Position numbers and translations under genes: made by a program. Source: Lachnospiraceae bacterium (GTDB taxonomy: Bacteria; Bacillota; Clostridia; Lachnospirales; Lachnospiraceae). From it: a stretch of 64,000 nucleotides of DNA. The notes beneath the pieces were generated by a model that saw only the letters and a list, made by a program, of their open reading frames with translations, was not told the origin of the DNA and searched no databases. The stretch covers positions 1-64,000 of the forward strand of contig JAILHF010000023.1 of NCBI GenBank assembly GCA_024696005.1. The letters are read 5' to 3'. The first letter of the stretch is position 1; each line of letters begins with the position of its first letter. Below, piece by piece: positions 1 to 64,000 of this stretch.

Positions 1-4
1 CATT

Positions 5-158
5 CCGGGTACAGCCCGGGACCGCTCGAGCGGAAACGCCCCCTCCCTACGGTCGGCGGCACATCGGTCGGCGCATTTGAGATTACGCTTCGCGTAATGG
101 CGCCTCCCTAACACAGCATCCCTGCTGTGGCTCTCGCTCGATCCGCCATCCGTGGCGG
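5..158. repeat. Tandem extragenic stem-loop array
   Basis: The first 340 bases hold no credible gene. Five inverted repeats follow one another: 5-19 (5-bp arms), 22-33 (CCGCTCGAGCGG, perfect), 82-98 (ATTACGC/GCGTAAT) nested in GGCGC 70-74 / GCGCC 100-104, 112-129 (CACAGCA/TGCTGTG) and 143-158 (CCGCCA/TGGCGG). Short CTCCCTA or TCCCTA linkers recur between them. No T-tract follows, so these are not ordinary terminators. The layout is REP-like; the sequence family is not recognised. From 160 to 341 I see nothing else structured. Confidence 0.6.
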
Positions 159-341
159 CTCGTCCCTATTCTCATCATGCTGCTTCAAGAGCTGACGGGC
201 TCCTCCGCGACGTGCCCGGCCCTTATGTCTTCTGCTCTTCCCGTCCGGCCTGACGTTATCCCGCAAAGCCGTCCCGCAAACACAAACTTCCCACTCGAAA
301 CCAAAACGCTATCCGTTTGTTGCGCAGAAAGGCCTCCTCTC

Positions 342-370
342 TTGTCAGTGGCCTCCAATCGTTGTATAAT
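342..370 (+). promoter_or_regulatory. Sigma-A promoter of the ABC-argC-pyr operon
   Basis: TTGTCA at 342-347, a 17-base spacer and a perfect TATAAT at 365-370. The transcript would start near 377. AAGGGG at 386-391 sits 8 bases before the ATG at 400. Confidence 0.75.
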
Positions 371-399
371 GTGCGCTTGTAAAGAAAGGGGCATTTCTT

Positions 400-2154
400 A
401 TGTTAAAAAAACTGCTTTCCCATGTCCAGGAATATAAAGCTGCCAGCATCGCCACACCGATCTGCATGATCTTTGAAGTGCTCTTCGAGATCCTGATCCC
501 GATGCTGATGGGCTCCATCGTTGATGACGGCATCATGGCCGGGAATCTGCCGCATGTCTGCAAGACCGGCCTGCTCATGGTGGTGCTTGCGATCTGCGGC
601 CTTGTGTCCGGCCTTCTGGGCGGCGTCTTCGCTGCCAAGGCGGCTACCGGTTTCGGCAAGAATCTGCGCAAAGGGATGTTCGACAGGATACAGACCTTTT
701 CCTTTGCCAATATCGACAAGTTCTCCACAGCGGGTCTGATCACCCGCCTCACCACCGACGTGACCAATATCCAGAACGCCTACCAGATGATGCTCCGCAT
801 GTGCTTCCGCGCTCCTTTTTCGATGATACTGGCCATGACAGCAGCCTTTGTCATCTCGCCCAGCATCGCCAGCATCTACCTGATCGCCGTGATCCTGCTG
901 GCGCTGGTCCTGATGCTGATCATCCGCAAGGGCATGAAGTATTTTACCGAGCTGTTCAAAAAATACGACGATCTGAACGCGACCGTGCAGGAAAACGTGA
1001 ACGCGATCCGCGTGGTAAAGGCATATGTACGTGAGGATTACGAGAAGAACCGCATGAAAAAGGCGGTAGAAAACATCTACCACCTCTTCATCCGTGCGGA
1101 AAAGATGGTGATCATGAACGGCCCGATCATGATGGGAACGGTCTACACCTGCATCCTGACCATCAGCTGGTTCGGCGCGCACATCATCATCCAAAGCGGC
1201 GGCAGCGAGCTGGGCACCGGCGACCTCATGAGCCTGCTCACCTATTGCATGAGCATCCTGATGAGCCTGATGATGATCAGCATGATCTTTGTCATGGTGT
1301 CCATGTCCATCGCCAGTGCCGAGCGTATCTGCGAAGTGCTGGATGAGGAACCCGACATCACGGATCCCGAGGATCCCGTGATGAGCGTAAAGGACGGCAG
1401 CATCGAGTTCAACGATGTGGACTTTTCCTATTATAAAGAGGGGAACGGTGCCCCCGTGCTGAAGGACGTAAGCCTCTCCATAAAGAGCGGCGAGACCATC
1501 GGCATCATAGGCGGTACCGGCAGCGCCAAGACCACGATGGTCAGCCTGATCAGCCGCCTGTATGACGTGATGCAGGGCAGCGTGAAGGTCGGCGGCGTGG
1601 ATGTGCGGCGATACGACCTGGCGCTTCTGCGCGAAGAGGTCTCGGTCGTGCTCCAGAAAAACGTCCTCTTCTCCGGCACGATCCTGGAGAACCTCCGCTG
1701 GGGCAAGGCCGATGCCAGCGAAGAAGAGTGCATCGAAGCCTGCCGGATGGCCTGTGCCGACGAATTCATCGAGAAGATGCCGGACAGATACAACACCAGG
1801 ATCGAGCAGGGCGGCAGCAACGTCTCCGGCGGACAGAAGCAAAGGCTCTGCATTGCCCGCGCGCTGCTCAAAAAGCCCAAGATCCTGATCTTGGACGATT
1901 CCACCTCGGCTGTGGATACCGCCACGGATGCAAAGATCCGCAAGGCGTTCCGGGAGATGATCCCGGGCACGACCAAGCTGATCATCGCGCAGCGCATCTC
2001 CAGCGTGCAGGAGGCGGACCGCATCATCGTGCTGGATGACGGCCGCGTGAACGGGTTCGGCACCCACGAGGAACTGCTGGCTAGCAACGATATCTACCGT
2101 GACGTATACGAATCACAGACCAACGGAAACGGTGACTTTGACGAACCGAAGTAA
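400..2154 (+). CDS. Heterodimeric ABC exporter, subunit with degenerate ATP site
   Basis: Type IV ABC exporter half-transporter of 584 aa. An N-terminal six-helix membrane domain (about 1-310) is followed by an ATPase domain (about 335-575). The P-loop near residue 370 reads GGTGSAKTT, with Ala where the last Gly before Lys is usual. The signature is VSGGQ (about 475). Walker B ends ILILDDS (about 495), so Asp replaces the catalytic Glu. That is the mark of the degenerate site in heterodimeric exporters of the TM287/288 and BmrCD type. The partner is the next gene, 55 bases downstream. Substrate unknown; drugs, lipids or peptides are all possible. Confidence 0.88.
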   Translation: MLKKLLSHVQEYKAASIATPICMIFEVLFEILIPMLMGSIVDDGIMAGNLPHVCKTGLLMVVLAICGLVSGLLGGVFAAKAATGFGKNLRKGMFDRIQTFSFANIDKFSTAGLITRLTTDVTNIQNAYQMMLRMCFRAPFSMILAMTAAFVISPSIASIYLIAVILLALVLMLIIRKGMKYFTELFKKYDDLNATVQENVNAIRVVKAYVREDYEKNRMKKAVENIYHLFIRAEKMVIMNGPIMMGTVYTCILTISWFGAHIIIQSGGSELGTGDLMSLLTYCMSILMSLMMISMIFVMVSMSIASAERICEVLDEEPDITDPEDPVMSVKDGSIEFNDVDFSYYKEGNGAPVLKDVSLSIKSGETIGIIGGTGSAKTTMVSLISRLYDVMQGSVKVGGVDVRRYDLALLREEVSVVLQKNVLFSGTILENLRWGKADASEEECIEACRMACADEFIEKMPDRYNTRIEQGGSNVSGGQKQRLCIARALLKKPKILILDDSTSAVDTATDAKIRKAFREMIPGTTKLIIAQRISSVQEADRIIVLDDGRVNGFGTHEELLASNDIYRDVYESQTNGNGDFDEPK

Positions 2155-2209
2155 AGACTGCCCGGTCCCGACGGGCCGGTGAGCAGCTGCAGATACAGAG
2201 GAGAAAAAG

Positions 2210-4156
2210 ATGGCGGAAGAAAAAGCAAAAGAGGTCAAGATGGGACGGGGTCCCCGCGGCATGGGACCCAGACCCAAGATCGAGAATCCGGGCGCGGTCT
2301 TTAAGCGCGTGTTCGGATATGTATTCAAGGATTACACCCCCCATATCATCTTTGTCATGATATGCATCGTCGCGAGTGTGCTGTGCAACATCCGGGGCAC
2401 CCTTTTCCTGGGGACCCTGATCGACAACTACATCGGGCCGATGCTGAAAAGCTCCCTGGAGGGCAACGCTGTGGATTACAGCGATCTGCTCACCCAGATC
2501 CTCATCATGGCCGGGATCTATGCGCTGGGCATCCTGGCGAACTATCTCCAGAGCCGCACCATGATCTTTGTGACGCAGGGAACGCTGCGAAACCTGCGCT
2601 ATGAGCTGTTTGCGAAAATGCAGGATCTGCCGATCCGTTATTTCGATACCCATGCCCACGGCGATATCATGAGCATCTACACCAACGATATCGATACCCT
2701 GCGCCAGATGATCAGCCAGAGCATCCCCCAGATGCTCAACTCTGCCATCACCATCGTGAGCATCCTGATCAGCATGATCGCACTGAGCCCCGTTCTTACC
2801 GGGACCACCATGGTCATGGTCGTGGTCATGCTCTTTGCCACCGGCAAGGCAGCCGGGGGCAGCAGCCGCTACTTCGTGCAGCAGCAGAAGGAACTGGGCG
2901 CGCTCAACGGTTTTGTCGAAGAGATGATGGAAGGCCAGAAGGTGGTCAAGGTATTCAACCATGAAGCCGTCAACATCGAAAAGTTCGACGGGCTGAACGA
3001 AAAGCTCTGCGACTCGTCCTGCAAAGCGAACCAGTACGTCAATATCCTGGGCCCCATCAACGCGCAGCTTGGCAACTTAAGCTATGTGATCTGCGCGGTG
3101 GTCGGCGGCATCCTTGCCATCGCGCTGGATCCTGCCAACGCCATGGCGCTCTCCGTCGGAAATCTGGCAAGCTTTCTTACCTTTAACCGCCAGTTCAACA
3201 TGCCCATCAACCAGGTCAGCCAGCAGTTCAACTCCATCGTCATGGCTCTGGCCGGCGCGGACCGCATCTTTAAGCTTCTGGATGAAAAGCCCGAACCGGA
3301 CGAAGGCTATGTCACCCTCGTAAACGTCAAAGACGGCAATACGCTCACGGAAACCGACGAGCATACCGGCGTCTGGGCATGGAAGCATTACCACAAGGCC
3401 GACAACACCACCACCTACGCAAAGCTCGAAGGCGATGTGGTCTTCGACGGCGTGGACTTCGGCTATACCGATGAAAAAATGGTCCTGCACGACATCAAGC
3501 TCTTTGCGAAGCCCGGACAGAAGATCGCTTTCGTGGGAAGCACCGGTGCCGGCAAGACGACGATCACCAATCTGCTGAATCGTTTTTACGATATCCAGGA
3601 CGGCAAGATCCGCTATGACGGCATCAACATCAACAAGATCAAAAAGGCCGACCTGCGGCGTTCCCTCGGCATCGTGCTGCAGGAGACGCACCTCTTCAGC
3701 GGGACGGTACGTGACAACATCCGTTACGGCCGTCTGGACGCGACGGATGCTGAGGTGGAGGCAGCGGCAAAGCTGGCCAACGCCGACAGCTTCATCAAAA
3801 AACTTCCGGAGGGATACGACACCGAACTGAAAGGCGACGGCGGTTCCCTCTCCCAGGGACAGCGACAGCTTCTGGCCATCGCCAGGGCTGCCATCGCGGA
3901 TCCTCCCGTGCTGATCCTGGACGAGGCCACCAGCTCCATCGATACCCGTACCGAGAAGCTGGTACAGGAAGGCATGGACCGCCTGATGAAGGGACGCACC
4001 ACCTTCGTGATCGCACACCGCCTGTCCACGGTACGAAACAGCGACTGCATCATGGTGCTTGAGCAGGGCCGCATCATCGAACGCGGCACCCATGACGAAC
4101 TTCTGGAAGAAAAAGGCAAGTATTATCAGTTATACACCGGTTTACAGGGAGCGTGA
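2210..4156 (+). CDS. Heterodimeric ABC exporter, catalytically competent subunit
   Basis: Second half-transporter, 648 aa, preceded by a GGAG site. The membrane domain ends near residue 350. About 45 extra residues lie between it and the ATPase domain. P-loop VGSTGAGKTT is near 442, signature LSQGQ (Gly to Gln) near 546, and Walker B LILDEAT near 567 keeps the catalytic Glu. The altered signature here and the Asp in the partner's Walker B would both fall in the same composite site, leaving one functional site. Its stop overlaps the region just before argC, so the two are probably co-translated. Confidence 0.88.
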   Translation: MAEEKAKEVKMGRGPRGMGPRPKIENPGAVFKRVFGYVFKDYTPHIIFVMICIVASVLCNIRGTLFLGTLIDNYIGPMLKSSLEGNAVDYSDLLTQILIMAGIYALGILANYLQSRTMIFVTQGTLRNLRYELFAKMQDLPIRYFDTHAHGDIMSIYTNDIDTLRQMISQSIPQMLNSAITIVSILISMIALSPVLTGTTMVMVVVMLFATGKAAGGSSRYFVQQQKELGALNGFVEEMMEGQKVVKVFNHEAVNIEKFDGLNEKLCDSSCKANQYVNILGPINAQLGNLSYVICAVVGGILAIALDPANAMALSVGNLASFLTFNRQFNMPINQVSQQFNSIVMALAGADRIFKLLDEKPEPDEGYVTLVNVKDGNTLTETDEHTGVWAWKHYHKADNTTTYAKLEGDVVFDGVDFGYTDEKMVLHDIKLFAKPGQKIAFVGSTGAGKTTITNLLNRFYDIQDGKIRYDGININKIKKADLRRSLGIVLQETHLFSGTVRDNIRYGRLDATDAEVEAAAKLANADSFIKKLPEGYDTELKGDGGSLSQGQRQLLAIARAAIADPPVLILDEATSSIDTRTEKLVQEGMDRLMKGRTTFVIAHRLSTVRNSDCIMVLEQGRIIERGTHDELLEEKGKYYQLYTGLQGA

Positions 4157-4161
4157 AAAAA

Positions 4162-5106
4162 ATGAAAAAAGTATTTATCGACGGAAGCGAAGGAACCACG
4201 GGTCTTCGGATCCACGAAAGGCTGGCTGGACGCAGCGACATCGAACTCCTGGCCATCGATCCGGACAAGCGCAAGGATCCCGACGAGATCCGCAAGTTTC
4301 TGAATGCCTCGGACATCAGCTTTCTCTGCCTGCCGGATGCGGCAGCGATCGAAGCCGTTGCGCTCTGCGACGATCCGGACACCGTGATCCTGGATACCTC
4401 CACGGCACACCGTACCGCGGAAGGCTGGACCTACGGCTTTCCCGAGCTTTCTCCCGAAAACCGGGATGCCATCGCGCACTCGAAGCGCATCGCCGTGCCG
4501 GGCTGCTACGCCACCGGCTTTATCTCGCTGGCCTATCCCCTGATCAAGGGCGGGATCCTTCCTGCGGATTATCCCGTAGCCATCACCGCATATTCCGGCT
4601 ACAGCGGCGGCGGAAAAAAGCTCATTGCCGCCTATGAGGAAGAAGGCCGGGATCCGAAATTCGACTCCGTCCGTACTTACGGATGGGGGCAGACCCACAA
4701 GCATCTGAAGGAAATGAAAGCGATCACCGGTCTGAAACGGGAGCCGCTTTTCCTTCCCATGACCACAAACTACCACAGCGGAATGATCGTAAGCCTTCCG
4801 CTTTACAGCGATCTGCTGAAGGGTGCCGACAGCCCTGAGGCGGTCCATCATCATTTGGAAGAATATTACAAAGACGAGGAAATGGTCCGTGTCATGCCCT
4901 TCGGCGCCGAAGCCGAAGAAGGAGGCACGCTTTTCTCCGATGCTCTTGCGGGAAAGGATTACCTGCAGATCTTCGTTACCGGAAACGCGGAGCGCATCGT
5001 TGTTGCAAGCCGTTTTGACAACCTCGGAAAAGGCGCGTCCGGTGCGGCGATCCAATGCATGAATCTGGTCATGGGCTGCGCGCAGACTACGGGACTGGTC
5101 GTATAA
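4162..5106 (+). CDS. argC: N-acetyl-gamma-glutamyl-phosphate reductase
   Basis: Third step of arginine synthesis: NADPH-dependent reduction of N-acetylglutamyl phosphate to the semialdehyde, in the cytoplasm. The protein (314 aa) is the short type-2 ArgC. It has a nucleotide-binding start (IDGSEGTTGLRIHERL), the catalytic Cys in VPGCYATGF (about residue 115) and a TNYHSGM block. A GTG at 4153 is in frame, but GGGAG at 4147-4151 is well placed for the ATG at 4162. No other arg gene is in the window; the neighbours are an exporter and an acyltransferase, so the operon is functionally mixed. Confidence 0.9.
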   Translation: MKKVFIDGSEGTTGLRIHERLAGRSDIELLAIDPDKRKDPDEIRKFLNASDISFLCLPDAAAIEAVALCDDPDTVILDTSTAHRTAEGWTYGFPELSPENRDAIAHSKRIAVPGCYATGFISLAYPLIKGGILPADYPVAITAYSGYSGGGKKLIAAYEEEGRDPKFDSVRTYGWGQTHKHLKEMKAITGLKREPLFLPMTTNYHSGMIVSLPLYSDLLKGADSPEAVHHHLEEYYKDEEMVRVMPFGAEAEEGGTLFSDALAGKDYLQIFVTGNAERIVVASRFDNLGKGASGAAIQCMNLVMGCAQTTGLVV

Positions 5107-5107
5107 G

Positions 5108-6511
5108 ATGGTCTTCAGTTCCTTTCTTTTTCTCTGGTTTTTCTTCCCGCCGGTGTTTCTGGCGGGGATGCTGGTGCGCAAGCCAAAAGGGCAGAACCTG
5201 ATCCTGCTTGCGGCCAGCCTGCTTTTTTACGCCTGGGGGGAGCCGGTCTACGTCCTGCTCCTGATCTTCTCCATACTCTTTAACTGGAGCACGGGGCTTT
5301 TCATGGAGCGCTTTCCGAAAGCAAAAAAGGCCTTCCTGGTTTTGTCCGTTGCGGGGAATCTTTTGCTTCTCGGCTGGTTCAAATACGCCGACTTTGTGAC
5401 CAACACGCTGCGAAGGCTCTTTCCCTCTCTCGGGATCCCCCGCATTTCCGTTCCTCTTCCCATCGGGATCTCGTTCTTTACCTTCCAGGCCATGGCCTAT
5501 GTGATCGACCTTTACCGCGAAAAATACCCGGCCCAGAAGGATCCGTTGAAGCTCGCGCTCTATATCTCGTTCTTTCCGCAGCTCATTGCCGGCCCCATTG
5601 TGCGCTACATTGACGTGGAGCGCCAGCTGACGAACCGGCATGTTTCCACGGAGGGCATCGCCTCCGGGATACGGCGCTTCATCTACGGTCTGGCAAAAAA
5701 GGTCATCCTCGCAAACACGCTGGCCGGCCTGACCGACCGCCTTCTCGCCCATCCTCTCACCGAGCTCAACACGGCCTCCTGCTGGGTGGCTGCCATCGCA
5801 TACACACTTCAGATCTACTATGATTTTTCCGGTTATTCGGACATGGCGATCGGTCTGGGACGGATCTTCGGCTTCCGCTTCCCGGAGAACTTCCGCTACC
5901 CCTATCTGTCACGCAGCATCACGGAATTCTGGCAGCGCTGGCACATCTCCCTGGGCACCTGGTTCAAGGAGTATCTCTACATCCCCCTGGGCGGAAACCG
6001 CAAGGGCAAGGCTTTCACCTGTCTCAACCTCCTGCTGGTCTTTGCCGCGACCGGCCTCTGGCACGGGGCAACCTGGCGTTTCGTGATCTGGGGCCTGTTT
6101 CACGGCTTTTTCCGCATCGTGGAGCATCTGGGCTTTTCCCGCTTTCTGCAGAAGCATCCCCATATCGCCCGGATCTATGCGATCCTGGTTTTCGGTTTCG
6201 GCTGGGTGATCTTCCGCGCAGACAGCATGTCCCTTGCCCTGACACAGATCAAAATGATGATCATCCCGACGGCGGGCCCCGTCCACCCCGGGATCTATCT
6301 CGGCCGCTTCGGACTGGCCGCGCTGATCGCCGGCATCCTGGGCTGCGGCCCCCTACAGGAGTTCTTCAAGCGCAACAGCATCACCCGTTCGCTGAAGGAC
6401 CGCTTTATCGAAGGTTTTCCGGAACTGCTGTACTGCGCCGTGCTGCTCGGCGTCTGCATCCTCTTTTTGGGAGGCGACAGCTACAACCCCTTCATCTATT
6501 TCAGGTTTTAA
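5108..6511 (+). CDS. MBOAT-family membrane O-acyltransferase (AlgI/DltB-like)
   Basis: Polytopic membrane protein of 467 aa that moves acyl groups across the membrane for acetylation of an exported glycan or polymer. The family core is visible: a PIGISFFTFQ block, ITEFWQRWHISLGTWFKEYL, and LWHGATW (His near 319) followed by WGLFHG, which carries the presumed catalytic His. Starts two bases after the argC stop. The next gene encodes the usual periplasmic-type partner. The acceptor polymer is unknown. A second, separate MBOAT lies at 12047. Confidence 0.9.
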   Translation: MVFSSFLFLWFFFPPVFLAGMLVRKPKGQNLILLAASLLFYAWGEPVYVLLLIFSILFNWSTGLFMERFPKAKKAFLVLSVAGNLLLLGWFKYADFVTNTLRRLFPSLGIPRISVPLPIGISFFTFQAMAYVIDLYREKYPAQKDPLKLALYISFFPQLIAGPIVRYIDVERQLTNRHVSTEGIASGIRRFIYGLAKKVILANTLAGLTDRLLAHPLTELNTASCWVAAIAYTLQIYYDFSGYSDMAIGLGRIFGFRFPENFRYPYLSRSITEFWQRWHISLGTWFKEYLYIPLGGNRKGKAFTCLNLLLVFAATGLWHGATWRFVIWGLFHGFFRIVEHLGFSRFLQKHPHIARIYAILVFGFGWVIFRADSMSLALTQIKMMIIPTAGPVHPGIYLGRFGLAALIAGILGCGPLQEFFKRNSITRSLKDRFIEGFPELLYCAVLLGVCILFLGGDSYNPFIYFRF

Positions 6512-6514
6512 GCT

Positions 6515-7630
6515 ATGAGAAAACATGTCGCAAAACTCTATATCGTGCTTCTGGTGCTGGGACTTTTTCTGCCTGCCCCGCTCTATTACGCCATGAAAGC
6601 GCATCTGGACTCGCAGAGCCGTGAAAACAAAGCGATCGGTCCCTTCCCTGTTCCGACGGCGGAAAACTACGCGGAGTACCCCCGGAAGATCGAAGGCTGG
6701 CTGGGCGGCATCCTGCCCTTCAAGAACCAGATCGCAACGATAGACGGGATCATGGATTACTATGTGATCGGCGAAACCCGCAGCACGGATGTGGTGATCG
6801 GCCGGGACGGCTGGCTCTTCTACACCGGCCGGCAGGATGCCGTGGAAGATCCCATCTCCGACTTTCTCGGAACGGATCTGTTCACGGAAGAGGAGCTCAC
6901 CCTTGCCACCTCCAATCTTCTGGCGGCAAGGGACTATATGGAGCAGCACGGCGGACGCTTCCTCCTGGTGCTCTCTCCCAGCAAGATGAGCATCTATCCT
7001 GAAATGCTCCCCGAGCGCTACGGAAAGCCCGCGGAATACAAACGCCTGCAGCAGCTGGCCGATCATCTGCGGGACAATACCGATCTGGAAGTGGTACGCT
7101 GTTACGAGGAACTGCAGGCCTACAAACAGGCCTTTCCGGAGGACCGGATCTTCCTCAAATACGATACGCATGAAACCTATGTCGGAAGCTATGTCAGCGC
7201 GGATGCGATCCTTCGTGTCCTCGGCCAGCCTCCCCTGCCGGAGCTGCACAGCCTTACCTGGCAGCCAAATGAAAACGGCGAGGCCGACCTGGCCAACATC
7301 CTCGGTATCAAAAAGCTGGTCCATGACGACTTCAACTGCTGGAACGTGGCCTTCCACCGCCATTACATCGACGACTGGATGAACGAGACCGAAACGGAAC
7401 TTCGTTTCGCCAACACGGAAGGCAACGGCACGCCCGAAAAGCTGATGCTCGTCAGCGATTCTTTCGGAGAAGGGATGATCCCCTTCCTGGCAGATTACTA
7501 TAACGAAAGCTACATGGTATACCCCGGGACCTACACGCCCGAGATCCTCGAACGTGAACAGCCCGATATCCTGATCTATCAGGTAACGGAACGCCTTCTT
7601 CCCAATCTGCTGAAATTTGTGGTAGAATAG
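6515..7630 (+). CDS. AlgJ/AlgX-like SGNH-fold acetylation partner
   Basis: Protein of 371 aa with one N-terminal signal-anchor helix (about 8-27) and an extracellular AlgX/AlgJ-type domain. DGWLFY near 108-113 is the family entry motif. The catalytic pair is likely the DTH near residue 216 and the Ser in LVSDSFG near 316. Classical DHHW proteins have DxHW at the first position; here it reads DTHE. Three bases separate it from the MBOAT gene, so the two probably form one O-acetylation machine, with the MBOAT supplying acyl groups and this protein transferring them. Confidence 0.75.
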   Translation: MRKHVAKLYIVLLVLGLFLPAPLYYAMKAHLDSQSRENKAIGPFPVPTAENYAEYPRKIEGWLGGILPFKNQIATIDGIMDYYVIGETRSTDVVIGRDGWLFYTGRQDAVEDPISDFLGTDLFTEEELTLATSNLLAARDYMEQHGGRFLLVLSPSKMSIYPEMLPERYGKPAEYKRLQQLADHLRDNTDLEVVRCYEELQAYKQAFPEDRIFLKYDTHETYVGSYVSADAILRVLGQPPLPELHSLTWQPNENGEADLANILGIKKLVHDDFNCWNVAFHRHYIDDWMNETETELRFANTEGNGTPEKLMLVSDSFGEGMIPFLADYYNESYMVYPGTYTPEILEREQPDILIYQVTERLLPNLLKFVVE

Positions 7631-7635
7631 ATCTC

Positions 7636-8442
7636 ATGAAAGAGGATCGATCGCGGGTAAGCCGCTTCATGCTCTATATGGAAATGATACTGGCCGCCCC
7701 CGGGAAAGGCCTGCATGTCCTGCTGAAAAAATGCAGGAAACGCGGGGACATCGGACGGGCTCTTTTCCTGCTCTGCACGCTTCTGCTGGTGGGCATCGCC
7801 CTTTGGCTGATGCGAAAGAACACCCTTCTTCTTCTGGCAGGCGGCATTGCGCTCGCCGTGCTCGCCTTCCTCAGCTACAAAGCAGTCATGAAAGGGATCG
7901 CTGCCCTGCTCCTCTGGCTGGAAAAAGCCACCGGTGTCTTCGCCGCGAGCTTCGATGACTGCCGCCGCATCCTGCGGAAACGTCCCGCACGCAGAAGAAG
8001 CAGAAAAACGCCGAGCGGAAACGCACAGCAGGCAAACGCTCCCCATGCCGGTCCCGGCCAGAAGCAGGAACAGAAAAAGACACGCGAGCAGCGCGAAGCC
8101 GAGCGCCAGGCCTGGGAAGAAGCCAAACAGAAGGCCCGCGCGGAAAAGCGTTACCGGCAGACGCAGCAGAAAAAGAAACGCATGGAGGAAGAAGCGGAAC
8201 GGGAACGCGCCAAACGCGGCGGCCCGAAAGCCACGAACAAGCAGAGCCCGCGCGAGAGCAACGAGGCCCTGGAAGAAGCAAAATCCATCTTTAACGTGGA
8301 GATCCCTTTTACCGAAGCCGAGATCAAAGAAAAGCGAAATCTGCTGATCAAAAAGTACCATCCCGACAATCCGGAAGGCTCGGAGGAGATGTGCAAAAAG
8401 ATCAACGAATGCTATGCGATCCTCTATAAATACGCTGTTTAA
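7636..8442 (+). CDS. Membrane-anchored J-domain protein
   Basis: 268 aa. Two hydrophobic helices occupy about 45-85. They are followed by a long Lys/Arg/Glu/Gln-rich, coiled-coil-like linker (about 110-210) and a C-terminal J-domain. The J-domain has helix II KRNLLIKKY, the HPD triad in YHPDN near residue 241, and helix III. Such proteins recruit DnaK to a membrane site. The J-domain is at the C-terminus rather than the N-terminus, with no Gly/Phe or zinc region, so it is a specialised co-chaperone. It sits five bases after the acetylation partner gene, and its client may be that complex (inference). Confidence 0.75.
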   Translation: MKEDRSRVSRFMLYMEMILAAPGKGLHVLLKKCRKRGDIGRALFLLCTLLLVGIALWLMRKNTLLLLAGGIALAVLAFLSYKAVMKGIAALLLWLEKATGVFAASFDDCRRILRKRPARRRSRKTPSGNAQQANAPHAGPGQKQEQKKTREQREAERQAWEEAKQKARAEKRYRQTQQKKKRMEEEAERERAKRGGPKATNKQSPRESNEALEEAKSIFNVEIPFTEAEIKEKRNLLIKKYHPDNPEGSEEMCKKINECYAILYKYAV

Positions 8443-8459
8443 GAAAGGAAAGCCCTGTC

Positions 8460-9239
8460 ATGAAACGAAAAGAAAACGCCCGCGTTTGCGGGATCAACGA
8501 ACTGGCTCCCGGGATCTTCTCCCTCTGGCTGGAAAGCAGCATGGCGGCTGAAGCAAAGCCCGGCTGCTTTGTCGGCGTCTATCCCAAAAACGGGGCACAT
8601 GTCCTGATGCGTCCGATCAGCATCTGTGATGTCAACGCGCAGAAAACGCAGCTGCGCCTTGTCTTCCGTGCCGCAGGAGAAGGCACAAAGGAGATCTCCG
8701 GCCTTCGCGTGGGTGAAGAGGTCGCTCTTCTCGGCGTGCTCGGCAACGGTTATGACACGCAAGCCATGCAGGGCAAAAAGCTTTTGCTTCTGGGCGGAGG
8801 GATCGGCATCCCCCCGATGCTTCTCCTCGCGAAAGAGCTGTCGGATGCCGGCATCTCCTGCAACGCCGTTCTCGGATATGCGGACCGGAATGATTTCCTT
8901 CGCGACGAATTTGACAACGTCTGCCGCACCTATGTAGCCACGATGGACGGCAGCCTGGGAACGAAGGGCACCGTGATCGACGCCCTGAATGAAAACATGC
9001 TGATGGCCGACATCTGCTGTGCCTGCGGGCCCATGCCCATGCTGAAGGCCGTAAAGGGCTTTGCTGCAGACTGCGGGATGAAAGCCTATCTTTCCCTGGA
9101 AGAGCGCATGGCCTGCGGCGTGGGCGCCTGCCTGGGCTGCGTGACCAAAACGGCGCATCCCGATCCCCATACGCACGTGAACAACACGCGCATCTGCGTG
9201 GAAGGTCCCGTATTTGATGCATCGGAGGTGCTGTTATGA
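8460..9239 (+). CDS. pyrK: Dihydroorotate dehydrogenase B, electron-transfer subunit
   Basis: FAD and [2Fe-2S] subunit that passes electrons from dihydroorotate oxidation to NAD+ (pyrimidine synthesis). 259 aa. It has an FAD-binding RPISI motif near 58-62, the nucleotide-binding GGGIGIPP near 117-124, and the cluster ligands CGVGACLGC (about 219-227) plus a fourth Cys near 245. A GAAAGGAAAG site precedes the ATG. It overlaps pyrD by four bases, as usual for a complex made in fixed ratio. Confidence 0.93.
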   Translation: MKRKENARVCGINELAPGIFSLWLESSMAAEAKPGCFVGVYPKNGAHVLMRPISICDVNAQKTQLRLVFRAAGEGTKEISGLRVGEEVALLGVLGNGYDTQAMQGKKLLLLGGGIGIPPMLLLAKELSDAGISCNAVLGYADRNDFLRDEFDNVCRTYVATMDGSLGTKGTVIDALNENMLMADICCACGPMPMLKAVKGFAADCGMKAYLSLEERMACGVGACLGCVTKTAHPDPHTHVNNTRICVEGPVFDASEVLL

Positions 9240-10141
9240 ATCTGAAAGTCAATATAGCCGGAGTGGAATTAAAGAATCCCGTGATGAGCGCGTCCGGAAC
9301 GTTCGGCTCGGGACATGAATACAGCGAACTCACGGATATAAACCGTCTCGGTGCCGTGGTCACCAAAGGTGTGGCCTTTGAGCCCTGGGAAGGGAATCCC
9401 ACGCCCCGTGTCACCGAGGTCTACGGCGGCATGCTCAATGCCATAGGCCTGCAGAACCCCGGCGTGGACGTCTTCATCGAACGGGACATCCCCTTCCTCC
9501 GGAAATTCGATACCCGCATCATCGTCAATGTCTGCGGGCATACCGTGGAAGAATACTGCAAAGTGGTGGAACGCCTGAACGGACAGGATGTGGACGCTTA
9601 CGAGATCAATCTCTCCTGCCCCAACGTGAAGCAGGGTGCACTGGCCTTCGGCCAGGATCCGAAGGTACTGGAAGAAACAACGGCCGCCATCAAGAAGGTG
9701 GCGGCAAAACCCATAATCATAAAGCTCTCACCCAATGTGACGAGCATCCGTGACATGGCCCTTGCCGCCGAAGCCGGCGGAGCCGATGCCATCAGCCTGA
9801 TCAACACGCTGATCGGCATGAAGATCGACATCGAGCGGCGCCGCTTTGTGCTTGCCAACAAAACGGGCGGATTTTCCGGCCCAGCCATCAAGCCCGTGGC
9901 TCTCCGCATGGTCTATGAAGCCGCCCACGCGGTAAAGCTTCCCGTGATCGGAATGGGCGGCATCGCCTGCGCGGAAGACGCGATCGAATTCCTGCTCGCC
10001 GGCGCAAGCGCTGTGGCGGTGGGAACCATGAACTTCGCGGATCCCCGCACAATGGAACACGTGGCGGAAGGCATCGAAGCCTATCTGAAACGCCACGGCC
10101 TCGAAGATGTGCGGGAACTCATCGGCGCAGCAGATGCCTGA
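9236..10141 (+). CDS. pyrD: Dihydroorotate dehydrogenase B, catalytic subunit
   Basis: FMN-dependent TIM-barrel enzyme (301 aa) that oxidises dihydroorotate to orotate. Class 1B is indicated by the catalytic Cys in NLSCPNVKQG (about residue 128) and the PyrK partner. NPVMSASGTFG near the N-terminus and GMGGIACAEDA for the phosphate are also seen. It ends the long plus-strand operon. Its TGA abuts the stop of the convergent nadE with no base between. Confidence 0.94.
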   Translation: MNLKVNIAGVELKNPVMSASGTFGSGHEYSELTDINRLGAVVTKGVAFEPWEGNPTPRVTEVYGGMLNAIGLQNPGVDVFIERDIPFLRKFDTRIIVNVCGHTVEEYCKVVERLNGQDVDAYEINLSCPNVKQGALAFGQDPKVLEETTAAIKKVAAKPIIIKLSPNVTSIRDMALAAEAGGADAISLINTLIGMKIDIERRRFVLANKTGGFSGPAIKPVALRMVYEAAHAVKLPVIGMGGIACAEDAIEFLLAGASAVAVGTMNFADPRTMEHVAEGIEAYLKRHGLEDVRELIGAADA

Positions 10142-10876
10142 TCAGCCCTGGCGGTATCCCGGGATCGTCCGCAGCTTGTGCAGATTGAGCAGATGCATGC
10201 GGTCGATCTTTTTCCGTATCTCCTCGTCCTCACACACGCCTTCCCTGATATAACGGTCCAGCACCGCATAGGTAAAACCGATCTTGTCCTCATCACTCTT
10301 TCCGGACAGGCCGTCGGAAGGCGTCTTGTGGACCAGCTCGGCGGGCAGGCCCAAAGCTTCACCGACCTTGAGCACCTCTCCTACCGTCAGATCCGACAGC
10401 AGGCTGAAATCCCCTGCCGCATCACCGTACTTCGTCGAATATCCGATATAGTCCTCCGAAAGATTACAGGTATTGCATACCCGTCCCCCTCCCTCAGCGC
10501 TCTGCGCCACCGCATAGAGCGTTGTCATTCGGATGCGGGGCGGGATATTGATCCTTGTATCTTCCGATAGCGCGACCTGCTCCGAAAGCGTTTTTTTCAG
10601 GGCTTCCGTCGTGGCGCCGATATTGATCGTCATCGCCTTCAGACCCAGATGCTCCACGAGTCTGTGGGAATCCGGGATGTCGGGCTGTTCCCCGTCCGGC
10701 ATCAGTACCGCCACCACACGCTCCGTTCCCAGGGCCCTTACCAGAAGCGCTGCACAGACACTGCTGTCCTTTCCTCCGGATATGCCGATCACGGCCTTTG
10801 CCCGCGGCCCGTTATCCGCAAACCACTGCTTTGTCCATTCCGTGATCCTGTCGATCTCTCTTTCCGCCTGAAACAT
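10142..10876 (-). CDS. nadE: NH3-dependent NAD+ synthetase
   Basis: Last step of NAD synthesis: amidation of deamido-NAD using ammonia and ATP. The 244-aa protein lacks a glutaminase domain. The PP-loop SGGKDS is at residues 33-38, and the KTPSDGLSGKSDEDKIGF segment near 185-203 is characteristic. It is transcribed alone toward pyrD. A short GAAAGGA site precedes the ATG. Confidence 0.93.
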   Translation of the reverse strand: MFQAEREIDRITEWTKQWFADNGPRAKAVIGISGGKDSSVCAALLVRALGTERVVAVLMPDGEQPDIPDSHRLVEHLGLKAMTINIGATTEALKKTLSEQVALSEDTRINIPPRIRMTTLYAVAQSAEGGGRVCNTCNLSEDYIGYSTKYGDAAGDFSLLSDLTVGEVLKVGEALGLPAELVHKTPSDGLSGKSDEDKIGFTYAVLDRYIREGVCEDEEIRKKIDRMHLLNLHKLRTIPGYRQG

Positions 10877-10915
10877 AGTCTTACCATCCTTTCTTCAACA
10901 CTAAACAGCAAATCC

Positions 10916-10924
10916 AGTATATCA
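10916..10924 (-). promoter_or_regulatory. Extended -10 promoter of nadE
   Basis: On the minus strand TGATATACT forms an extended -10 (TG, one base, TATACT). No good -35 is seen 17 bases upstream, which suits an extended -10 promoter. It diverges from the promoter at 10943-10971. Confidence 0.5.
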
Positions 10925-10942
10925 CACTTTCCGCCCATTTGC

Positions 10943-10971
10943 TTGTTTCCGGCGCGTTTTTCGTGTATAAT
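10943..10971 (+). promoter_or_regulatory. Promoter of the NYN-LOTUS/MBOAT operon
   Basis: TTGTTT at 10943-10948, 17 bases, then a perfect TATAAT at 10966-10971. Transcription would start near 10978, giving an unusually long leader of about 110 bases. Confidence 0.65.
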
Positions 10972-10977
10972 GGTTAA

Positions 10978-11066
10978 CGTTCGGTCCTAAGCCCAAGTGT
11001 CGGATACCCGGCATGCAGGGAGACAAAACCAATCGTCACGGACTATATCTGCATGCAGATGTTTTT
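10978..11066 (+). promoter_or_regulatory. Structured leader with terminator and possible antiterminator
   Basis: The leader ends in a self-complementary ATCTGCATGCAGAT at 11047-11060 followed by GTTTTT (11061-11066), a compact intrinsic terminator 20 bases before the ATG. An earlier GCATGCAG at 11011-11018 can pair with CTGCATGC inside the terminator stem, so the two folds exclude each other. Upstream, GGTCC (10983-10987) faces GGAC (11040-11043), which could close the domain. It does not match any riboswitch or ribosomal-protein leader I know. Attenuation is inferred from geometry only. Confidence 0.5.
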
Positions 11067-11087
11067 GAATAGAAAAAGGAGATTTTT

Positions 11088-12047
11088 ATGAACGCAGACA
11101 TGAAATTTGCCGTCCTGATCGACGGTGACAATGTGGCCCCGAAATACCTCAAGGCTATCCTGGATGAGGTGGCCGACAACGGCGTGGCCACGTATAAGCG
11201 CGTATACACCGACTGGACACAGCAGGACCGCGCGGGCTGGAAAAAGATCATGCTGGAGCATTCCGTCATGCCCATCCAGCAGTACAGCTACACCAAGGGC
11301 AAGAACTCGACCGACTCCGCCATGATCATCGACGCGATGGACATCCTCTACACGGGAAATGTGGACGGCTTCTACCTTGCCACCAGCGACAGCGACTTTA
11401 CCCGTCTGGCAGCCCGTCTCCGGGAAGCCGGAAAGTTTGTGGTAGGCGTGGGCGAAGCCAAGACCCCTTCCGCCTTCCGCAGCGCCTGCAACAGCTTCAA
11501 GCTCCTCGAGGTCATCAGCGGCAGCGATGATGCTCCCGAAGCGGGCAGCGGGAAAAAGTCCTCCCGGGGAAAGAAAAAGGAATATGCCCTCACGCCGATC
11601 AAAGAGATCGAGAACTCGATCTTCAAGATCATCGACGAAAACTCGAACAAGGGCAAGGATACCTATATCGGCGAGATCGGTTCCCGCCTGACAAACAAGC
11701 ATCCCGATTTCGATGTGCGAAACTACGGCTGCACCAAGCTTTCCACCTTCCTGGAGGATAAGGTCCAGAACCTGGTGCTTCAGGCCAAGAACAGTTCCAC
11801 CATGGTGAGCATCCGCAAGGATGACATCTCCAAGAAAGAAGTCGAGGAACAGATCGTCGCCATCCTGGAACGCAACGGCGGCGTGATCAACAACATGGCA
11901 GTGATCAACGAAGAACTGAAGCTCTGGAATCCCAGCTTCTCTGCCAAGAAACTCGGCTACAGCAAGTTTTCCGCTTTTCTGCAGTCCTTTGAAGAGATCC
12001 TCGAGATCGACACGGACCAGAACACGGTCCGTCTGCGGTGGAGCTGA
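11088..12047 (+). CDS. NYN (PIN-like) domain protein with two OST-HTH/LOTUS domains
   Basis: 319 aa. The N-terminal NYN nuclease-fold domain (about 5-145) has the acidic residues in LIDGDN (D12, D14), STDSAMIID and TSDSDF. Two OST-HTH/LOTUS domains follow (about 165-245 and 250-319), joined by a Lys/Ser-rich linker. LOTUS domains bind RNA, often structured or G-rich. The protein is probably a cytoplasmic RNA-binding ribonuclease or regulator; targets are unknown. AAAGGAG sits six bases before the ATG. The stop overlaps the MBOAT start by one base (TGATG), so translation is coupled. Confidence 0.85.
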   Translation: MNADMKFAVLIDGDNVAPKYLKAILDEVADNGVATYKRVYTDWTQQDRAGWKKIMLEHSVMPIQQYSYTKGKNSTDSAMIIDAMDILYTGNVDGFYLATSDSDFTRLAARLREAGKFVVGVGEAKTPSAFRSACNSFKLLEVISGSDDAPEAGSGKKSSRGKKKEYALTPIKEIENSIFKIIDENSNKGKDTYIGEIGSRLTNKHPDFDVRNYGCTKLSTFLEDKVQNLVLQAKNSSTMVSIRKDDISKKEVEEQIVAILERNGGVINNMAVINEELKLWNPSFSAKKLGYSKFSAFLQSFEEILEIDTDQNTVRLRWS

Positions 12048-13531
12048 TGCTTTTCAATTCGATCCCGTTTTTGATCTTTTTCCCCATCGTCATCCTCCTG
12101 TATTTCCTGCTTCCGGGCAGGCTCAGGAGGTTTTGGCTTCTGGGGGCCAGCTACTTTTTCTACATGTCCTGGAACCCGAAGTATGTCGTGCTCATTCTTT
12201 TCAGCACCGTCGCCACCTACACGGCCGGCCTTCTGATCGATTCCGCAAAGGAGAAACGCAAAAAAAAGCTGATCCTTGCCTGCGTGATCGTCATGAACCT
12301 GGGGCTTCTGTTCTTCTTTAAATACTTCGACTTTGCCCTGGGCAACGTAAACCGCATCCTGAGCCTGCTGCACCTGCAGGCCGTAAACAGTCCCTTCAGC
12401 CTGCTGCTGCCGGTGGGCATCTCGTTCTACACCTTCCAGAGCCTCGGCTACGCGATCGATGTATACCGAGGCAGCATACAGCCGGAGAAGGACTTTTTCG
12501 ACTACGCGCTCTTCGTCAGCTTTTTCCCGCAGCTCGTGGCCGGCCCGATCGAACGCAGCGGCAATCTGTTAAAGCAGGTAAAGGAATGCTCGGAAAAACG
12601 TCTCTGGAGTTATGAGGGGATCGTCTCCGGTTTCGGCCTGATGCTCTGGGGCTATTTCATGAAGATGTGCATCGCCGACCGCGTTTCCCTCTTTGTGGAT
12701 TCGGTCTTCGGGGATGTTTACGCCTTCGGGACCGTAGAGACCGCCCTGGCGGCCGCCGGCTTTTCCCTGCAGATCTATGCGGACTTTGCGGGCTACTCCG
12801 CCATCGCCATCGGAGCCGCCCGCATGATGGGCTTTTCCCTGATGGAAAACTTCAACGCTCCGTATTTTGCCGAGAGCATCGGCGAATTCTGGCGGCGCTG
12901 GCATATCTCACTGAGCACCTGGTTTCGTGACTATGTCTACATCCCCCTGGGCGGGAACCGCAAAGGGACCTTCCGCCGTTATCTCAACCTGATGATCACC
13001 TTCCTGGTGAGCGGCCTCTGGCACGGTGCTTCCTGGTCCTTCGTTTTCTGGGGCGGGCTGCACGGCTTCTACCAGATCATCGGCGGCCTTCTGAAGCCTC
13101 TGCGTGAAAAGGCCCTGAAGCAGCTGAACGTCAACCAGGACACCTTCAGCTTTCACCTGGGCCGCAAGCTCATCACCTGCCTGCTGGCGGGCTTCGCCTG
13201 GATTTTTTTCCGCGCGCATTCGATGAGCCTTGCACTGACCTACATCAGGCGCATGTTCACGCATTTCAATCCCTGGGTCCTCTTTGACGGAAGCCTGTAC
13301 AACTGGGGGCTGGACCGCAGGGAAGCCGGCATCCTTGTTTTCGGCGTATTGCTGCTCTTCGTGATCTCGCTTCTGCGTGAGCGGAAGGGCTGCGATATCG
13401 GAAGCTACCTGCTCACCCAGAACCTGTGGTTCCGCTGGGCCGTCTTTCTTTTCCTGATCACGGCCGTTCTGGTCTGGGGAGAATACGGCGTGGACTTTGA
13501 TTCCGCACAGTTCATCTACTTTGATTTTTAG
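12047..13531 (+). CDS. MBOAT-family membrane O-acyltransferase, second copy
   Basis: 494 aa polytopic protein of the AlgI/DltB family. It has PVGISFYTFQ, IGEFWRRWHISLSTWFRDYVYIPLGGN and LWHGASW (His near 326) with WGGLHG after it. A GTG nine bases upstream is also in frame, but the ATG at 12047 overlaps the preceding stop and gives the expected hydrophobic N-terminus. It differs clearly in sequence from the MBOAT at 5108, so it is a paralogue with another acceptor or acyl group rather than a recent duplicate. Confidence 0.9.
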   Translation: MLFNSIPFLIFFPIVILLYFLLPGRLRRFWLLGASYFFYMSWNPKYVVLILFSTVATYTAGLLIDSAKEKRKKKLILACVIVMNLGLLFFFKYFDFALGNVNRILSLLHLQAVNSPFSLLLPVGISFYTFQSLGYAIDVYRGSIQPEKDFFDYALFVSFFPQLVAGPIERSGNLLKQVKECSEKRLWSYEGIVSGFGLMLWGYFMKMCIADRVSLFVDSVFGDVYAFGTVETALAAAGFSLQIYADFAGYSAIAIGAARMMGFSLMENFNAPYFAESIGEFWRRWHISLSTWFRDYVYIPLGGNRKGTFRRYLNLMITFLVSGLWHGASWSFVFWGGLHGFYQIIGGLLKPLREKALKQLNVNQDTFSFHLGRKLITCLLAGFAWIFFRAHSMSLALTYIRRMFTHFNPWVLFDGSLYNWGLDRREAGILVFGVLLLFVISLLRERKGCDIGSYLLTQNLWFRWAVFLFLITAVLVWGEYGVDFDSAQFIYFDF

Positions 13532-13537
13532 GAGACC

Positions 13538-14953
13538 ATGATGAAAAAAGCCCTTCGCATCACAATCTTTCTCCTGATCACCGTGCTCTGGCTGGGCAAG
13601 GTCTATGATGTGCTGCGCTGGAAGGATACCCATGGGGATTATCTTTCTTCCGTGAGTGAACTGGCAGAGACGCCGAAGGACAGCATCGATGTGGTCTTTG
13701 TGGGCAGCTCCCATGTTTACGCCGGGATCTATCCCTCCTATCTGTGGACCAACTACGGCATCGCCGCTTTTGACCTGGCCATCTCCGGCATGGACCGGGA
13801 TTCCGCCTACTATTATCTGAAGCACATGTTCAAAACCCAGTCACCGAAGGTGGCCGTGGTAGATGTCTTCCCCCTGACGTACGAGAAGCATGCCGTGCCC
13901 GGAAACATCTACCGCAACTATCTTTCCCTTCCCTATTCCGTGGACACCCTGCCGGCGCTTGAAAGCTATGCCGCCAAGGATCCCACGGTATCCGAAAACA
14001 TGCTGGACTACCTGGCCCGCTGGCCCATCATCCATACCCGCTACCGGGAGCTTCAGCGCCGGGACTTTGTCAACGATGAAGCCAATCTGTATGCCCGCGG
14101 GGAATATCTGAACTGGGAGAGCAACAAGGCAGAAACGATCGATCCCGGAGAACCCGATCCGCTTTTGAAAAACGAGGATCAGGAAAAGTGGCTGAAAGAG
14201 CTCAAGGCACTCTGTGATGCCAACGACTGCAGGCTGATCCTGATGGCACTGCCTTTTCTGCCCTATGATGATGACCAGCGTTATATCGACTATGCCGGGA
14301 CCTTTGCTCAGGAAAACGGCATCGATTTCTACGACTTTAACCGAAAGATCAAAGAACTGGATCTGAATTACGAAAGCGATTTTTATGACGATTCCCACTT
14401 AAACGCTTACGGCGCAAAAAAAGTGAGTCTCTTTTTCGGAAAGGAATTTTCCGAAAGATTCGGTATGAGCGATCACCGCGGGGATGCGGCCTATGCCCTC
14501 TGGGAGCAGGATCTGCGCTACTATGAGCACCGCCGGGACGGCGATTCCCTTGCCATCGCAGAGGATCTTCCCGCTGTCACGGAGCTCCTTTCCCGCATGC
14601 CGGAAGTCACGGCCGTGATCAGCCTGGAGGGAAGCTATGAAAATGCAGACTTTTATGAATCCCTCCGTCTCCTTCCCGGCATGACGGAGGAGGACTACCG
14701 CGCAGGCGGCAAATGGCTCTGGGAAAACGGCTCCCTCAGCCGCATCATGGCCAACGATCCCGCCGCCCCTGCCTATGTCAAAGACCTGGATCCCTACGCC
14801 ACCCTGCGCGTGCAATATACTGCCGATTTCACCCCCGGCAACATCCGTCTGGGCAGCGGTGAGCTCTCCAACAAAAGCGGCGAGCTCCGCATCATCGTCT
14901 ACGACAGCTTCCTTCACAATTTCCTTACCGTGCGGGAATTCTCCGCAGACTAA
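13538..14953 (+). CDS. DltD-like SGNH hydrolase/acyl-transfer partner
   Basis: 471 aa with an N-terminal signal anchor (about 5-25). The SGNH block I motif is VGSSHVY, with the nucleophile Ser near residue 56. The block V pair DDSHLN is near 284. Both are present, so the catalytic triad looks complete. A further domain of about 170 residues follows the SGNH core and is not recognised. The gene is six bases after the MBOAT and probably completes an extracellular O-acylation pathway. Confidence 0.75.
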   Translation: MMKKALRITIFLLITVLWLGKVYDVLRWKDTHGDYLSSVSELAETPKDSIDVVFVGSSHVYAGIYPSYLWTNYGIAAFDLAISGMDRDSAYYYLKHMFKTQSPKVAVVDVFPLTYEKHAVPGNIYRNYLSLPYSVDTLPALESYAAKDPTVSENMLDYLARWPIIHTRYRELQRRDFVNDEANLYARGEYLNWESNKAETIDPGEPDPLLKNEDQEKWLKELKALCDANDCRLILMALPFLPYDDDQRYIDYAGTFAQENGIDFYDFNRKIKELDLNYESDFYDDSHLNAYGAKKVSLFFGKEFSERFGMSDHRGDAAYALWEQDLRYYEHRRDGDSLAIAEDLPAVTELLSRMPEVTAVISLEGSYENADFYESLRLLPGMTEEDYRAGGKWLWENGSLSRIMANDPAAPAYVKDLDPYATLRVQYTADFTPGNIRLGSGELSNKSGELRIIVYDSFLHNFLTVREFSAD

Positions 14954-14979
14954 GGGGAGCCTGTCTTCCCCGTTATGCC

Positions 14980-15363
14980 TCAGAGCATCCTGATCTCGTA
15001 TTCACCGCGCTCATAAGCGTAGCCGTCCCCGGCATCGGTATAGAATTCATAGGGCTCTGCCTTTCCAGCACGATGCAGTCCATTCCGATCCCCAGCTCCC
15101 GGGACTTTTCCACCGTCTTCAGGATCTCTTCCTGCGTTATTCACAATGCGGACCAGGACCCATTCCTCATCTACCGTCTGCACGGTGCATGTGCTTCCCG
15201 TAATGCTCAGGTCGGCATCATACTGATCTCCCCTAAATTCCAGTTCCACCTGCTTCCCCACGCGTTCATTGAGAGGCTTCTTCAGTGCAAGCTTTTCCAC
15301 ATAGACGGGGCTTCCTTTCATACTGGCCGGCTGCTCTTCCAGCCTCCGCAGGCGGGCTAACAC
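14980..15363 (-). pseudogene. Remnant of a GH31-type alpha-glucosidase/xylosidase gene
   Basis: The open frame reads naturally at both ends but not in the middle. Near 15065-15130 the other frame gives TQEEILKTVEKSRELGIGMD, which looks like the catalytic barrel of GH31 enzymes. The last 25 residues (FYTDAGDGYAYERGEY) resemble the GH31 C-terminal beta domain. One added and one lost base would join the three parts. They are in family order but far too close together, so this looks like a heavily deleted gene. The GTG at 15363 or ATG at 15321 could still start a short peptide. The GH31 link is by eye only. Confidence 0.4.
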
Positions 15364-15417
15364 AAAATGTTACATCCTGTCCACGGCCTTCCGGCCGCGT
15401 TTCCCGATCGGAGACAC

Positions 15418-15447
15418 AAAAAAGGGCGGAAGCTTTCGCTCCCGCCC
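15418..15447 (-). terminator. Intrinsic terminator of gdhA
   Basis: In the minus-strand RNA, GGGCGGGAGC, a GAAA tetraloop and GCUUCCGCCC form a ten-pair stem with one G-U pair, followed by six U (15423-15418). It is 26 bases past the gdhA stop. A second small hairpin (CGGCC/GGCCG, 15384-15397) lies beyond it. Confidence 0.9.
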
Positions 15448-15472
15448 GAAACGTTCTTTTTTGCAGACGCTC

Positions 15473-16882
<1,410 letters not shown>

Positions 16883-16922
16883 TCACGCGCTGTAATTACC
16901 GCCTTTGGTATCCCTGTCTTCT

Positions 16923-16950
16923 ATTGTAAAGCTTTCGCTTTTCAAACCAA
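16923..16950 (-). promoter_or_regulatory. Probable gdhA promoter with long leader
   Basis: Minus-strand TTGGTT, 16 bases, TACAAT (16928-16923). The spacer contains the inverted repeat AAAGC/GCTTT. The leader to the ATG would be about 95 bases; I see no riboswitch or terminator in it. Confidence 0.4.
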
Positions 16951-16995
16951 TGCCTATCCTATCAGATAGCAGAGGAAAATGCAAGTCCCATTTTA

Positions 16996-17397
16996 TTACA
17001 GTAATACTATATTATCCAACAGTTCATCGAGCTGACTGATCTTTATTTCTATACCGTAGGCCTCTGTCATATCGACAGTGACCTTTTCATTCTTGGTATT
17101 AATGTAATCTACACTTGCCAATTCATATGTATGCGCTACTATTGCAACATCACGTTCCGCAAAAATACCTGCCGAACTTACATACATCCATTCATCATCT
17201 TCCGGCATTTCCTTTATATCCGTGATCCCCATAAATTTCAAATAGACTTCTGTTCGCATCGGTACATAGCTTCTTATGTATCTTTCAAATTTCTCCTGGT
17301 TTCTTTCGTCAACTAAAAGCATACGCCTGACTCCTATGGGCTTTTCTTCCATAGCCCTTGCCTTTTGCATCACGGTCCAGATATATGGTAACTTCAC
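16996..17397 (-). CDS. Hypothetical protein, AT-rich orphan
   Basis: Predicted soluble protein of 133 aa, not recognised. It has no signal peptide or membrane segment. It is acidic at the C-terminus, with several IDE/DEL motifs. Two later Met codons, including 17352, could be the real start; no strong ribosome site settles this. Base composition is visibly more AT-rich than its neighbours, and it stands alone behind its own promoter between gdhA and the FMN-binding gene, so it may have been acquired. Confidence 0.5.
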   Translation of the reverse strand: MKLPYIWTVMQKARAMEEKPIGVRRMLLVDERNQEKFERYIRSYVPMRTEVYLKFMGITDIKEMPEDDEWMYVSSAGIFAERDVAIVAHTYELASVDYINTKNEKVTVDMTEAYGIEIKISQLDELLDNIVLL

Positions 17398-17466
17398 AGC
17401 AATGTATCATTCCTTAACAATCCCGATGATATCGATGACGCGATATCTTACCGATTATCCGAATTC

Positions 17467-17494
17467 ATTCTAACATAATTCCGGACGAAATCAA
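17467..17494 (-). promoter_or_regulatory. Promoter of the AT-rich orphan
   Basis: Minus-strand TTGATT (17494-17489), 16 bases, TAGAAT (17472-17467), about 70 bases before the orphan's first start codon. Confidence 0.55.
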
Positions 17495-17517
17495 CTTCAT
17501 ACGCCCGGCGCAGGATC

Positions 17518-17907
17518 TTATGCTCCTCGCAGCGCATTCCTGACCGCATCTTTTATCACCTCGCTGGACACCGTTGCACCGGAAACCGCATCAACCTCAA
17601 CATCATTCTTCCGGACCATATCCTTAACGATCTCATTCGCGGGAAGCCCCTTCCCACACTCATGCTTCAGGATCTCTATATCCCGGATCATCCCATCCGA
17701 TACGCTTACTTTAACCTCTACCTTAACAAGATCCGTCTCGCTGTGACCGGTATAGACACCATCCGGGACATGGCTCACATCGATCCCTGTTCTGTCAAAC
17801 GCCTTTACCTGACTGCCCATCCTGATGCCGACTGTCACCACCACAGCTGTCAGGAGCGCCGCAAACAGGATCCCTATGACAAGCAGAATCTTAAGCAGTT
17901 TTTTCAT
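17518..17907 (-). CDS. Membrane-anchored FMN-binding domain protein
   Basis: 129 aa. One N-terminal helix (about 5-25) is followed by an extracellular FMN_bind domain (about 45-129) of the RnfG/NqrC type. The segment VDAVSGATVSSEVIKDAV near the C-terminus holds the S/T-G-A-T motif whose Thr takes covalent FMN. The true start is the ATG at 17907, which overlaps the flavodoxin gene by 17 bases. It likely passes electrons at the membrane in partnership with the flavodoxin-like protein. Confidence 0.8.
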   Translation of the reverse strand: MKKLLKILLVIGILFAALLTAVVVTVGIRMGSQVKAFDRTGIDVSHVPDGVYTGHSETDLVKVEVKVSVSDGMIRDIEILKHECGKGLPANEIVKDMVRKNDVEVDAVSGATVSSEVIKDAVRNALRGA

Positions 17908-18442
17908 AGTTATTCTCCAAAAGATACGAAACGATCGGTTCGATATAGCGGATGTCGGAAATGTCATAGGAGGAAGCCATCTTCTCGGCCATGGCCTTTT
18001 CCTTTTCCGTCGCATCTTTCTTATTCCTGATCGCCGATACAAACATTTTCATTGCGATTCTGGACGGCGTCTTCATCTTTTCATAGTTAAAACCGCCCTG
18101 GCAGTAGAACATTTTTATGTATTTCCTCTGCTCTTCCGTGAGAGCATTCTCAAGAAAGGCATCCACATCCGGATTGTCATTCGGACCGCCGCCCACGCAG
18201 AACATGGCAAGCCGCTTATCCTTCCAGGCAACTGCCTTTTCCAGAAACCATTTCGCTTTTACCAGGCTCCCGGCCATGGCCCATCCGCCGTAGCAGATCG
18301 CTTCATAGCCTGCATAGAATTCAGCCTTTTTCTTCTTCGCTTCCTTCAGATCCAGCAGATCTCCGCCCATTCTTTCTGCCAGCCACTGCGCATACTTTTT
18401 TGTAAATCCGGTCTGTGAGGTATAAATGATCAATGTTTTCAT
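17891..18442 (-). CDS. Flavodoxin-domain protein
   Basis: 183 aa cytoplasmic flavoprotein of the Flavodoxin_5/HemG-like group. The phosphate-binding loop is YTSQTGFTKKYAQWLAE at 7-23. The GGW..AG region near 52-58 and the GGG near 84-86 line the isoalloxazine. Probable role: electron carrier or quinone/porphyrinogen-type reductase. It overlaps the MarR-type regulator by four bases and the FMN-binding gene downstream, so the three form one redox operon. Confidence 0.8.
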   Translation of the reverse strand: MKTLIIYTSQTGFTKKYAQWLAERMGGDLLDLKEAKKKKAEFYAGYEAICYGGWAMAGSLVKAKWFLEKAVAWKDKRLAMFCVGGGPNDNPDVDAFLENALTEEQRKYIKMFYCQGGFNYEKMKTPSRIAMKMFVSAIRNKKDATEKEKAMAEKMASSYDISDIRYIEPIVSYLLENNYEKTA

Positions 18443-18918
18443 AATTCACTCAGATTCCTTTCCATTTTCATGATGGTCTGTATGGTTGTCTGCAGGCTCT
18501 CTTCATCGATCCCCTTAAAGATCCGCCCGATGATGTCCCGGCTCTGCTGCCCGTTATTATCGTTCTTTTCCAGAAACTCCCTGCACTGATCCGTGACGGA
18601 TATCCGTTGCTTTCGTTTATCTTTTTCATCCGGGACCGTTGAAACAAAGCCTTTCTTCTCAAGCTTAAGCAGGATCTGCTTCACATTCTGATGAGAGCTG
18701 CCCATGATATCCGACAGCTCATTCAGTGTGGGAGCTTCTTTGCATAAATTGATACAGATGATGGCAAAAAACTGCTTCCAGGTGATCTCCTTAAAATAGG
18801 AATCAGCAGCCGCCTGGTATCTGTTGTCAAATGCGCTGAGCAGCCCAAGCAGAAACGGCTGCGGCGGCATATCTCCGAATACCACTTTTTCGATATTCAT
18901 CACTTCATCGTAATTCAT
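18439..18918 (-). CDS. MarR-family transcriptional regulator
   Basis: 159 aa winged-helix repressor. The recognition region is LNELSDIMGSSHQNVKQILLKLEKKG (about 64-89), with the wing at VPDEKDKRKQRISVT. AGAGGAG precedes the ATG. It is first in the operon, and two identical-type palindromes flank its transcription start, so autoregulation of the flavodoxin/FMN-binding genes is likely. The inducer is unknown; oxidants or phenolic compounds are usual for the family. Confidence 0.88.
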   Translation of the reverse strand: MNYDEVMNIEKVVFGDMPPQPFLLGLLSAFDNRYQAAADSYFKEITWKQFFAIICINLCKEAPTLNELSDIMGSSHQNVKQILLKLEKKGFVSTVPDEKDKRKQRISVTDQCREFLEKNDNNGQQSRDIIGRIFKGIDEESLQTTIQTIMKMERNLSEL

Positions 18919-18939
18919 ATGGGCTCCTCTCTTTATTAT

Positions 18940-18976
18940 GTAATATATTACCTATGATAACAATGTAACATGTTAC
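18940..18976. promoter_or_regulatory. Pair of MarR-type palindromic operators
   Basis: GTAATATATTAC (18940-18951) and GTAACATGTTAC (18965-18976) are perfect 12-bp palindromes of the form GTAAYATRTTAC, with centres 25 bp apart. The upstream one covers the -10 and spacer; the other lies in the 5' untranslated region. Confidence 0.75.
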
Positions 18977-18990
18977 TTAATTTTTGTCAA
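18962..18990 (-). promoter_or_regulatory. Promoter of the MarR-flavodoxin operon
   Basis: Perfect TTGACA (18990-18985), 17 bases, TACATT (18967-18962) on the minus strand. The -10 and spacer contain the operator GTAACATGTTAC. Confidence 0.75.
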
Positions 18991-19034
18991 CTCCTTTCCG
19001 GTTCCTCCTTTGATTTTTGTTTTCCGCAAAAAAA

Positions 19035-19052
19035 GAACTGCCTAAGCAGTTC
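19035..19052. terminator. Bidirectional intrinsic terminator
   Basis: GAACTGC, loop CTAA, GCAGTTC, flanked by A7 on one side and T5 on the other, so it works on both strands. It serves the DUF3021 gene on the minus strand. Confidence 0.8.
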
Positions 19053-19119
19053 TTTTTCGTGTACAGTTTTTTTATCAGCTTTCGTTCCTTCCGCAATGCT
19101 CCCATCGGGAAACGGAGCA

Positions 19120-19554
19120 TCATCCGTTTCGTTTTTCCAGCGCTTCGTTTATCCTGGCCGCCATATCCCTGTTATATTTCATAAAGCCCAGCCAGATGAG
19201 GATGCTGATCAGTACCATCCCCGCCACCGAGATCACACAGGCAAGCGTTCCGGCCTGCACCGGGATCCAGCCCACCTTCGATGCCGCGAAGAAATATACC
19301 GCTAAGCCGATCCCCAGATGGATCACCGCTGCCAGCGGCATCGGCATACGCTCTGCCTTATACAGAAAAGTCGGGACACCGAAACCAAGCCCGGTTGCCA
19401 CACAGGCAAGTGCCATTTTGGTAAAGGCGTATCCGCTCATGGAAAACTCCCCATGATTGATCACATCAAAGACCACGCCTACGATCACAAAGATCCCCAT
19501 ACTCATCATAATGCTGATCACTACCGTTCTGAAAATCTCTTTCCCTGTTTTCAT
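19120..19554 (-). CDS. DUF3021 family membrane protein
   Basis: 144 aa with four hydrophobic helices (about 10-30, 44-62, 72-92, 98-120) and a short charged C-terminus. This matches DUF3021, membrane proteins nearly always encoded beside a small LytTR regulator in Firmicutes. The pair is thought to act as a membrane-linked regulatory switch; the signal is not known. The LytTR gene is 80 bases upstream. Confidence 0.75.
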   Translation of the reverse strand: MKTGKEIFRTVVISIMMSMGIFVIVGVVFDVINHGEFSMSGYAFTKMALACVATGLGFGVPTFLYKAERMPMPLAAVIHLGIGLAVYFFAASKVGWIPVQAGTLACVISVAGMVLISILIWLGFMKYNRDMAARINEALEKRNG

Positions 19555-19633
19555 GATAAACCCTCCGTTTTGTTTCTGACTTTTTCTTCCGTTTCCTTTG
19601 TGAATGCTGCTGTTTCTACCCGAAAGATTTCCT

Positions 19634-20074
19634 CTATATTCCCAGATATTCCTTCAGCTTCGGAACGTATTTCCGGGAAATGTACTCCTTTTCGCCATCC
19701 TTCAGATTCAGCACCATCACCCCATTCAGATACGGTTCCACGCTTTTTAAGAATTTCAGATTGACGGCTGCCGACTTGGATACCTGCATAAAATCCTTTC
19801 CCAGGATCTCGAGCAGCTCGTACATCCTTTTTCCCACGTGATAGGTCACGCCTTCCGATGTCACATATACCTTTTCGCTTTCCACGCGGATGACACTGAT
19901 GTTTTCCGACTGCAGAACCATCATCGTATCTTCCACTTTGCCTATGATCCGGCCTCCGGACGCATATTCCGATATATCCTGTGCCAAACCGGCGATCTCT
20001 TCCGTCATCTTATCGGCATGAATGACCACGTAGGGTTCTTTTACGTCTTTGGATATGCTGATATCAACCTTCAA
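19634..20074 (-). CDS. Stand-alone LytTR DNA-binding regulator
   Basis: 146 aa. The C-terminal LytTR domain (about 50-146) includes VYVTSEGVTYHVGKRMYELLEIL, QVSKSAAVNLKFLKSVEP and KEYISRKYVPKLKEYL, typical of the all-beta DNA-binding fold. There is no receiver domain, so activity is probably set by the membrane partner DUF3021 rather than by phosphorylation. The start overlaps the upstream membrane gene by 11 bases. Confidence 0.85.
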   Translation of the reverse strand: MKVDISISKDVKEPYVVIHADKMTEEIAGLAQDISEYASGGRIIGKVEDTMMVLQSENISVIRVESEKVYVTSEGVTYHVGKRMYELLEILGKDFMQVSKSAAVNLKFLKSVEPYLNGVMVLNLKDGEKEYISRKYVPKLKEYLGI

Positions 20075-20456
20075 CTTTCTTCCTCCATGTTTTGCTGATC
20101 AGCAGGAAAAGCGTTCCCATGATCAGGGCCAGCGCATACGCCGCAAACCGGCTTCTTGCGAACACAAGACTCACATAGCGGTCCAGCGGTGTCACGAGGA
20201 TGGCCAGTGCGATGAAGACCAGCATTCCGGCCGCCCCGGCCATCACTTTTTTTGCTTTCCTGAAATCTGCAAGTATCATTATATAGAACAATGATGCAAA
20301 CATCCATAGCAAAAACGTGGTTGCCGAATGCAGGATCCGTTCCTCGATCCTGCTGTGAAACACGCAGGTAAAGAGGATCGCGAAAACCGCTGCGGCGATA
20401 AAGGGTGCGATGTCAAGAAGCTTCAACATGATAAGACTGATCTTTCGGGCATTCAT
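20064..20456 (-). CDS. Small membrane protein of the LytTR operon
   Basis: 130 aa with four hydrophobic helices (about 13-32, 44-62, 70-90, 102-122) and a basic C-terminus. Not recognised by family. AAGGAGG lies seven bases before the ATG. It is first in the LytTR/DUF3021 operon and may be another membrane regulator of the LytTR protein. No clear independent promoter is seen; the space to the upstream terminator is under 45 bases. Confidence 0.6.
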   Translation of the reverse strand: MNARKISLIMLKLLDIAPFIAAAVFAILFTCVFHSRIEERILHSATTFLLWMFASLFYIMILADFRKAKKVMAGAAGMLVFIALAILVTPLDRYVSLVFARSRFAAYALALIMGTLFLLISKTWRKKVEG

Positions 20457-20474
20457 TTTTTGTCCTCCTTTTTG

Positions 20475-20497
20475 TTTGATATGGTCACAATATCAAA
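20475..20497. promoter_or_regulatory. Inverted repeat before the LytTR operon
   Basis: TTTGATAT, seven bases, ATATCAAA: perfect 8-bp arms ending 18 bases before the first start codon and running into the T-tract of the upstream terminator. Possible autoregulatory site. Confidence 0.4.
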
Positions 20498-20533
20498 AAA
20501 ACCTCCTGCCGTGTCATGAAACACGGCAAGAGG
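20495..20533 (-). terminator. Intrinsic terminator of the S41-like protease gene
   Basis: On the minus strand CCTC-TTGCCGTGT, a six-base loop, ACACGGCAGGAGG, then seven T (20501-20495). Stem 20502-20533, about 34 bases past the stop. Confidence 0.85.
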
Positions 20534-20566
20534 TAAAAAACAGGGGGTAAGTTGCATCCGGAACGG

Positions 20567-22318
20567 TCATTTGCCTCCGTCGATGATCCGGATCGCCTCG
20601 ATTAAGGTTTGATCCCAAAGCAGTCTGTATTCATACGTCCCGAGCGCTTCGCTCGAAATTCCCTCGTCAAAAAGCTCCTCCTGCTTTAACCAGTCTTCCC
20701 ATCTGTCAGGACAGTAGATGTCGGGCACGGTACCGAGATAATTATTCTCCGGGCATTCCTCCGAAACGCTGCAGGTGAAGGAATAGGCGATCCTGCTGTT
20801 GGGGAGGAAGTAGACCAGAGGGCTTCCGGTGAACCCTTCTCCCTTCGTGTTTTCACCGATCAGCGTTATCCCCTCTACCTTTGCCAGGATCCCCGCGCAG
20901 ATGTCTCCCGAAGAAAAGGTCCGCCCGGAAACCAGTACGTAGATATTCAAATGCTTCTTTGCCTCTCCCGCGACACGCTCATCCGATACGCACACGAAGG
21001 AGTCCTTCTGTTTCCGGAACTCCGCCTCGAGCGAATACAGCGGATTATCACAGAACAGCGCGGTCACCTCGGTCCTGGGATAAACGGCGGTACTCATCCA
21101 TCCCCCTTCTCCTTCCAGAACCGCTTTGCACAGTCCTTCCGTCACAAAGGTGGAATCGCCTCCTCCGTTGTTTTTCAGATCGATGATGATGTTCTCCGCA
21201 TCAATGCTTTCGATCGCCTGCGCAAGCTCCTCTGCGACCGGCTCCGTGTCCGCATAATTACAGCTTTTCGCTTCTATATAGATCAGCTTTCGTTCCGGAT
21301 CCGTCTCAATGGAATAGCCTTTTTTCTGCGTCGTTTCGGATGCACTTTCGTCGCCTTCCTTCGATGCAGCATCGTGATCCGGATAAATGCTTTTCCGAAA
21401 CTGCATGGCAAGGCTGAACTCGGGTGAAATATACAGATCCCGCTCCACAATGCTGCCGTCGGGCATTTCGATGCATGCATCGTATTTCTCGCCGATCGCG
21501 TCGTTAAAGAAGATCTGCGTCACACGGAGGCAGTCATTCCTCGCATCATAGCCGAGGTGATGAATGGTATCGATCGTTTTCAGGGCTTCGGGCATCGTTT
21601 CCCCGTTCAGACTGATGATCTTTCCGCCGACGATCTCGTCGATCATTCCGTTTCCGCAGTCATAATCCAGTATCACATAGTCGCCTCCGTAGTTCGAAGC
21701 AACGGCACATTTCTGCGTGTAGGACCACATCCTGTCTTCAAACTGTGTCCAGTATGCGTAATTCGTCTCCCGTATCCCGTGAAAGCCCAGCTCGGTACCC
21801 ACAGGGAAACCGTTCGCACGATTCATGTCATCCATCGGCGGCTTGATCGAGTCATGGGCACCGGGAAGCTTGGCCATGAATGCCGTTAGCAATGCGCAGA
21901 ACTCATATTCATCCCTGCAGTTTTCGATCCGGCTCCGGTAAGAAGCGTACAGCGCATCATAATCCAGCTTCAGATACTTCTCCGCCTGTTCCCTGACCGG
22001 GGATTCCGTGCAGACATTCCGGTAAAGCGCGTCCAGATCCTCAAGCATCTGCTCCCGTGACAGACTTTGCGGCACATAACTGAGCCCCTCGCTCCCTTTT
22101 TCCAGGATGCCCATTCCGACAACGGAACGGATCGCCACGATCAGAGGCCTGTGAAAAATGACCAGCAGCACCAGCAGGAAGATGAGCAGTCCCTGGAAGA
22201 TCTTTCCCGCGATCCCCTTCTTTTTTCCGGCTTTCTTTTCCGCTTTAGGATCTGCCTGTATTTCTTCTTTCATTTCTGCTTTTGTTTCCTCTTTTGCTTC
22301 CGCTTTATTCTCAGACAT
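20567..22318 (-). CDS. Membrane-anchored S41-family (C-terminal-processing-like) peptidase
   Basis: 583 aa. The N-terminus is Lys/Glu/Ala-rich with KAEAKEE-type repeats (2-37), then one transmembrane helix (about 42-62) and an extracellular domain. The S41 core is near the C-terminus: IIIDLKNNGGGDSTF, the nucleophile block GRTFSSGD and ENTKGEG. No clear PDZ domain is present. The family's Lys general base is not assigned with certainty. The ATG at 22318 follows AAAGGA; an in-frame ATG at 22405 would add an unlikely tail inside a terminator. Substrate unknown. Confidence 0.75.
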   Translation of the reverse strand: MSENKAEAKEETKAEMKEEIQADPKAEKKAGKKKGIAGKIFQGLLIFLLVLLVIFHRPLIVAIRSVVGMGILEKGSEGLSYVPQSLSREQMLEDLDALYRNVCTESPVREQAEKYLKLDYDALYASYRSRIENCRDEYEFCALLTAFMAKLPGAHDSIKPPMDDMNRANGFPVGTELGFHGIRETNYAYWTQFEDRMWSYTQKCAVASNYGGDYVILDYDCGNGMIDEIVGGKIISLNGETMPEALKTIDTIHHLGYDARNDCLRVTQIFFNDAIGEKYDACIEMPDGSIVERDLYISPEFSLAMQFRKSIYPDHDAASKEGDESASETTQKKGYSIETDPERKLIYIEAKSCNYADTEPVAEELAQAIESIDAENIIIDLKNNGGGDSTFVTEGLCKAVLEGEGGWMSTAVYPRTEVTALFCDNPLYSLEAEFRKQKDSFVCVSDERVAGEAKKHLNIYVLVSGRTFSSGDICAGILAKVEGITLIGENTKGEGFTGSPLVYFLPNSRIAYSFTCSVSEECPENNYLGTVPDIYCPDRWEDWLKQEELFDEGISSEALGTYEYRLLWDQTLIEAIRIIDGGK

Positions 22319-22370
22319 GTTCTGAATTCCTTTCTGCACGATGCAAAGCGATCTTGATTCCCCGCCCGAC

Positions 22371-22399
22371 ATTATAATGCATGAGGGCTGTTTCTTCAA
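22371..22399 (-). promoter_or_regulatory. Promoter of the S41-like protease gene
   Basis: Minus-strand TTGAAG (22399-22394), 17 bases, perfect TATAAT (22376-22371). It begins six bases after the proS terminator. Confidence 0.75.
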
Positions 22400-22404
22400 A
22401 TGCA

Positions 22405-22427
22405 AAAGGGGCGGAACCCGCCCCTTT
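22405..22427 (-). terminator. Intrinsic terminator of proS
   Basis: AAAGGGGCGG, three-base loop, CCGCCCCTTT: ten pairs, followed on the minus strand by TTTTG. It is 24 bases past the proS stop. Confidence 0.8.
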
Positions 22428-22450
22428 CCATCCTTCTTTGCAAATGCTTC

Positions 22451-23890
22451 TTAATATGCCTTTCCCCAATAGACCATTTTCTTTGCCGGCTTGCCGCAGC
22501 AGACGCAGACCGGTGCGATCTCTTCCTGCTCAAAGGGCATGCAGCGGCTGGTAGCCGTGGTATCCGCTTTAATCTTTTCCTCGCAGGCCAGTTCCCCGCA
22601 CCACATGGCTTTCACGAAGCCCGGCTTGTTGTTGATGGTATCGCAGAACTCCTCGTAGTTCTTTGCTTCGTAGGTATGCTCAGCCACATGAACTCTTGCA
22701 CGCTCCAGCATGTCTTTCTGGATGGTCTCCAGCAGCTCGGCCGCCTTCTCACCAAGCTGATCGAAGGGTACCTCGGTCTTTTCTCTCGTATCCCTTCTCA
22801 CCAGGATGCAGTGCCCTGCCTCGATATCCTTGGGGCCCAGCTCCAGACGCAGGGGGATGCCGCGCATCTCCTGATCCGCAAATTTGAATCCGGGGCTCTT
22901 GTCGGTCTCGTCGATCTTTGCGCGAAGCCCTGCCGCCTTCAGCAGATCAAGCAGCTCCCTGGACTTCTCCAGCACCCCTTCCTTCTTCTGCTGGATCGGG
23001 ATCACCATCACCTGGGTAGGTGCGATGCGGGGCGGAAGCTTCAGGCCGTCGTTATCGCCGTGCACCATGATGATGCCGCCGATGATGCGGGTGCTCATGC
23101 CCCAGGAGGTCTGGTGCACGTACTGCAGCTTGTTCTCCTTATCGGTATACTGGATGCCGAAAGCCTGGGCGAAACCGCTGCCGAAATTGTGGCTGGTCCC
23201 GCTCTGCAGGGCCTTGCCGTCATGCATCAGCGCTTCTATGGTATAAGTAGCCTCGGCTCCCGCAAACTTTTCCTTATCGGTCTTGCGTCCCTTGATCACG
23301 GGGATCGCCAGCACCTGCTCGCAGAAATCCGCATACACGTTCAGCATCTGAATGGTGCGTGCCTCCGCATCCTCCGCGGTAGCGTGGGCGGTATGCCCTT
23401 CCTGCCACAAAAACTCACGGCTGCGAAGGAAAGGCCTTGTGGTCTTTTCCCAACGCACTACCGAGCACCACTGGTTGTAAAGCTTGGGCAGATCACGGTA
23501 GGAATGGATCGCGTCCTTGTAATGATCGCAGAACAGCGTCTCGGAAGTGGGGCGCACGCAAAGGCGCTCCTGCAGGGGCTCCAGTCCGCCGTGTGTCACC
23601 CAGGCCACCTCCGGTGCAAAGCCTTCCACATGATCCTTTTCCTTCTGAAGAAGACTCTCGGGGATAAAGAGAGGCATGTAGACATTCTCTACACCCGTCT
23701 CCTTAAAACGCCTGTCCAGTTCATGCTGGATGTTTTCCCACAGGGCGTAGCCGGCAGGCTTGATCACCATGCATCCCTTTACGGAAGCATAATCGATGAG
23801 TTCTGCCTTCTTTACGATGTCCGTGTACCATTGCGCGAAATCTTCCTCCATCGAGGTGATCTCTTCCACCATCTTTTTCTGTTCTGCCAT
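22451..23890 (-). CDS. proS: Proline--tRNA ligase (short form)
   Basis: Class II aminoacyl-tRNA synthetase of 479 aa. This is the archaeal/eukaryal-like form (ProS type 3) without the editing insertion of E. coli ProS. Seen are motif 2 ([20 protein letters not shown]), motif 3 ([16 protein letters not shown]) and the HGG..RL.VRPTSET region. The anticodon-binding domain follows, and the C-terminus ends in VYWGKAY, with [10 protein letters not shown] just before it as a likely zinc site. A terminator follows. Confidence 0.95.
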
Positions 23891-23953
23891 TTTTCCTTTT
23901 CCTCTTTTCTGTTTATGTGATTCTTATTTGCCTGACTCTTTTCTGCGCTGTCT

Positions 23954-24916
23954 TCAGCTTTCCGATGCTTCGTTTTTTTCCTGCTTGATCGTATTCAGCT
24001 TTTCGATGTAGATCGGGCGGTGCTTCAGCTCCACATAGATCCTTGCCATGTATTCCCCGATCACACCCAGGATCGTGATGATCACGCCGCTGAAGAAGGA
24101 TATCAGGATCACGATGGTCGCATATCCCGAACCGATGGATTCCGGATGGCGGAGAGCATCCACCACGGTCCATATCGCAAAGGCAAGTGAAAATGCCACG
24201 ATCAGGATGCCCAGCCAGACCACTGCCCTGAGCGGTGTTGTGGCAAAAGCCATGAATCCGTTCGCCGCATACCGCACCAGCCCGAAAAAGCTCCACTTGC
24301 TCTTCCCCGCGGCCCGCTTCACGTTTTCATACGGGATCCACTTGGTCTCAAACCCGACCCAGCTCATGATCCCCTTGGTAAAGCGCTCCCGTTCCGAAAG
24401 CTGCAGCATGGCATTCACCATCTGCCGAGACATCACGCGGTAATCGCTGCCGCCCTGGACCAGCTCCATGTCGGTCACCCGGTTGATGAAGCCGTAAAAC
24501 ATCCTGGAAAACGCGCTGCGGAGAATGGGTTCCCCTTTCCGGCTCACCCGTCTGGCCCCGCAGCAGTCGAAACCTTCCTCAATCCCTTTGATCATCTCGG
24601 GAAGCATCTCGGGCGGATGCTGCAGATCCGCATCCATCAGGACCACCAGATCCCCGCGGCTGTTCTCCAGGCCCGCGTAGATCGCCGACTCTTTTCCGAA
24701 ATTCCTGGCAAAGGAGATAAACTCCACATGCTCCGGTTCCGCTTCCCTGAGCTTTTTGAGCTCCGCAAGGGTTCCGTCCCTGCTGCCGTCATTGACATAG
24801 AGCAGGGACCAGCGGTAATCCTTATTCTCCCGGAAGACCTTTTCCACCGCATCATAGAGGAGCCGTATGCAGGCTTCCTCGTTATAGCAGGGAACGATGA
24901 TCTCGATATGCTTCAC
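23954..24916 (-). CDS. GT2 glycosyltransferase, GtrB/DPM1-like, membrane-linked
   Basis: 320 aa. A GT-A domain has PCYNEE at 9-14, the metal-binding DADLQHPPE near 96-104, and YVNDGS. Two C-terminal transmembrane helices follow (about 232-254 and 265-288). Such enzymes load a sugar from a nucleotide sugar onto undecaprenyl phosphate at the inner membrane face. The gene overlaps ileS by four bases and lies 63 bases before proS, an unusual place for a glycosyltransferase. Confidence 0.88.
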   Translation of the reverse strand: MKHIEIIVPCYNEEACIRLLYDAVEKVFRENKDYRWSLLYVNDGSRDGTLAELKKLREAEPEHVEFISFARNFGKESAIYAGLENSRGDLVVLMDADLQHPPEMLPEMIKGIEEGFDCCGARRVSRKGEPILRSAFSRMFYGFINRVTDMELVQGGSDYRVMSRQMVNAMLQLSERERFTKGIMSWVGFETKWIPYENVKRAAGKSKWSFFGLVRYAANGFMAFATTPLRAVVWLGILIVAFSLAFAIWTVVDALRHPESIGSGYATIVILISFFSGVIITILGVIGEYMARIYVELKHRPIYIEKLNTIKQEKNEASES

Positions 24917-27900
24917 AGCTTCTCCACACCCAGCATCACCTTCTCACCGTTGATGCTGCTCTCTTTTGCTTCGGCGTTCTGTTTGCCGTATTCGATCGAA
25001 TCCGCAAGCAGCTTCGCTGCCATGGCGGCTTCGTTCTTCTTCATGATGCCCTCGATCTTCTCATTCCCGCTCACATACACACGGATGCGGTCCATTACTT
25101 CGAAGCCGCTGTCTTTGCGCATGTTCTGGAACTTGCTGATCAGCTCGTTCACAAAGCCTTCTTCGATCAGCTCATTGCTCAGGTTCAGATCCATCACGAC
25201 GGTCACGTCGCCGTCCGCCTGTGCTTCAAAGCCTTCCTTCTGGGCGATGGTGATCAGCAGGTCCTCTTCGGCAAGTGCCACCTCGGTGCCGTTCACGTCA
25301 AACTTCAGCGCCCCTTCACTCTTTAAGCTGTCCATGGCGCTGTTGCCGTCCACGGACGCAAGATATTCCTGAATGCCCTTCAGCTGTTTGCCGTACTTCG
25401 GTCCCACGGTCTTGAGCTGCGGCTTGAAGGTATAGGAAGTAAACTCACGCACATCGTCGGTGAAGACGATCTCCTTGACGTTCAGCTCGTCCCTGACGAC
25501 AGCCGCAAAACTCTCCTCCATCGTGAAAGGAGCCTTGACATACATCTTTCCGATCGGCTGACGGCTCTTGATGTTTGCGGCATTGCGGACGGCCAGGCCG
25601 ATGGTCTTGACCTTCAGCACGGCATCCATGGCGCTTTCCAGCTCCTTGTCGATCCATTCCTCCTTCACCTTCGGAAAATCACAAAGGTGGATACTTTCCT
25701 TCGCAGCCGGATCCAGGCTCACCACCAGGTTCTGATAGATCTGCTCGGTCATGAAGGGGATCATGGGTGCCGCCGTCTTGGCGATGGTCACCAGGGCCGT
25801 ATACAAAGTCATGTAGGCATTGATCTTGTCCTGCTCCATGCCGCTTGCCCAGAAACGCTCACGTCCGCGGCGCACATACCAGTTGCTCATCTCATCCACA
25901 AACTGGTCCAGAGCTCTGGCCGCCTCGGGGATCCTGTATTCGTTCAGGTCGTTGTCCACCTCGCCCACCACGGTATTCAGGCGGGAAAGCAGCCAGCGGT
26001 CCATGACCGAAAGCTTATCGTATTCCAGCTCATGCTTGCCGGCATCAAACTGGTCGATCTCGGCATACAGTACCCAGAACGCATAAGTATTCCACAGCGT
26101 ATCCATGAACTTGCGCTGTCCCTCGGTTACCGCGCCGTCATGGAAACGGTTGGGCAGCCAGGGGGCGGAATTGATGTAGAAATACCAGCGGATCGCATCG
26201 GCTCCGTGCTTCTCCAGTGCATCGAAGGGATCCACGGCATTGCCTTTGCTCTTGCTCATCTTCTGGCCGTTCTCGTCCTGCACATGCCCCAGCACGATGA
26301 CGTTCTGATAGCAGGGGCTGTCAAAGAGCAGCGTGGACTCTGCAAGCAGCGAGTAGAACCAGCCTCTCGTCTGGTCCACTGCCTCGGAAATGAACTGTGC
26401 GGGATACTGCGCCTCGAACAGTTCCTTGTTTTCAAAGGGATAATGATGCTGTGCATAAGGCATGGCGCCGGAATCGAACCAGCAGTCGATCACCTCGGGC
26501 ACGCGGTGCATCGTTTTGCCGCACTTCGGGCAGGGGAAAGTCACATCATCGATATACGGACGGTGCAGCTCCACCTCTGCTGCCTTCGGGTCCCCGGTAA
26601 GCTCGGCCAGCTCGGCGCGGCTTCCCACGGAATGGAATTCACCGCATTCGCATTCCCAGATATTTAACGGAGTTCCCCAGTAACGGTTACGGCTGATCGC
26701 CCAGTCCTGCAGGTTTTCCAGCCAGTCACCGAAACGGCCCTTGCCGATGGATTCGGGGATCCAGTTGATCTTGTTATTGTTGGCGATCATGTTGTCCTTG
26801 ACCGCGGTCATCTTGATGTACCAGCTCTCTCTCGCATAGTAGAGCAGCGGGGTATCACAGCGCCAGCAGTGAGGATAGCTGTGCTCAAACTTCGGTGCCG
26901 CAAAGAGAAGCTTTCTTGCACTCAGGTCCTTCAGGACCTCGGGATCCGCGCTCACCGCTCCCTCCTTCAGCTCCTTCTCATTGGGCTTGCAGCGCATTCC
27001 CGCAAAGGGCGTCTCCTGCTTCAGGCGGCCGGTCTCGTCTACCATCTGTACAAAAGGCAGGTCATACTTCCGTCCCACATTCGCATCGTCTTCACCGAAG
27101 GCCGGCGCGATATGCACGATACCGGTACCGTCCGTCATGGTTACATATTCGTCGCATACAACGTAAAATCCGTTCTTGCGCTGACGGTCCGCATCTGCCT
27201 TTGCACATTCATACAAAGGCTCGTACTCCTTCTTCTCCAGATCCGTACCCTTGTAAGTCTCAAGTACTTCATAGGAAGCCTTGCCCGCTTCCTTGTCTTC
27301 CTTGGTCAGGAGCTGGTCCAGGACGGTGTTCAGCAGGGCTTCGGCCATGTAATAGGTATTGCCGTCGATAGCCTTCACCTTGCAATAGGTCTCGTTCGGG
27401 TTCACGCAGAGCGCCACATTGGACGGCAGAGTCCAGGGCGTGGTGGTCCAGGCCAGGATAAAGGCATCCTCGTCCTTGCACTTGAAGCGTACGATCGCGG
27501 AGCGCTCCTTCACATCCTTATAGCCCTGTGCCACCTCCTGTGCAGACAGAGGCGTACCGCAGCGGGGGCAGTACGGAACGATCTTGAAGCCCTTGTAAAG
27601 GAGCTGCTTGTTCCAGATCTCCTTCAGCGCCCACCATACGCTTTCAATGTAATTATCATCATAGGTCACGTAGGGATCGTCCATGTCCGCCCAGAAACCG
27701 ACGGTACCGGAGAAGTCCTCCCACATGCCCTTGTATTTCCATACGCTTTCCTTGCACTTCTTTATGAACGGTTCCAGACCGTAAGCCTCGATCTGGTCCT
27801 TTCCGTCAAGGCCCAGCATCTTTTCCACTTCGATCTCCACCGGCAGGCCGTGGGTATCCCAGCCGGCCTTTCGGGGCACCTTATATCCCTTCATGGTGCG

Positions 27901-28113
27901 GTAGCGCGGGATCATATCCTTAATGACACGGGTCAGCACATGTCCGATATGAGGCTTCCCGTTTGCGGTGGGCGGTCCGTCATAGAACATGTAGGTGGGG
28001 CAGCCTTCTCTTTCCTGAATGCTCTTCCGGAAGATGTCGTGATCCTTCCAGAATTGCTCCACTTCCTTTTCTCTTGCCACAAAGTTCTGATCCTTGGCTA
28101 CTTTGCGATACAT
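24913..28113 (-). CDS. ileS: Isoleucine--tRNA ligase (long, eukaryote-like type)
   Basis: Class I synthetase of 1066 aa. It has the HIGH motif in GKPHIGHVLT near residue 57, a large editing domain, KMSKSKGN near 600, zinc-type Cys clusters (CWRCDT, CECGEFH, CPKCGKT) and a long C-terminal tRNA-binding part. Length and motif spacing fit the IleS2 type found in eukaryotes and some bacteria, often mupirocin-tolerant (family knowledge, not shown here). GGAGG lies eight bases before the ATG at 28113; ATGs at 28116 and 28128 are alternatives. Confidence 0.95.
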   Translation of the reverse strand: MYRKVAKDQNFVAREKEVEQFWKDHDIFRKSIQEREGCPTYMFYDGPPTANGKPHIGHVLTRVIKDMIPRYRTMKGYKVPRKAGWDTHGLPVEIEVEKMLGLDGKDQIEAYGLEPFIKKCKESVWKYKGMWEDFSGTVGFWADMDDPYVTYDDNYIESVWWALKEIWNKQLLYKGFKIVPYCPRCGTPLSAQEVAQGYKDVKERSAIVRFKCKDEDAFILAWTTTPWTLPSNVALCVNPNETYCKVKAIDGNTYYMAEALLNTVLDQLLTKEDKEAGKASYEVLETYKGTDLEKKEYEPLYECAKADADRQRKNGFYVVCDEYVTMTDGTGIVHIAPAFGEDDANVGRKYDLPFVQMVDETGRLKQETPFAGMRCKPNEKELKEGAVSADPEVLKDLSARKLLFAAPKFEHSYPHCWRCDTPLLYYARESWYIKMTAVKDNMIANNNKINWIPESIGKGRFGDWLENLQDWAISRNRYWGTPLNIWECECGEFHSVGSRAELAELTGDPKAAEVELHRPYIDDVTFPCPKCGKTMHRVPEVIDCWFDSGAMPYAQHHYPFENKELFEAQYPAQFISEAVDQTRGWFYSLLAESTLLFDSPCYQNVIVLGHVQDENGQKMSKSKGNAVDPFDALEKHGADAIRWYFYINSAPWLPNRFHDGAVTEGQRKFMDTLWNTYAFWVLYAEIDQFDAGKHELEYDKLSVMDRWLLSRLNTVVGEVDNDLNEYRIPEAARALDQFVDEMSNWYVRRGRERFWASGMEQDKINAYMTLYTALVTIAKTAAPMIPFMTEQIYQNLVVSLDPAAKESIHLCDFPKVKEEWIDKELESAMDAVLKVKTIGLAVRNAANIKSRQPIGKMYVKAPFTMEESFAAVVRDELNVKEIVFTDDVREFTSYTFKPQLKTVGPKYGKQLKGIQEYLASVDGNSAMDSLKSEGALKFDVNGTEVALAEEDLLITIAQKEGFEAQADGDVTVVMDLNLSNELIEEGFVNELISKFQNMRKDSGFEVMDRIRVYVSGNEKIEGIMKKNEAAMAAKLLADSIEYGKQNAEAKESSINGEKVMLGVEKL

Positions 28114-28139
28114 CATGCATTCCTCCATTGTTCAATAGT

Positions 28140-28165
28140 AAAAACCCCGCCCCGTGAAGGGCGGG
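28140..28165 (-). promoter_or_regulatory. GC-rich hairpin with U-tract at the 5' end of ileS mRNA
   Basis: CCCGCCC, six-base loop, GGGCGGG, then G and five T on the minus strand. It begins about three bases after the predicted transcript start and 52 bases before the ileS ATG. There is no T-box sequence. It looks like a terminator but is very promoter-proximal. Confidence 0.6.
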
Positions 28166-28173
28166 CTTGGGAT

Positions 28174-28203
28174 ATTATAAGACGCAGAGCGCCATAAAGT
28201 CAA
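28174..28203 (-). promoter_or_regulatory. Promoter of ileS
   Basis: Minus-strand TTGACT (28203-28198), 18 bases, perfect TATAAT (28179-28174). Start of transcription near 28167. Confidence 0.75.
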
Positions 28204-28239
28204 GAAAATTCAAAGGTTTACTGTTACCGTCCCTCCCCG

Positions 28240-28359
28240 AGCCACGCACTCCGCTGCGTGGCTACGGGCTGATATTTTGCCGGGCAGGCTTGCCGCCCAT
28301 CGGCGAAGCCGATCTTGCATGGCGGCAAGCGCGTTACGTCCGGCTACCGGACGTAACGC
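28240..28359. repeat. Array of large inverted repeats
   Basis: Three structures in 120 bases. AGCCACGCA/TGCGTGGCT (28240-28248 and 28255-28263). GCTTGCCGCC/GGCGGCAAGC (28288-28297 and 28321-28330) enclosing ATCGGC/GCCGAT. GCGTTACGTCCGG, CTA, CCGGACGTAACGC (28331-28359), a perfect 13-bp stem ending at the stop codon of the radical SAM gene. No T-tract follows any of them. Together they fill the gap between the glycan operon and the ileS promoter. Confidence 0.75.
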
Positions 28360-29265
28360 TTACTTCCTCTTTAGAAGCTTTCTGGCGGCTTTCCGGATCG
28401 ACTGCTTCAGCTGTGCGAAGCGGTAGGCGGAACGGGACTGCGACTCATGGCAACGGCGGCACAGCACCGGCTCGTTCTTTGTTCCCATCTTTCTGCGGAA
28501 TTCCTGCTTCTGCCTGCATTCCTGTATCTCTTCGTAGCTGTCCGTCTTCAGGTTCCCGAGGATGCATTCCAGTCCCCAGTCCATCGGACAGACGTTCACC
28601 GAACCGTCCGGGAGCAGATAGTTGTCATCCAGCTTGTCCCCGTGGCATTTTGCGCAGACCAGTGGCCCCGTCTTGTCCTTTTCGACGGAAATGGTCACGC
28701 CTTCCTCATCCTTCAGGTTCCCTGCCCTGTCGTAGATCTCCGTCAGCACCGGCACATCCTTGATCTTTTCCATGATCTTCTCGATCTTCGGATGGAAGGG
28801 TCCGTGCACGGAAACGGTCGTGATCGGCAGTTCGCCGCTTTTGTGTCCCTCCGCCACCGCGTCGAGGACCTCGAGATATTCATCGGTCACCGGGATCACG
28901 GCATTCCCGTCCCGGTCGGCCACATGGAGCACAAAGATATGGATCTTGAGCTTCCTGACCCTTTCGTAATCCGCCATGTGCATCCCGACCAGCGTGGTAT
29001 AAAGATCCACATTGCGTCCGTCGTTCACCGCATATTCCACCATGTCCGTACATGCTTCGTTCAGCCAGGGCTCGCACATTCCCGAAAACAGGATGTCCAC
29101 ATCCTTCGGGATCTTTGCCAGATAAGCCTTGAAGTCCTCAAAGCTCATCACGGTCTCTCTTTTCGGATCATCCTGATAATAACGGCTCAGCGCGAGCTTC
29201 TGCGGACAGAAGCGGCAGTTGATCCTGCAGCCCATCCTTGTGGTGATCTCTATCTTTCCGGCCAT
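28360..29265 (-). CDS. Radical SAM protein with SPASM-like C-terminus
   Basis: 301 aa. The radical SAM cluster motif CRINCRFC (C-x3-C-x2-C) is near residues 13-20. The C-terminal part (about 215-290) has Cys in CAKCHGD, NVCPMDWG and CRRCHESQ, the pattern of a SPASM or twitch domain with extra Fe-S clusters. The ATG at 29265 follows AAGGAG and is three bases past the preceding stop. It is last in the glycan operon. Substrate unknown: a sugar, a sugar nucleotide or a peptide could each be modified. Confidence 0.8.
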   Translation of the reverse strand: MAGKIEITTRMGCRINCRFCPQKLALSRYYQDDPKRETVMSFEDFKAYLAKIPKDVDILFSGMCEPWLNEACTDMVEYAVNDGRNVDLYTTLVGMHMADYERVRKLKIHIFVLHVADRDGNAVIPVTDEYLEVLDAVAEGHKSGELPITTVSVHGPFHPKIEKIMEKIKDVPVLTEIYDRAGNLKDEEGVTISVEKDKTGPLVCAKCHGDKLDDNYLLPDGSVNVCPMDWGLECILGNLKTDSYEEIQECRQKQEFRRKMGTKNEPVLCRRCHESQSRSAYRFAQLKQSIRKAARKLLKRK

Positions 29266-29267
29266 CT

Positions 29268-30416
29268 TCAGCGTACTCCTTCCGTTTTTTCCGAAACAAC
29301 TTTGCTGCGCAGTGCCTTGAGGGCCGCCTTTCCGGCGATCGAAAACACGACAGGCAGCGCTACCCCGGCGATCAGGTACAGGATCAGCGAATAATACGGC
29401 AGCCGTTCCGGTGTGTAATAATACCAAAGATCCGTTTTATACCGTTCCATGTCAAAGTCCGCAAAATGCCCCGTGTACTTTGCGGCCAGCGCGTAAAGCG
29501 TCTTGACGAACATAAATCCCATGAACTGGTGTATCATGATGGAATAACTGTGATCCGCCACCGCGTTGAGCACCCTGTCCTTTCCGAGTCCGGGCTCCAG
29601 GATCCTCGCGACCCGCAGCCAGAAGGCCACCCCGATCGCACCCACGATGAAGGGCAAAAGCGGCCCCTCCGGAAAACTCTCACAGGTGGATATCACATAG
29701 ATCGGCATGCGGTGGAAGAAGTAGAGCATCGCAAGCTGCGCCAGGATGATCAGTCCGAAGTAGACGACATGCGGCAGCCTGTCATGCTTTTCCAACACCC
29801 GCTTATAATACACCCCTCCGGCAAAAAACGCAAAGAAATACGCCGTTCTGGGAAGCAGCAGCCACCAGCCCTCCCGGTAACCCATGATCGAAAGCTGCAG
29901 ACCCAGCACACCGATCCCGAGCGCAAAGAGCAGGATCAGCGTTTCGGGGACACGCAGCTTCAGCCTGGAAAGGAGCAGACGGAGCAGCAGGTAGATCGCC
30001 TCGGCGATAAAAAGCGGCACAACATACCAGCCCGCCAGATTATAGGCGAACTGGTGTCCGTCGTATATGGGCGCGAGCAGGAGATTATGCAGGCTGAACT
30101 CTCCGCCGATCGTAAAGCCGAAATGCCTGAGTGCCGCGACCAGAAAACCGTAAACCAGATTCCACAGATACATCGGGATGATCAGCCGTTTGCATTTCTT
30201 CCAAAGAAAAGCGAGCGGTGCCTCTTCGGCACTGCTCTTGTAAAAATAGCCCGACGCAAAAATGAGCACGGAAAGGATGGTCCCCATGTAGGGGACCCAG
30301 TCGTAAAAGAGATTGATGGCGCCGTCGTCGCAATGGGCGCTCACGATCACGATCATGGAAATGGCATACAGGAGCTTGAAGCGATAATCCGTTGTCTTTT
30401 TTCCCGCATCAGTCAT
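29268..30416 (-). CDS. Acyltransferase-3 family membrane protein
   Basis: 382 aa with about ten transmembrane helices. The N-terminal RFKLLYAISMIVIVSAHCDD has the conserved His of helix 1 (near residue 28), as in OafA/WecH-type O-acyltransferases. A conserved-looking SYSIMIHQFMGF segment is near 300. Probably adds an acyl group, often acetyl, to a glycan or its lipid-linked unit. It overlaps the upstream gene by eight bases. A longer frame upstream lacks a ribosome site and is a shadow of that gene. Confidence 0.8.
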   Translation of the reverse strand: MTDAGKKTTDYRFKLLYAISMIVIVSAHCDDGAINLFYDWVPYMGTILSVLIFASGYFYKSSAEEAPLAFLWKKCKRLIIPMYLWNLVYGFLVAALRHFGFTIGGEFSLHNLLLAPIYDGHQFAYNLAGWYVVPLFIAEAIYLLLRLLLSRLKLRVPETLILLFALGIGVLGLQLSIMGYREGWWLLLPRTAYFFAFFAGGVYYKRVLEKHDRLPHVVYFGLIILAQLAMLYFFHRMPIYVISTCESFPEGPLLPFIVGAIGVAFWLRVARILEPGLGKDRVLNAVADHSYSIMIHQFMGFMFVKTLYALAAKYTGHFADFDMERYKTDLWYYYTPERLPYYSLILYLIAGVALPVVFSIAGKAALKALRSKVVSEKTEGVR

Positions 30417-32346
30417 TGCCGTTCCTCCGGGTCTCGATATTGTCGATGCGGATATCCGCGTCGGAAGGATTCTCCAGGCAGAATTCCACGTGATAAGCAT
30501 TTTCCGGGGCACTGATCCGCCAGCGCGCTTCCCCGTCCGCTGCCGAAAGGAACTCTGCGGGAAGAGCGCCCTCCCCAAAGTCCGTCTTCACCTCGAGCTT
30601 CAGGCCATCCACACCGCTGCCAGAGACACACAGCTCATACGTCCCCGCGTAGAAGGTCATGTTCGGCCCGGACGTTACGGCTCCGCCGTGCAGGGTCCAG
30701 GACGCTCCGTCCCCCTCGCCGCCTTCCAGCCAATCCGTCTCCGACAGATCATAACGGTAGTCGCTGAGCGCACCCAGCATGGCTTCCCTGTCCTCAAAAC
30801 CGTAAGCCACATAATCCGCGTTCCGGAAAGCGACATCCTCCTCCGTAAGATAGCGGACCAGCGGGCACTCCGTTTCTTCCTGCGTGCCCAGCAGGATGAA
30901 GACCTTCCCCTGCGGCCTGCCCTCGATGTGCGAGACCGGCTGCAGCCAGATGTAGAGCTCATCCACATCCACCTTTCCGTCCACATGATCGTCCCAGTTA
31001 TACATCTCGATGCGGCCTTCGGAAAGCTCCGTTACAATGTTTCCGTTCCAATAGGAAGCATAGCCTGCCTCATAGCCCTGCGCTGCAAGCGCCTCCGAAG
31101 CCTCCCGGATCGTCCCGCTTACATCACTCCTCCACAGACTGAGGTAGTGTCCCGCCCCGGCGGCCAGGACCGCGGCGAGCACGGCCGCAAGCGGAAGGGC
31201 CTGCCAGAAAAGCTCCCTCTTCTCTTTCGCTTCCCCGAAAACACGCTCCAGCGCGAATGCCGCGAGCGGAGCCGCAAAAACGATGACGGGGAGCGCATAG
31301 CGGTCCTCGTAAAACATGTCCGTAAAAAGATAAAGAAGAAAATAGACTGCGGCGACCATGCCTGCCAGTCCGGCCACAAAACGCTCACGCGCATCCCGCT
31401 TCCGAGCCTGTGACACATGACAGACAGAATACAGAAGAATGCCGCCCACGATCAGCAGGGCTGCCGCGTTTTTGACCAGTGCGGAAGAAAAGACCGGGCC
31501 CTCCGTAAAACCGTATTCATGCAGGATCCCCATGAGCAGGGTCTCCAGACGCGAAAAGGAAAAGCCCGTAAAGTGCAGATCGTTCCAGCTGTTAAAGCGA
31601 TAGTTTGCCGACAGCACAAAATGATTGAGCGCAAATCCGATCCCCCCGCCGAAAAAGGCGATCCAGGCTCCCGGATGGGAAAAACGCCGTTCTTCGCAGC
31701 TTCGAAGGATGGCAAGGAGCAGAGCCGGCAGATAGCAGATCACGATCTGTCTGGGCCCTCCGAGCCCTGCCGCGACGGAAAGCAGAAGCAAAAGAGCGCC
31801 GGTGATCATCTTCGTCCGCGCCGAAGAAGCCTGCTCAAAATGCAGGATCAGTGCTGCCGTTGCAAAAGAGATCGCGATGTGCGGGATGTAATACAGCCCG
31901 TAAAGGACGATATAGGCATAATCGGCGGAAAACGGCAGGAAAAGGAGCACTGCCGTATACGGAAATGCCTTCTTCAGCCCCGCCCTCGCACAGAGATAAT
32001 AGTACGACGCAGCGTAAAGCGCGAGCAGCACCACGCCCGAAAGCAGGCGCGAGATCCGCCAGCTCTTCGTGAGCGCCAGAAAAAGACTGAAGAAGATCTG
32101 GTTGTTCAGCACACGGATCTCCGTCGAATATTTCCAGTCCGGCGTGATGATGCGGTGCTGCTTCGCCAGGATCGAGGACAGGACCATCTCGCTCGACATG
32201 TCCGCGTCCAGAAGCCTCTCCACCCGCAGCAGATAGAAAAGGATCCAGCCTCCCGCCAGCGCGATAAAGACCAGCCAGGGAAGCGCAGAGATCAGTTTCT
32301 CCCTGATCGTCCGTCCTTCTTTTTTCTCCGTTTTCGATCCGCTCAT
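30409..32346 (-). CDS. Large membrane protein, GT-C-like, with C-terminal extracellular domain
   Basis: 645 aa. About ten hydrophobic helices span 20-410. They are followed by a soluble region (about 420-645) rich in Tyr, Asp and Glu that ends in a beta-sandwich-like stretch. The first loop has DADMSSEM, an acidic pair in the position of the catalytic Asp of GT-C glycosyltransferases. Sequence family not recognised. Probable role: transfer of a lipid-linked sugar to the polymer outside the membrane. Overlaps both neighbours. Confidence 0.55.
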   Translation of the reverse strand: MSGSKTEKKEGRTIREKLISALPWLVFIALAGGWILFYLLRVERLLDADMSSEMVLSSILAKQHRIITPDWKYSTEIRVLNNQIFFSLFLALTKSWRISRLLSGVVLLALYAASYYYLCARAGLKKAFPYTAVLLFLPFSADYAYIVLYGLYYIPHIAISFATAALILHFEQASSARTKMITGALLLLLSVAAGLGGPRQIVICYLPALLLAILRSCEERRFSHPGAWIAFFGGGIGFALNHFVLSANYRFNSWNDLHFTGFSFSRLETLLMGILHEYGFTEGPVFSSALVKNAAALLIVGGILLYSVCHVSQARKRDARERFVAGLAGMVAAVYFLLYLFTDMFYEDRYALPVIVFAAPLAAFALERVFGEAKEKRELFWQALPLAAVLAAVLAAGAGHYLSLWRSDVSGTIREASEALAAQGYEAGYASYWNGNIVTELSEGRIEMYNWDDHVDGKVDVDELYIWLQPVSHIEGRPQGKVFILLGTQEETECPLVRYLTEEDVAFRNADYVAYGFEDREAMLGALSDYRYDLSETDWLEGGEGDGASWTLHGGAVTSGPNMTFYAGTYELCVSGSGVDGLKLEVKTDFGEGALPAEFLSAADGEARWRISAPENAYHVEFCLENPSDADIRIDNIETRRNGND

Positions 32347-33065
32347 CGGTATGCTTCCAACTCCTCAGGCGTTCCCAGGACATGCACCCTGTCCGCGGGC
32401 ACGTCGGAGATGTAGATCTCCCCGCCCCGGGAAAGAAGATAGTCGTACAAAGGGGCCACGTACTTTTCCCCGTTCACGCCCTTCTCCCCGCCGCCATAAT
32501 ATTCGTCATACAGTTTCCTGTACAGTCCGCAGCTTCTGAAATAATACGCTCCCAGCGTGCAGTGATCCGAGATCCTTACCTTCTCTTTGATCTCGGCCAC
32601 CTTTCCTTCCTCATCCAGGCGCACAAAACTCCAATGATCCCCCTCTGCCCGGAAGCAGGGGATAAATCCGTCGCCCTTCAGCTCCGCGCTGTTCATCTCT
32701 CCGGCTTCGACATAAGTGTCGATGTTGTAGATCAGCAGCGCATGTTCCGGATCCCAGTATTTTTCCGCAAGCGTCGCCGTGGTTGCCTGCCCGTCCGTCA
32801 GTTTTTCCAGGATGATCACCTTCGGATCCGCGATCCCGAGAACGGCACATTTTTCGCGGATGAAAGCTTCCACATCCTGCGTTTCGTCCCGCAGCGCAAC
32901 AAAGATATAACGGTCCGCGGCATCGCGGTATCCCTCCAGGCTGATCAGGGACCACTCAAAGAGCGTTTTTCCCTTTGCCTCGATCATGTATTTCGGAAGG
33001 ACATAGCCCTTCTCGCGAAATCGGGAGCCCAGGCCTCCCATGGTGATGACGATATCCAGCTTCAT
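32343..33065 (-). CDS. Nucleotidyltransferase of capsule/LicC type
   Basis: 240 aa Rossmann-like nucleotidyltransferase. The signature MGGLGSRF at 9-16 and the PK pair in GYVLPKYMIEAKGK near 21-34 bind the nucleotide. YNIDTYVEAG near 113 supplies the metal-binding Asp. It should activate a phosphorylated small molecule or sugar-1-phosphate with CTP, UTP or similar. With the HAD phosphatase and APH-fold kinase beside it, a choline-like or polyol pathway (kinase, then cytidylyltransferase) is a reasonable model. Confidence 0.75.
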   Translation of the reverse strand: MKLDIVITMGGLGSRFREKGYVLPKYMIEAKGKTLFEWSLISLEGYRDAADRYIFVALRDETQDVEAFIREKCAVLGIADPKVIILEKLTDGQATTATLAEKYWDPEHALLIYNIDTYVEAGEMNSAELKGDGFIPCFRAEGDHWSFVRLDEEGKVAEIKEKVRISDHCTLGAYYFRSCGLYRKLYDEYYGGGEKGVNGEKYVAPLYDYLLSRGGEIYISDVPADRVHVLGTPEELEAYR

Positions 33066-33484
33066 TCCGCGCCCTCCTCATTTCCTTTCGCGCTCCCCAC
33101 GCGGGAACGTGCGCAGATCTCCTCCAGTTCCTCCGGCGTGTGACTTAAAAATTCATCCGGCCGCACCGTGCGGTCATCCACATAGAAGCCCTTTTTTCCC
33201 GGCCACACCTTGCCGTAGATGATCTCGTCATAGGGGATCTCCCACTTCGCAAGCCACTCTGTAAGCACGGCCGCGGTGTATTTGTTGATCAGGCCCAGAT
33301 TCCCGTTGTAGCTGTTCATGTTGCGCGAAGTAAACAGGATGATGCGCGCACCGTTCTCCTTATAATAGCGGAGCTTCTCAACGATCTCCGGATACGGCAC
33401 CAGATCCTCGTAACGCTCCTCTTTCCCTTTGATAGGGCAGAGCGTTCCGTCAATGTCAAAAACAAAAGAATATTCCTCAAGCAT
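33062..33484 (-). CDS. HAD-superfamily capsule biosynthesis phosphatase (EcbF/BcbF-like)
   Basis: 140 aa. Motif I FDIDGTLCP near residue 9, motif II LFTSRNMNS with its Ser/Thr, and motif IV VDDRTVRPDEF near 110 are all present, without a large cap. The family is found in capsule loci. The ATG at 33484 overlaps the kinase gene by eight bases. It could remove phosphate from a pathway intermediate before or after nucleotide activation. Confidence 0.8.
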   Translation of the reverse strand: MLEEYSFVFDIDGTLCPIKGKEERYEDLVPYPEIVEKLRYYKENGARIILFTSRNMNSYNGNLGLINKYTAAVLTEWLAKWEIPYDEIIYGKVWPGKKGFYVDDRTVRPDEFLSHTPEELEEICARSRVGSAKGNEEGAE

Positions 33485-34931
33485 TTTTCTCGATCTCCTC
33501 CAGGATAGCAGCGGCATTCAGAATAAAACCCAGGACCTTCAGCGGATTATCCATGTGAAGCGGAAGCATCGAAAGAAAGAGCGATACCTCGTAGAGCCGC
33601 ACGGAATGATAATCAAAGCCGCTCTCTTCCAGCCTCTGGCGGAAGATCTTTACATAAGCCCTGTTGTCGAACGGAAGCTCCAGCTCCGGCTCAAAGCCTT
33701 CACCGATGCGTATGTCAAAAAGGGCATTATTGAAGAAATCATAGCTTCCGCAGACGGAATGGCTGAGCTTGGCCACATCATAGTAGGGATCCGTCCAGAG
33801 AGCTTCCTCCGTCGTCGCGCCGCGCGGATCGATGAACTTCAGCGTCCTGGTGGATTTGTTATAAAGCGCATTCGCAAAACAGGGATCTCCGTGGCCGATC
33901 ACCAGGCGCGCGGGGTACTCCGTCTTCTTTTCGATCTTTTCCTTCAGGGCAAAATAACGGTCGGCGAGCGCGTCCACGCCGGGTGCTCCTGTCGAAGACA
34001 GCAGGCTTTCGATCTTTTTGTATTCCTTCAGCTCCTTCAGAGCCTTCAGGCGTTCCTTTACCTTTGTCACATAAAGCGCGTCCGCGGTCTTTCTGTATTC
34101 CTCCCTGCTGCACTTCTTTTCATGACGGCAGGAAAAGAAATAGAAATATTTATCCATCAGTTCCCCGAACTCCGCTTCGTCCATGGAACCGTGCACCCAT
34201 TTGATGGCCAGATCGGTCATGTGCAGGCGCTCCATGCGGTAGCTGGCACCCCCGTCCGTCTCCCGGAAATCAAAGGGAAGGACAAACCAGAATTTCATGT
34301 CCTCCGGGAGCAGATGATAGAACTGGTACTCGGCCCGGATCTTCTCTTTGTTCGAAGAGCTCTTGACCAGGGTGTATTCGTCTCCCTTCAGGGTATTGAA
34401 ATAGCGGGAATCGAAATTGCCGGTAACGCACTGGATGAAGTTGCCGATCTGCCCGATATCCGCAAGGCCTTCCGCCTCAAAACGTTCCCTGCATTCCCGG
34501 ATCAGGTCACGCGGTTTCTTTCCCGCGGAGATCTCCCTGACAAACTCCAGATAGGTCTCCGCCGAAGGAAACATGGCTGCGACCGGCTTGCCGTTCACAA
34601 GCATCGCATAAGGCACATCGACATACAAAAGCTTCTTAAAAGAAAGCCCCGCCTTTTGTGCATCACTGATCAGATGATCGGAGATGCAGTGCAGGATGCG
34701 GACATCGCCGGAATTCTTATGCTCCAGCTCCTCCCCCAGGTCGGCGAATTCGAACAGGGAGTGCAGCTTTTTCCATGTCAGCTCCGGATACAGCTTCTCG
34801 AGCTCATCGCGATAGTATTCCTCCAGGCGGCGTTTCTTGACCACCACATCCGCAAAGCCCTTGTCCCCAATGATGTCCGAGATGACCTCGCTCTTTTTTC
34901 CCGTATCGTCAAATACCACTATGACCTTCAT
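33477..34931 (-). CDS. APH/choline-kinase-fold phosphotransferase with extra N-terminal domain
   Basis: 484 aa. The C-terminal two thirds show the kinase catalytic loop VIGHGDPCFANALYN (near 345) and the metal-binding FIDPRGA (near 370), as in aminoglycoside and choline kinases. The first 150 residues are an added domain with a VVFDDTGKKS start, perhaps a nucleotide-binding fold; it is not recognised. It likely phosphorylates a small alcohol or sugar that the neighbouring nucleotidyltransferase activates. Confidence 0.7.
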   Translation of the reverse strand: MKVIVVFDDTGKKSEVISDIIGDKGFADVVVKKRRLEEYYRDELEKLYPELTWKKLHSLFEFADLGEELEHKNSGDVRILHCISDHLISDAQKAGLSFKKLLYVDVPYAMLVNGKPVAAMFPSAETYLEFVREISAGKKPRDLIRECRERFEAEGLADIGQIGNFIQCVTGNFDSRYFNTLKGDEYTLVKSSSNKEKIRAEYQFYHLLPEDMKFWFVLPFDFRETDGGASYRMERLHMTDLAIKWVHGSMDEAEFGELMDKYFYFFSCRHEKKCSREEYRKTADALYVTKVKERLKALKELKEYKKIESLLSSTGAPGVDALADRYFALKEKIEKKTEYPARLVIGHGDPCFANALYNKSTRTLKFIDPRGATTEEALWTDPYYDVAKLSHSVCGSYDFFNNALFDIRIGEGFEPELELPFDNRAYVKIFRQRLEESGFDYHSVRLYEVSLFLSMLPLHMDNPLKVLGFILNAAAILEEIEKNA

Positions 34932-35791
34932 CTCTTACTCCTTTTTACGGCCGCCATCTCCGCAAGCTTGATCAGGATATAGGCCAGGATCAGCAAAAGG
35001 ATCGTAAACACGACAAAACGCTTCAGCTCCGGCGAATCTCCCATTCCGAGCGCAGCTGACAGATAGCGGGACACCGTTTCGCCGATCGATCCCTTCGCGC
35101 CCTGCAAAAGCACAAGGCTTCCGATCTCGGCGGCCCAGGCCAGTACGGATAGAATATACAACAGACAACCCCTCCCGTGCAACACCCCTTTGATCTCGCG
35201 GTAGACGCGGAAGGTTCCGTCCAGGAATTTCAGCATGGCCAGCTTGTTCGCCGTCGCTTTGGAAGAAAGGAGATAGTGCTTCCAAACCTCATGCATCCCC
35301 GGGAATGCGAAATACATGAGCAGCACCAGCCCCAGAAAGATCAGGAGCGCATAGATCAGCGGGGGAAGCACCCCGCCGGAAAAGAGCCAGACCAGCAGGA
35401 TCATCGTAACCAGGGCGACCGTGTCAAAAACACGGTCCAGCAGGATGATCACGATGCCCTTCAGAAAACTCCCCAGCTCTGCGCCGCAGCAATAGATACG
35501 GAAGAATTCTCCCAGCTTCCAGGGCAGGACCACACTGACCGGCGTCACCTTGCAATACAGCTTCATGCAGGCGGAGCGGCTCATGTCCAGTCCGTAGAGT
35601 GCCAGATACAGACGCAGTGCCTTGACGGCATGCACGAGCAGGGCCGTCAGGATCAGGACCGGGATCCCCTCCGGATCAAAAAACTCCGCAAAGGCACCGG
35701 GCAGCACATAGGCGTTCACAAAAAGAAACAGCGTAAGACCGAGCACGCACAGATTGATCAGATTGTAGGAAAGCCCCTTCCTCTTCTTCAT
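34928..35791 (-). CDS. Flippase-like membrane protein (LPG-synthase TM / UPF0104 type)
   Basis: 287 aa with seven or eight transmembrane helices. The pattern VTPVSVVLPWKLGEFFRIYC followed by IVIILLDRVFDTVAL is the hallmark of the TIGR00374/YbhN family (lysyl-PG synthase transmembrane domain, AglD). Such proteins are suggested to move or handle lipid-linked intermediates. It may provide the translocation step of this operon, which has no Wzx or ABC-type exporter. Confidence 0.75.
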   Translation of the reverse strand: MKKRKGLSYNLINLCVLGLTLFLFVNAYVLPGAFAEFFDPEGIPVLILTALLVHAVKALRLYLALYGLDMSRSACMKLYCKVTPVSVVLPWKLGEFFRIYCCGAELGSFLKGIVIILLDRVFDTVALVTMILLVWLFSGGVLPPLIYALLIFLGLVLLMYFAFPGMHEVWKHYLLSSKATANKLAMLKFLDGTFRVYREIKGVLHGRGCLLYILSVLAWAAEIGSLVLLQGAKGSIGETVSRYLSAALGMGDSPELKRFVVFTILLLILAYILIKLAEMAAVKRSKR

Positions 35792-36597
35792 CCGCGGTAC
35801 AGATCCTCCGCGACGGTCTCGGCCGCGTACTCTTCCACGGGAGTGTCCCTGTGCTCCGCTTCGATGAAGCCTTTCTTATCCAGGATATAACTCCCCAGAA
35901 GCTTTAATACCGTGACAGCCTGGTTCACCATCTTCACGTTCGATACCTGGTCATCCTCGCGCCAGCAGATCGGGAAGAAGCGGACGCGGTGGCGGTAATA
36001 GACCGAGCCGAGGATCATGCAGTAATTGAACATCAGGTTATCCTTGAACTTCAGATAAAAACGGTCCTTCAGGATCTCAACCCGGTACATGTTGAGGCCG
36101 GATCCCAGATCCAGGATGCGCGCTCCGCTCCCGATGGAGAAGAGGATATTGTAGACCACATTTCCGAAGGTACGGAAAAGAGAATAGCCCTTCAGGCGGG
36201 AACCGTTCATGAAGCGTGCTCCCAGCAGACAGTCATATTTCCTGTGTATCCCACGGTCCAGATAAGGGAGCAGATCCGTAATGCTGCCCTGGTCGTCGCC
36301 GTGCAGCATCACCACATAATCGAAGCCGTTTTTGACGGCATAATCAAAGGCCAGCTTCTGGGAGCCGCCCAGACCGTAATTCTCGTTATTCCGAAGAAGC
36401 CGCACCGTTGTCGCGAACTCATGTCCGGCCAGGTAATCCCGCACGGCCTGTTCCCCGTCGTCCGTGCTCCGGTTGTTCAGGATCAGGATCTCCGCAAAAT
36501 ACCGGCTCACTTCATCCGTAAACTGATCCAATACCCGTGTGATCTGCTTTTCGCAATTATACATCGGGATGAACAGCAAGATCTTTTCCTTCATCAT
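35788..36597 (-). CDS. GT2 family glycosyltransferase
   Basis: 269 aa GT-A enzyme without membrane helices. FIPMYNCEKQI near 8-18 begins the nucleotide-binding fold; LHGDDQG near 99-105 holds the metal-binding Asp pair; GLGGSQKLAFDYAV is also typical. It resembles polyprenyl-phosphate glycosyl- or mannosyltransferases but lacks the C-terminal helices. Overlaps both neighbours by four bases. Confidence 0.85.
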   Translation of the reverse strand: MMKEKILLFIPMYNCEKQITRVLDQFTDEVSRYFAEILILNNRSTDDGEQAVRDYLAGHEFATTVRLLRNNENYGLGGSQKLAFDYAVKNGFDYVVMLHGDDQGSITDLLPYLDRGIHRKYDCLLGARFMNGSRLKGYSLFRTFGNVVYNILFSIGSGARILDLGSGLNMYRVEILKDRFYLKFKDNLMFNYCMILGSVYYRHRVRFFPICWREDDQVSNVKMVNQAVTVLKLLGSYILDKKGFIEAEHRDTPVEEYAAETVAEDLYRG

Positions 36598-39488
36598 TCC
36601 ACCTCTCTGAGTTTTAACAGGCGAAGCTCTCCGATCGCGGGCATTGCTGCCGCCTCTCCGGAATCTTCCGCCGTGATCCTTATCTGTGCATGGCTGTTCA
36701 GAAGCCAGCCGGCGCCGCTCCCCAGCGGGATCAGCAGACGTCCCTGCCCGAGATCACAATGCATGCAATGCTCTTCTCCCGCGTCATCCTGCCAGGAGAG
36801 CGTGATCGTCCTTCCCGGATTGCGGTTCTTGCGCATCAGCCGGGCCGCAAAGGGGGTAACATCCTCCTGCACCGCATCGAACAGATGGTCAACAAGAATA
36901 TAATCGTACGTTTCACCGATATCGTCAAGCGCAAGATAAAGGAAGTCCGCATCATCCCCATCGAGGCTCTCCCCGAAGAGGATCTCCGCGCCGTCTGCCC
37001 CCTGCCCGAGAGAATATGCCGCCTGCGCTTCGGTAAAGATCCCGTTCAGGCTCTCCATGGAAAGCCCCCAGGAAGAAGGCGTCAGCCCCAGTTCCCTCTC
37101 TTCGGCCGCGATCCCGGCCGCTTTGTTCCGCTCGCGGGCTTCCTCCGGATCTCCCCCGTGCGGCAGGAATTTCGCCGTTTCCGCATCCCAGGCATATTCC
37201 CCGGAGGCAAGCAGCCAATGATACAGATAATAATACGAAAACGAATCGAGCGCGGATACCCTGGGCCCGTTGCGTCGCAGCAGCTCCACGGTCTCCTGCG
37301 CGGCTCCGTATCCCCGTATCGTCATCATCTCCATGACGGAAGCGCCGCGGATGTTATACAGATAAAAGTAACCGAAATCCCCGAGCCCCAGATAGCTTTC
37401 CGCGGGATCCAGTCCCACCCCGCCGTTATAGCGCGCAAGGAGCTTCGTGTAATCCTCTTCTTTCATGAAGCAGCTTCCGAGTCTGGGACAGGCAGAACTG
37501 TCCGCCGCGATGCGGTCTTCCGGTACCGTATATGCCGCTGCGAGCTTTTCGTCTTCCGCGATGCCGCGGGCGCTTTCTCCCATGACGGCTGCGAGCAGGA
37601 ATACCGCAAAGCCCGAAACGACATAACGCATCGTCCCGCTGCCGCAATAGCGCGCCGCGATCAGCAAAAACATCACAGCCGCGGCAAAGATGACACCGGC
37701 GCTCCTCGCGTAAATGTCAAACACATCCAGACGGACCAGGGTATAACTGAACGATACAAACATGGCGATGCCGACACTGATGCACACTGCCGCTGCTTCC
37801 GCATTCCCGATCAGAAGCTTTCTGCCTTCCACACGGATCTGCCCCAGCTTCATCGCCAGGATCACGGAGACCCAGACCACCGACACCGGGATCAGAAAAC
37901 TGAACAGCATGTAAAGCAGAAGACGCAGCCCGTCCGAGGGAACATAAGATAAGAAGTTATCCGGCATTCCCTGGCCGAAGCGGGCAAGCCCGTCCGCAAA
38001 GATCGTCTGGGCACTCATGGCCAGCATGTGCTTCAGCGTTCCCAGCAAAAGCGGGATGCTGAGGATCGCCGGCAAAAGGCAGCCTGCCCAGCCAAGCCAG
38101 AAAAGCGGCTTTTTGACATCCCGGGACAGTTCCCCCTTCCGCCAGCGCAAAAACTGCAGAACAGCCAACGGAAGAAAAGCCAGGCAGACCGCCGCCCCGA
38201 AGAGCGGGTAGTAAAGCCCGTGCACAAGGCTTGTCAAAAACCAGGCTTTCAGCCACAGGCTCCTGCGCCTGATCAGTGCCGGATGGACCAGAAGCAGCAT
38301 GAAGGGCAGGATCAGTGCGATCCGGTTATAGCGCAGGATCGGGATCAGCAGCGCGAGAAGCAGAAGGTTACCCTCCCGGATCTGCTTCCGGGCCGCCAGG
38401 AGCAGAAGCGCCGCGATCGCAAGATAAAACAGGTTTTCCGTGACATTATAGGCGGCATACTCGCCTTTCCCAAAGAGCGCGAGGAAGGCTCCCTGCACAA
38501 CGGAATACATCCCGGAAACCGGGATATACTCCGAAAAAGGCCTCTGCCCGAGCTCAAAGATCTGGGAAAACGCGATGATGTTCTCAAAAGGATGATGCAT
38601 GTCCGCCGGCACGATCAGGCCGCGGCCCGAATAGGAATTGAAGTTCAGGATGGCAAGAAGCGTCCCGAACGAGACCAGCTCGTCCATGCCGCAGCCGCCC
38701 TTCCGGCTTTTTGCCAGTTTTTTCACGGCAAAAATGAGACAGACGATGATCAGAAGCCAGACCGGAAGAATGATCCTCTTCGTCAGCGGGACCGGTGTTT
38801 CCACTCCGGCGACCCGGTATCCGGCAGCCAGAAAGATCAGGAACGTGAACGGGATCGCCAGCTGCAGATAAGGAAAGACAAGCAGGAAGAAATCCTTTTT
38901 CTTACTCCGGGACATAAGCAGCAAAATGCAGCTTGCGAAAAACGCAAGAAGGGTCAGGCTTTCCTCCCCGATATCCCACCCGCCGCCGAGATACACGTAA
39001 AGGCGGTACAGCCCGCATAAAGCGTACAATCCGGCGATGAAACAGGAAAGCGCGGATGTGGCATATGCCGTTCCGCTGACAGTCAAAAGGATCCAGAAGC
39101 CCGTCATGGCGGTCAGTACCGGGCTGCATTCCCCGTAAACCGCATAGGCCGTGCCTCCGGAGATCAAAAGCAGCAGTCCGATCAGCCCCATCGAGCGGGT
39201 GCCGTCCGCGGCTGTCTCCGTCCGGTGCGTCCGGTTATGAAAAAGGAAGAAAACGATCGCGGAGAGCGATCCGAGAGCGGAAAGCAGATAGACCATATCC
39301 CGTTCCGCCGATTTGTTGCTGCCTTCCGTCGAAGTCAGCTCCTGTACCACATCCGTAAAGACCTGGGGCGTGTTGCCGAAATGCGCGAGCCAGAGATAGA
39401 TGAACAGCCCGCCGAAGAGGAAAAGAAGGGTCAGAAACAAAGCCTGTCCGTTCCCCATAGTTTTTTGCTGCTGCTTCTGCAAGTTCAT
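36594..39488 (-). CDS. Very large polytopic membrane protein, GT-C-like
   Basis: 964 aa. At least 16 hydrophobic helices lie between 15 and about 640. An extracellular region of about 320 residues follows, with beta-rich segments and an APHGGDPEE-like acidic stretch. Not recognised by family. Its size and architecture resemble oligosaccharyl- or arabinosyl-type GT-C transferases and O-antigen ligases. GGAGG lies just four bases before the ATG, which may limit translation. First gene of the nine-gene glycan operon. Confidence 0.55.
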   Translation of the reverse strand: MNLQKQQQKTMGNGQALFLTLLFLFGGLFIYLWLAHFGNTPQVFTDVVQELTSTEGSNKSAERDMVYLLSALGSLSAIVFFLFHNRTHRTETAADGTRSMGLIGLLLLISGGTAYAVYGECSPVLTAMTGFWILLTVSGTAYATSALSCFIAGLYALCGLYRLYVYLGGGWDIGEESLTLLAFFASCILLLMSRSKKKDFFLLVFPYLQLAIPFTFLIFLAAGYRVAGVETPVPLTKRIILPVWLLIIVCLIFAVKKLAKSRKGGCGMDELVSFGTLLAILNFNSYSGRGLIVPADMHHPFENIIAFSQIFELGQRPFSEYIPVSGMYSVVQGAFLALFGKGEYAAYNVTENLFYLAIAALLLLAARKQIREGNLLLLALLIPILRYNRIALILPFMLLLVHPALIRRRSLWLKAWFLTSLVHGLYYPLFGAAVCLAFLPLAVLQFLRWRKGELSRDVKKPLFWLGWAGCLLPAILSIPLLLGTLKHMLAMSAQTIFADGLARFGQGMPDNFLSYVPSDGLRLLLYMLFSFLIPVSVVWVSVILAMKLGQIRVEGRKLLIGNAEAAAVCISVGIAMFVSFSYTLVRLDVFDIYARSAGVIFAAAVMFLLIAARYCGSGTMRYVVSGFAVFLLAAVMGESARGIAEDEKLAAAYTVPEDRIAADSSACPRLGSCFMKEEDYTKLLARYNGGVGLDPAESYLGLGDFGYFYLYNIRGASVMEMMTIRGYGAAQETVELLRRNGPRVSALDSFSYYYLYHWLLASGEYAWDAETAKFLPHGGDPEEARERNKAAGIAAEERELGLTPSSWGLSMESLNGIFTEAQAAYSLGQGADGAEILFGESLDGDDADFLYLALDDIGETYDYILVDHLFDAVQEDVTPFAARLMRKNRNPGRTITLSWQDDAGEEHCMHCDLGQGRLLIPLGSGAGWLLNSHAQIRITAEDSGEAAAMPAIGELRLLKLREVE

Positions 39489-39562
39489 CCTCCTCCGCAG
39501 GGACCGCCCGAAGCTGACCGGCGGCCGCGCTCCTTTATCTATCCCGGCTATCCGTTTGCACT

Positions 39563-39591
39563 ACTGTAGCACAAAAGGGGCCGTTTTTCAA
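39563..39591 (-). promoter_or_regulatory. Promoter of the nine-gene glycan operon
   Basis: Minus-strand TTGAAA (39591-39586), 17 bases, TACAGT (39568-39563), about 75 bases before the first ATG. No terminator separates it from the GH43 gene upstream. Confidence 0.55.
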
Positions 39592-39628
39592 GGAAACGCA
39601 AGCCGCCGGGCCGTCAAGCTCCCTCCCG

Positions 39629-40552
39629 TCAGATTCCCTCGATCCCTTCGCATTTCGGGACCGTATCGATGGAGCCGTCTTCATTATAATGAAATTCCGC
39701 CACGCAGACACTGCGGTGGAAAAGGCTTCCTCCGGGCAGCTCCGCGGTATGATAAAAGAGATAGGAATGTCCCTTGAAGTCGGCGATCCCGGGATGATTC
39801 GTAAAGCATCCGCCCTCCTCGGTCATCAACACGCCGCCGTATTTCCAGGGACCGGTCGGCGATTTCGAAGTCGAATACGCAAGATGCTCCTGATGCACGT
39901 TCTCGGCAAATGCCGCAAACACCATGTAGTAAAGCCCGTTTCTCTTATAGAACCAGGGTCCTTCTCCGTAGGAGGTGCCGGTATCGTGGCTCCCCTTCGC
40001 GAAAGACTCTTCGGTCATGGGCACCTTCACGATGCCGGTCTTTTCGTCATAAGAGATCATGTCCTCGTTCAGAAGGACATAGCGCAGCTCGGGATTCCCG
40101 AAATAAAGATAGGCCTGTCCGTCATCATCGATAAAGACCGTCGGGTCGATGTCGTTCCAGTCCCCTTCATCGATCAGCGGATGCCCCAGATCCTTGAACG
40201 GCCCTTCCGGCCTGTCCGAAACACCGACCGCTATGGCCATGCCGCCGTCCTTTTTGTGCACGGGGCAGTAGAGATAAAACTTTTCGTTCCGCTCTGCCGC
40301 CTGCGGTGCCCAGGCCCGGTCGTCCGCCCATTCGATGTCATCCAGGGAAAAGATCCTGCCGTGATCGGTCCAGTTCACCATGTCCCTGGTCGAAAAGCAG
40401 CGCCAGTCAAACATGGTGTAGAAATCCTTTATCAGCTCATCCTCATCGTGCGTCGTGTACAGGTACAGCGTATCCCCGCTGACCATCGGCGCCGGGTCGG
40501 CCGTATAGATCGAGCGGATGATGGGGTTTTTGCAGAAATTCTTCCGTTCCAT
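39629..40552 (-). CDS. Glycoside hydrolase family 43 enzyme
   Basis: 307 aa five-bladed propeller hydrolase, cytoplasmic (no signal peptide). The catalytic base Asp is in IYTADPAPM near residue 19, a second acidic residue in NDIDPTVFIDDDG near 136, and the general acid Glu in TSYGEGPWFYKR near 198. Likely arabinofuranosidase or xylosidase on short oligosaccharides. CAAAGGAGG precedes the ATG. It stands between the glycan operon and the kinase island. Confidence 0.87.
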   Translation of the reverse strand: MERKNFCKNPIIRSIYTADPAPMVSGDTLYLYTTHDEDELIKDFYTMFDWRCFSTRDMVNWTDHGRIFSLDDIEWADDRAWAPQAAERNEKFYLYCPVHKKDGGMAIAVGVSDRPEGPFKDLGHPLIDEGDWNDIDPTVFIDDDGQAYLYFGNPELRYVLLNEDMISYDEKTGIVKVPMTEESFAKGSHDTGTSYGEGPWFYKRNGLYYMVFAAFAENVHQEHLAYSTSKSPTGPWKYGGVLMTEEGGCFTNHPGIADFKGHSYLFYHTAELPGGSLFHRSVCVAEFHYNEDGSIDTVPKCEGIEGI

Positions 40553-40612
40553 CGCAAATGTTCCTCCTTTGCACAGAAATCTCCCGTGACATTAACGCAT
40601 CCAGTATAACAC

Positions 40613-40633
40613 AAAAAAAGAAAGACCGCTCTC
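40613..40633 (-). terminator. Weak terminator at the end of the kinase island
   Basis: On the minus strand GAGAG, loop CGGT, CTTTC, then seven T. The five-pair stem includes the stop codon of the kinase gene. Confidence 0.5.
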
Positions 40634-41507
40634 AAAATTCGATCTCGATGACGATCTTTCCATCTCTGTATTCGGCATTCAGCGCGCAGCCCATCCGTTC
40701 GCAAAAGAGCTTTACAATGGAAAGCCCAAGGCCGGTCGAATGATTTCTCGCATTATCCACGGTATAAAAGCGGTCAAACAGGCGGTTGACCTCGATCGTG
40801 GAAAGCTCGGCGGCACTGTTGGCCACCCGCAGCTTCCCGCTTGCGTCGAGCGAGATCTCCAGGTCGCCGTCACTGTATTTCAGGGCATTGCTCAGAAGAT
40901 TGGACAGGATGCGCTCCACGTAGGACTGCACCAGATTGCGCCGGATCTCCTTTTCGGTAATGTCCACTACCGGCTCGATCCCCTTTTCGGAAAAGGCCGG
41001 ATAGTGATCCATGATGGCATTTTCCAGGAGCATGTTGATGCAGAGTTCCTGTTTTTCCTCCTTTACCCCTCCTCCCGACAGGAGGGCGTATTCAAACAAT
41101 TCCTCCGTAAGCTTTTTCATATGGGCCGCCCGTTCCCCGATCACGGACAGATAGCGTTCCATTTCGGGAGACTTCTCCAGCTTCTCCCCCAGTTCCACAT
41201 AACCGCAGATCGCCGTAAGCGGCGTGCGGAGATCGTGGGCGATGTTCGTGATCGCCGTTTTGATCTCGGCATCCCCGAGTTCATAGCGATGAAAGGCATC
41301 CCGCAGACTGACCAGCGTCTCGTTCATGAGCGTCGCCAGCCTCCTTATCTCCCGGTCCCTGCTTATGCTGCCCAAAAGCCGGTTGCTGTGCAGCTCTTTC
41401 CTCTCCGCGAAGTCATTCCCCAGATCCCTGACCGCCGTTCGCAGCACCACCAGCTTGATGATCAGGAAAAGGTTAACGGCCAGGCTCAGGATCAGGGCAT
41501 ACTTCAT
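40632..41507 (-). CDS. Sensor histidine kinase (short, one membrane helix)
   Basis: 291 aa. One N-terminal helix (about 3-22) is followed by a linker and the HisKA motif NIAHDLRTPL, with the phospho-acceptor His near residue 90. The ATPase domain has SNLLSNALKYS (N box) and STGLGLSIVK (G box). There is essentially no extracellular sensor, as in intramembrane-sensing kinases of lantibiotic and bacitracin resistance systems. Its partner is most likely the regulator at 45374, at the other end of the same ABC unit. Confidence 0.87.
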   Translation of the reverse strand: MKYALILSLAVNLFLIIKLVVLRTAVRDLGNDFAERKELHSNRLLGSISRDREIRRLATLMNETLVSLRDAFHRYELGDAEIKTAITNIAHDLRTPLTAICGYVELGEKLEKSPEMERYLSVIGERAAHMKKLTEELFEYALLSGGGVKEEKQELCINMLLENAIMDHYPAFSEKGIEPVVDITEKEIRRNLVQSYVERILSNLLSNALKYSDGDLEISLDASGKLRVANSAAELSTIEVNRLFDRFYTVDNARNHSTGLGLSIVKLFCERMGCALNAEYRDGKIVIEIEF

Positions 41508-41528
41508 GGGAAAACTCCTTGTTTTTCG

Positions 41529-42812
41529 TCAGTAATGGATGGGATCGATCGGCGTGGTGCTGAAATAGTACACGACCGCATCATAGCGATCGGCGGGCAC
41601 GCATTTCAGGCGATAACTCTTGCCGATATCACTCAGAATATTATACCCCTCTCCGACCAGTCCGGTAAAGAGCGGACTGTGAATGGTGCGGTAAAGCTCA
41701 GGCTCATCTTCCCCTACCTTCGAAAAGTCCAGGCAGTACTGCCCGCCCTCAAAAAAGGAGGCCTGATAGGCCAGCGGGTCGTTGCTGCAATAGAAATGGT
41801 CCGCCCTCTCGTATTCCTCATCGTATGTCCCGGCGGTATGGATGTTCACGCAGGTGTTGTAAAACTCACTGCCGATGCAGTAGTAGCTTCCGTCAAAGAT
41901 CCTGTCGATCTCTCCTCCCATCGCCAGGGGCCCCTCTTCGAAGCCCTGCATGGAGGAACCCTTCATCACATGGCCGTTATGCGCGGTGATCAGGATCTGC
42001 GAGTATCCCCTTTTTTCTTCCGCCTCCGAAAAACGCTTCAGGTTTTCCGCCATGCATCTGTCACGGTAAGCAGCGTAGCTTCCCGGTTCTTCCTCATAGA
42101 GGGGCGCATCGATCCCCTGCAGCACCACTCCCGAAAGAATGGACAGTTCATTTGCTCCCACGCCTTCCTCTCCCGAAAAGCGCTCGCGCAGCCTTTCAAA
42201 GAATGCCCGCTCAAGTTCCCGCACGCCCTCCTCTTCGACATCGATGGCCAGAAGCGTTTCCCGCTCTTCCTCCGAAAACACGGCGGGATCTTTCCGGCAC
42301 AGCTGCTGCATGTATTCGACGGCGAAAATGCCGCCCTGCATGTCCACTCCGTAAAACATCAGGGATTCCTCATAGGGAACGCTTTGGTTATAGCTGCGCA
42401 TCCAGCTGAGAAGCTCCGCGATCTCCTCTGTATCATAAAGAGGATAGCTCTGTTTTCCCAAAAGGGCGATCAGATCGCTCTCCGGATCATGGATGGCAGC
42501 GTTGATCATGGCGCCTTCCCCCGCCGAGATCTCAAATGCGATCGAGCGTCCGTCCCCTTCGTTTACAAGCTTTTCCAGTATCTGCCTTTTCAGGATCTGA
42601 AACTCCCGGTTTCCGTGGGTCGCTTCTCCGATCCCCACCACTCTGACATCCGCGGGAATGCGAAACTCCGCAAGACTTTCCGCAACATCTTCGATCCCGT
42701 CGATCTTCTTTTTCTCCGATAAGATCACGCCGCTGCGCGCCAGTATCAGAAAAGCGAAGTAGATCAGGGATAGCGATACGATGATCCGCCATATTTTTGC
42801 AAACTTCTTCAT
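41529..42812 (-). CDS. Membrane-anchored erythromycin-esterase-like protein
   Basis: 427 aa. A signal-anchor helix (about 8-28) is followed by an Ere-type domain facing outside. Family residues are present: GEATHGNREFQ (E63, H66), the Glu in IAFEISAGEG (E94), the FYGVDMQG motif and LITAHNGHVMKGS. Ere enzymes use His and Glu residues to hydrolyse macrolide lactones. The anchor and the ABC/two-component setting suggest a different target such as a cyclic peptide or depsipeptide (inference). Confidence 0.8.
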   Translation of the reverse strand: MKKFAKIWRIIVSLSLIYFAFLILARSGVILSEKKKIDGIEDVAESLAEFRIPADVRVVGIGEATHGNREFQILKRQILEKLVNEGDGRSIAFEISAGEGAMINAAIHDPESDLIALLGKQSYPLYDTEEIAELLSWMRSYNQSVPYEESLMFYGVDMQGGIFAVEYMQQLCRKDPAVFSEEERETLLAIDVEEEGVRELERAFFERLRERFSGEEGVGANELSILSGVVLQGIDAPLYEEEPGSYAAYRDRCMAENLKRFSEAEEKRGYSQILITAHNGHVMKGSSMQGFEEGPLAMGGEIDRIFDGSYYCIGSEFYNTCVNIHTAGTYDEEYERADHFYCSNDPLAYQASFFEGGQYCLDFSKVGEDEPELYRTIHSPLFTGLVGEGYNILSDIGKSYRLKCVPADRYDAVVYYFSTTPIDPIHY

Positions 42813-42831
42813 GTCCTCTCTTATCCTTTCC

Positions 42832-43581
42832 TTATACTTCCTCGCGCAGATTCAGCCGCAGGGTCCCGGCAAACAGCACCAGCGCACTGCCGCCCACCGA
42901 AAGAAGGAGCTGCGCGGCCGTCCCGGGATTCGCATAATCATCCGAAAAGCCGGTGTTGCTGAACCATTGCCCGAAGGGACTCAGATTATAGATCAGCGCC
43001 GTGACATTTCTTGCCTCGATGTTCCCGGCATTATCAAAGGCCATCAGGATCGCGTTTCCGAACATCGTCATGCCGAACGCCGCCTGAAAGAGCATCGTTA
43101 TGACAACTGCCACCACGATGACGTTCTTTACCCGGAAGGAGATAAAGCAAAGAACGGTGAGATAAAAGAGGAATGCGACAAATACCGTGAGAATGGGGAT
43201 CCCGTATCTGCCGAATGGATCTGCTCCCCCCAGGATCCCGCCGATCAGGTAGGCCAGCGTCATCAGAAACAGCAGGCTCGCGTGGCTGAGATAATACGCC
43301 CCGAAGATCTGCTTCTGGGTATAGCCGATGATCATCTTGTTCCGAAGCACCCCATCCTTATATTCGGGGCTTATGGAATAAGGAACAAAGATCGAGAAAA
43401 ACACGCACATGGCGATGCTGACAAAAAACATGCGCCGGGAACTGTCGGCCTCTGACAGAAACGATATCCGCATCCATCCCGAACTCACCGCAAAGGTCAC
43501 CACCAGCGCGATCACACAGCCGCCGATAAAAAAGATGTTTGTCAATAATCTTGCCATGCAGGCTTTATATAAACGTAACAT
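42832..43581 (-). CDS. ABC-2 type permease subunit (lantibiotic-immunity-like)
   Basis: 249 aa with six hydrophobic helices and a short first cytoplasmic loop. Size and pattern fit MutE/EpiE or MutG/EpiG permeases of peptide-antibiotic immunity transporters. It pairs with the next permease and the ATPase at 44363. Twenty bases separate it from the esterase-like gene. Confidence 0.75.
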   Translation of the reverse strand: MLRLYKACMARLLTNIFFIGGCVIALVVTFAVSSGWMRISFLSEADSSRRMFFVSIAMCVFFSIFVPYSISPEYKDGVLRNKMIIGYTQKQIFGAYYLSHASLLFLMTLAYLIGGILGGADPFGRYGIPILTVFVAFLFYLTVLCFISFRVKNVIVVAVVITMLFQAAFGMTMFGNAILMAFDNAGNIEARNVTALIYNLSPFGQWFSNTGFSDDYANPGTAAQLLLSVGGSALVLFAGTLRLNLREEV

Positions 43582-43602
43582 TTTTACCTCCTTACTTTAC
43601 GC

Positions 43603-44370
43603 TCACGCGATCTCTTTTTTCCGAAAGATCAGTATTCCGGCCAGCGTGGATAACAGGATCAATCCGCACACGCCGGCCAGATAGACCCAGGTCTCGTGAT
43701 GCGGCCGCATCTTCAGATAGGAATAGGGAACGAAACGGTCATAAAAGCGGTACAGGAAAAGCTTCGCTCCGGAAAGCACGCACTTCCCCGCCGTGGGATA
43801 AAGCTTCTCGTTTACCTCCAGGCTGAAAATGTGCGCCGCCAGCGAGATCACCAGACCGATCGCATAAGAGCTCTTTTTGCCGCCCAGGACCATGACCAGC
43901 GCCGTTGAAAACACCCCGATCGACATGAGCGCCAGGGTATCGATCAGCCACATATCCGCCAGTTCCGCGATCGTCATGGTATAAAGCCCGCCCTTCGTAA
44001 GGACCAGGGCCAGGATGCCGGACTCCGCAAAAGCCGCCGCACTGATCAGAACCGCCTGCAGAGCCCCCACGATCTCGGCCGAAACAAACACCGTCGCCCT
44101 TCCGCTCCCCAGGATCAGCTTGTTTCTTATGCAGCCGTCCGAAAAATCCCCGATGGACGTAAACAGCGTGGATGCCGTCACGGCAAGGGCCGCATAGGAG
44201 GAGTAAAGCATTATGATATCGTCCGCCGTGACAGCGAAACCCATGTAATGGCCGATGATCTTCAACAGGATGGAGTACAGGACCAGATAGGTGCTCACGG
44301 CCAGGATGACCTGACGCATGCCCTTTTGGTAAAGCATCATTCTGGCATCCGCATAAAGAACCTTAAGCAT
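43603..44370 (-). CDS. ABC-2 type permease subunit, second
   Basis: 255 aa, six hydrophobic helices, with FTSIGDFSDGCIRNKLILG near 60-80. The preceding permease has a matching ISPEYKDGVLRNKMIIG, so the two are distant paralogues that probably form a heterodimer. Overlaps the ATPase gene by eight bases. Confidence 0.77.
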   Translation of the reverse strand: MLKVLYADARMMLYQKGMRQVILAVSTYLVLYSILLKIIGHYMGFAVTADDIIMLYSSYAALAVTASTLFTSIGDFSDGCIRNKLILGSGRATVFVSAEIVGALQAVLISAAAFAESGILALVLTKGGLYTMTIAELADMWLIDTLALMSIGVFSTALVMVLGGKKSSYAIGLVISLAAHIFSLEVNEKLYPTAGKCVLSGAKLFLYRFYDRFVPYSYLKMRPHHETWVYLAGVCGLILLSTLAGILIFRKKEIA

Positions 44371-45277
44371 CCCCGTTTCCTCCCAGCAAAGACAGATAAA
44401 ACGCTTCCAGGCTTTCCTCTTTTTCTTCCATCGTCAGGATCGAGCAGCCGGCCTTTTCAAAATCCTTCGCGATCTCCGAGATGATCAGCTCCGCATACAC
44501 ATCCGCCCTGTTGTCATCCAGGATCTTGTATTCGATCCCTTTCTCATCAAAGATCCTTGCCATCTTTCCGGTATCGCTCACCTTCATGCGAACGGCTTTG
44601 CGACATTCCTTCCGCAGTTCCTCGGCACTCATCTGCCGGACCAGATGTCCCTGATCGATAAAACCGTAGTGCGTAGCCATGCGGGCCAGTTCATCCAGGA
44701 TATGGCTGGAGATCAGGAAGGTGATGCCCTTTTCCCGGTTCAGCTTAAGGATCAGCTCGCGGATCTCGATGATGCCCTGGGGATCCAGTCCGTTGGTCGG
44801 CTCATCCAGGATGACAAAATCCGGATCCCCGCACAGCGCCACCGCAAGTCCCAGGCGCTGCCGCATGCCCAGCGAGAATTTGCCGGCCTTCTTTTTCCCC
44901 GTATCGGAAAGCCCGACCAGCCTGAGCAGTTCGTCGACGCAGTCAAAATCAGGCAGTCCCAGAAGCAGGCACTGCTGGATCAGGTTCGATCTGGCCGTCA
45001 TGTCCTTATAAATGGCCGGGCTCTCCACGACCGCTCCGAGCCTGCGTCTTACCCTCCTGATCCCGGCATCCCTGTAGGAACAGCCCATCAGCTCATAGCT
45101 GCCGCCCGTGGGCTGCTGCAGGCCGCAAAGGCAGCGGATCAGCGTTGTCTTTCCGGCACCGTTCTTTCCGACGAACCCATAGATTGCCCCTTTGGGGATC
45201 TCCATGTTCAGATCCCTGAGTGCCGTAAAAGACCCGTATTTTTTCTCAAGCCCTCTGCATTCGAAAACAGTTTCCAT
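44363..45277 (-). CDS. ABC transporter ATPase, BcrA/lantibiotic-immunity type
   Basis: 304 aa. Walker A GKNGAGKT near 37-44, signature FSLGMRQRLGLA near 135 (the LGM variant of bacitracin and lantibiotic exporters), Walker B FVILDEPTNGLD near 157, and the switch His in LISSHIL. A C-terminal tail of about 90 residues follows. AGAGGAG favours the ATG at 45277; ATGs at 45280 and 45298 are also in frame. Confidence 0.9.
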   Translation of the reverse strand: METVFECRGLEKKYGSFTALRDLNMEIPKGAIYGFVGKNGAGKTTLIRCLCGLQQPTGGSYELMGCSYRDAGIRRVRRRLGAVVESPAIYKDMTARSNLIQQCLLLGLPDFDCVDELLRLVGLSDTGKKKAGKFSLGMRQRLGLAVALCGDPDFVILDEPTNGLDPQGIIEIRELILKLNREKGITFLISSHILDELARMATHYGFIDQGHLVRQMSAEELRKECRKAVRMKVSDTGKMARIFDEKGIEYKILDDNRADVYAELIISEIAKDFEKAGCSILTMEEKEESLEAFYLSLLGGNGDA

Positions 45278-45322
45278 CATGATCTCCTCTCCGTTCATGG
45301 CTTGCTTTTGTTTTGCAAAAAA

Positions 45323-45376
45323 AGAATACCTCTCTCCGGTCAAGAAAGAGGTAAGAGAAATGTCAGGATTTTGTCA
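45323..45376 (-). promoter_or_regulatory. Candidate regulated promoter with spa-box-like repeats
   Basis: On the minus strand two TGACA copies (45376-45372 and 45365-45361) start 11 bases apart, the geometry of OmpR-family boxes such as the SpaR box. A TATTCT (45328-45323) would be the -10, with no good -35. The boxes would sit near -45 and -56. The upstream box overlaps the stop codon of the regulator gene. Confidence 0.5.
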
Positions 45377-46063
45377 AGATTCCACGTAGCGGAACCCGAC
45401 TCCGTAGATCGCCTCGATATGATCGATGCCGTCCAGCTCCTGGATCTTTTTCCGGATGTTGCTGATGTGCTGCCGCAGGGACCTTTCGGTACAGTCTGGC
45501 GTATCCGCGCTGATCCGGTCCAAAATGGTGCTTCGCCCCAGGGGACGCCCGGAATTCAGCATCAGAAGATGCAGGATCGCCGCCTCGGTCCGTGTCAGGT
45601 TTGTGCTCTCCCCTTTCGCGGACACCGTCAGAAGTGCGGTATCCAGTTCCACATCCCCTGCCCGGATCACATCCTTCTGCCCCGGCTCTTCCCGGCCTTC
45701 CGCTGCCCCCGAGAGTCTGAGCAGTGCCGAGATCCTTGCCAAAAGCTCCGAAACCACAAAGGGTTTGGTGACATAATCGCTGGCTCCTTCGTATAGCAGC
45801 CTGACCTTATTATCGATATCCGTTTTCGCACTCATGATGATGGTAAGGATCCCGTTCAGCTTCGGCAGCAGTTCCTCCCCGGAGATCCCCGGAAGCATCA
45901 GATCCAGAAGGACCAGATCCGGCGTCTCTTTTTCCAGAAGCATCAGGGCTTCCGTCCCGGAGTAAGCCCGGGATACCAGGTAACCCTCCGGCTTCAGGGC
46001 ATCCGCAAGCAGGTCCCCGATGTTCACATCATCCTCTATGATCATGATCCTGTATGATCTCAT
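45374..46063 (-). CDS. OmpR-family response regulator (second system)
   Basis: 229 aa. Receiver domain with acidic pair EDD (10-12), phospho-acceptor Asp in LVLLDLMLPG near 53, and Lys in VTKPF near 103. A winged-helix DNA-binding domain follows, ending in YGVGFRYVES. It overlaps the kinase gene at 46060 by four bases, yet functionally belongs with the ABC unit downstream and the short kinase at 40632. Confidence 0.92.
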   Translation of the reverse strand: MRSYRIMIIEDDVNIGDLLADALKPEGYLVSRAYSGTEALMLLEKETPDLVLLDLMLPGISGEELLPKLNGILTIIMSAKTDIDNKVRLLYEGASDYVTKPFVVSELLARISALLRLSGAAEGREEPGQKDVIRAGDVELDTALLTVSAKGESTNLTRTEAAILHLLMLNSGRPLGRSTILDRISADTPDCTERSLRQHISNIRKKIQELDGIDHIEAIYGVGFRYVES

Positions 46064-47493
46064 CGCTCCTTCTTTCCTTCCATCCGGATGCAGAAGATAT
46101 TCTTTTCCTCTGCCCGGATGTATTTTAACACGCCGCCGTGTTTTTCCACAATCTTTCTGGCGATGGCGAGCCCGAGCCCCGTGCCGCCGTCCGTCTTTCT
46201 TGTTGTATCTCCCCTGGCAAATTCGTCAAACATCCGGGGCACAAAATCCTCCGCGATGGCTTCCCCGTCATCCGCCACCTCGATCACCGTCTGATCACCG
46301 TCTTCATGCAGACTGAGGGATATGACCTTACCCGTGCTGTTATATTTGTTCGCGTTGGACAGAAGATTCTGTATCACCCTTCCGAACAGCTTTTTATCGA
46401 TCACCGCCGGGACCGGCTCTTCCGGAATGTCGATCTCAAATTCCTTCCCCGCATCCGTGATCTCTTCATAAAACTCCGCGCAGATCTGCCGCACCGTCTC
46501 ACACAGATCCGCCTCCTCCGCCGCAAGCCGGTACTCATCATTCTCCAGCTTCAGACTGGTATTCAGATCTTCCGTCAGCATGCGGATCCGCTCCGCCTTG
46601 CTGTCGATCACGCGGTACTGATCCCGGATCTTTTCTTCCTCTACAAGTCCCTCCTGCAGAGCTCCGACGCAGCTCTTGATGGAGGCCAGAGGATTCTTGA
46701 TGTCGTGGGCCAGCTCCAGGAGCATCTGGTTTCTCCCCTGTTCGATCCTGTGCTTCTCCTCCTCGCTGTCTTTCAGCTTCCGCGCCATGCGGTTGAACCT
46801 GTCGCGGATCTCGTCGAATTCCCTGTCGGAATCATAATCGATCACGATATCCCGTTTCCCTTCGCTCACCTCATCCATGCCATCCATCAGCTGCCGGAGC
46901 GGTTTATCGATATGCTTTTTCAGATACAGACTGATCCCTGCCACTTCCGCCAGGAAAAGAAGCCCGAAAGCCGCAAAAAAGATCCAGGTATTTTTTCCGA
47001 CCCCGTTATTGATCATGTAGGTCAGTTTGTAGGATACTGCCGAACTCGGATAACACACAAGAAAGATCCGCTTCGGTTCTCCCACATAGCGGATACAGGC
47101 CGTATATTCCTTATCACTTCCGGCCTCATGCTGTTCCAGATAAACCCCGGAGCCGCCCATTTGCACATAACCAAGATCGCAAAGCTGCGCCAGTTCCGGG
47201 ATCTCATAGCGCTCTTTCTCCGTCTTTTTTTCTCCCCAGCTTGTGATCAAGTTCCCCTTTTCATCCAGCTCTTCCACCCAGCCTCCGATACGGCTCAACA
47301 CCTCCAGATCCCGGATCGTTCCCTCGTTCGTAACCACGGTCTGGGGCGAGGCATTCTCCACGCTGCCGTTTCCGAGATACGAAATGATCAGGATCGCCAG
47401 CACGACATAAAGAAAGATCGTCCCGAACAGAAACAGGACATAACTTCCTACCAGTCTGGAAAAAATACTTTTTTTATTATTCTTCCGCTTCAT
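46060..47493 (-). CDS. Sensor histidine kinase with extracellular sensor and HAMP
   Basis: 477 aa. Transmembrane helices at about 15-38 and 172-194 enclose an extracellular domain of about 130 residues. HAMP follows (about 195-247), then HisKA with ELAHDIKNPLASIK (His near 270), the N box NLLSNANKYN and the G box GGTGLGLAIARK. Partner is the regulator at 47497, three bases upstream. Confidence 0.9.
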   Translation of the reverse strand: MKRKNNKKSIFSRLVGSYVLFLFGTIFLYVVLAILIISYLGNGSVENASPQTVVTNEGTIRDLEVLSRIGGWVEELDEKGNLITSWGEKKTEKERYEIPELAQLCDLGYVQMGGSGVYLEQHEAGSDKEYTACIRYVGEPKRIFLVCYPSSAVSYKLTYMINNGVGKNTWIFFAAFGLLFLAEVAGISLYLKKHIDKPLRQLMDGMDEVSEGKRDIVIDYDSDREFDEIRDRFNRMARKLKDSEEEKHRIEQGRNQMLLELAHDIKNPLASIKSCVGALQEGLVEEEKIRDQYRVIDSKAERIRMLTEDLNTSLKLENDEYRLAAEEADLCETVRQICAEFYEEITDAGKEFEIDIPEEPVPAVIDKKLFGRVIQNLLSNANKYNSTGKVISLSLHEDGDQTVIEVADDGEAIAEDFVPRMFDEFARGDTTRKTDGGTGLGLAIARKIVEKHGGVLKYIRAEEKNIFCIRMEGKKER

Positions 47494-47496
47494 TCA

Positions 47497-48183
47497 TTAT
47501 TCCTTTTCAAAACGATATCCGAGTCCCTTGACCGTTTTGATGATGACCACATCCTTTAGGCCGCCCTGGATCTTATTCCTCAGATTACTGATATGCACCA
47601 TGATCGTACTGTCATCCGCGAAATAGCTGTCTTCCCAGGCATAATCAAAGATCTGCTGCTTGGTATAGATCCTGCCGGGATGTGTCATCAACAGCTCCAA
47701 TATGCGGTATTCGGTTCCCGTGAGAGCGATCTGCACGCCTTCCCTAGTCAGAGACCGGGCATCCGTATCCAGCTCCAGTCCGAAGGCCCGGAACTTTTTC
47801 CCGCCTTCTTCCTTGTAATCGTAATTTCTTCTGAGCTGTGCTTTTACTCTTGCCACAACCTCCATCGGATTAAAAGGCTTGGATATGTAATCATCCGCCC
47901 CCAGCTCCAGGCCCAGGATCTTGTCATAATCCTCGCTCTTTGCCGTGATCATGATGGCCGGAACGTGGGACTGCTCCCGTATCTTTTTCAGCACGCCAAA
48001 GCCGTCCAGCCCCGGCATCATCACATCCAGCAGTACCAGATGGGGCTTATTCTCCCGGAACAGCTCCAGGGCCGATATTCCGTTATCGGCCTTGATCAGC
48101 TCTATTCCCTCTTTATTCAGGAACAATTCCAGGGAATCCAGTATCTCTGTTTCATCATCTGCAGCCAGCACCAGATAGTCCAT
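47497..48183 (-). CDS. OmpR-family response regulator (first system)
   Basis: 228 aa. Receiver with DDE (9-11), phospho-acceptor Asp in VLLDVMMPG near 53 and Lys in ISKPFNP near 104; winged-helix domain ending KTVKGLGYRFEKE. It directly precedes its kinase. It likely controls the ABC exporter/metallopeptidase unit upstream; TTARG direct repeats lie at that promoter. Confidence 0.92.
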   Translation of the reverse strand: MDYLVLAADDETEILDSLELFLNKEGIELIKADNGISALELFRENKPHLVLLDVMMPGLDGFGVLKKIREQSHVPAIMITAKSEDYDKILGLELGADDYISKPFNPMEVVARVKAQLRRNYDYKEEGGKKFRAFGLELDTDARSLTREGVQIALTGTEYRILELLMTHPGRIYTKQQIFDYAWEDSYFADDSTIMVHISNLRNKIQGGLKDVVIIKTVKGLGYRFEKE

Positions 48184-48263
48184 ATCCTTCCCCTCTCCAT
48201 TGCAGCGTTCGTTTCCGAAGCAGCTTTTCGCTCAGGCTTTTTTCAACCGCCCCGCCCCCTGCC

Positions 48264-49157
48264 TTATTCACAGTAGCGCGCGATCACATCATCCAGGGAG
48301 CAGTCAAAGGCGAATGTGCTCTTCCATTCCGGATCCAGTCCGTCCAGAAGCATGCATTGCAGCATCCCGTGATGATAGTACTTCGAATTTCCTTCTGCAT
48401 AGCTTGCGGCATTTTTCAGGTAATTGTCTTCATACACCGCATCCCCGTTCTCATAGCGGACCACCCTGGATTCGACATAACATGCGCTTCCTTCCGAAAG
48501 TTCATAATAGTCCTCCGAGATCTTTTCCTCCGCACTAAGGAGCTCATCACGCTTCTCCGCGATACGCAGATATTCTAATGCTGTTTGACGGAAATCGCAA
48601 GTTTTGTCCGTATCCGCCACCCTTCCGAGCACCTCAAGTTCCTTTTCATAAAGACTCCTTTTTTCGGGATCCCGGTCAATACGCTCTGCCAGTTCCGTTT
48701 CGGAAAGACCGTTATCCGCCGAATTCTCCGCAAGGCGGAAACAGCTGTTCTGATAAGCGTGGAAGCTTTCGTGCCAGATCACCGCAGACAGCTGCTCATG
48801 TGCCCCTGTTGCGATCCAGGTCTCATATACCGGAACCACCACCTCATATTCATCCCCATTCGGATAAATACTGCCTACCAGGCCTTCATAAACCGCTTCC
48901 CGTTCCGTGATCTCCATTTCTCCGTTCCGGTAGTCAATGACAAAATCCTTTTCCCCGTTTGAAAAAGCCGTTTTATAATCCAGGGGAGAAAATCCCGGAA
49001 AGCCCAGATCGCCAAGCTCCTTTCGATCCTCGATCACCCGTTCATATTCCTTTCTGTCATCTTCCTTAAGTCCCTTTTCTGTTGTGGCAAATCCGGCCGT
49101 AAGCAGTGCTGCTCCCGTCAGGAAATATACGATCATTCCGATTGTTCTTTTTTTCAT
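48264..49157 (-). CDS. Membrane-anchored HExxH metallopeptidase-like protein
   Basis: 297 aa. An N-terminal helix (about 5-24) anchors a predicted extracellular domain. VIWHESFHAYQN places a zinc-site HESFH at 129-133. LSEGSACYVES about 90 residues later offers E222 or E229 as the third ligand, a gluzincin-like layout. I cannot assign a named family. The true start is the ATG at 49157, five bases after the permease stop. Its place in an ABC exporter unit suggests cleavage of a peptide that the exporter also handles. Confidence 0.6.
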   Translation of the reverse strand: MKKRTIGMIVYFLTGAALLTAGFATTEKGLKEDDRKEYERVIEDRKELGDLGFPGFSPLDYKTAFSNGEKDFVIDYRNGEMEITEREAVYEGLVGSIYPNGDEYEVVVPVYETWIATGAHEQLSAVIWHESFHAYQNSCFRLAENSADNGLSETELAERIDRDPEKRSLYEKELEVLGRVADTDKTCDFRQTALEYLRIAEKRDELLSAEEKISEDYYELSEGSACYVESRVVRYENGDAVYEDNYLKNAASYAEGNSKYYHHGMLQCMLLDGLDPEWKSTFAFDCSLDDVIARYCE

Positions 49158-49162
49158 TTGAT

Positions 49163-49918
49163 TCACGCTTCCTTTCTTCTGAAGAATAAGATACCGATAC
49201 CTGCGATCCATACTACGATCATTCCCATGATGATCACATGTACATCCACCGGATTTCCCTGCGCCAGGTTCCCGCCCTGTCTGCTCAAGCCCGCCAGATC
49301 CGGGAACAGACGGATCACTCTCTTCATGATCGTCCCACCCGCTCCGGTAAGGACTGCCGCCAGAAGGATCAGAATGTTCCGGAAAGCACCTCCGGCAAAA
49401 AGAATGATCATGATCACTCCGCTGACGATGGTCGGAAAAATGATGGAGAGTGCGCTTGCCAGCATGCTGATGATCGCCGTATACAGGAGCATCAGCAGTG
49501 CTGCTGCCGCGATCCGTCCCAGCATTCCGCTATAGCCGTTTACCACCGCAAATACTGCCATGGTCGCATAAAGGATCAGTCCGGAGATCCAGGATACCGC
49601 CACATTCCCGATGGCCAGGCTCATGTGATAGCGGCTCTGGCTGATCCCCCTGGACCAGATCAGATGGCTGGTCCGTCTCTCGTACTCATTCGGCACCGTA
49701 GTCAGGGACATGGCAAGTGCAATGGCTCCGCTCAGAAAATTCACCACATGGATCAGGATCGGGATCAGTACATAGTAATCCTTGATCTGTCTGCCGCCGA
49801 TCGTAAGGCTCCCCATATCGGACGAGAAGATCATCACCACCAGGACACCGAGTACGGTAGTAATATAGAGCATCTTCTTCCGGATCTTTTCTTTTATCAC
49901 ATTTAAGCTGATTTCCAT
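49163..49918 (-). CDS. ABC transporter permease subunit
   Basis: 251 aa with six hydrophobic helices, ABC-2 type. A single permease gene sits with this ATPase, so it may work as a homodimer. PNEYERRTSHLIWSRGISQSRYHMSLA near 75-100 is the cytoplasmic coupling region. Four bases follow the ATPase stop. Confidence 0.78.
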   Translation of the reverse strand: MEISLNVIKEKIRKKMLYITTVLGVLVVMIFSSDMGSLTIGGRQIKDYYVLIPILIHVVNFLSGAIALAMSLTTVPNEYERRTSHLIWSRGISQSRYHMSLAIGNVAVSWISGLILYATMAVFAVVNGYSGMLGRIAAAALLMLLYTAIISMLASALSIIFPTIVSGVIMIILFAGGAFRNILILLAAVLTGAGGTIMKRVIRLFPDLAGLSRQGGNLAQGNPVDVHVIIMGMIVVWIAGIGILFFRRKEA

Positions 49919-49922
49919 TTCT

Positions 49923-50597
49923 TCATTCCTCCCCTACCAGTCTGATGAATTTATCTTCCAGGCTTTCGTGACTCACACCGTTTGTCCAGCTGTCGATGAC
50001 CTTTCCCTTTTTCATGATCACGCCCCTGTCGCAGATCGCTTCGATGTCGTGCAGGATGTGGGAATTGATGATGATGGTCTTGCCTCTTTCCTTCAGTTTC
50101 CGCAAAAGCTCCAGATTATGCTTTCTCCCCAGTGCATCCAGTCCCGCCGTAGGCTCATCCAGGATCAGTAGGTCCGGATCCGCGATCAACGCCTGGGCCA
50201 GTGCAAGTCGCTGTATCATGCCCTTGGAATAATCCTTGACTCTCGTCCGGTTATCTTCCAGACCGACCGTATCCAGCAGCTCCTCCAGATACTCCTTATC
50301 CTTTTTTCTGCCCTCTATCCCCGCGTAGTAACGCATGACCTCCATGGCACTCAGATACGGCGGAAAGTACGGCGTCTCGGGGGAATATCCGCTCTTTACG
50401 CCATCCGCGATCTCTATCTTTCCGGAGCTTGGCTTCGCCAGTCCGAGGATCATCTTGATGGTGGTGGTCTTTCCGGCCCCGTTCGCTCCCAGCAGGGCAA
50501 AAACTTCACCTTTTCCGATGCTGAAAGACAAAGCATCCACTACCGTTTTGTCTTTGTAGCTTTTCGTAACATTTTCCAGCTTCAGTATTTCGTTCAT
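49923..50597 (-). CDS. ABC transporter ATPase (BcrA-type)
   Basis: 224 aa. Walker A GANGAGKT near 37-44, signature YSKGMIQRLALA near 127, Walker B LLILDEPTAGLD near 149, switch His in INSHIL. The ATG at 50597 is eight bases after GGGAGG; an in-frame ATG at 50627 lies inside the -10 region and is rejected. First gene of the island. Confidence 0.9.
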   Translation of the reverse strand: MNEILKLENVTKSYKDKTVVDALSFSIGKGEVFALLGANGAGKTTTIKMILGLAKPSSGKIEIADGVKSGYSPETPYFPPYLSAMEVMRYYAGIEGRKKDKEYLEELLDTVGLEDNRTRVKDYSKGMIQRLALAQALIADPDLLILDEPTAGLDALGRKHNLELLRKLKERGKTIIINSHILHDIEAICDRGVIMKKGKVIDSWTNGVSHESLEDKFIRLVGEE

Positions 50598-50622
50598 CTT
50601 TCTTACCTCCCTTACAGTTGCC

Positions 50623-50664
50623 ATCATAGCTCTCCGGGCTTAATTGCTCTTAAAGCGAACCTAA
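50623..50664 (-). promoter_or_regulatory. Promoter with three TTARG direct repeats
   Basis: Minus-strand TTAGG (50664-50660), TTAAG (50653-50649) and TTAAG (50643-50639) are spaced 11 and 10 bases, on one face of the helix. The -10 is TATGAT (50628-50623); there is no consensus -35. This suits activation by an OmpR-type regulator, such as the one at 47497. Confidence 0.5.
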
Positions 50665-50709
50665 AGATAAGCTGAAGATATGGATTTCCTTACGGGAATG
50701 CCGCAAACG

Positions 50710-50740
50710 AAAAAAACACCTCCGTCGACAACAACGGAGG
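50710..50740 (-). terminator. Intrinsic terminator of the antiporter-trkA-LUD operon
   Basis: CCTCCGT, eight-base loop, ACGGAGG, then seven T on the minus strand. A further hairpin GAATCTTT/AAAGATTC lies at 50778-50798, without a T-tract on that strand. Confidence 0.8.
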
Positions 50741-50809
50741 CGCTGTTTCTGACTCTATGCTTTTTGGGGGCCCCGGTGAATCTTTAGAAGAAAGATTCTT
50801 TCCGCATGA

Positions 50810-51439
50810 TCAGAATCCCAGATCGTCATTTACCAGGATCACGTTGATACGCCCCTCATGGCGGGAAAACCTCGTGATCAGGAACTGACAGCAGATCGTG
50901 TCCGGCGACTTGCAGTTCATGCAGCTTCCTGTTTCCGCACAGGGCGTGGAAAGCCCGAAACGCTGCGCATTGATCGGAGCCGCCACATTCCTGGCCCGCT
51001 TCATTGCCGCATCCACATCACTGCAGACCTTGTTCATGCCAACGATGAACAGAACCTTTTTCGGCCCCTGGGCGATGGCGGACACACGGTTTGAATTTCC
51101 GTCGATATTGATGATCACGCCGTCTTCGGTGATGGCATTTGCGCTCGAAAGGAAAACATCCGCATCATAAGCCTGCAGCATGGCCGCTCTCTTATCTTCG
51201 GCCTTGTCACGGTCGATGAAACGGTATTTCGGATCCTGCACGGCATCCACCAGTCCGATCTCCCTGGCGCTCATGCAGCCGCCCATGGCAATGCTGCTCC
51301 CCTCCGGGATCAGCTCCAGCGCCTTCTTCAAGGCCGCCTCGCGGTCTTCGGCATAATACGCGTCCATGTTCCGGCTTTTAAGGCCTTTGATCACCTTGTA
51401 GGCCAGCAGCTCGTTCCGTTTTCTCCTGTTCTCTTCCAT
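50810..51439 (-). CDS. LUD-domain protein (lactate-utilisation family)
   Basis: 209 aa single-domain LUD protein (LutB/LutC C-terminal fold). It has MGGCMSAREIGL near 51-62, SANAITEDGVIINIDGNSNRV near 98 and a Cys-rich tail CMNCKSPDTICC near 175. The domain binds small anions or phosphates. The Cys set may ligate Fe-S. AAGGAGGAG precedes the ATG. It is 18 bases after trkA, so probably in the same operon, which is an unexpected partner. Confidence 0.82.
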   Translation of the reverse strand: MEENRRKRNELLAYKVIKGLKSRNMDAYYAEDREAALKKALELIPEGSSIAMGGCMSAREIGLVDAVQDPKYRFIDRDKAEDKRAAMLQAYDADVFLSSANAITEDGVIINIDGNSNRVSAIAQGPKKVLFIVGMNKVCSDVDAAMKRARNVAAPINAQRFGLSTPCAETGSCMNCKSPDTICCQFLITRFSRHEGRINVILVNDDLGF

Positions 51440-51457
51440 ACGCTCCTCCTTCCCTGC

Positions 51458-52828
51458 TTACAGCAGCATCTCATTCAGGCTTCTGATATGGTTTTTGCGG
51501 GTCGAGGTGACAATGACGCGGTCACCCTTGCGGATATCGGTATTGCCGGAAGGGATGATCAGCTCGCCGCCCCGAAGGATCCCGGCGACCAGAACATCCT
51601 TTTTCAGCCGGAAGCTCTTGTCGCGGAAAAGCTTCCCCAGACATTTGAAATCCTCATCCGCAGGCAGCTCCATGATCTCCGCCATTCCGTCCGCAAGCAG
51701 ATAAAACTTGCCGATATCCTTGCCCGAATCGGCCGCCTCATGGCTGCGCAGGAAACGCATGGCCTTCAGGGCAGACGACTCCGCCGGAGACACGGTGATG
51801 TCGATGTTGACCTTATGCAGCAGCTTTACATGCTCGGGCCTGTCCACTCGCGTTATGATGGAAGGGACATTGCAGGACCAGGCATACATGCTGATCACCA
51901 GATTGGTCTCGTCATGATTGGTCAGCGAAACGATCATGTCCGATCCGGAAACCTTTTCCTCCTCGAGGATCTCGAGGGTATCGCCGTCGGCATAGGCGAC
52001 GTTGATCTCCGGGTACTGCTCCATGAGCTGTCTGCAGCGGACGGGATCGTGCTCCAGGATCGTGATGTCGCAATGCCCCTTTTTCTTCAGCATCCCCATA
52101 AGGTAATCGCAGGTCGTGCTGCCGCCGACGATCACGATCTTTTTCGCCTTGCTGCGCAGTATCCCCAGCTTTACCAAAGATTCATCCAGATCCCTGCGGG
52201 CCATGACGATATTGACGTTATCCCCGGTATCCAGGATGAAATCGCCGCGCGGGATATAAAGCTTTCCTCCCCGCAGCACGCTGACGACCAGGATATCCAT
52301 CCCGACAGACTGTTTGATGTCGAGCAGGGAACGGCCCTTCAGCACACTGTCATCCAGAATGCTCACATTCAGGATTTGCAGCTTATCCCCCCAGAAGCCC
52401 TCGAGCTTGGTAAAACCGGGCATCCCCATATTGTGAAAGATCTCTTCCGCCACATCCGGACGGGGTTTCATAAAGAAATCGATATGATACTCTTTTTTCA
52501 GTTCCTCCGCTTCCCGCACAAATTCCGGGGAAAGGATACGGGCTGCCGCAAAACGGGTCCCGAGGGCCTTTGCCTGCATGCAGCTCAGCAGATTGATCTC
52601 GTCGATGTGCGTGAGCGCGACGATGGCATCCGCGGTGTCTGCGCCGGCCGCCAGAAGCACCTCCCTGGAAGCCCCGCTGCCGACGATGCCGTTCACGTTA
52701 TACTTGTCGGTCGCCGCATCGACCAGTCTGCGGTCCTGATCGATCACCGACACTTCATAGCTCTCGTTATCAAAGGCGCCGAGCAAAAGACTTCCGGTCT
52801 GTCCAAGACCGACTATGATGATCTTCAT
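51458..52828 (-). CDS. trkA: TrkA-type double RCK potassium-channel regulator
   Basis: 456 aa in the order RCK_N, RCK_C, RCK_N, RCK_C. The first nucleotide site has IVGLGQTG at 4-11 and the acidic VIDQD near 32. The second reads IVGGSTTCDYL and lacks a GxGxxG motif, so it may not bind NAD(H). No TrkH or KtrB channel gene is present. Instead it overlaps a CPA1 antiporter gene by four bases, suggesting that the RCK ring gates that antiporter (inference). Confidence 0.88.
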   Translation of the reverse strand: MKIIIVGLGQTGSLLLGAFDNESYEVSVIDQDRRLVDAATDKYNVNGIVGSGASREVLLAAGADTADAIVALTHIDEINLLSCMQAKALGTRFAAARILSPEFVREAEELKKEYHIDFFMKPRPDVAEEIFHNMGMPGFTKLEGFWGDKLQILNVSILDDSVLKGRSLLDIKQSVGMDILVVSVLRGGKLYIPRGDFILDTGDNVNIVMARRDLDESLVKLGILRSKAKKIVIVGGSTTCDYLMGMLKKKGHCDITILEHDPVRCRQLMEQYPEINVAYADGDTLEILEEEKVSGSDMIVSLTNHDETNLVISMYAWSCNVPSIITRVDRPEHVKLLHKVNIDITVSPAESSALKAMRFLRSHEAADSGKDIGKFYLLADGMAEIMELPADEDFKCLGKLFRDKSFRLKKDVLVAGILRGGELIIPSGNTDIRKGDRVIVTSTRKNHIRSLNEMLL

Positions 52829-54129
52829 GCTTTTTCCCCTTCCGATATTTTCCGTTTGCTGAGCCTGTTCGCTTTATGCTTCTCCAGTGCAAAGTAAACG
52901 CGTTTTACCGTGAGTCCCTGTACCAGTACCGTAAAGAATATGGTCACATACGCCACGTTGGTAAAGATCACATAGACCTCGGGCGGCAGATACTCGGCCG
53001 TTTCCAGCGCAAGCGCCATGGAAAGCCCGCCTTTCAGAGCCGACCAGGTCATCAGCACGACAAATTCCCCGAGGTCGTAATTCCCGGGGATCTTCTTTCC
53101 GGTAAGGATGGTGCTGACCAGAACACCTGCCCCCCGGGAAAAGACCAGAATGAGCAGACCCGCGGGAATGACAACGGCCGTAAAGACGCTGAGCTTCATG
53201 TCCAGCACCAGCAGGCCGATCATGACGAAAAGAATGGAATTCAGGATGTTTTCCAATATCTCCCAGAAATCCCCGTAAAAGTTCTCCGGATCGATGACCG
53301 CCGCATTCCTCTTTATGCCTCCCATGGCATAGGAGAAATACATGCCGCAGACCACGGACGCGATCACGCCGGAAAAACCGAAATGTTCGCATATCACGTA
53401 TACCGAGGAAACATCCAGCAGCGAGATCAGGATGTATCTGACCGGATTGCGCGTCAGCTTCATCAGGCGGAAAAGCACATAGGACACACCAAGCGCCACC
53501 GCCACGGCCCCGCCGATCTCTTTGATCATCAGCACCGCGAAATTTCCGTCCCCGCTGTGCACGATCAGGGACCGCACAAAGATGAAGAGCGTGACACCCG
53601 TTCCGTCATTGAAGAGGGATTCGTTCTCGATCACCGAGCATACGTTCTTGGACAGGCCGATCTTGTTCAGGATGCCTGTGGCGGCGATGGGATCCGTGGG
53701 CGAGACCACACAGCCCAGCAGCACGCAGGTCCAGAAATCCATCGGGATATGAAACATAGCCGCCACGCAATAAAACAGCGCACCGTACAAAAACGAAGAA
53801 AGCAGCGTGGTCAGCAGGGCCAGAAGGGAGATCGGACGCAGATTCTTTTTGAACTTCCCCATATTGACCTTGCTCGCGCCGGCAAAAAGCATGAAGCAGA
53901 GCATCCCGTCCATCAGATATTCACGGAAGCCGAAATCCCCCAGCTTTCCCACGAGAAGGCTGACATTCGTATCCGGGAACAGCAGCTTCACCGCCAGTAA
54001 TATCAGGGACAGGAGCAGGGAAAAAAATATGAGTGCTATATCGCTCTGAAGACGAAAGACACGTTCGTTCAGTGTTCCGATGACAACGATATAAGCCAGG
54101 ATTATGATCAAAAACATCAAAATGCTCAT
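52825..54129 (-). CDS. Cation:proton antiporter, CPA1/NhaP-like
   Basis: 434 aa with 12-13 hydrophobic helices. The ion-site Asp pair of CPA1 exchangers is in LLGCVVSPTDPIAATGIL near 145 and ENESLFNDGTGVTLF near 170 (ND motif). It exchanges Na+ or K+ for protons. The short basic tail ends just as trkA begins. Only seven bases separate the -10 hexamer from the ATG, so the mRNA appears leaderless. Confidence 0.9.
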   Translation of the reverse strand: MSILMFLIIILAYIVVIGTLNERVFRLQSDIALIFFSLLLSLILLAVKLLFPDTNVSLLVGKLGDFGFREYLMDGMLCFMLFAGASKVNMGKFKKNLRPISLLALLTTLLSSFLYGALFYCVAAMFHIPMDFWTCVLLGCVVSPTDPIAATGILNKIGLSKNVCSVIENESLFNDGTGVTLFIFVRSLIVHSGDGNFAVLMIKEIGGAVAVALGVSYVLFRLMKLTRNPVRYILISLLDVSSVYVICEHFGFSGVIASVVCGMYFSYAMGGIKRNAAVIDPENFYGDFWEILENILNSILFVMIGLLVLDMKLSVFTAVVIPAGLLILVFSRGAGVLVSTILTGKKIPGNYDLGEFVVLMTWSALKGGLSMALALETAEYLPPEVYVIFTNVAYVTIFFTVLVQGLTVKRVYFALEKHKANRLSKRKISEGEKA

Positions 54130-54136
54130 AGATGCG

Positions 54137-54165
54137 ATTATACCATATTACAGGGAGGAAGACAA
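54137..54165 (-). promoter_or_regulatory. Promoter giving a leaderless antiporter-trkA mRNA
   Basis: Minus-strand TTGTCT (54165-54160), 17 bases, perfect TATAAT (54142-54137). The ATG at 54129 starts eight bases after the hexamer, at the expected transcription start. No ribosome site can exist upstream. Confidence 0.65.
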
Positions 54166-54172
54166 ACCCGCC

Positions 54173-54814
54173 TCAGCCCCTGATCATCTTCATGTATTCG
54201 GAATAGGAGATATATTCTCCGCCCATGCTCTCCAGAAAATCCGTATGGAACTGGCAGTCGATCATGCCGAAGCCTTTCTCCCTCAGGCGTTCCGCCAACA
54301 GGACCAGTGCAATCTTGGAACCGTTCTCGTGATCGGAATACATGCTCTCTCCGAAGAAATTGTTCCCGATGACCACTCCGTACAGGCCTCCGGCGATCAC
54401 GCCGTCCACTTCGGCTTCCAGCGCCGCGGCATTTCCCCGTTTGTTGAGCTCGGCATAAGCCTGCTCCATGTCATCGGTGATCCAGGTTCCCTCGTTTTCC
54501 TCACGTTTCATCCTGCAGCGGTGCATGGTATCCGAAAAATCCCGTTCGCAAACGGCATTTACTTCATGCTTCTTCATGTATTTCGCAAGGGAATGCGATA
54601 CATGGATGTTTTCCGGCCGGATGATGTAGCGCTCACGAGGGCACCACCACAGGATCGGTTCCCCTTCCCCGTACCAGGGAAAGATCCCCTGGGAATAAGC
54701 CAGGATCAGCCTCTCGGGGCGCAGGTCACCGCCCACTGCCAGCAGGCCGTTCTCCTCTGCCAGCAAGGGATTGGGAAAATCGATGCGGTTTTCATCCAGC
54801 TTATAGATCGGCAT
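54173..54814 (-). CDS. aat: Leucyl/phenylalanyl-tRNA--protein transferase
   Basis: 213 aa. Adds Leu or Phe to proteins with N-terminal Lys or Arg, marking them for ClpAP-type degradation. Family motifs: FPNPLLAEENGLLAVGGDL (10-28), GIFPWY, WWCPRERYII near 54 and GESMYSDHENGSKIAL near 153. The ATG at 54814 follows AGGAGC; an upstream in-frame ATG at 54868 precedes the promoter and is rejected. The enzyme is mainly proteobacterial and uncommon in Firmicutes. Confidence 0.92.
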   Translation of the reverse strand: MPIYKLDENRIDFPNPLLAEENGLLAVGGDLRPERLILAYSQGIFPWYGEGEPILWWCPRERYIIRPENIHVSHSLAKYMKKHEVNAVCERDFSDTMHRCRMKREENEGTWITDDMEQAYAELNKRGNAAALEAEVDGVIAGGLYGVVIGNNFFGESMYSDHENGSKIALVLLAERLREKGFGMIDCQFHTDFLESMGGEYISYSEYMKMIRG

Positions 54815-54832
54815 GTTCGGGCTCCTGATGAA

Positions 54833-54861
54833 ATTATAATATACACAGCCCCATATGACAA
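54833..54861 (-). promoter_or_regulatory. Promoter of aat
   Basis: Minus-strand TTGTCA (54861-54856), 17 bases, perfect TATAAT (54838-54833). The leader is only about 12 bases, with AGGAGC. Confidence 0.75.
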
Positions 54862-54882
54862 GCAACATCGCCTTCCGTGCCC

Positions 54883-56541
54883 CTATTCCGTGAAATTCTT
54901 CAGGTTAAATTCCTTTCCCGTCCTGTCCTCGTAGATCTCCGCAAAGCTCCGGTTCTGATCCGCTGGATCCAGGTCCACATCCTTCGCATTGTCCTTGTAA
55001 GGATGCCCTTCCGGCAACACGCCGTACGCGATGTTGTGCTGCATCCACTCATACGCCATGTCTTCCTCACTTCTGTACGACACCATGTCACTGCCGTGGA
55101 CCGGATGTTCATTGATGAGCGCGCGGCAGATGATCCTGATGTCCTCCGCATTCCCGATCTTCCAGGAATCCACGACCTTCCAGTTGTCCGGCGTGAAAAC
55201 CGCCGAAAAGACCTCACCGTCATACGTGAAAGCATAATTGCTGCCGTTTCCGTCCGTGTCCCTGAGTCCGATGTCCTCCGGGGCGTTCAGGATCCCCTGC
55301 TCCTCCCGCTCAGTCACTTCTGCCTCCGTACTCGCGATGATCCGTTCAAGCGCCTTCCGGCCGTTTCCGGATGCATCCTCCACGCAGCCGGCCAGCGTAT
55401 CCCTATCCTCCACCGTTCCTTTCACACCAAGCGCCGCAAGCTTTTCGCTAAGCTCCGCCGCATAGTCGTAACGGTTTTGATACCTTTCTTCCCAGGCCGG
55501 TGTCGTCTCCGAAGAGTCCAGGAACAGCTTTTCCCGGCTTCCATCGGAAAAGGCCAGCTCCATCTGCAGGCTGTCGTTTTCCTCCGGGAAAACGCGATAG
55601 GATGCCACATCCCCGAGTCCGTATTCTGTTTCCGTTCCGCCCCGCTTCACCGTAATGCCGTCTTCATGAATGACAAGGATGTCATTTACGCTTTGATGGG
55701 CATAGATCCCGATCCCGGCCGCCACACCCAGCAGGGCCGCCGCTATCAGGCCCCTGTTCAGGATCCTGCGTTTTTTGCCGCCCTTTACCGTATCCAGGAC
55801 AACATAACCGAATACAACGGCGCCCAGGATGCAAAAGAGAAATGCATTGCCGCTTCCCACCGAGACCATCGCCACCTGTTTCTCATCGATCCCCCTCATG
55901 GCCAGGGAACTTCCGATCAGTGCCAGTGCCAGAAGGACCAGGCTCAGCAGGACGGTTTCATAAAGAATGAAGACTGCCAGGCGGTACGCGAAACGGATAA
56001 CGCCTCCCAGGGCGGCCATCCTGCGGCTCTCATGCATCAGGGCGTGCCGGAAGCCGCCGGCTCTCATCAGCAGTGTCAGAACCGGGATCAAAGCCGCCGC
56101 CAGAACCAGACAGAGCGAAACCTTCCCTTCGATCAGCCTGACGATCCCCAGCACGGCGGCGTATGCGATCGTCAGTGCCTGCCAGGGAAACAGCCGTCTG
56201 ATCAGGATGCGGAAATAGGCATTGCTGTCAAAGGCATGCAGCCGCATGATGTTCACGAAGCGCCCCGTGGAACCGAGCAGCCCGAGCGAAAGGGCCGGTC
56301 CTTCCGTCGCGCCTTCCGCTCTTCCGATCTCGAGGAACTTATCCGCATACTCCCAGCTGGCGGCAAAGAGCAATGCGCCGGAACAGATCAGAAAATACAG
56401 CCCCGTTTCGATCCCATGCTCAAAACCGCTGATCGGCATGATGAACCAGACCGTGATCCAGATGGCGATCCATCCGATCCTTTCTTTATTGATCCGTCTC
56501 ACATGATCATATAAACGTTTCATGCATTCCGCAGTTTTCAT
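54883..56541 (-). CDS. Membrane protein of a GntR-regulated ABC system
   Basis: 552 aa. Seven or eight hydrophobic helices lie within 20-285. A soluble region of about 265 residues follows and contains a PH-like start (DILVIHEDGITVKRGG) and acidic repeats. The permease half fits an ABC-2-type subunit; the soluble half is not recognised. GGAGGG is seven bases before the ATG, three bases past the ATPase stop. It likely works with the ATPase at 56545. Confidence 0.6.
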   Translation of the reverse strand: MKTAECMKRLYDHVRRINKERIGWIAIWITVWFIMPISGFEHGIETGLYFLICSGALLFAASWEYADKFLEIGRAEGATEGPALSLGLLGSTGRFVNIMRLHAFDSNAYFRILIRRLFPWQALTIAYAAVLGIVRLIEGKVSLCLVLAAALIPVLTLLMRAGGFRHALMHESRRMAALGGVIRFAYRLAVFILYETVLLSLVLLALALIGSSLAMRGIDEKQVAMVSVGSGNAFLFCILGAVVFGYVVLDTVKGGKKRRILNRGLIAAALLGVAAGIGIYAHQSVNDILVIHEDGITVKRGGTETEYGLGDVASYRVFPEENDSLQMELAFSDGSREKLFLDSSETTPAWEERYQNRYDYAAELSEKLAALGVKGTVEDRDTLAGCVEDASGNGRKALERIIASTEAEVTEREEQGILNAPEDIGLRDTDGNGSNYAFTYDGEVFSAVFTPDNWKVVDSWKIGNAEDIRIICRALINEHPVHGSDMVSYRSEEDMAYEWMQHNIAYGVLPEGHPYKDNAKDVDLDPADQNRSFAEIYEDRTGKEFNLKNFTE

Positions 56542-56544
56542 CTT

Positions 56545-57264
56545 TTATCCCTCCGTTCCGACCTGCCGGACCACATCCCGCAGATCCTTATCCTCCTGCT
56601 CGCCGAGGATCTCAAAACGGTCTCCTTCCTTTACGACCCTTCCCCGGTCCATGAGGATGATGCGGTCTGCCAGGTCCGCAACCTCATCCGGCAGATGCGT
56701 GCTCAACAGGATCCCGACTTCCCGCTCCGCCACAGCTTCCTGCAGCACCTCCAGGATATCCGTTTTATAGACCGGATCCAGGTTTGCCAGCGGCTCGTCC
56801 ATCAGCAGGATCTTCGGCTTTCTCGCAAGCGCAAAACTGATATCCGCCCTTGCCCTCTCCCCTGCCGACAGGGAAGCGATGCTTTTATCCGTTTTATCCG
56901 CAAGATGCGCATCCTTCAACAGCTTCATGAAATAGTCCTCATCAAAGGAAGGATACAGGATCGACAGAAGGTCGACATTATGCCGGATGCTCTGCACCGG
57001 GTCGCACCATCTCCCACCCACAAAAGCAACATCCCCGTGATGCTTCGCCAGGGTATCCGCGCAAAGCTTCTCTCCGTCGGAATATACCGCACCGCTCTGC
57101 GGGGTCAGCATTCCGTACAGGAGCTTCAAAAGCGTGGTCTTCCCGCAGCCGTTTTTTCCGAAAAGACAGCTGATCAGTCCCTCTTCCACACAGAGCGAAG
57201 CTTCGTCGATCAGAAAGTCTTTCTTTGATCCGTAGCGGAAACATATCTTTTCAGCCTTGATCAT
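56545..57264 (-). CDS. ABC transporter ATPase (YtrB/YtrE-like)
   Basis: 239 aa. Walker A GKNGCGKT near 36-43, signature LSAGERARADI near 133, Walker B ILLMDEPLANLD near 154, switch His in LSTHLP. It has the GRWCDPVQSIRHNVDLLSILYPSFDEDYF region typical of ATPases in GntR-YtrA operons. The ATG follows a run of eight G. Confidence 0.88.
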   Translation of the reverse strand: MIKAEKICFRYGSKKDFLIDEASLCVEEGLISCLFGKNGCGKTTLLKLLYGMLTPQSGAVYSDGEKLCADTLAKHHGDVAFVGGRWCDPVQSIRHNVDLLSILYPSFDEDYFMKLLKDAHLADKTDKSIASLSAGERARADISFALARKPKILLMDEPLANLDPVYKTDILEVLQEAVAEREVGILLSTHLPDEVADLADRIILMDRGRVVKEGDRFEILGEQEDKDLRDVVRQVGTEG

Positions 57265-57280
57265 CCTGATCCCCCCCCTT

Positions 57281-57652
57281 TCAGCTTTCCCAAAGGATCG
57301 TCAGCATGTCCAGTGCCGTCTGCAGCTCCATCCCGCTCTCCCTGGCACCCGCGACCCATTCCGCCAGCTTTTCTTCCATTCCCAGCGTCTTCTTTTCCTG
57401 CATGTACTGCAGATCCGGATCATCCACAAAAAAGCCTTTTCCCTGTACCGAGTAGATCATCCCTTCTTTTTCCAGGTCTTCATACGCCCTCTTGATCGTG
57501 ATCACGCTGATCTTCAGATCCGCGGCAAGGGCGCGGATTGAAGGCAGGGCATCCCCTTCCTTCCACTCTCCCGAGACGATCAGATCCTTGATCTGTCGTT
57601 CGATCTGTTCATAGATCGGCAATCCGCTCTTTGTCATGATTTTTATGTTCAT
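57281..57652 (-). CDS. GntR-family repressor, YtrA type
   Basis: 123 aa. The winged-helix domain (8-75) includes PIYEQIERQIKDLIVSGEWKEGDALPS-type sequence and ISVITIKRAYEDLEKEG as recognition helix. A short helical tail of about 45 residues forms the dimer; no ligand domain is present. AGGAGG is eight bases before the ATG at 57652; GTG codons at 57655 and 57658 are also in frame. Probably represses its own operon until wall-active or membrane-active stress. Confidence 0.9.
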   Translation of the reverse strand: MNIKIMTKSGLPIYEQIERQIKDLIVSGEWKEGDALPSIRALAADLKISVITIKRAYEDLEKEGMIYSVQGKGFFVDDPDLQYMQEKKTLGMEEKLAEWVAGARESGMELQTALDMLTILWES

Positions 57653-57669
57653 CACCACAGCCTCCTGTT

Positions 57670-58329
57670 TCAGACTCTTGCGGGCGAGAAATCACCGCAC
57701 TTCCAGTTTTTCAATACGATCAGGATCCCTGTCAGGTTCAGCAGTGCCAGTATCACATACAGTGCTGCATAAGCAAGCTCTTTGTCCGTCTGAACCATGT
57801 GCTGCGGCTCATTCAGCAGGATGAAACTGAAGATGAAGAATCCGAGCTTCGGGATCACATCAAAAACGATATTGCCGAATCTTCCGAGCAGCTTCTTAAG
57901 CTTTTCGCCTCCGATCATCATTTCCAGAAGACTCACATAAACCACAGCCATCTGGAGAACAAAGTACGCGGCACTCATCAACGGTCTCTGTGTCAGGAGC
58001 AGATAGTTCTGATTCAACAACTCCACGGACACGTAGCGGAATACAAAGACATCGGCTGCGGCAGCCAGCAATCCGAATATCGCAAAGCGGAGCGCGACCA
58101 TGTTCAGTCTTACACGCTTTCTCGCCATGATGGCTTCCTCACTGAGCGGAAGCATGAATTCCGCTTCCGAAGAGTGGAAAAGACCGACCGCGAAAATGGA
58201 AGCCCCCAGCATCACCGCCCATCTCGCATATCCCGTGATCAGGAGCAGTGCCAGAAAGAGGATCCTGAAGAGGAGCAGCAGGGGATTGTGCCGGATCCGT
58301 ACCCATTCTTCCCGAAAATATTCCTTCAT
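57670..58329 (-). CDS. ABC permease-like membrane protein
   Basis: 219 aa with six hydrophobic helices. HSSEAEFMLPLSEEAIMARKRVRLN near 52-76 is a cytoplasmic loop of the type that contacts the ATPase. Not assigned to a named family. The start overlaps the stop of the ATPase at 58326 by four bases, so the two form a transporter. Confidence 0.6.
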   Translation of the reverse strand: MKEYFREEWVRIRHNPLLLLFRILFLALLLITGYARWAVMLGASIFAVGLFHSSEAEFMLPLSEEAIMARKRVRLNMVALRFAIFGLLAAAADVFVFRYVSVELLNQNYLLLTQRPLMSAAYFVLQMAVVYVSLLEMMIGGEKLKKLLGRFGNIVFDVIPKLGFFIFSFILLNEPQHMVQTDKELAYAALYVILALLNLTGILIVLKNWKCGDFSPARV

Positions 58330-59237
58330 CGCTCTTCTCCCTTCTCCGTGTAATAAATGATCTCCTGCAGATCGGCGCAGCGCGCCCCGGACAGTTCCGT
58401 CCCCCGCAGCCGTTCTTCCGAAAAACCTTCCGCGTCGTAAAGCAGGTATTCACTGTGCGTCGGCCGCAGGCGGCATCCGGCGATCATTTCCTCCCCGATC
58501 CCGCTCTTTTGCAGTTCTTCCCGCGTCCGGTCGGTGCTGAGCAGACGGTAACGGTCCCGCAGTGCATCCGTCTCTCCGAAGTAGCGCTGTCTTCCCGTAT
58601 CTCCTTCCCGGTACAGCCACAAAAGCGTATCGGCGATCCGTTCGAGCTCCGTCACCAGATGGCTGGAAAGGATCACGGCCTTTTCCCCCTTCGAACTCAG
58701 CTCCCGGATCAGTTCATAGCAGGTCTCACGGAATTCCACATCCAGATTGCCGACGGGCTCGTCCAGGATATAAAGCTTTGCTTCATGGCTCTGCATGAAA
58801 GCAAACTGCAGGCGCATCGCCTGTCCGGCCGATAACGTTGAGATGCTCTGACGTGCCGGCACTTCATATGTTTTGAGCAAACCCATGTACTTCTTCAGAT
58901 CAAACCCCCTGTAAAAATATCCGTAGCGCTGCCCTACCTCGGAAGCCGACATCAGACCGTAAAAAGGTTCTGCCTGCATGACACAGGCAAGGCTCTGCCG
59001 GAACTCCTGCTGGTCCCTTTGAAAATGCTTTCCGTCCAGCTCGATATCGCCACGGTCTCCCTCGTTCTCTCCGATGCGATAGCTCCCCAGGAGGCAGCGC
59101 AGCAGGGTCGTCTTTCCGGAACCGTTCGTCCCGACCAGCCCAAGCACCCTTCCGGCTTCCAGACCGAAATCGATATCCCTGATGCAATAGCCGTCCAGGA
59201 CTTTTGTCAGCTGTCTGCATTGAAACCAGGCTTCCAT
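58326..59237 (-). CDS. ABC transporter ATPase, first gene of the GntR operon
   Basis: 303 aa. Walker A GTNGSGKT near 36-43, signature LSAGQAMRLQFA near 137, Walker B LYILDEPVGNLD near 159, switch His in LSSHLV. A tail of about 100 residues follows the core. GGAGGGAGGAG precedes the ATG at 59237; an in-frame ATG at 59306 lies within the promoter. Confidence 0.88.
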   Translation of the reverse strand: MEAWFQCRQLTKVLDGYCIRDIDFGLEAGRVLGLVGTNGSGKTTLLRCLLGSYRIGENEGDRGDIELDGKHFQRDQQEFRQSLACVMQAEPFYGLMSASEVGQRYGYFYRGFDLKKYMGLLKTYEVPARQSISTLSAGQAMRLQFAFMQSHEAKLYILDEPVGNLDVEFRETCYELIRELSSKGEKAVILSSHLVTELERIADTLLWLYREGDTGRQRYFGETDALRDRYRLLSTDRTREELQKSGIGEEMIAGCRLRPTHSEYLLYDAEGFSEERLRGTELSGARCADLQEIIYYTEKGEER

Positions 59238-59287
59238 TCTTATCTCCTCCCTCCGCTGCAGCGGTTCTCTCTCTTGTTTATATGCAC

Positions 59288-59316
59288 AGTATATACAGTT
59301 ATACACAGCTTGTCAA
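59288..59316 (-). promoter_or_regulatory. Promoter with GntR-type operator
   Basis: Minus-strand TTGACA (59316-59311), 17 bases, TATACT (59293-59288). The near-palindrome GTGTATA, four bases, TATATAC (59306-59289) fills the spacer and enters the -10, as expected for a repressor site. Confidence 0.7.
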
Positions 59317-59344
59317 CGCCTTTTTGAATTATTTTCAAAATCGT

Positions 59345-59372
59345 TGTAAGATTTAGCGGAAAAAGTTGTCTG
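59345..59372 (+). promoter_or_regulatory. Candidate ECF-type promoter of the sigma-serpin operon
   Basis: TGTAAG (59345-59350), 16 bases, TGTCTG (59367-59372). The AAx-rich -35 and GTC-type -10 resemble ECF promoters, suggesting autoregulation. GGGAGG follows before the ATG at 59397. Confidence 0.4.
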
Positions 59373-59396
59373 TTATGGTGAAGGGAGGACCTGAAA

Positions 59397-59957
59397 ATGA
59401 ATGACGAACAGATAGTCCGGCTGTACTGGGAGCGGGACGAGCAGGCCATCAGGGAATCAAGCACCAAGTATGGGGCGTACTGCTCCGCCATAGCCGGCAG
59501 GATCCTGGACAACAGCGAAGACGCCCGGGAATGTGTCAACGATACCTGGCTTCAGGCCTGGAACTGCATCCCGCCGAACAAGCCGACCCTGCTCTCCGTT
59601 TTTCTGGGCCGGATCACGAGAAACCTGTCTTTCAACAGGTACAAAAAAACGCACAGTGAAAAACGCGGAGGGGGCAACATCGATCTGATCCTTGACGAAC
59701 TCGAGGAATGCCTGTCCGGAAACGATACACCGGAAGACGAACTGCTGCGCAACGAACTGAAAGAGGATATCAACCGCTTTCTCGCATCGCTGCCGGAAGA
59801 AAAAAGATACATGTTCATACGCCGCTACTGGCATGCCGATACCATAACGGAGATCGCCGGGCGCTTCGGCATGAGCGCCAACAACGTATCCGTAACGCTT
59901 GGGCGCGTGCGTGCAGCGCTAAAGTCACACCTGACGGAAAGGGGGTACCGGTTATGA
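59397..59957 (+). CDS. ECF-type RNA polymerase sigma factor
   Basis: 186 aa. Region 2 (about 5-85) has EDARECVNDTWLQAWNCIPPNKP and the -10-recognising helix; region 4 (about 120-180) has LPEEKRYMFIRRYWHADTITEIAGRFGMSANNVSVTLGRVR-type sequence. No extra domain. It overlaps the serpin-fusion gene by four bases (ATGA), the usual place for an anti-sigma factor. Confidence 0.9.
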   Translation: MNDEQIVRLYWERDEQAIRESSTKYGAYCSAIAGRILDNSEDARECVNDTWLQAWNCIPPNKPTLLSVFLGRITRNLSFNRYKKTHSEKRGGGNIDLILDELEECLSGNDTPEDELLRNELKEDINRFLASLPEEKRYMFIRRYWHADTITEIAGRFGMSANNVSVTLGRVRAALKSHLTERGYRL

Positions 59958-61417
59958 GATCGGAAGATTTATTTGAAGCAATGGGTGATATCGATGAGAA
60001 AGAAATAGAGGCAGCGGATAACTACCGCCCGAAAAAGAAAGCGCCGCTGAAATGGGTCCTGCCCGCCGCCTGCGCCGCGGCGGCCGTTCTCCTGCTTCTG
60101 ATCGGCATTCCGCTGATCCGGAATGCACAGAAAAACCCCAACGTACCCAATACTCCGGGCAACGAAGAAGGGAGCTATGAATTGAAGGTCCTTAGTGCAG
60201 AATATCCGGAAGCCGTCGGCGGAAACCTGAGCGCCGAAGAATACATGACCGACGATGCCCGCTGGGACTGGCTCGATGAACAGCAGAAAAACTACGACGC
60301 ATCAGCCGCCCTGCAGAAAGACATGGAAAACTGCTACCTTTCTTTAATGGCACAGATCCTGGCATCCGATGAAGAAAACACCGTCTGTTCCCCGCTCAAC
60401 GCCTATATGGCCTTTGCGATGCTGGCCGAAACGGCAGACGGCAACACCAGGAAACAGATCCTGGATACGCTCGGCGTCCCCGACATTAAGACCCTGCGCA
60501 AAAATACACACGCTCTGTGGAGCAGCAACTACGCAGACACTCCGGTGCTCAAGAGCCTGCTCGCGAACTCCGTCTGGCTGAACGCCGCGGAAAATTATAA
60601 CGAAGATACGCTGAAGACACTTGCCCACGAGTATTACGCTTCCTCGTACAGGGGTGTTCCGGGCTCGGATGAAATGAATGCCGCGCTTCAGGACTGGACG
60701 AACAAAAATACCGGCGGTCTTCTGAAAGATTACGTCAAAGACCTGAAGCTCGAACCGGATACCGTCCTTGCGCTGGTATCGACGATCTATTACAAAGCTA
60801 CCTGGCTCAACGATTTTAATAAAGACGAGAATACCAGAGAAACGTTTCACGGGGTAAAGGGTGATACGACCGTGGACATGATGCACAACAGCGACTGCAG
60901 CGAACTCTTTGAGAGCGATCGTTTCACCGCACTCAGCCTGGGCTTGAACGACAGCGGATCCATGCATTTCTTCCTTCCGAAGGATGGCGTTGACATCAAT
61001 TCGCTCGCATCGGACCCGGATGTGCTGAAAGCGATATCCACCGAAGACGACGCCCGCCGTTCATATCCGATGGTAAACATGTCGATCCCCGCATTTAAGG
61101 TTTCGTGCAAAACTGACCTTCTGGACACCATGAGCGCTCTGGGCATGACCGATGCCCTGGATCCCGGCCGGGCAGACTTTTCGCCCCTGAAACCGGATGC
61201 CGCCGGGCTTTACGTCAGCGCTGCGGAACATGCCGCATTTGTGGAGATCGACGAGCAGGGCGTGACCGGTGCCGCCTATACGGAGATCGCCATGACCAAG
61301 GGTGCGTTCTTTTCGGATGATCCGGTCGATTTTGTTCTCGATCGTCCGTTCCTGTTCATCATAAGCGGAAGCGACGGTTCCGTGCTCTTTTCCGGGATCG
61401 TGAGAAACATCGACTGA
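59954..61417 (+). CDS. Membrane-anchored serpin with anti-sigma-like N-terminus
   Basis: 487 aa. A short acidic cytoplasmic part (1-30, MRSEDLFEAMGDIDEKEI) precedes one transmembrane helix (about 33-55), a linker, and an extracellular serpin domain (about 100-487). Serpin landmarks: CSPLNAYMAFAMLAETADGNT, the hinge EIDEQGVTGAAYTE, and RPFLFII near the C-terminus. The reactive loop is about four residues longer than in alpha-1-antitrypsin, so P1 is uncertain (Met, Lys, Gly or Phe in the AMTKGAFF stretch). Position and N-terminus suggest control of the sigma factor; this is inference. Confidence 0.85.
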   Translation: MRSEDLFEAMGDIDEKEIEAADNYRPKKKAPLKWVLPAACAAAAVLLLLIGIPLIRNAQKNPNVPNTPGNEEGSYELKVLSAEYPEAVGGNLSAEEYMTDDARWDWLDEQQKNYDASAALQKDMENCYLSLMAQILASDEENTVCSPLNAYMAFAMLAETADGNTRKQILDTLGVPDIKTLRKNTHALWSSNYADTPVLKSLLANSVWLNAAENYNEDTLKTLAHEYYASSYRGVPGSDEMNAALQDWTNKNTGGLLKDYVKDLKLEPDTVLALVSTIYYKATWLNDFNKDENTRETFHGVKGDTTVDMMHNSDCSELFESDRFTALSLGLNDSGSMHFFLPKDGVDINSLASDPDVLKAISTEDDARRSYPMVNMSIPAFKVSCKTDLLDTMSALGMTDALDPGRADFSPLKPDAAGLYVSAAEHAAFVEIDEQGVTGAAYTEIAMTKGAFFSDDPVDFVLDRPFLFIISGSDGSVLFSGIVRNID

Positions 61418-61442
61418 GCGGCAAAGCTGCCGTGAATAATAC

Positions 61443-61473
61443 CGGCGCCCCCGGGCCAAGCCCGGGGGCGCCG
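61443..61473. terminator. Very strong bidirectional hairpin
   Basis: CGGCGCCCCCGGG, loop CCAAG, CCCGGGGGCGCCG: 13 perfect G-C pairs between convergent genes. T-runs are weak on both sides (CTTCACTTC one way, TATTATT the other). Confidence 0.7.
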
Positions 61474-61488
61474 CTGCTTCACTTCATT

Positions 61489-62388
61489 TCAAAACAGATC
61501 GAGCATGCTGTCCAGATAGATCTCTTCCCTCACTTTAAGCCGGCATTCCGGCTTTGTCATGTAGTACAGCAGGATCTCCAGCATCACCGCGCTGCCCAGG
61601 CTGCGCCCTTCCAGCTTAAAATGCGAAAAGCCCATCGGCTGATATACCTTCCGGATGTCTTCGGTCCCGATAAATCCCGGATTCTCCATTGCCGCGGAAA
61701 ATCGGTAACCCTTCTGCGCATCGGGTGAAACACAGACATGATCCTCGTGATCCGCCCCGAGAGCCTTCAGGCACACATTCTCATAACACTTCTTCCTTGC
61801 CGCACAGTCGAAAGCACAGCATTCGTTGCAGAGAAATTCAGCCTTTCGCTTCAGTGCTTTGTCAAGAGCGTCCAGTTTACCCAGTTCTTTGTTCAGCCGG
61901 AAATCCGGAACAACATAGGAAAACTCTTCCCGCCGCAATTCCGCTTCAAAACTTTCGAACTCCGTCAAAACCTTCGTAGTGGAAGAAACAAAATAAAAGT
62001 CCGGGTATTCCCTCGCAAGATGATCCAGAAGCAGATCCGAGCAGATGATCACACCGTTTGGGGCAGACCCGTTCTTTTCGAACAGGGCGCAGAGCGCATT
62101 GCACTTCCGGTCCGAAAGATGTTCCTTCTCCAGAAGGGAATTGCTGAAGGTGAGACGCGCCGACAATCCGTATTCACGCATCAGTGCAGCAGCATTTTCC
62201 GGCTTCTCCTCTCCGAAGCCCGTGCGTCCGCCGCCCCAGAGGCAGTCAGCCGGCGCCCCGTAGACGGAGCCGATCCCGCACCAGTCATAAAAATACTCCC
62301 TGTGCTCTCGATAGAGCGGCAGGAAGATCCTGTAAAGCTCGTAAAATTCAAACAAGCCGGGAAGATGATAGAATACTTTCTCATTCAT
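61489..62388 (-). CDS. U32-peptidase/UbiV-like TIM-barrel protein with Cys cluster
   Basis: 299 aa. The order of motifs resembles U32-family barrels: an RLTFSNSLL strand, NGVIICSDLLLDHL, FYFVSSTTKV, VVPDFRLNKELGKLDAL, then CNECCAFDCAARKKCYENVC (about 192-211), and FKLEGRS near the C-terminus. The six closely spaced Cys could bind an Fe-S cluster, as in UbiU/UbiV and RlhA. The substrate is unknown. It overlaps the small membrane gene upstream by eight bases. Confidence 0.5.
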   Translation of the reverse strand: MNEKVFYHLPGLFEFYELYRIFLPLYREHREYFYDWCGIGSVYGAPADCLWGGGRTGFGEEKPENAAALMREYGLSARLTFSNSLLEKEHLSDRKCNALCALFEKNGSAPNGVIICSDLLLDHLAREYPDFYFVSSTTKVLTEFESFEAELRREEFSYVVPDFRLNKELGKLDALDKALKRKAEFLCNECCAFDCAARKKCYENVCLKALGADHEDHVCVSPDAQKGYRFSAAMENPGFIGTEDIRKVYQPMGFSHFKLEGRSLGSAVMLEILLYYMTKPECRLKVREEIYLDSMLDLF

Positions 62389-62755
62389 TTACGGAGCCTT
62401 CCGGATAAGACATCAAAACCTTCGCCTTCTTCCCGTCGATATAACATCTGCTCATTTTACGGGGATCATAGCGGACTTTATGGATCGTATTGACCACGAA
62501 CTCGGCCGGATCTTTGGAAAACTCCATCGTCTGCGAATGAAAGACCGTGCCGCCCGCTTTATGCTCATAGATGGGAACATAATAGGGAGTCATCTTCTTC
62601 TGGCTCGGATCATACTCACTCCGTTCATCCACATAGATCAGGCAGGCTTCCGTTTCCTCCACGCAAAAAGTTTTATCAAAAGACTTGTAGAGGAAAATAA
62701 GGAGCCTTGCGATCAGGATCAGCGCTACCAGTGCTAAAAGATAATGAATCGGCAT
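62381..62755 (-). CDS. Small membrane-anchored protein
   Basis: 124 aa with one N-terminal helix (about 4-24) and a soluble beta-rich domain with many Tyr and Lys. Not recognised. The ribosome site matches the 3' end of 16S rRNA over 11 bases, with the GGAGG core at ideal spacing, so expression should be strong. Translationally coupled to the U32-like gene. Confidence 0.6.
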   Translation of the reverse strand: MPIHYLLALVALILIARLLIFLYKSFDKTFCVEETEACLIYVDERSEYDPSQKKMTPYYVPIYEHKAGGTVFHSQTMEFSKDPAEFVVNTIHKVRYDPRKMSRCYIDGKKAKVLMSYPEGSVNE

Positions 62756-62780
62756 GGATCACCTCCCGGGCTTTCGCCCG
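62756..62780 (-). promoter_or_regulatory. Maximal Shine-Dalgarno site behind a GNRA hairpin
   Basis: On the minus strand GGAGGTGATCC directly precedes ATG and is the exact complement of the conserved 16S 3' tail. It abuts CGGGC, GAAA, GCCCG (62780-62767), a five-pair hairpin with a stable tetraloop. Confidence 0.8.
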
Positions 62781-62786
62781 CATCGT

Positions 62787-63677
62787 TCAGGCCGTTTCTG
62801 CGACCAGTTTTTCCACTTCCTCCGCCGGCAGAGGCCGTCCCCAGATGAAGCCCTGAACTTCAGTCCCCTGACGAAGCGGAAACAGCACCACGCTGGTAAC
62901 GCCGGCCTCAACAAGCGTCCGGTGCCACGGATTGTTGATCCTGCTGATCCGCTCCATGTCTTCCTCGTTCCGGACGATGATGCAATCCCCCTCCGTTCCC
63001 AGCATGCCCTTCCAGGAATTTGCCACATCATAATAGCCTTCAAATTCCGTGACACGCTTGATCCTGCTGCCGGGGATAAAATCTGTGGCCAGTATGGAGA
63101 ATTCCTCCTCCTCATGGTTCAGGAGCAGGACAGTACACCCCTCCGCCTTGCAGATCTGGCGGATCTCGGCGATCACACTCTCCATCGCTTCCTGGAGATT
63201 ACTTGCTTTATGAAGCTTAATGCAGGTCTTTAAGACATCACTGGCTGTAGAAGCCGAATGGAACGCATCCAGGATCGAATCCGCATCATCGTTCGGGATA
63301 GACAGATATAAACAATAACAGATATTCCCTTCTTCCGCCTCCAGCGGCATGACATAGATATCAAACCATACGTCCACATTGTAGATATGGGCATAGGTAT
63401 GGATCACTTCCTTCAATACGGCTGAGCGGAAGCAGACATCTTCGAAATTGATGTTCTTCTGGAAATATTCCGAATAGGGCAGTCCGGCGATCATGGAACC
63501 GTCGGCAGCCTCACCGTTGCCGGCAACACCGGGTTTCATGCGCACGCCGATCAGCTCCGCATACCTGCTGTTTCCCGCAGCAAGACGTATTTCCCCGTAC
63601 CCTCCGTCCGGCCTCTTCTCGACAGAAACCACGCAGCAGGGAGAATTCATGGAATCCACTAAACTCTGAAAATCCAC
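62787..63677 (-). CDS. PAS-GAF sensor protein lacking an output domain
   Basis: 296 aa. A PAS-like region (about 5-125) includes NSRYAELIG, FEDVCFRSAV and VWFDIYVMPLE. A GAF domain follows (about 150-285, with CTVLLLNHEEEEFSIL). In many clostridial relatives this pair continues into GGDEF or EAL domains; here it stops at GFIWGRPLPAEEVEKL. The GTG at 63677 is five bases after AAAGGAG; the ATG at 63692 precedes that site and is less likely. Ligand unknown. Confidence 0.65.
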   Translation of the reverse strand: MDFQSLVDSMNSPCCVVSVEKRPDGGYGEIRLAAGNSRYAELIGVRMKPGVAGNGEAADGSMIAGLPYSEYFQKNINFEDVCFRSAVLKEVIHTYAHIYNVDVWFDIYVMPLEAEEGNICYCLYLSIPNDDADSILDAFHSASTASDVLKTCIKLHKASNLQEAMESVIAEIRQICKAEGCTVLLLNHEEEEFSILATDFIPGSRIKRVTEFEGYYDVANSWKGMLGTEGDCIIVRNEEDMERISRINNPWHRTLVEAGVTSVVLFPLRQGTEVQGFIWGRPLPAEEVEKLVAETA

Positions 63678-63720
63678 GGCAACTCCTTTCATTGATCATT
63701 GAGCCGGCATCGGTATGATC

Positions 63721-63772
63721 GCAGGATCCTCTCGCCGGGCCCCCAAACCGAAGACGTAAAACAGGATCCTGC
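63721..63772. repeat. Inverted pair built on CAGGATCCTG
   Basis: GCAGGATCCT (63721-63730) and AGGATCCTGC (63763-63772) are perfect 10-bp inverted arms, each itself nearly palindromic. They lie upstream of the PAS-GAF gene. Could be an operator pair. Confidence 0.35.
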
Positions 63773-63787
63773 ATTAATATTTCATTA

Positions 63788-64000
63788 TTATTTCACAGGC
63801 CGCAAGTTTGCATACACAAAGCAGTTTCCGCTCCGGATCCTCTGCAGCGCGGAATCGATCACGAGCAGCCTGATCCCGTCCTCCCGAACGCCGAGCACCG
63901 CCGTCATCGTCCCGGCATCGGCTCCGTCTTCGTCCTTTATGCTCCCGCTTACGAGCAGAAGCCCTTCCTCATTTACGGAAGCCGTCCCGTTCACCACGGT
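63788..64000 (-). CDS. Partial protein, C-terminal end only
   Basis: The frame is open to the window edge, so about 70 C-terminal residues are seen and the start lies outside. The sequence alternates hydrophobic and polar residues (LLVSGSIKDEDG, TMTAVLGVREDGIRLLVIDS), suggesting a beta-rich domain. No family is recognised. Any GTG near 63997 is probably internal. Confidence 0.45.
   Translation of the reverse strand, partial: TVVNGTASVNEEGLLLVSGSIKDEDGADAGTMTAVLGVREDGIRLLVIDSALQRIRSGNCFVYANLRPVK

Follow-up and report, generated by a model that had tools for sequence, protein, structure and literature searches.

A serpin protein of a gut-type Clostridia bacterium appears to hold an ECF sigma factor with its inner end and may let the cell sense proteases

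What a serpin does beside a sigma factor gene is the question raised by positions 59,397 to 61,417 of a 64,000-nucleotide stretch of Lachnospiraceae DNA (contig JAILHF010000023.1; the whole stretch is called the window here), where the gene of an ECF sigma factor is followed, in the place of an anti-sigma gene, by that of a membrane-bound serpin. An earlier note on this DNA had proposed that the two form a signalling pair which reports proteases across the membrane. The coupling assumed in that proposal gained support from a shared N-terminal motif, from the recurrence of the pair, from sigma region 4, with which the N-terminus covaries, and from a relative of RsiV type that has the same N-terminus. 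The protein is best read as an anti-sigma receptor similar to RsiV in which the head is a serpin, and it probably senses a protease. Computation on the sequences gives good support to the anti-sigma role and also backs the identity of the partner, the homology of the N-terminus, a likely contact with region 4, a hinge compatible with loop insertion and a promoter of the operon's own; that a protease is the signal is what we infer. The features of the locus are collected in Table 1.

Table 1. Features of the sigma-serpin locus, in window coordinates
Feature	Positions	Strand	Basis
ECF-type promoter-like site, TGTAAGAT...GTTGTCTGT	59345..59373	+	pattern searches
ECF sigma factor, 186 aa, regions 2 and 4	59397..59957	+	Pfam and NCBIfam profile matches
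Anti-sigma/serpin membrane protein (anti-sigma role predicted), 487 aa, overlaps sigma stop codon (ATGA)	59954..61417	+	
Cytoplasmic motif, residues 1-24, proposed sigma-binding segment	59954..60025	+	N-terminal HMM; covariation
Membrane helix, about residues 36-55	60059..60118	+	mean hydropathy 2.51
Extracytoplasmic serpin domain, residues 129-485	60338..61408	+	PF00079; nearest structures conserpin, tengpin
Hinge and reactive centre loop, residues 434-462	61253..61339	+	conserpin alignment; hinge tally

The first gene product has both regions of an ECF sigma factor, with Sigma70_r2, Sigma70_r4_2 and Sigma70_ECF all above the Pfam cut-off and TIGR02937 matched at 63.7 bits (cut-off 42.9). Its gene shares four nucleotides (59954-59957) with the serpin gene, the overlap that had been claimed. 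A longer in-frame serpin ORF from 59708 is also present in the ORF list; the ATG at 59954 was taken as the start because of this overlap with the sigma stop codon and because of the conserved N-terminus described below. The domain order given in the earlier note (acidic cytoplasmic segment, one helix, full serpin) was borne out: the N-terminus is acidic and continues into a lysine-rich stretch, the most hydrophobic 20-mer begins at residue 36, and PF00079 covers the whole serpin fold (E 1.7e-65; 222 bits, cut-off 27; profile positions 8-369 of 370). By the positive-inside rule, the lysine-rich stretch ahead of the helix indicates an N-in orientation. Besides Serpin, Pfam gave only a chance match for this protein, and NCBIfam gave zero matches up to E 1. 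A very stable GC-rich hairpin was observed at 61443-61472, between the serpin gene and the convergent downstream gene; the fold of 61425-61500 has -40.2 kcal/mol (z -6.3), with no T-run at the hairpin.

The N-terminus was compared with a motif HMM built from 30 N-termini belonging only to non-serpin partners of related sigma factors. That of the window protein scored 32.2 bits, against 7.8 for the best of 2960 shuffled decoys. The motif was then related to sigma adjacency, defined as a sigma gene whose end lies no more than 700 nt ahead of the serpin domain (sigma HMM E up to 1e-5; E up to 1e-40 in 20 of the 24 adjacent sigmas), in 148 serpin ORFs. These come from the flanks of the listed serpin matches other than six (G089 four times, G198, G115), and they include three short ORFs (L160, L161, L083) and one duplicate (L003/L073). 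Among the matches listed, a sigma gene adjoined 17 of the 19 ORFs with the motif at 10 bits or more and 7 of the 129 below (Fisher p 6e-15). In both motif-bearing exceptions (L102, L161) another serpin ORF or fragment of the same operon sits between the sigma gene and the motif serpin, and these two intervening ORFs are themselves among the seven sigma-adjacent serpins below 10 bits; of the other five, the motif can be seen by eye in L077 and L151, and L008, L089 and L155 follow other ECF types and have other N-termini. The operon at L102:1741-5473 consists of sigma, signal-peptide serpin and motif serpin, the middle one being a possible output serpin inside the circuit. Seen from the sigma side, the fetched loci contain 145 distinct related sigmas, and 135 of them have a motif-bearing partner next door; this set includes loci recruited through serpins and the 30 partners on which the HMM was trained. 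The same 4-nt overlap occurs in 106 of 143 related sigma/partner pairs.

The outer parts joined to this N-terminus are diverse. Among 104 non-serpin partners, Pfam identified DUF4179 in five, DUF3298 in three, DUF4349 in two, and leucine-rich repeats, beta propeller, RsgI_M (a single partner), PepSY and others in one or two each, with no Pfam match at E 0.001 in at least 77; the NCBIfam RsiV model matched three of the 104. In the partner alignment (A3), which leaves out one of 105 partner references, two members match internalin-type and one an SlrP-type leucine-rich model, observations read as repeat similarity only. One of the three RsiV matches was identified as the protein at L282:1326-2195 (minus strand), whose sigma factor is 42% identical to that of the window. 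Its N-terminus has the motif at 29.6 bits, and its outer part reaches 244.2 bits with the RsiV model, just under the cut-off of 250, together with a DUF3298 match and E 2.2e-33 to the solved RsiV structure 5jen. The same N-terminus combined with an RsiV-type head indicates that the serpin occupies the place of a known receptor; the head on one and the same predicted anti-sigma segment is in one case of RsiV type and in the other a serpin.

The promoter named in the earlier note is present upstream of the sigma gene. Among 61 related sigma genes, 19 have an upstream match to a pattern set chosen after viewing, that of the window being one of them (shuffle control: mean 0.36, maximum 2 in 50 shuffles). 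The strict pattern has one match in the own genome, that of the operon itself (control 0), and no further regulon members rose above control, 4 further matches with up to three mismatches being obtained against 3 in the control. This fits a predicted self-regulation, with other targets not visible at that stringency.

Such a promoter also suits another account of the pair, in which the protein is an anti-sigma factor and the serpin is mainly output, an inhibitor displayed on the membrane in amounts set by the sigma loop, while some other signal acts on the linker or the membrane. With the operon as the sole strict promoter match of the genome, the serpin would be the visible product of the circuit, and the signal-peptide serpin placed between sigma and motif serpin in L102 is output-like; however, the same N-terminus bears other outer domains including the RsiV-type receptor, an indication that sensing belongs to the outer domain, and the serpin as mainly output is considered unlikely.

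Conserpin and tengpin are the solved structures nearest to the serpin domain, and the window hinge aligns in register with that of conserpin (EEGTEAAAAT to EQGVTGAAYT), in agreement with what had been claimed for the hinge sequence. Inhibitory serpins have G at P15 and small residues at P14, P12 and P10, and the trap they form is irreversible. The window hinge follows this rule, judged from sequence alone. Insertion-compatible hinges were found in 32 of 32 serpins labelled coupled (a label that takes in L142, with an adjacent sigma, and L169 and L184, for which a sigma was not found) and in 147 of 164 others (p 0.08, not significant by itself). Non-inhibitory serpins are known in general, and the loop past P8 varies among the coupled serpins; both speak for an account in which the serpin fold is a conformational receptor for a non-protease ligand and loop cleavage is not the trigger. 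Against this stand the 32 compatible hinges, a weak argument since so many of the other serpins fit too, and this account is considered quite unlikely. AxA sites after the helix are not enriched (17 of 24 serpin partners, 13.1 expected), so signal peptidase as first cutter is unsupported. The own genome has one further serpin match, a probable lipoprotein with an off-rule hinge and no adjoining sigma, and a distant search of phage records gave zero matches. Also in the own genome, another ECF sigma gene followed by a membrane protein was observed (L039:2060-2923, contig C46), the end of which resembles an M23/LytM peptidase-type domain.

A contact of residues 1-30 with the sigma factor, on which the signalling proposal of the earlier note depends, was addressed by covariation. 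The analysis used 135 pairs of a sigma and its partner, which count as 134 effective ones at 80% identity, after leaving out 8 of 143 partners that scored less than 8 bits. Mutual information with APC was compared with 200 permutations and with a second null in which partners were swapped between related sigmas. Ten residue pairs exceeded the 95% null maximum, nine of them in sigma region 4, which comprises 67 of the 163 tested columns (p 0.002), and five in sigma residues 133-148 (13 columns; p 0.0006), p values that assume independent pairs and region limits chosen by the analyst. Under the neighbour-swap null, the pairs 147-7 (z 6.1), 141-13 (5.5), 137-20 (4.8), 130-17 (4.4) and 165-7 (3.8) stood, and 142-21 (2.5), 164-21 (2.1), 68-18 (1.9), 145-21 (1.1) and 128-11 (1.0) were weak.

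Two of the standing pairs can be put as rules, with groupings picked after viewing. With a small residue at sigma 147, residue 7 of the partner is aromatic in 45 of 66 cases, as against 3 of 69 with any other residue there. With R or K at sigma 137, residue 20 of the partner is acidic in 93 of 118 cases; with other residues at 137 it is basic in 13 of 17. The window pair obeys the first rule (A147 with F7) and breaks the second (R137 with A20, E19 being adjacent). A mean-field coupling analysis of the 135 pairs placed 82-17 on top, with a contingency table that showed no clear rule, and for that reason the permutation-tested mutual information was relied on. Covariation between the N-terminus and region 4 supports the contact, and with it the anti-sigma role; what stands of the contact claim is a probable meeting with region 4, deduced from covariation, which does not prove inhibition of the sigma factor.

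Sought in other genomes, the pair recurs within the family and beyond. Serpin matches occur in 105 of 299 same-family genomes and sigma matches (E up to 1e-35) in 110, and the window-type pair was counted in 20 by a hand tally among the matches listed. In the genus a full-length match was found in 2 of 35 genomes, the other one (L211) also with an adjacent sigma; the distribution is patchy. The class survey (391 genomes, leaving out a second match in the L184 genome) extended the full-length motif serpins to three further families: L182 and L183 have a sigma gene, and for L184 none was found in the roughly 1.4 kb of DNA ahead of it. It also added a motif-serpin fragment in a fourth further family (L194). 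A phylum search (398 genomes) found the pair in L318, and serpin-headed proteins with a variant N-terminus beside a related sigma in L321-L323, all of one genus. Sigmas of other ECF types, too, are followed by serpin heads, there on other N-termini (L008, L089, L155, L192/L193, L205), and one serpin-headed protein with another N-terminus (L169) was seen with no sigma found near. The five fetched sigmas nearest to that of the window, itself included, all have serpin partners, as do 15 of 118 fetched family sigmas at 154.7 bits or more. A related-locus search with the sigma as query returned 9 loci, including L177. At L177:3467-7547 (JAFQKB010000077.1, a goat cecum Clostridia MAG) two tandem sigma-serpin pairs were observed, the second serpin being cut by the locus end.

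The earlier note had named the occurrence of homologous serpins mostly without a sigma gene as evidence against the pair, and taken literally this is what was found: a sigma gene adjoins 24 of the 148 ORFs and 124 are without a close one, among the matches listed and with less than 1 kb of upstream DNA in 11 of the 124. A lipobox-like sequence, by a loose pattern that some coupled proteins match too, is present in 81 of 111 full sigma-less serpins with enough DNA. Near relatives of the window serpin (L133, L139, L146, L158) are uncoupled, which weakens a strict rule that ties motif to coupling; L146 looks membrane-anchored yet is without the N-terminal motif. In one FastTree tree of 196 serpin domains, labelled with L142 as uncoupled despite its adjacent sigma, the motif state requires 20 changes for 24 motif tips, so the motif was gained or lost repeatedly. 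The sigma-less majority could suggest an ordinary membrane serpin beside an unrelated sigma gene, but such a chance neighbourhood has a negligible probability and is already contradicted by the recurrence of the pair and the shared N-terminus, as well as by the Fisher association and the covariation described above.

The serpin gene product would be the cognate membrane anti-sigma factor of the adjoining ECF sigma, with the short cytoplasmic N-terminus binding region 4 and keeping the sigma factor inactive, and with one membrane helix joining it to an external serpin that would be receptor and single-use trap. An extracytoplasmic protease would attack the reactive centre loop, and loop insertion and trapping would alter or destroy the outer domain. 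The anti-sigma factor would then lose its activity, probably through successive cuts of which a site-2 protease makes the last; this protease family is present, with two matches. These release steps are proposed by analogy with RsiV, which binds lysozyme, inhibits it and is then cut. The freed sigma factor would transcribe its own operon, and the spent serpin would be replaced. We infer the inhibition of the sigma, the protease as signal, the release route and the replenishment, and the model as a whole (cognate anti-sigma, region 4 binding, serpin receptor and trap, protease-triggered release, self-transcription of the operon) is judged fairly likely. To its furthest form, a self-replenishing suicide receptor in which consumption of the serpin is the signal, loop insertion frees the sigma and the serpin operon is the main target, slightly less than even credence is given; serpin conformational change would in that case control transcription. 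Gram-positive gut bacteria may detect some enzymes directly, by means of an anti-sigma receptor; if the model is true, proteases would join these enzymes, bacterial serpins would gain a signalling role, and an ECF sigma group would be recognized in which receptor heads are swapped on one short anti-sigma segment. The purpose of bacterial serpins would become testable by promoter reporter.

RsgI proteins, which serve sigma-I, offer one comparison among known systems. Clostridium thermocellum has several of these anti-sigmas, each responding to a substrate of its own and cleaved within its membrane helix, as described in excerpts of PMC12203970; unlike the window protein, RsgI senses cellulosome substrates, and the window has an ECF sigma and a serpin. 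Class I anti-sigma domains (ASDI) are four-helix cytoplasmic domains of about 100 aa (101 aa on average in excerpts of PMC7406223), and with only about 35 residues ahead of its helix the window protein falls outside this class. The same excerpts describe a first helix by which known anti-sigma classes bind sigma region 4, and the class II CnrY, partner of CnrH, as a short helical segment whose first helix meets that region (PMC7406223). The window segment is likewise short and covaries with region 4, but unlike CnrY its predicted contact with region 2 is weak (68-18 only).

Other bacterial serpins share the serpin domain. The siropins act on the human proteases neutrophil elastase and proteinase 3, and "sigma" occurs in the excerpts of that source only as a supplier name (PMC5127057); a phylogeny of serpins had already recorded prokaryotic ones that are anchored in the membrane, in a paper where the word "sigma" is absent (PMC8233489). 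Serpin, ECF and anti-sigma come together in one paper found, PMC10059941, whose excerpts treat them separately, and both serpin and sigma factor occur in PMC8953710, PMC12484212 and PMC4485178, among others. The view of the earlier note that no sigma/serpin pair had been described agrees with the open-licence literature, mostly titles and abstract starts, in which none was found; a serpin as anti-sigma outer domain is new to that extent.

The sigma-V/RsiV system of Bacillus subtilis likewise joins an ECF sigma to a membrane anti-sigma, the outer domain of which binds and inhibits an enzyme of host type, RsiV being at once anti-sigma factor, lysozyme receptor and lysozyme inhibitor that is cut, once lysozyme is bound, by signal peptidase and then by a site-2 protease (excerpts of PMC5014341 and PMC4183432). 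The window protein differs in that its outer domain is a serpin instead of DUF4163/DUF3298, with no match to RsiV (NF052658), DUF3298, DUF4163 or DUF4179, and in that its trap would be irreversible. Anti-sigma receptors whose outer domain can be exchanged, and which inhibit the ligand that they bind, are already known as a kind, and the RsiV-type protein of the window's own sigma group (L282) shares the N-terminal motif of the window protein.
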